Assembly (NCBI GenBank): GCA_020354595.1
Contig: CP070650.1
Span: forward strand, 2,142,400 to 2,154,716
Direction of reading: 5' to 3'
Length of the DNA: 12,317 nt
Source of the DNA: Myxococcales bacterium
GTDB taxonomy: Bacteria; Myxococcota_A; Polyangia; Polyangiales; Houyiibacteriaceae
Below, piece after piece: positions 1 through 12,317 of the stretch (position 1 is its first letter; each line of letters begins with the position of its first letter). A program made the translations under genes and the position numbers. The notes under the pieces were generated by a model. It saw only the letters and a program-made list of their open reading frames with translations, did not search any database and was not told where the DNA came from.

Positions 1-18
1 ACCGCACGACTCGGAGGC

Positions 19-219
19 TTACTTCTTGGCGGCTTCTTCCGGGCTATCCGGGATGTCGTTGACGGAGGGCAGCTTTCGGATTTCGGGAAGGGCGATCTTC
101 ACGCAGCGCTGGACGATCCAGGAGAGCGACCGGTCCAACCTTGCCGATTCATGCTTGATGTCGTGTAGCATCGACTCTGGGAAGTAGAGGCTTTGCTTGC
201 GCTTATCAGTCGTTGACAT
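19..219 (-). CDS. Small ribbon-helix-helix-like protein (TIGR04563-like), 66 aa
   Basis: This is a 66-residue basic protein. A short strand (QSLYFP, residues 9-14) is followed by a helix (about 15-29), a turn with DRS (29-31), and a second helix starting LSWIVQ (32-45). This strand-helix-turn-helix order, and the R-S-x-S pattern before helix two, match ribbon-helix-helix DNA-binding proteins such as antitoxins and small repressors. The KRKQSLYFP opening resembles a family of small myxobacterial proteins that I recall as TIGR04563; that assignment is from memory. The C-terminal 20 residues are acidic and probably disordered. The ATG start is supported by GGAGG 10 bases upstream and by a promoter-like TTGACA further up. 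It is divergent from the S41 peptidase gene. No toxin gene is visible beside it, although the downstream side lies outside the window. The function is unknown; a transcription regulator is the best guess. Confidence 0.8.
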   Translation of the reverse strand: MSTTDKRKQSLYFPESMLHDIKHESARLDRSLSWIVQRCVKIALPEIRKLPSVNDIPDSPEEAAKK

Positions 220-229
220 CCTTAAGAAT

Positions 230-234
230 CCTCC
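230..234 (-). promoter_or_regulatory. Ribosome binding site of the small RHH-like gene
   Basis: GGAGG on the minus strand ends 10 bases before the ATG at 219. It is one of the clearest Shine-Dalgarno sequences in the window and supports that start. Confidence 0.6.
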
Positions 235-246
235 GTGTATTGAGTG

Positions 247-275
247 GTCCTACCCACGGATAGATGCAGTGTCAA
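247..275 (-). promoter_or_regulatory. Candidate sigma-70-type promoter for the small RHH-like gene
   Basis: On the minus strand a perfect -35 hexamer TTGACA (275-270) is followed by exactly 17 bases and TAGGAC (252-247). The latter keeps the T, A and A of the -10 consensus at positions 1, 2 and 5. The predicted start of transcription is near 240, giving a leader of about 20 bases that contains the GGAGG site. A TATAAT also occurs on this strand at 280-275 but has no -35 at a suitable distance. The call is by eye only. Confidence 0.45.
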
Positions 276-294
276 TTATAAAGGTCTGAGCCCC

Positions 295-1590
295 ATGTTC
301 CGTCACGAATCCCGCCGCAAATCAATCCGCCTAGTCATCATTGGCATCGCGGCGGTGGCGCTCGTTGCGGTCACGGCTTCGGAGGCGCCCGCACGCCGTA
401 GTCCGTTCGAGCCTTTGTCGATCTTCGCGCGCGCGCTGGCGTACATCGAGCTCGCCTACATCGAGCCCGTCGATCAGGAGAAGCTTGTATACGGGGCGAT
501 TCGGGGTCTCGCCGACTCGCTCGATCCGCACACCGTGTTCATGGATCCCGAGGAGTACGCGATCTTCAAGAGCGACGCCGAGGGGCGTTTTGCCGGCATC
601 GGTGTCGAGGTGTCGACGCGTGACGGTTGGTTGACGATTCTATCGGTGTTCGATGGAGGACCGGCCGCCAAGGCGGGTCTTCAGCCGGGAGACCGGTTTC
701 TCGCCATCGAGGGTGAGGAAGCGCGGGACTTGCGGCTCCACGACGCCGTGCGCCGTATCCGCGGAGAGCCCGGAACCACCGTGAACGTGACGATCCGCCG
801 GGAGGGACAAACCGAGGCGCTCGAGCGCACGCTCACTCGCGCGTTCATCGAGCTCGACCCGATCGAGATGCAGGTGCTGCAGGGCGGCGTCGTCTACCTG
901 CAAATCAACGCGTTTCAGGACGGCGTATCACGAGAGTTCAGCGACGCCCTCGACGAAGCCGTCGTGAAGCTCCGCAAGCGGGGCGAAGTTCAGGGCCTCA
1001 TCCTCGACCTTCGCAACAATGGTGGGGGGCTGTTGGACGAGGCGGTTTGGGTGAGCGACGAGCTGCTTGCCACCGGCGCGATCGTCAGCACACGTGGTCG
1101 TGACGGCAAAGTGATCAAGCAGTACACCGCGCGCAGGGCCGGCACGCGACCGAAGTGGCCCACCGTCGTGTTGATCAACGAGAACTCGGCGAGCGCGTCC
1201 GAGATCGTGGCCGGCGCGTTGCAGGATCAGGGCCGTGCGACGGTGGTCGGCGTGCGCTCGTTTGGCAAAGGCAGCGTACAGACCGTCTTTGACCTTCCGG
1301 GTGGAAGTGCGCTCAAGATCACGATCTCGCGGTACTACACGCCCTCGGGTCGCTCGATCCAAGCGCAAGGCATCATCCCAGACCTCATTGCCGAGCAGCC
1401 GCACGAGGAAGGCGATCTCGATCCCATCCGCGAAGAGACTCTGGAGGGACATCTCGCGGGGGGTCCGGGGGGAAGTCGGAGGGGCAAAGGCAAGCAAGCC
1501 CCGGAAGCGAACGGCAAGATACCCAAGGTGTTCAAGGATGATCCTCAGGGCGCCAGGGGGTACTTGGTGTTGCGGGAATTGATGAGGTGA
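295..1590 (+). CDS. S41-family C-terminal processing peptidase (CtpA/CtpB-like), membrane anchored
   Basis: This is a serine protease with a Ser/Lys catalytic dyad that cleaves near protein C-termini outside the cytoplasm. From the ATG at 295 (431 aa): a basic N-terminus, one membrane anchor or uncleaved signal at about 12-27, a tail-specific-protease N-domain at about 35-95, a PDZ domain with its GIGVEV and GLQPGD motifs at about 96-185, and then the peptidase core. The substrate-pocket strand carries LDLRNNGGG. The catalytic serine is S300 in NENSASASE, the lysine is K325 in FGKGSVQ and the supporting glutamine is Q329. The spacing matches the Ser-25-Lys-4-Gln pattern of B. subtilis CtpB. 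The C-terminal 70 residues are low in complexity (Gly/Arg/Lys-rich, about 395-405). The frame is open upstream to a GTG at 244, but that would put 17 hydrophilic residues before the anchor and overlap the promoter of the divergent gene. AAGG lies 10 bases before the ATG. The substrate is not deducible. Confidence 0.93.
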   Translation: MFRHESRRKSIRLVIIGIAAVALVAVTASEAPARRSPFEPLSIFARALAYIELAYIEPVDQEKLVYGAIRGLADSLDPHTVFMDPEEYAIFKSDAEGRFAGIGVEVSTRDGWLTILSVFDGGPAAKAGLQPGDRFLAIEGEEARDLRLHDAVRRIRGEPGTTVNVTIRREGQTEALERTLTRAFIELDPIEMQVLQGGVVYLQINAFQDGVSREFSDALDEAVVKLRKRGEVQGLILDLRNNGGGLLDEAVWVSDELLATGAIVSTRGRDGKVIKQYTARRAGTRPKWPTVVLINENSASASEIVAGALQDQGRATVVGVRSFGKGSVQTVFDLPGGSALKITISRYYTPSGRSIQAQGIIPDLIAEQPHEEGDLDPIREETLEGHLAGGPGGSRRGKGKQAPEANGKIPKVFKDDPQGARGYLVLRELMR

Positions 1591-1593
1591 AGA

Positions 1594-1615
1594 GCTCGGG
1601 CCTCGAGGCCCGGGC
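1594..1615 (+). terminator. GC-rich palindrome after the S41 peptidase, possible terminator
   Basis: Three bases after the peptidase stop codon lies a near-perfect 22-base palindrome centred on GGGCCTCGAGGCCC (1598-1611). It extends to 1594-1615 with one G-T pair. A second palindrome, GAGGCCCGGGCCTC (1605-1618), overlaps it, so the RNA could fold in two exclusive ways. There is no T-tract, so intrinsic termination is uncertain, although GC-rich genomes often lack clear U-runs. Confidence 0.4.
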
Positions 1616-1648
1616 CTCGGGTCTCGGGCCGAAGCCTCGAGCCACGGT

Positions 1649-1689
1649 CTCAGTCACGGCCTCGATCCTGGATCGAGATCGAGACTGAG
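1649..1689. terminator. Long imperfect hairpin between convergent genes, possible bidirectional terminator
   Basis: CTCAGTC (1649-1655) pairs with GACTGAG (1683-1689). Inside it, CTCGAT (1661-1666) pairs with ATCGAG (1672-1677) around a five-base loop. The two stems are separated by a symmetric 5/5 internal loop. The element lies between the 3' ends of the peptidase (+) and folA (-), where a shared terminator would be expected. No U-run follows on either strand. Confidence 0.4.
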
Positions 1690-1732
1690 GCTTAGGCGCG
1701 TGGCCCGTGACCCAAGGCCCGCGGATCGAGGT

Positions 1733-2227
1733 TCACACGCGTCGCCGCAGAACGCGAAAAGTCACCCCCTCGGTCTCTCCCGCCCGACTCTCCACTTCCT
1801 CGAAGTCCGGCAAGTCGGTTGGAAAGAACGTATCCCCTTCCACCTCCTCGTCGATCGTCGTCAAGTAGAGCTCGGTCGCCAGTGGGAGGGCTTCCAAATA
1901 CAGGCTGGCGCCGCCGATGATGAACGGACACTCGTCGGTAGTCCTGGCGAGCGCGATCGCCTCTTCGAGGCTGCCAGCCGTTTCACAACCTTCGAACGCC
2001 GCGCCGCTTCGCGTCACCACGATGTTCCGCCGCTTGGGGAGCGCACGGCCGATCGATTCGTGGGTCTTGCGGCCCATGATGATCGTGTGGCCGCTGGTGG
2101 TCCTCTTGAAGTGCTTGAGGTCCTCGGAGACGTGCCAAGGAAGATCGCCGCTGCGGCCGATTACGCCGTTACGTGCCACCGCCACGATCAACGCGAGCGG
2201 GGCTTGGGTGCTCCTCACATCGGTCAC
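1733..2227 (-). CDS. folA: Dihydrofolate reductase
   Basis: NADPH-dependent reduction of dihydrofolate to tetrahydrofolate in the cytoplasm. At 164 aa it has the usual bacterial length (E. coli 159). The N-terminal strand carries the Met20-loop region ([11 protein letters not shown], 22-32). The acidic active-site residue is D36 in SEDLKHFKR, equivalent to E. coli D27. The NADPH-binding segment [10 protein letters not shown] is at 51-60, the folate-carboxylate arginine is R66 in LPKRRN, and FIIGGASLY (102-110) holds the conserved Gly-Gly. The start codon is GTG (2227-2225) and overlaps the thyA stop as GTGA, with GGTGG about six bases upstream, so translation is probably coupled to thyA. Pairing with thyA fits its role in recycling the dihydrofolate that ThyA produces. 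It is the last gene of the unit and runs into the palindrome-rich region shared with the peptidase gene. Confidence 0.95.
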
Positions 2228-3066
2228 ACCGCCACCGGAGCTTTGATGCGCGGGTAGGGGAGGTAGTCCTTCAGCTGGAAGTGCTCGTACCGAAAGTCGT
2301 AGAGATCCTTCACATCGGGGTCGATCACCATCGTAGGCAGCGGGCGCGGTCGGCGCGAGAGCTGAAGGCGCGCCTGCTCGATGTGGTTGCTGTATAAATG
2401 GACGTCGCCGAACGTGTGAATGAACTCGCCAGGCTGGAGCCCGGATACCGAGGCGATCATCATGTTGAGAAGGGCGTAGCTCGCGATATTGAAGGGAACC
2501 CCCAAGAAGACGTCTGCGCTGCGCTGATAGAGCTGGCAGCTCAAACGGCCATCGCTAACGTAAAACTGGAACAGGGTGTGACAAGGGGGTAGGGCGACGC
2601 GCTCGGCTTCGAGTGGATTCCAGCCCGAGATGATGAGCCGACGGCTTTGCGGGTTGGTCTGAATCTGCTCGAGCACGTAGGAGAGCTGGTCGAATCCGTC
2701 GCGCTCGTAGGAGCCGTCTTTTCGCTTGGTGGCTCCGAAATTGCGCCACTGATGACCGTAAACCGGTCCGAGGTCGCCCTCTTTTCGGCCAAACCTGGCG
2801 GTCTGCTCCGCCGTCGCCCACTCGTCCCAGATCGTCACCCCGACCTCTTGCAGATGACTCACGTGGGTTTGGCCGCGGATGAACCAAAGCAGCTCGTGGA
2901 TGATCGACTTGAGATGGACCTTCTTGGTCGTGAGCAGTGGAAAGCCGTCCCGAAGGTCCATCCGCATCTGATAGCCGAAGAGGCTCTTGGTGCCGGTGCC
3001 CGTGCGGTCGTCGCGCTCGACGCCTTCGTCCAGCACCTTGCGCAACAAGTCCAGGTACGCCTGCAT
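2224..3066 (-). CDS. thyA: Thymidylate synthase (ThyA type)
   Basis: Converts dUMP to dTMP using methylene-tetrahydrofolate, releasing dihydrofolate. It is 280 aa, against 264 in E. coli, with a modest insertion around residues 84-125. Visible family residues are R21 in DRTGTGT (phosphate binding), W61 in HELLWFIRG, the catalytic C162 in [16 protein letters not shown] at 141-143, the dUMP-binding asparagine N193 in [10 protein letters not shown], and H223/Y225 in DVHLYSNH. The conserved C-terminus ends in a short hydrophobic tail (KAPVAV). The ATG lies four bases after the stop of the upstream MCE gene, and its own stop overlaps folA by four bases, so it sits inside a tight polycistronic unit. 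No flavin-dependent ThyX is present in this window. Confidence 0.97.
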
Positions 3067-3070
3067 GGTC

Positions 3071-4198
3071 TTACTGCTCGGTCACCTCGACCGGCTCGCG
3101 CGCTTCGTCGCGACGGATCGAGTAGCGCACCAGCGCTCGAAGGATGTCGTTGCGCTCCAGGTCGCCGACCAGGCGCTTGATGTCTTCGTAAACCGAAGGG
3201 TCGGTCAGGAGCGCGCCGATCGTGCCTTTGCCCTCGCGGGCTTCCTTGGTGAGAAAGGCGATGTCGTCGCTCGCGTTTTGCAGGTTCGTCATGAACGAGT
3301 CGCCGAGCTCACCGAATATGAGCTGATTCACCGCTCCGTCACCCTCTCGGACGTCTGTGAGAATCGTGTTGAGCTGGGCGAAGGTGTCACGGATGTTGCG
3401 AATGGCGTCGGCGCCCTCGGTGCCGTACAGCAACGCGTTGACCGTGCCCTCGTTCGTTTGCACGTCCTCGGTGATCTTGTTCAGGTTCTTGCCGAGTGCC
3501 GCGACCTGCTTGCCCGCGGCGCGCAGCTCCTTGACCGCGCCCTTCACGTCCGCACCGAGCTCGGCGTCGTGCATCAGCCGCCCAATGGTTCCGTCGCCGC
3601 TTGCGATCATGCCGCTCGCTTTTGCGAGGTTGCGCGCGGTCTCCTTGAGGTCATTCGAGAACTCTTGGTCAGCGAACGGGTCGGTGGCGAGCCGCAGGTT
3701 TCGAGCCGTACCTTCGGCTTCAGTCAGCGTGCGCTCGGCCAATGCCATGATGCCCCCGCCAACCGAGGCGGGAATGGGCTCGTCTGGATCCCACTCTGGA
3801 TACTCGTCGGAGCCCACCGAGACCTCGACGATCCGGTCGCCGAGCAAGCCTTTGCTTCCGATCGAGGCGGAGCTCGGCTCGGGGTCGGCGCCGATGAGCG
3901 CAAGGCCCGGCTCGCCTCGGATCAGGTGAGCCGCATCGTCGATGACGCGGAAGTACACCTCGATCTTTCCGCTTTCTCCGATGACCACGTCGGTGACTGA
4001 GCCGACGTTGACGCCGGCCACGCGAACGGTGTTCCCCTTCTGAAGGCCGCCGACGTCCTCGAAGATCGCGTGGTAAGTCGTCTTCGGGGCGAAGACGTTT
4101 TCTTGGGCGCCGATGGCGAAGGCAATGCTGGCGCCGATCACCAGAGCGACCAAGACGAAGATGCCAACGCGAAGTCGAGTAGCGGCGGTCGTCCTCAT
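3071..4198 (-). CDS. mlaD: MCE-domain protein, MlaD-like lipid-transport subunit
   Basis: Substrate-binding subunit of an Mla/Mce-type ABC system that moves phospholipids between the membranes of diderm bacteria. Of its 375 aa, residues 11-30 form one N-terminal membrane helix and 40-127 an MCE domain with the typical [19 protein letters not shown] strand pair and a late [10 protein letters not shown]. The remaining 240 residues are a long predicted helical, probably coiled-coil tail, much longer than in E. coli MlaD (183 aa). The tail repeats a glycine motif four times: [11 protein letters not shown] (201), [11 protein letters not shown] (249), [11 protein letters not shown] (286) and [11 protein letters not shown] (323), spaced 48, 37 and 37 residues apart. 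The start is ATG at 4198, 21 bases after mlaF, with no strong ribosome site. The mlaF neighbour confirms the system type. The substrate is not shown by the sequence. Confidence 0.9.
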
Positions 4199-4219
4199 AT
4201 GCTGCCCAGCGGAGCCCCC

Positions 4220-4993
4220 TTACCCCGCACTCCTTAGCAGAGTTTCGGTGTCTTCGTCGACCGGAGCGTTGCCCTCGATGAAGTCCCTGACGCGAGGGTC
4301 TTCCGAGGCCAGCAGCTCGTCCGGTGTGCCTGAGAAAATGACGTATCCATCCTGGATCATGGCGATCCGGTCGCTGATGGCGAGCGCTGTGTCCATGTCG
4401 TGCGTGACCACGACCGAGGTCACGTCGAGGGTCTCATTGAGGTGCTCGATCAGATCCGCAATGCGGGTCACGTTGATCGGGTCGAGCCCCGTGGTCGGCT
4501 CGTCGTAGAGGAGGACCTCGGGACGAATCGCGAGAGCCCGCGCCAAGGACACGCGCTTCTTCATGCCTGCGGACATGTCTGCGGGCCATGTTTCCTCAGT
4601 CCCCGGGAGCCCGACGTAGGTCAGTGACTCGCGAACGCGCTCCGAGATCTCGAGCTCGCTCATCTCGAGCTGCTCGCGAAGACCGTATGCGACGTTCTCT
4701 TTGGTGCTCAGCGAGTCGAAAAGCGCGCCAGCTTGAAAGAGCATCGCGACCCTGCGGCGTATGGGCGCGTACTGCGCCTCGGTGATGCCCGAGATTCGCT
4801 GGCCGTCGAAGGAAATCTCGCCGCCATCGACATCGAGCAGGCCGATCAGCAGCTTGAGCATCACGCTCTTGCCCTGACCGGACCCGCCGATGATCGTGAT
4901 CACTTCCCGCTCGTGGATGTCGAGGTCCAGGTCGCGGTAGACCTCGTTGGTCCCAAACGCCTTCTTGACCCCGCGAAACTCGATGAGCGCCAT
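4220..4993 (-). CDS. mlaF: MlaF-like ABC transporter ATPase for lipid transport
   Basis: Cytoplasmic ATPase of the Mla/Mce (TGD3-like) lipid transporter; 257 aa, the usual length. It has Walker A GGSGQGKS (36-43), Q-loop Q87 in MLFQAGALFDSLS, signature segment SAGMKKR (141-147), Walker B LLYDEP (161-166) and H-loop H198 in VVTHDM. The sequence GALFDSLSTKENV after the Q-loop and Gly-Met-Lys-Lys-Arg after the signature are characteristic of MlaF/TGD3. The canonical LSGGM reads MSAGM here, with alanine replacing the first signature glycine. It is first in the unit mlaF-mlaD-thyA-folA, transcribed away from the lipoprotein gene. The MlaE permease that must pair with it is not next to it, so it is either encoded elsewhere or supplied by another Mla locus. 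Confidence 0.93.
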   Translation of the reverse strand: MALIEFRGVKKAFGTNEVYRDLDLDIHEREVITIIGGSGQGKSVMLKLLIGLLDVDGGEISFDGQRISGITEAQYAPIRRRVAMLFQAGALFDSLSTKENVAYGLREQLEMSELEISERVRESLTYVGLPGTEETWPADMSAGMKKRVSLARALAIRPEVLLYDEPTTGLDPINVTRIADLIEHLNETLDVTSVVVTHDMDTALAISDRIAMIQDGYVIFSGTPDELLASEDPRVRDFIEGNAPVDEDTETLLRSAG

Positions 4994-4995
4994 TG

Positions 4996-5013
4996 GCCCA
5001 ACTTTAGTTGGGC
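4996..5013. repeat. Perfect 8-bp inverted repeat in the mlaF/lipoprotein divergent promoter region
   Basis: GCCCAACT (4996-5003), two bases, then AGTTGGGC (5006-5013), an exact inverted repeat. It lies three bases before the mlaF start and overlaps the candidate -35 of the lipoprotein gene and a possible -10 (TAAAGT, 5006-5001) for mlaF. The position suits a dimeric repressor that would control both genes. No bound protein can be named. Confidence 0.4.
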
Positions 5014-5036
5014 TTGCGTTGCTCGTCGACTACTGT
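5008..5036 (+). promoter_or_regulatory. Weak candidate promoter for the lipoprotein gene
   Basis: TTGGGC (5008-5013), 17 bases, then TACTGT (5031-5036), a partial match to the -35/-10 consensus. It would start transcription at or next to the ATG at 5044, giving an essentially leaderless mRNA. That agrees with the lack of any Shine-Dalgarno sequence before that ATG. Low certainty. Confidence 0.25.
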
Positions 5037-5043
5037 ACGGGCC

Positions 5044-5622
5044 ATGCGCCGCCGCACCGGATGGCTTCTTGTGGGCGTCTGTCTCCTCGCGAGTTGCACG
5101 GGCAAAGCCGAGGCCGTCCGCGCCGCCCGGCCCCACATCGAAGCCTTTGACGAGCTTCGGGTCAGGGCGCTCGACCTGTTGGTGCTCCGCGCCGACGTCG
5201 AGCGCAAGAAGCTACTGTTCGCGGCGGCCAACGGTGATGAGGAGTCCCTTCCGGAAAATCTCCGCCCGGTCTTCGAGCAGATGCAGTCGGAGCGGGTGGA
5301 GCTCACCAAAGCGCAACTACAGCGGGGCGAGGCGCTATTCTGGCGAATGCTCGATCGCGCGTTCTCCGATAATCCGGACGTGCTCCAGGCAGAGATCGTA
5401 TTTCTCGAAAAAGACGGGTCGATCTCCAGGTTCGCGCATCCGCGCGAGCAGGAAGTGCCCGCCGGGGTGAAGTGGTTCGGACTGCGCCAGCAACGGACCT
5501 TCGCGGGGGTGGCCAGTTGCGTCACGGACGAAGGGTCGGAGCCCTGTGTCTTGATCCAGCTTAGACCCCGAGACTACTCGGGAAGCGCCGGGCTGACGGT
5601 CGGCTTTCGGCGGGCCCCCTGA
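5044..5622 (+). CDS. Predicted lipoprotein of unknown function, 192 aa
   Basis: I do not recognise the family. From the ATG at 5044 the protein begins with three arginines and a hydrophobic stretch ending in a lipobox (LLASC). Cleavage before C18 and lipid attachment are therefore expected. Thr at +2 gives no inner-membrane retention signal of the Asp type, so the outer membrane is likely. Residues 24-110 are charged and mostly helical (AFDELRVRALDLLVLRADVE and following), like a four-helix or coiled sensory-type region. Residues 115-190 look like beta strands, with two cysteines (C159 and C168) that could form a periplasmic disulfide. The frame opens earlier at a TTG (5008), but that would spoil the signal peptide. 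It is divergent from mlaF and stops 70 bases before nuoE. It could belong with the Mla genes or be independent. Confidence 0.8.
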   Translation: MRRRTGWLLVGVCLLASCTGKAEAVRAARPHIEAFDELRVRALDLLVLRADVERKKLLFAAANGDEESLPENLRPVFEQMQSERVELTKAQLQRGEALFWRMLDRAFSDNPDVLQAEIVFLEKDGSISRFAHPREQEVPAGVKWFGLRQQRTFAGVASCVTDEGSEPCVLIQLRPRDYSGSAGLTVGFRRAP

Positions 5623-5649
5623 CGCGTCTTCGGAGGCCTTCGGCCGACC

Positions 5650-5678
5650 TTGACAGGGCCCCCCCCCGGGCCTAGCGT
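5650..5678 (+). promoter_or_regulatory. Candidate promoter of the nuoE-nuoM operon with a C9 tract in its spacer
   Basis: A perfect -35 TTGACA (5650-5655), 17 bases, then TAGCGT (5673-5678), which keeps T1, A2 and T6 of the -10. The spacer contains an unbroken run of nine C (5659-5667) flanked by GGG on both sides. The predicted transcription start is near 5685, only about eight bases before the nuoE ATG. This is the only gap of any size between the lipoprotein gene and the complex I genes, so it is the natural place for the operon promoter. Confidence 0.45.
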
Positions 5679-5692
5679 CCGGGCGCCCTGCC

Positions 5693-6346
5693 ATGGCATT
5701 TTCGCTTTCGCCGGAACGTGAAGAACAGGTCGAAGAGATCTTGACCCGCTATCCGGAGCGTCGAGCGGCGCTCTTGCCGGTTCTGTGGCTATGCCAGCGG
5801 CAGAAGGGCTGGATCAGTCCAGACGTCGTGGACTACGTCTCCGGGCGCCTCGGGCTCTCGACCGCGGTCGTCAAAGGCGTGGTGACGTTCTACACGATGT
5901 TCTTTGACGAGCCGGTCGGTGAGAACGTCGTCTGGGTCTGCCGCACGCTTTCCTGCGATCTCCGAGGAGGCAAGGTGATCCAGGAGCACCTCGAGAAGAA
6001 GCTCGGATGCACGGCCGGCCACACGAGCTCCGACGGCAGGTTCACGCTCCTCAAGGCGGAATGCCTCGCGGCGTGCGGCCAGGCGCCGATGGTTCAGATC
6101 AACGACTACTACTACGAGAACCTCGACACTGAGCTGCTCGATCGCATCCTCGACGCCCATGCGACCAAGGGCGCGGAAGCCGCCGCGGCCGAGTTCTCGA
6201 CGTTTGCGACCTTTGCCAGCTCGCGCCAAAGCCCAGGGGTTTCCAAGAGCTCAGCGCCCCCGCCTCCGAGCAAGGAGGCCGTGCGCTTGGCTTCCCAACC
6301 GCCCTCTGCGGCCGGGCCCACCAACGCTGGCGGTGACGAGTCATGA
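5693..6346 (+). CDS. nuoE: NADH-quinone oxidoreductase subunit E (24 kDa, [2Fe-2S])
   Basis: Peripheral-arm subunit of complex I that carries the binuclear cluster N1a beside NuoF. The N-terminal helical bundle (about 8-70) is followed by a thioredoxin-like domain. The cluster ligands are C83, C88, C124 and C128, in the patterns C-x4-C and C-x3-C (CRTLSC and CLAACG). It is 217 aa against 166 in E. coli. The extra length is a C-terminal tail (about 168-217) rich in Ala, Ser and Pro and probably disordered. The ATG at 5693 has no Shine-Dalgarno sequence, and the candidate promoter places the mRNA start just upstream. The stop overlaps the nuoF start by four bases (ATGA). nuoA to nuoD, which usually precede nuoE, are absent from the upstream side. 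Confidence 0.95.
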   Translation: MAFSLSPEREEQVEEILTRYPERRAALLPVLWLCQRQKGWISPDVVDYVSGRLGLSTAVVKGVVTFYTMFFDEPVGENVVWVCRTLSCDLRGGKVIQEHLEKKLGCTAGHTSSDGRFTLLKAECLAACGQAPMVQINDYYYENLDTELLDRILDAHATKGAEAAAAEFSTFATFASSRQSPGVSKSSAPPPPSKEAVRLASQPPSAAGPTNAGGDES

Positions 6347-7719
6347 GCGAGCCGGTCAAGCCTCTGCTCACCGCTCGGTACGGCATCGCCGAGAGCTGGA
6401 AGCTCGTCAACGCAGAGCGTGCCGGTGCTTATCAAGTCGCGCGCCAAGCCCTCACCACCCGCGAGCCTGCCGAGCTCAAAGAAGAAGTCAAAAAGGCCAA
6501 CATTCGGGGCCGCAGAGGCGCCGGCTTCCCTGCGGGTGTGAAGTGGGGCTTCCTCAACCCGCAGGAGGGGGAGCATGTCTACCTCGTCGTCAACGCGGAC
6601 GAGAGTGAGCCCGGCACCTTCAAGGATCGGAGCATCATGGATTTGGACCCCCATCGGCTCATCGAAGGGGCGATCATCTCTTGCTACGCAATCGGCGCTC
6701 CGGTCGCGTACATCTACGTACGGGGCGAGCTCGCGTTTTCGATCGATCGTCTCGAGCAGGCGATCGCCGAAGCGCGGGAGGCAGGCTACCTCGGGGAGCG
6801 TCCCTTCGGCGTCGACCACCCGATCGACGTACACGTACACTCCGGCGCCGGGGCCTACATCTGCGGTGAAGAGACCGCGCTTCTCAACTCGCTCGAGGGG
6901 CGCCGCGGCGAGCCTCGGCTCAAGCCGCCATTCCCTGCGATCAAGGGCGTCTTCGGCATGCCGACGATCGTCAACAACGTCGAGACGATCGCTTCGGTGC
7001 CCGACATCGTCGAAATGGGCGGTGACGCGTGGGCGTCACTCAGCCACCTTCCGGGAGACGGTGGCGTTCGCATCTATGGCGTCAGCGGTCACGTGAAGAA
7101 CCCCGGCCTCTTCGAGGCGCCCGTCGGCATCACCATGCGGGAGCTAATCGATGACTACGCGGGCGGGATGCTCGGTGACAGGCCGCTCAAAGCCGTGATT
7201 CCGGGAGGCTCTTCCACGCCGGTGCTCGACCCCCGCCGCAAGGTCGACGCGCCGAATCACGATCACCCGCTGCACAAATGGCACGGGCAAAGCGAGATCG
7301 ACGTCCCGATGGGCGTCGATACCTATCGCGCGCTCGGCACGATGCTCGGCACCTGCTGCGCCAGCGTGATGGGCGACACCGTCCAGATGGTCGAGGCCTG
7401 CCGCAACTTGATGCGCTTCTACAAGCACGAGTCGTGCGGACAATGTACCCCTTGTCGCGAGGGCACCGGTTGGCTGGTGGACGTGCTCGACAACTTGGTC
7501 GGCGGGCGTGGCAAGCCCGAGGACGTCGACCTGTTGGTCAACATCGCTAACAACATGATGGGCAACACGATCTGCGCATTTGCCGACGGCACCGCGATGC
7601 CGATGCTCGGCATGGTTCAGAAATTTCGCGAGGAGTTCCTCGAGGCCGCGGTAAGTGGGCTCCCTCAGGGCGCACGTCACGACGACAGTGTTCGAAGCAT
7701 GGTGGAGGGGGTCGCGTGA
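6343..7719 (+). CDS. nuoF: NADH-quinone oxidoreductase subunit F (51 kDa, NADH/FMN, [4Fe-4S])
   Basis: Catalytic NADH-oxidising subunit of complex I. It binds NADH, FMN and cluster N3. The glycine-rich GRRGAGFPAG (56-65) is the nucleotide/flavin motif, VVNADESEPGTFKDR (82-96) contacts NADH/FMN, and GAGAYICGEETALLNSLEG (168-186) is the second flavin region. The N3 ligands are C365, C368 and C371 in ESCGQCTPCREG plus C411 in NTICAF. The length of 458 aa is normal. The wording GGSSTP and MLGT resembles Thermus Nqo1 more than E. coli. An insert of about 17-20 residues at 297-316, rich in His, Pro and Asp (NHDHPLHKWHG), separates PGGSSTPVLD from DVPM. GGTGA-like bases precede the ATG, which overlaps the nuoE stop. 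Its own stop overlaps the nuoJ GTG. nuoG does not follow. Confidence 0.97.
   Translation: MSEPVKPLLTARYGIAESWKLVNAERAGAYQVARQALTTREPAELKEEVKKANIRGRRGAGFPAGVKWGFLNPQEGEHVYLVVNADESEPGTFKDRSIMDLDPHRLIEGAIISCYAIGAPVAYIYVRGELAFSIDRLEQAIAEAREAGYLGERPFGVDHPIDVHVHSGAGAYICGEETALLNSLEGRRGEPRLKPPFPAIKGVFGMPTIVNNVETIASVPDIVEMGGDAWASLSHLPGDGGVRIYGVSGHVKNPGLFEAPVGITMRELIDDYAGGMLGDRPLKAVIPGGSSTPVLDPRRKVDAPNHDHPLHKWHGQSEIDVPMGVDTYRALGTMLGTCCASVMGDTVQMVEACRNLMRFYKHESCGQCTPCREGTGWLVDVLDNLVGGRGKPEDVDLLVNIANNMMGNTICAFADGTAMPMLGMVQKFREEFLEAAVSGLPQGARHDDSVRSMVEGVA
7704..7708 (+). promoter_or_regulatory. Ribosome binding site that fixes the nuoJ GTG start
   Basis: GGAGG inside the 3' end of nuoF lies seven bases before the GTG at 7716. 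It supports that GTG rather than the later ATG at 7737. Confidence 0.6.
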
Positions 7720-8219
7720 CGATTCCCGGCGCAACGATGTTCGTCGTGACGGCGATCTTCGCCATCGCAGGGGGGCTGATCACCATTTGGTCGAAGCGCC
7801 CGCTCCGCGCGGCGATCGGCCTCCTCATTCACATCATCTCGCTCTCCGGGATGTTCCTCACCCTGAACGCGCACCTGATGGCCGTGCTTCAGCTGCTCGT
7901 GTACGCCGGCGCGGTCGTCGTCTTGTTCGTATTCGTCATCATGTTGATCGGGCCGGCCGCGGAAGTCGGGCCGATCCAAGGGCGCCTCGCCCCGCGGACT
8001 CTGAGCATCGCCATGGTGGTCGCCGTAGTGCTCGCTCTGTCAACCTCGGTGGCCTATTTCGACGCGCCGTGGGCGGAGCTTCCCGAGGATTTCGGGACGG
8101 TCGAGGGGTTGGGAACGGCGATCTATCAGCAGGCCGCCGTTCCGTTCGAGGTGATCTCGATCACGTTGCTGGTGGCGATCATCGGAGCCATCGCGGTCGC
8201 GCGGAGCCGGACGGAGTAG
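7716..8219 (+). CDS. nuoJ: NADH-quinone oxidoreductase subunit J
   Basis: Membrane-arm subunit of complex I, 167 aa with five predicted membrane helices (about 9-26, 31-50, 55-79, 92-112 and 144-163). The hallmark third helix reads VLQLLVYAGAVVVLFVFVIM, with Y63 and G65 matching E. coli Y59 and G61, where the pi-bulge involved in coupling quinone reduction to pumping lies. The start is GTG, overlapping the nuoF stop by four bases with a GGAGG site upstream. In most genomes nuoJ follows nuoI; here it directly follows nuoF, although the junction is as tight as a normal operon junction. Confidence 0.94.
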   Translation: MTIPGATMFVVTAIFAIAGGLITIWSKRPLRAAIGLLIHIISLSGMFLTLNAHLMAVLQLLVYAGAVVVLFVFVIMLIGPAAEVGPIQGRLAPRTLSIAMVVAVVLALSTSVAYFDAPWAELPEDFGTVEGLGTAIYQQAAVPFEVISITLLVAIIGAIAVARSRTE

Positions 8220-8226
8220 GGCGACG

Positions 8227-8529
8227 ATGGGCATTGGTACGTACCTGGCTCTGGCTTCAGTCCTGTTCGGCATCGGCGCCGCCGGCTTTCTGGTCCGCCG
8301 CAACATGCTGGTTCAGCTCATGTCGATCGAGCTCATGCTCAACTCGGTCAACGTGCTCTTGCTGGCCTTCAACCGCGCCTATCCCGGCAACCACGACGGC
8401 CAGCTCTTTGCGTTTTTCGTCATTGCGGTGGCCGCCGCCGAGCTGGTCATCGGTCTTTCGATTCTGATCGCTTACTACCGCATCAAGAAGACCCTCGATA
8501 CCGACGAAGCGACCCTGCTGAAGTATTGA
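8227..8529 (+). CDS. nuoK: NADH-quinone oxidoreductase subunit K
   Basis: Small membrane-arm subunit of complex I related to MrpC. It is exactly 100 aa, as in E. coli, with three membrane helices (about 3-22, 29-48 and 60-83). The two conserved membrane glutamates of the proton path are present: E35 in LMSIELMLNSVN and E72 in AAAELVIGL. The ATG lies seven bases after the nuoJ stop, with GGAG overlapping the end of nuoJ as its ribosome site. Confidence 0.96.
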   Translation: MGIGTYLALASVLFGIGAAGFLVRRNMLVQLMSIELMLNSVNVLLLAFNRAYPGNHDGQLFAFFVIAVAAAELVIGLSILIAYYRIKKTLDTDEATLLKY

Positions 8530-8533
8530 ATCC

Positions 8534-10414
8534 ATGCACCTAGAAGCTCCTCAGCAGATACTGCTCCTCTTGATCATCCTGTTTCCGCTGGGCGGGGCGA
8601 TCGTCAACGGTTTGTTGGGACGCTATTTGCCGAAGGGACTCGTCACCCTGGTCGCGGTCGGGTCGGTCGCAGTCTCCTTCTCGCTGGCGGTCTTGTCTTT
8701 CGTCGAGCTGTACGGTCTGAGCCACGATGCCCAGCATGCGGCGCTCGCCTACCACTTCTACGAGTGGTTCTCGGTGAAGATTCCGAACGGCACCGTCGTT
8801 CCGATCAACGTCCGATTCATGATGGACTCGTTGAGCGGTGTCATGACGCTCGTCGTCACGGGCGTCGGAGGGCTCATCCACCTCTACAGCGTCGGCTACA
8901 TGGGCGAGGACGAGGGCTACCCGAGGTTCATGAGCTTCCTGAACCTGTTCATGGCCTCGATGCTGATCTTGGTCCTCGGCAGCAGCATGCCAGTGATGTT
9001 CATCGGCTGGGAGGGCGTGGGGCTCTGCTCATACCTGTTGATCGGCTTCTGGTACGAAAACCGCGACTACGCCGCGGCAGGTCGCAAGGCGTTCGTCATG
9101 AACCGAATCGGCGACTTCGGCGTCCTCATCGGAATGTTCGTTCTCGTGAGCGTGGTGGGATCGTTCGAGTTCGTCGACATCAATCACGCGGCCATGAACG
9201 GCGACCTTCGAGGGGACTTCCCGGTGTGGATTCTCGGCGTGGCGCCGAGCCTGGCGACGGTCGCCTGCTTGTTCCTCTTCCTCGGGTGCACCGGTAAGAG
9301 CGCACAGATTCCGCTCTACGTTTGGCTACCGGATGCAATGGCGGGTCCGACGCCCGTGTCGGCCCTCATTCATGCCGCGACGATGGTGACTGCGGGCGTG
9401 TATCTCTGTTGCCGGCTCTCGCCGCTGTTCATCACTTCCGACGTTGCCATGTCGGTCATCGCGGTGATCGGCACGCTCACCGCGCTGTTGGCCGCCTCGA
9501 TTGCGGTGGCCCAGCGCGAGATGAAGAAGATCCTCGCGTACTCCACCGTCAGCCAGCTCGGTTTCATGTTCGCGGCGGTTGGCGTCGGCTTCTTCGCCGC
9601 GGGGTTCTTCCACGTTTTCACGCACGCGTTCTTCAAGGCATGCTTGTTCCTAGGCGCCGGCTCCGTGATGCATGCGGTCCACGCGCACGGCGACGCCGAC
9701 ATCTTCAAGCTTGGCGGAATGGGCAAATACACGCCCACCACTCGTTGGACCTTCCTCGCGAGCTGTCTGGCCATCGCAGGCTTCCCGCTCACCAGTGGTT
9801 TCTTCTCCAAGGACGAGATCCTGCTCGGCGCGGCCGCGCAGATCTACCGGGACGACGGCGCGTTGATGCAGGGGGTCGGCTGGTTCGTGCTCATCGGACT
9901 CACGCTCGCTGCCGTGATGACCGCGTTCTACATGTTCCGCCTCTACTTCCTCACGTTCACCGGCGAGTACCGAAGCGCCGATCAGTCGGGTGACCATCCG
10001 TACGATGCGCACCCGCACGAGTCGCCGCCGAGCATGACCATCCCGCTCATCGTGTTGGCGTGGGCGCGCTGGTGGTTGGCTTCCTCGGCCTACCGCACGT
10101 CATGCCGGTCACCGGCATTCACCTTCCGAGCTGGTGGAGCCACTGGATGCACAGCTCGGTGGCCGGACAGCCGGTTCCCGAGGAGTTGCACATCGTCAAT
10201 CTCGCCTCGGGACTCGCTTTCGCCGCGATGGCCGTCGGCATCAGCGCCGCTTGGGTGCTCTATCGCAACAAGAGCGAGGACGTGCTGGAGAAGAAGATCC
10301 CCGCGCGCATCTACCAACTGGCGTTTGAGAAGTGGCGTGTCGACGAGCTGTACGCCGCCACCGTCGTCAATCCGATCAGGCGCATGGCGACGGTCGCAGG
10401 CCATGCTGACATGA
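8534..10414 (+). CDS. nuoL: NADH-quinone oxidoreductase subunit L, main part; frameshifted after residue 509
   Basis: Antiporter-like proton-pumping subunit of complex I. Residues 1-509 are ordinary NuoL with about 14 membrane helices. Key residues are E160 in FIGWEGVGLCSYLLIG, K255 in GKSAQIPLYVWLPDAMAGPTPVSALIHAATMVTAG, K332 in KKILAYSTVSQLGFM, H364 and K368 in FTHAFFKACLFLGAG, and K426 in FSKDEIL. After MTIPLIVLA (501-509) the frame reads 117 residues of Arg/Ser-rich, non-membrane sequence up to the stop at 10412-10414. That stretch is not NuoL. The true continuation is in another frame from 10060. Adding one base near 10058-10062 (or re-reading G10060) gives LAVGALVVGF, as expected. The ATG lies four bases after nuoK, without a clear ribosome site. 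The restored protein would be 867 aa, encoded across 8534-11136. Confidence 0.93.
   Translation: MHLEAPQQILLLLIILFPLGGAIVNGLLGRYLPKGLVTLVAVGSVAVSFSLAVLSFVELYGLSHDAQHAALAYHFYEWFSVKIPNGTVVPINVRFMMDSLSGVMTLVVTGVGGLIHLYSVGYMGEDEGYPRFMSFLNLFMASMLILVLGSSMPVMFIGWEGVGLCSYLLIGFWYENRDYAAAGRKAFVMNRIGDFGVLIGMFVLVSVVGSFEFVDINHAAMNGDLRGDFPVWILGVAPSLATVACLFLFLGCTGKSAQIPLYVWLPDAMAGPTPVSALIHAATMVTAGVYLCCRLSPLFITSDVAMSVIAVIGTLTALLAASIAVAQREMKKILAYSTVSQLGFMFAAVGVGFFAAGFFHVFTHAFFKACLFLGAGSVMHAVHAHGDADIFKLGGMGKYTPTTRWTFLASCLAIAGFPLTSGFFSKDEILLGAAAQIYRDDGALMQGVGWFVLIGLTLAAVMTAFYMFRLYFLTFTGEYRSADQSGDHPYDAHPHESPPSMTIPLIVLAWARWWLASSAYRTSCRSPAFTFRAGGATGCTARWPDSRFPRSCTSSISPRDSLSPRWPSASAPLGCSIATRARTCWRRRSPRASTNWRLRSGVSTSCTPPPSSIRSGAWRRSQAMLT
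10051..10066 (+). other. Probable single-base deletion causing the nuoL frameshift
   Basis: The stretch GTGTTGGCGTGGGC would read GTG-TTG-GCG-GTG-GGC with one extra G. That joins VLA to VGALVVGFLGLP, which is how NuoL continues. Both sides are fully intact open frames, so this looks like either a base-calling or assembly error in a G-rich spot or a very recent mutation. Confidence 0.75.
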
Positions 10415-11136
10415 CCTTCGTCGACGCCCTCATGACCAAGTTGCCGAGCTTCAACGCCCGCGAGAGCGGGCGAGCCCTCGCGCGCATGCAAAACGGTGTC
10501 GTGCAGATGTACGGCACGGTCATGGTCGTGGGCGTCGCCGCGGTGATGGCGTGGTATTGGACCCCGCACTCGCGCATCGAGGCCGAGTTCGATGGCTCGA
10601 ACGTCGCGCTCACGACGCCTCGAGGCCTTGGCTACGAATATCGCTGGGACGCCAACTCGGACGGTGAGTTCGAGACCGATTGGGGTAGCGCGGCTTCTAC
10701 CTCGTTCGAGTACGGAGACGACGACATCGTGGGTGTGGCCGTCTTCCTCGCCGACAGCCGGTCCGGTATCGAGAAACGGGTGAAGGTGTCGGACAAATGG
10801 GTTCCGCTGCCCATCGGGTCCGTCATTCCCAGGGAGCTCCTGTCCCCTCAACAGCAAGGCTTCGAGGTTCGCGTCGATGGGCGAGACCTGCTCTTCCGCC
10901 AGCCGCTCGCCGAGACCCGGACGACCGGGAGTAGGGAAATGCGTCTTCCGATGGGACGCAAAGGGCGGCTCGGCGCCGCTCGCGTCTTCACACGGCCGCT
11001 CGTCGAAGCCACGGTCGAGGTTCGCAATGCCTTTGGCAACACCCGCGTTGCCACCAAGGAGATCGCGTTGCCGTTCGAGGTCGGGGAACCCGCCCACGCC
11101 TCGCTGATGCAACCAACCCGTGAGGCGCTTCGATGA
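10060..11136 (+). CDS. nuoL: NuoL C-terminal part with a long PKD/Ig-like extension (continuation of nuoL)
   Basis: This 358-residue frame continues nuoL and is not a separate gene; the GTG at 10060 is an internal codon. Residues 1-13 finish one membrane helix, about 43-67 form the next, and about 70-150 hold the long lateral helix region with the NuoL landmark KWRVDELYAATVVNPIRR (91-108). Residues 152-168 are the last membrane helix. In a normal NuoL the protein ends here. Instead about 190 further residues follow. YEYRWDANSDGEFE (192-205) and the strand-turn pattern VGVAVFLADSRSGIEKRV (224-241) resemble a PKD domain, with a D-x-N-x-D-G metal-loop-like element. Residues 267-340 give more beta strands, ending ATVEVRNAFGNTRVATKEI. 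By the known NuoL topology this end is periplasmic. The stop overlaps nuoM by four bases, so the extension lies within the operon layout. Confidence 0.85.
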   Translation: MGALVVGFLGLPHVMPVTGIHLPSWWSHWMHSSVAGQPVPEELHIVNLASGLAFAAMAVGISAAWVLYRNKSEDVLEKKIPARIYQLAFEKWRVDELYAATVVNPIRRMATVAGHADMTFVDALMTKLPSFNARESGRALARMQNGVVQMYGTVMVVGVAAVMAWYWTPHSRIEAEFDGSNVALTTPRGLGYEYRWDANSDGEFETDWGSAASTSFEYGDDDIVGVAVFLADSRSGIEKRVKVSDKWVPLPIGSVIPRELLSPQQQGFEVRVDGRDLLFRQPLAETRTTGSREMRLPMGRKGRLGAARVFTRPLVEATVEVRNAFGNTRVATKEIALPFEVGEPAHASLMQPTREALR

Positions 11137-12317
11137 ACACGCACATCCTCACCTGGTTGCTCGTCGTACCGGCGCTCAGTGCGCTGGTTATTCTCCTCTT
11201 ACCGCGCTGGTGGGAGGGCACGATTCGCCGCTTCTCGATCGGCGCAATGCTGGTCGAGCTCGTACTCAGCCTACGTTTGCTCTTCGCCGACTACTCGACC
11301 GCTGCGTACAACTTCGTCGAGCACGTCGTCTGGGTTGAGTCGTTCGGGATCTCGTACAAGGTCGGTGTAGACGGGCTTTCGCTCTGGCTCGTCATTCTGA
11401 CGACGGCGCTCTCACCCGTGGCCCTCTACGCATCGTGGGGCAGCATCACGACCCGCATCAAGGAGTACGCGTTCTCGTTCCTGCTGCTGGAGCTCGGGAT
11501 GCTCGGCGCATTCCTCGCGCTCGACCTCTTCCTGTTCTACGTGTTCTGGGAGCTGATGCTGGTACCCATGTACCTGATCATCGGCGTTTGGGGTGGCAAG
11601 GACCGTGTCTACGCGGCGGTGAAGTTCTTCATCTACACGATGGTCGGCAGCCTGTTGATGCTGATCGCCATCCTCTACGTCGTCGCCAGCTACGAGCAGC
11701 TCGCCGGGCACTACACGTTCGACCTTCAAGAGCTGTCGAGCCTGGTCTTGCCCGCGCTGCCCCAGTATTTGTGCTTTGCCGCGTTTGCGCTGGCGTTTGC
11801 GATCAAGGTGCCGATGTTCCCATTCCACACCTGGTTGCCCGATGCGCACGTTCAGGCGCCGACCGGGGGCTCGGTCATCCTCGCCGCGGTCCTGCTCAAG
11901 CTCGGCATCTACGGCTTCATCCGGTTTGCGATGCCGCTCTTTCCGGTGGCGAGCCAAGCGCTCGGTCCCCTCCTCGCGGGTCTCGGTGTCGTGGGCATCA
12001 TCTACGGCGCCTACACCGCGTGGGTGCAGCGCGACCTGAAGAAGCTGATCGCCTACAGCTCGGTGAGCCACATGGGCTTCATCTTGTTGGGCCTCTTCGC
12101 CATGAACCGGACGGGAATCTCCGGGGCGATATTGCAGATGATCAACCACGGGATTTCAACCGGCGCGCTCTTCCTTCTCGTCGGCGTGATCTACGATCGA
12201 CGTCACACCCGCATGCTCGACGACTTTGGCGGGCTCGCGAAGGTGATGCCCTGGTACACGTTGTTCTTCGTCATCATCACGATGAGCTCGATCGGGCTTC
12301 CGGGCACCAACGGCTTC
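11133..12317 (+). CDS. nuoM: NADH-quinone oxidoreductase subunit M (partial, 3' end beyond the window)
   Basis: Antiporter-like proton-pumping membrane subunit of complex I. The first 395 codons are present and open to the window edge; the family is about 500 aa, so roughly the last 100-130 residues are missing. Landmarks: the opening helix (5-24), VGVDGLSLWLVILTT (78-92), E140 in FYVFWELMLVPMYLIIG (equivalent to E. coli E144), K225 in FAIKVPMFPFHTWLPDAH, K256 in LLKLGIYGFIRF, DLKKLIAYSSVSHMGF (301-316), H338 in QMINHGIS and IGLPGTNGF at the cut. The start ATG overlaps the nuoL stop (ATGA), with GAGG a few bases upstream. nuoN would be expected next, outside the window. Confidence 0.96.
   Translation, partial: MNTHILTWLLVVPALSALVILLLPRWWEGTIRRFSIGAMLVELVLSLRLLFADYSTAAYNFVEHVVWVESFGISYKVGVDGLSLWLVILTTALSPVALYASWGSITTRIKEYAFSFLLLELGMLGAFLALDLFLFYVFWELMLVPMYLIIGVWGGKDRVYAAVKFFIYTMVGSLLMLIAILYVVASYEQLAGHYTFDLQELSSLVLPALPQYLCFAAFALAFAIKVPMFPFHTWLPDAHVQAPTGGSVILAAVLLKLGIYGFIRFAMPLFPVASQALGPLLAGLGVVGIIYGAYTAWVQRDLKKLIAYSSVSHMGFILLGLFAMNRTGISGAILQMINHGISTGALFLLVGVIYDRRHTRMLDDFGGLAKVMPWYTLFFVIITMSSIGLPGTNGF

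Follow-up and report, generated by a model that had tools for sequence, protein, structure and literature searches.

The window, a stretch of 12,317 nucleotides from a member of the Myxococcales, carries on its + strand a run of genes that appear in the list of open reading frames (ORFs) as nuoE, nuoF, nuoJ, nuoK, nuoL and the start of nuoM. Within the window the family-model test was applied to nuoL, and the other nuo names are given by sequence reading. On this reading nuoJ, nuoK, nuoL and nuoM (positions 5693-12317, + strand) directly follow nuoE and nuoF, and nuoG, nuoH and nuoI are absent between nuoF and nuoJ. The ATG of nuoM overlaps the stop of nuoL. On the - strand (positions 1733-3066), ORFs read as dihydrofolate-reductase-like and thymidylate-synthase-like overlap by 4 bases. 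Coordinates of the features discussed below are collected in Table 1.

Table 1. Features of the nuoL region, in window coordinates.
Feature	Position	Strand	Basis
nuoL, split into two reading frames, break near 10.05 kb	8534..11136	+	ORF list, TIGR01974
Helix 16, last NuoL transmembrane helix, from QNG to the residue before PH	10489..10563	+	alignment with relatives
PKD N-terminal piece, tail residues 1-51, with D-x-N-x-D-G-x-x-E	10564..10716	+	hhalign, pLDDT blocks 89-95
FHA-like insert, tail residues 52-148 as folded alone	10717..11007	+	predicted fold
PKD C-terminal piece, closing strands, tail residues ~148-172	11005..11079	+	hhalign, alignment of solved PKD domains
Low-confidence C-terminal end of the tail	11080..11133	+	mean pLDDT of 56 and 43 per block; dN/dS of 0.37 over the last 14 residues
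nuoM start, cut at the window end	11133..12317	+	ORF list; name by sequence reading

In the ORF list the NuoL protein is divided between a frame beginning at 8534 and another beginning at 10060. The first piece belongs to the NuoL family, its residues 10-509 scoring 572.9 bits against TIGR01974, above the cut-off of 407.5. The second, a 358-aa ORF (10060-11136, + strand), corresponds through residues 2-166 to positions 471-629 of the 630 in the model (53.9 bits, E 1.5e-14). In 12 genomes of the same genus NuoL, including the C-terminal tail described below, occupies one open frame of 867-894 aa; in four further same-genus genomes, where the match falls at a contig end or close to one, the open frame is shorter. 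Because these 12 relatives have a single open frame, the frameshift is local to the genome of the window, a single-contig assembly with a stated completeness of 66.8%, and we infer that the break near 10.05 kb is a sequencing error. The same single frame rules out a separate gene fused to nuoL by frameshift and upholds the view of the first-pass annotation that the tail is part of NuoL.

This tail comprises the last 190 residues of NuoL (10564-11133) and lies past the end of the TIGR01974 model. Likeness to NuoL/Nqo12/ND5 is one of homology: in an intact same-genus relative (L112, 871 aa), residues 10-677 align with E. coli NuoL (3rko, 613 aa) and residues 11-678 with T. thermophilus Nqo12 (4he8), so approximately 190 residues are extra. 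The end of helix 16 coincides with the ends of the solved NuoL chains; those of NuoL and Nqo12 stop at this helix or a few residues past it, whereas here 190 more follow. The extension of about 190 residues that had been proposed from the sequence stands.

Searched alone at E<=10, the tail matched nothing in Pfam or NCBIfam, and a PDB sequence search with the tail profile likewise gave no match. AlphaFold2, run on 28 tails, predicted a structure that is all beta except for short helical turns (pTM 0.74, mean pLDDT 84.5), with pLDDT below 50 over the last 14 residues, in agreement with the earlier description of the tail as beta-rich. Foldseek gave two whole-tail matches at E<=0.001, both to tandem fibronectin chains at an rmsd of about 20; neither was used.

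Median dN/dS is 0.133 for the core of NuoL, 0.152 and 0.171 for what we describe below as the N- and C-terminal pieces of a PKD domain, 0.315 for the insert between them and 0.369 for the last 14 residues, as measured in 11 same-genus sequences forming 55 pairs (of which 53 and 48 could be used for the two PKD pieces and 54 for the end). Between the window and its relative L003 the tail has dN 0.226 and dS 0.995. The tail is under purifying selection. In base composition, raised earlier as a check on 10564-11133, the GC content is close to that of the preceding part of nuoL (0.649 vs 0.647), but GC3 is lower, at 0.774, than in the four neighbouring stretches measured (0.810-0.878). Although GC3 falls below its surroundings, GC and dN/dS together rule out foreign or meaningless DNA.

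The tail is also conserved across the order, which excludes a chance open frame. The 358-aa query matches 55 of 57 order genomes, its own included, at E<=0.001, with no match at this threshold in G009 and G040. In 54 of the 55 the best match extends into the tail, to residue 197 or beyond; the contigs of G012 carry only residues 316-358 of the query. When the last 198 aa served as query, 41 of 282 genomes of the phylum matched (E<=0.01), 28 of them among the 43 order genomes sampled and 13 outside the order. All 13 have E values of 1.4e-5 or weaker, and the three that were read (L048, L055, L058) are other proteins. Since the 15 order genomes missed by this query include some with diverged single-PKD or PKD-like tails (L121, L122, L123, L138), the misses reflect, at least in part, limited sensitivity. 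In the protein database the tail finds 80 matches, all of them annotated with the NuoL domain PF00361, and a further search yielded 11 NuoL proteins with a Polyangiaceae-type tail. Tail-bearing records include Myxococcales bacterium SG8_38 (L149), an uncultured Sandaracinus (L166) and further Sandaracinaceae (L164, L167, L168, L174). A record labelled Verrucomicrobia (L176) was rejected, its PKD stretch lying inside a protein read as non-NuoL.

Very probably, the tail is one PKD domain (residues ~1-51 and ~148-172) interrupted by an FHA-like insert of about 95 residues. The NuoL tails of some relatives carry an uninterrupted PKD domain, and in hhalign comparisons with these single-PKD tails the N-terminal piece scores 99.0% (E 8.6e-18), tail residues 140-176 score 94.4% (E 8.5e-8) and residues 55-80 only 0.4%. 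When both pieces are joined and compared with 17 single-PKD NuoL tails, the result rises to 99.5% (E 4.4e-23, score 125). One of these 17 (L096) retrieves proteins called PKD by Pfam, which argues for homology, and Pfam calls PF18911 and PF00801 in three of 18 single-PKD NuoL database proteins. The predicted structure agrees with a PKD beta-sandwich: the solved PKD1 domains 6aem and 4l9d align over 76 and 75 residues spread across model residues 1..172, reaching residue 171-172. The first-pass annotation had seen a PKD domain in the segment YEYRWDANSDGEFE, and this is confirmed. Its second beta-rich block had been taken for a separate Ig-like domain; VRNAFGNTRVATKEI instead contains the strands that complete the one PKD domain. 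Two Ig or PKD domains in tandem are ruled out by the score of residues 55-80 and by the position of the closing strands ~95 residues later. A direct profile check was divided in its outcome: the tail of the window has no PKD match in Pfam, but PF00801 is picked up in seven of the 28 tails with the insert, at E<=1 and at best 3.9e-4. Compared with known PKD domains (PF00801, PF18911), to which it is related by fold match to 6aem and 4l9d and by the Pfam calls in single-PKD relatives, the NuoL domain differs in being interrupted by an insert and attached to a subunit of a respiratory pump.

The insert itself is predicted to fold as an FHA-like beta-sandwich. Its profile shows weak similarity to 29 FHA domains (54-71%), located in the C-terminal half; one of 30 FHA loci (L210) was excluded because it lies at a contig edge. 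In each of two tests, none of 100 column shuffles reached 50% or more, the controls being such shuffles and single-PKD tails rather than a set of unrelated beta families. The likeness to FHA (PF00498) thus consists of predicted fold and weak profile similarity, whereas other features of that family are not shared: none of the 28 tails matches PF00498 at E<=1, the insert has no Pfam match, and its predicted location is periplasmic. FHA domains bind phosphothreonine sites through GR and SxxH residues, and these are not kept, a GR-type motif being present in two of 28 inserts and SxxH in three of 28, by patterns composed after the sequences had been viewed. A PDB sequence search with the insert profile gave a single match (E 1.1). 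Matches to PF00498 are numerous in these genomes, with 60 in G043 and 18 in the genome of the window, and it is possible that genomic FHA domains were the source of the insert.

The distribution of tail types was examined with a midpoint-rooted tree of the NuoL core, whose 50 rows are the collected rows longer than 350 residues plus six of 11 other-class proteins. Tails were gathered by regular expressions, by which odd tails may be missed, and two non-tail rows (L014, L083) and the window's own copy (L001) were dropped before the tree and the motif count below. All 27 rows with the insert group together in a single clade (ultrafast bootstrap/SH-aLRT 100/99), within which eight longer-insert rows of the window's family form a clade of their own (98/94); another longer-insert row, L031, falls apart from these eight. 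All 11 other-class NuoL proteins read (L099-L108, L110), which were picked non-randomly for long open frames, stop after helix 16. Class-mates of group f16 (L091, L092, L095) have a short tail without a PKD motif; the tree label 'short' takes in L091. The simplest reading is that this class gained the PKD domain, which f16 lost or replaced; the FHA-like insert was later acquired once, and some genera took up further inserts.

Tail length varies between 85 and 305 residues. Several genera of the window's family have tails of ~280-290 residues (L027:1924-2832, L028:1930-2859, L029:1921-2859 and related loci), with an extra alpha/beta-looking stretch separating the PKD N-terminal piece from the FHA-like part. 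L031 (f6) carries its own long insert, and the short tail of L091 is Pro-rich at its end. In f12 (L115, L116, L122, L123), NuoL is ~840-930 aa and the tail adds only ~90-160 residues; the TIGR01974 match spans ~720-760 residues, so the core of these proteins has extra internal stretches.

The position of the tail on complex I can be estimated from published structures. PMC7419157 describes, for Mrp and complex I, a lateral helix that joins TMH15 to TMH16 on the cytoplasmic side, so TMH16 exits to the periplasm. The mean number of K and R residues near helix 16, 1.80 before and 0.90 after (n=59), is a weak topological sign. According to PMC8762328, TMH15 of ND5 lies at the tip of the membrane arm, and TMH16, where the lateral helix has its opposite end, adjoins ND2/NuoN and ND4L/NuoK; for this reason the tail should be near NuoN/NuoK. 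By homology with the solved relatives, then, it probably lies on the periplasmic face beside these subunits. The periplasmic C-terminus claimed earlier is consistent with the published topology, but its placement at the far tip of the membrane arm is contradicted by the position of TMH16 next to ND2 and ND4L. We regard it as almost certain that NuoL of this lineage carries a periplasmic PKD module.

Regarding function, a structural role is most likely, with perhaps a docking surface in addition. The PKD beta-sandwich would follow directly after helix 16, with the FHA-like beta-sandwich inserted before its last two strands, and the module would act as a built-in periplasmic clamp. It would fasten helix 16, which anchors the lateral helix, to the membrane arm on its NuoN/NuoK side. 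Such a clamp would help retain the distal NuoL/NuoM pumps, and the FHA-like insert would add a surface for protein-protein contacts. By analogy with mitochondrial complex I, clamping is our tentative candidate for the main role, and the whole explanation, in which a periplasmic split PKD/FHA-like module on NuoL acts in this way, is put forward slightly more tentatively still. The analogy is with NDUFA11, which binds beside TMH16 and lends stability to the junction between the proximal and distal modules (PMC8762328). There NDUFA11 and TMH17 of Yarrowia ND5 are additions at the same place beside TMH16, but both are transmembrane helices, whereas the addition here is a soluble beta module belonging to the NuoL polypeptide itself. 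The likeness possibly concerns role without homology.

In mammals NDUFA11 is also an in-membrane contact with complex III (PMC8762328 and PMC8277142), and the shared location would suit a tail that mainly binds a quinol-oxidising complex, or its periplasmic cytochrome, near helix 16. An NrfD-family protein is present in all 17 genomes tested, most of ~460-570 aa, and a cytochrome b match in five of the 17. An NrfD protein of this size would fit alternative complex III. However, the three tailless genomes among the 17 (G118, G183, G204) also have NrfD and no cytochrome b, so this partner does not track the tail, and we consider docking unlikely as the main role. That the tail is an old fusion tolerated without a strong function of its own would accommodate its variable length, the additional inserts of some genera and the faster evolution of the insert, but is improbable given that constraint on the PKD pieces comes close to that on the core (0.15-0.17 vs 0.13) and that the tail is retained in almost all order genomes examined.

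The D-x-N-x-D-G element, a putative calcium-binding site, suggests another role, in which the loop would bind calcium, or the module would bind parts of the cell wall or outer membrane, and so tether or tune complex I. PKD domains are common in extracellular proteins, and a nine-residue motif, searched as D-x-[DNE]-x-[DN]-G-x-x-[DEQ] plus a looser variant composed after viewing the sequences, occurs in 48 of 59 tails, including every insert-bearing tail compared. It is gone, however, from the other 11, one of which (L091) is without any PKD motif; because some single-PKD tails lack it, the domain can do without the motif. Pfam searches with the tails also matched no cell-wall-binding family, and we hold a sensor or anchor to be more improbable than a tolerated fusion. 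In a further, improbable reading the helix-16 PKD/FHA-like module would do NDUFA11's job in full, both locking on the distal pumps and recruiting a different quinol-oxidising complex to form a supercomplex.

The core subunits of complex I are usually seen as conserved, with additions mostly in the form of separate accessory subunits. In the open-licence PMC literature we found no description of a NuoL with such an extension or with a PKD domain, and the tail is apparently an undescribed domain extension of a core respiratory subunit, made of known fold types. A core pump subunit gained a periplasmic domain, which later took in a second domain, and both steps can be placed on the tree. The spot is specific, at helix 16 on the NuoN/NuoK side, and bears on the origin of supercomplex contacts. 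If a dock like that of NDUFA11 were true, a supercomplex interface would have arisen independently and in a way that can be traced, and an FHA fold would have found a new use in the periplasm.
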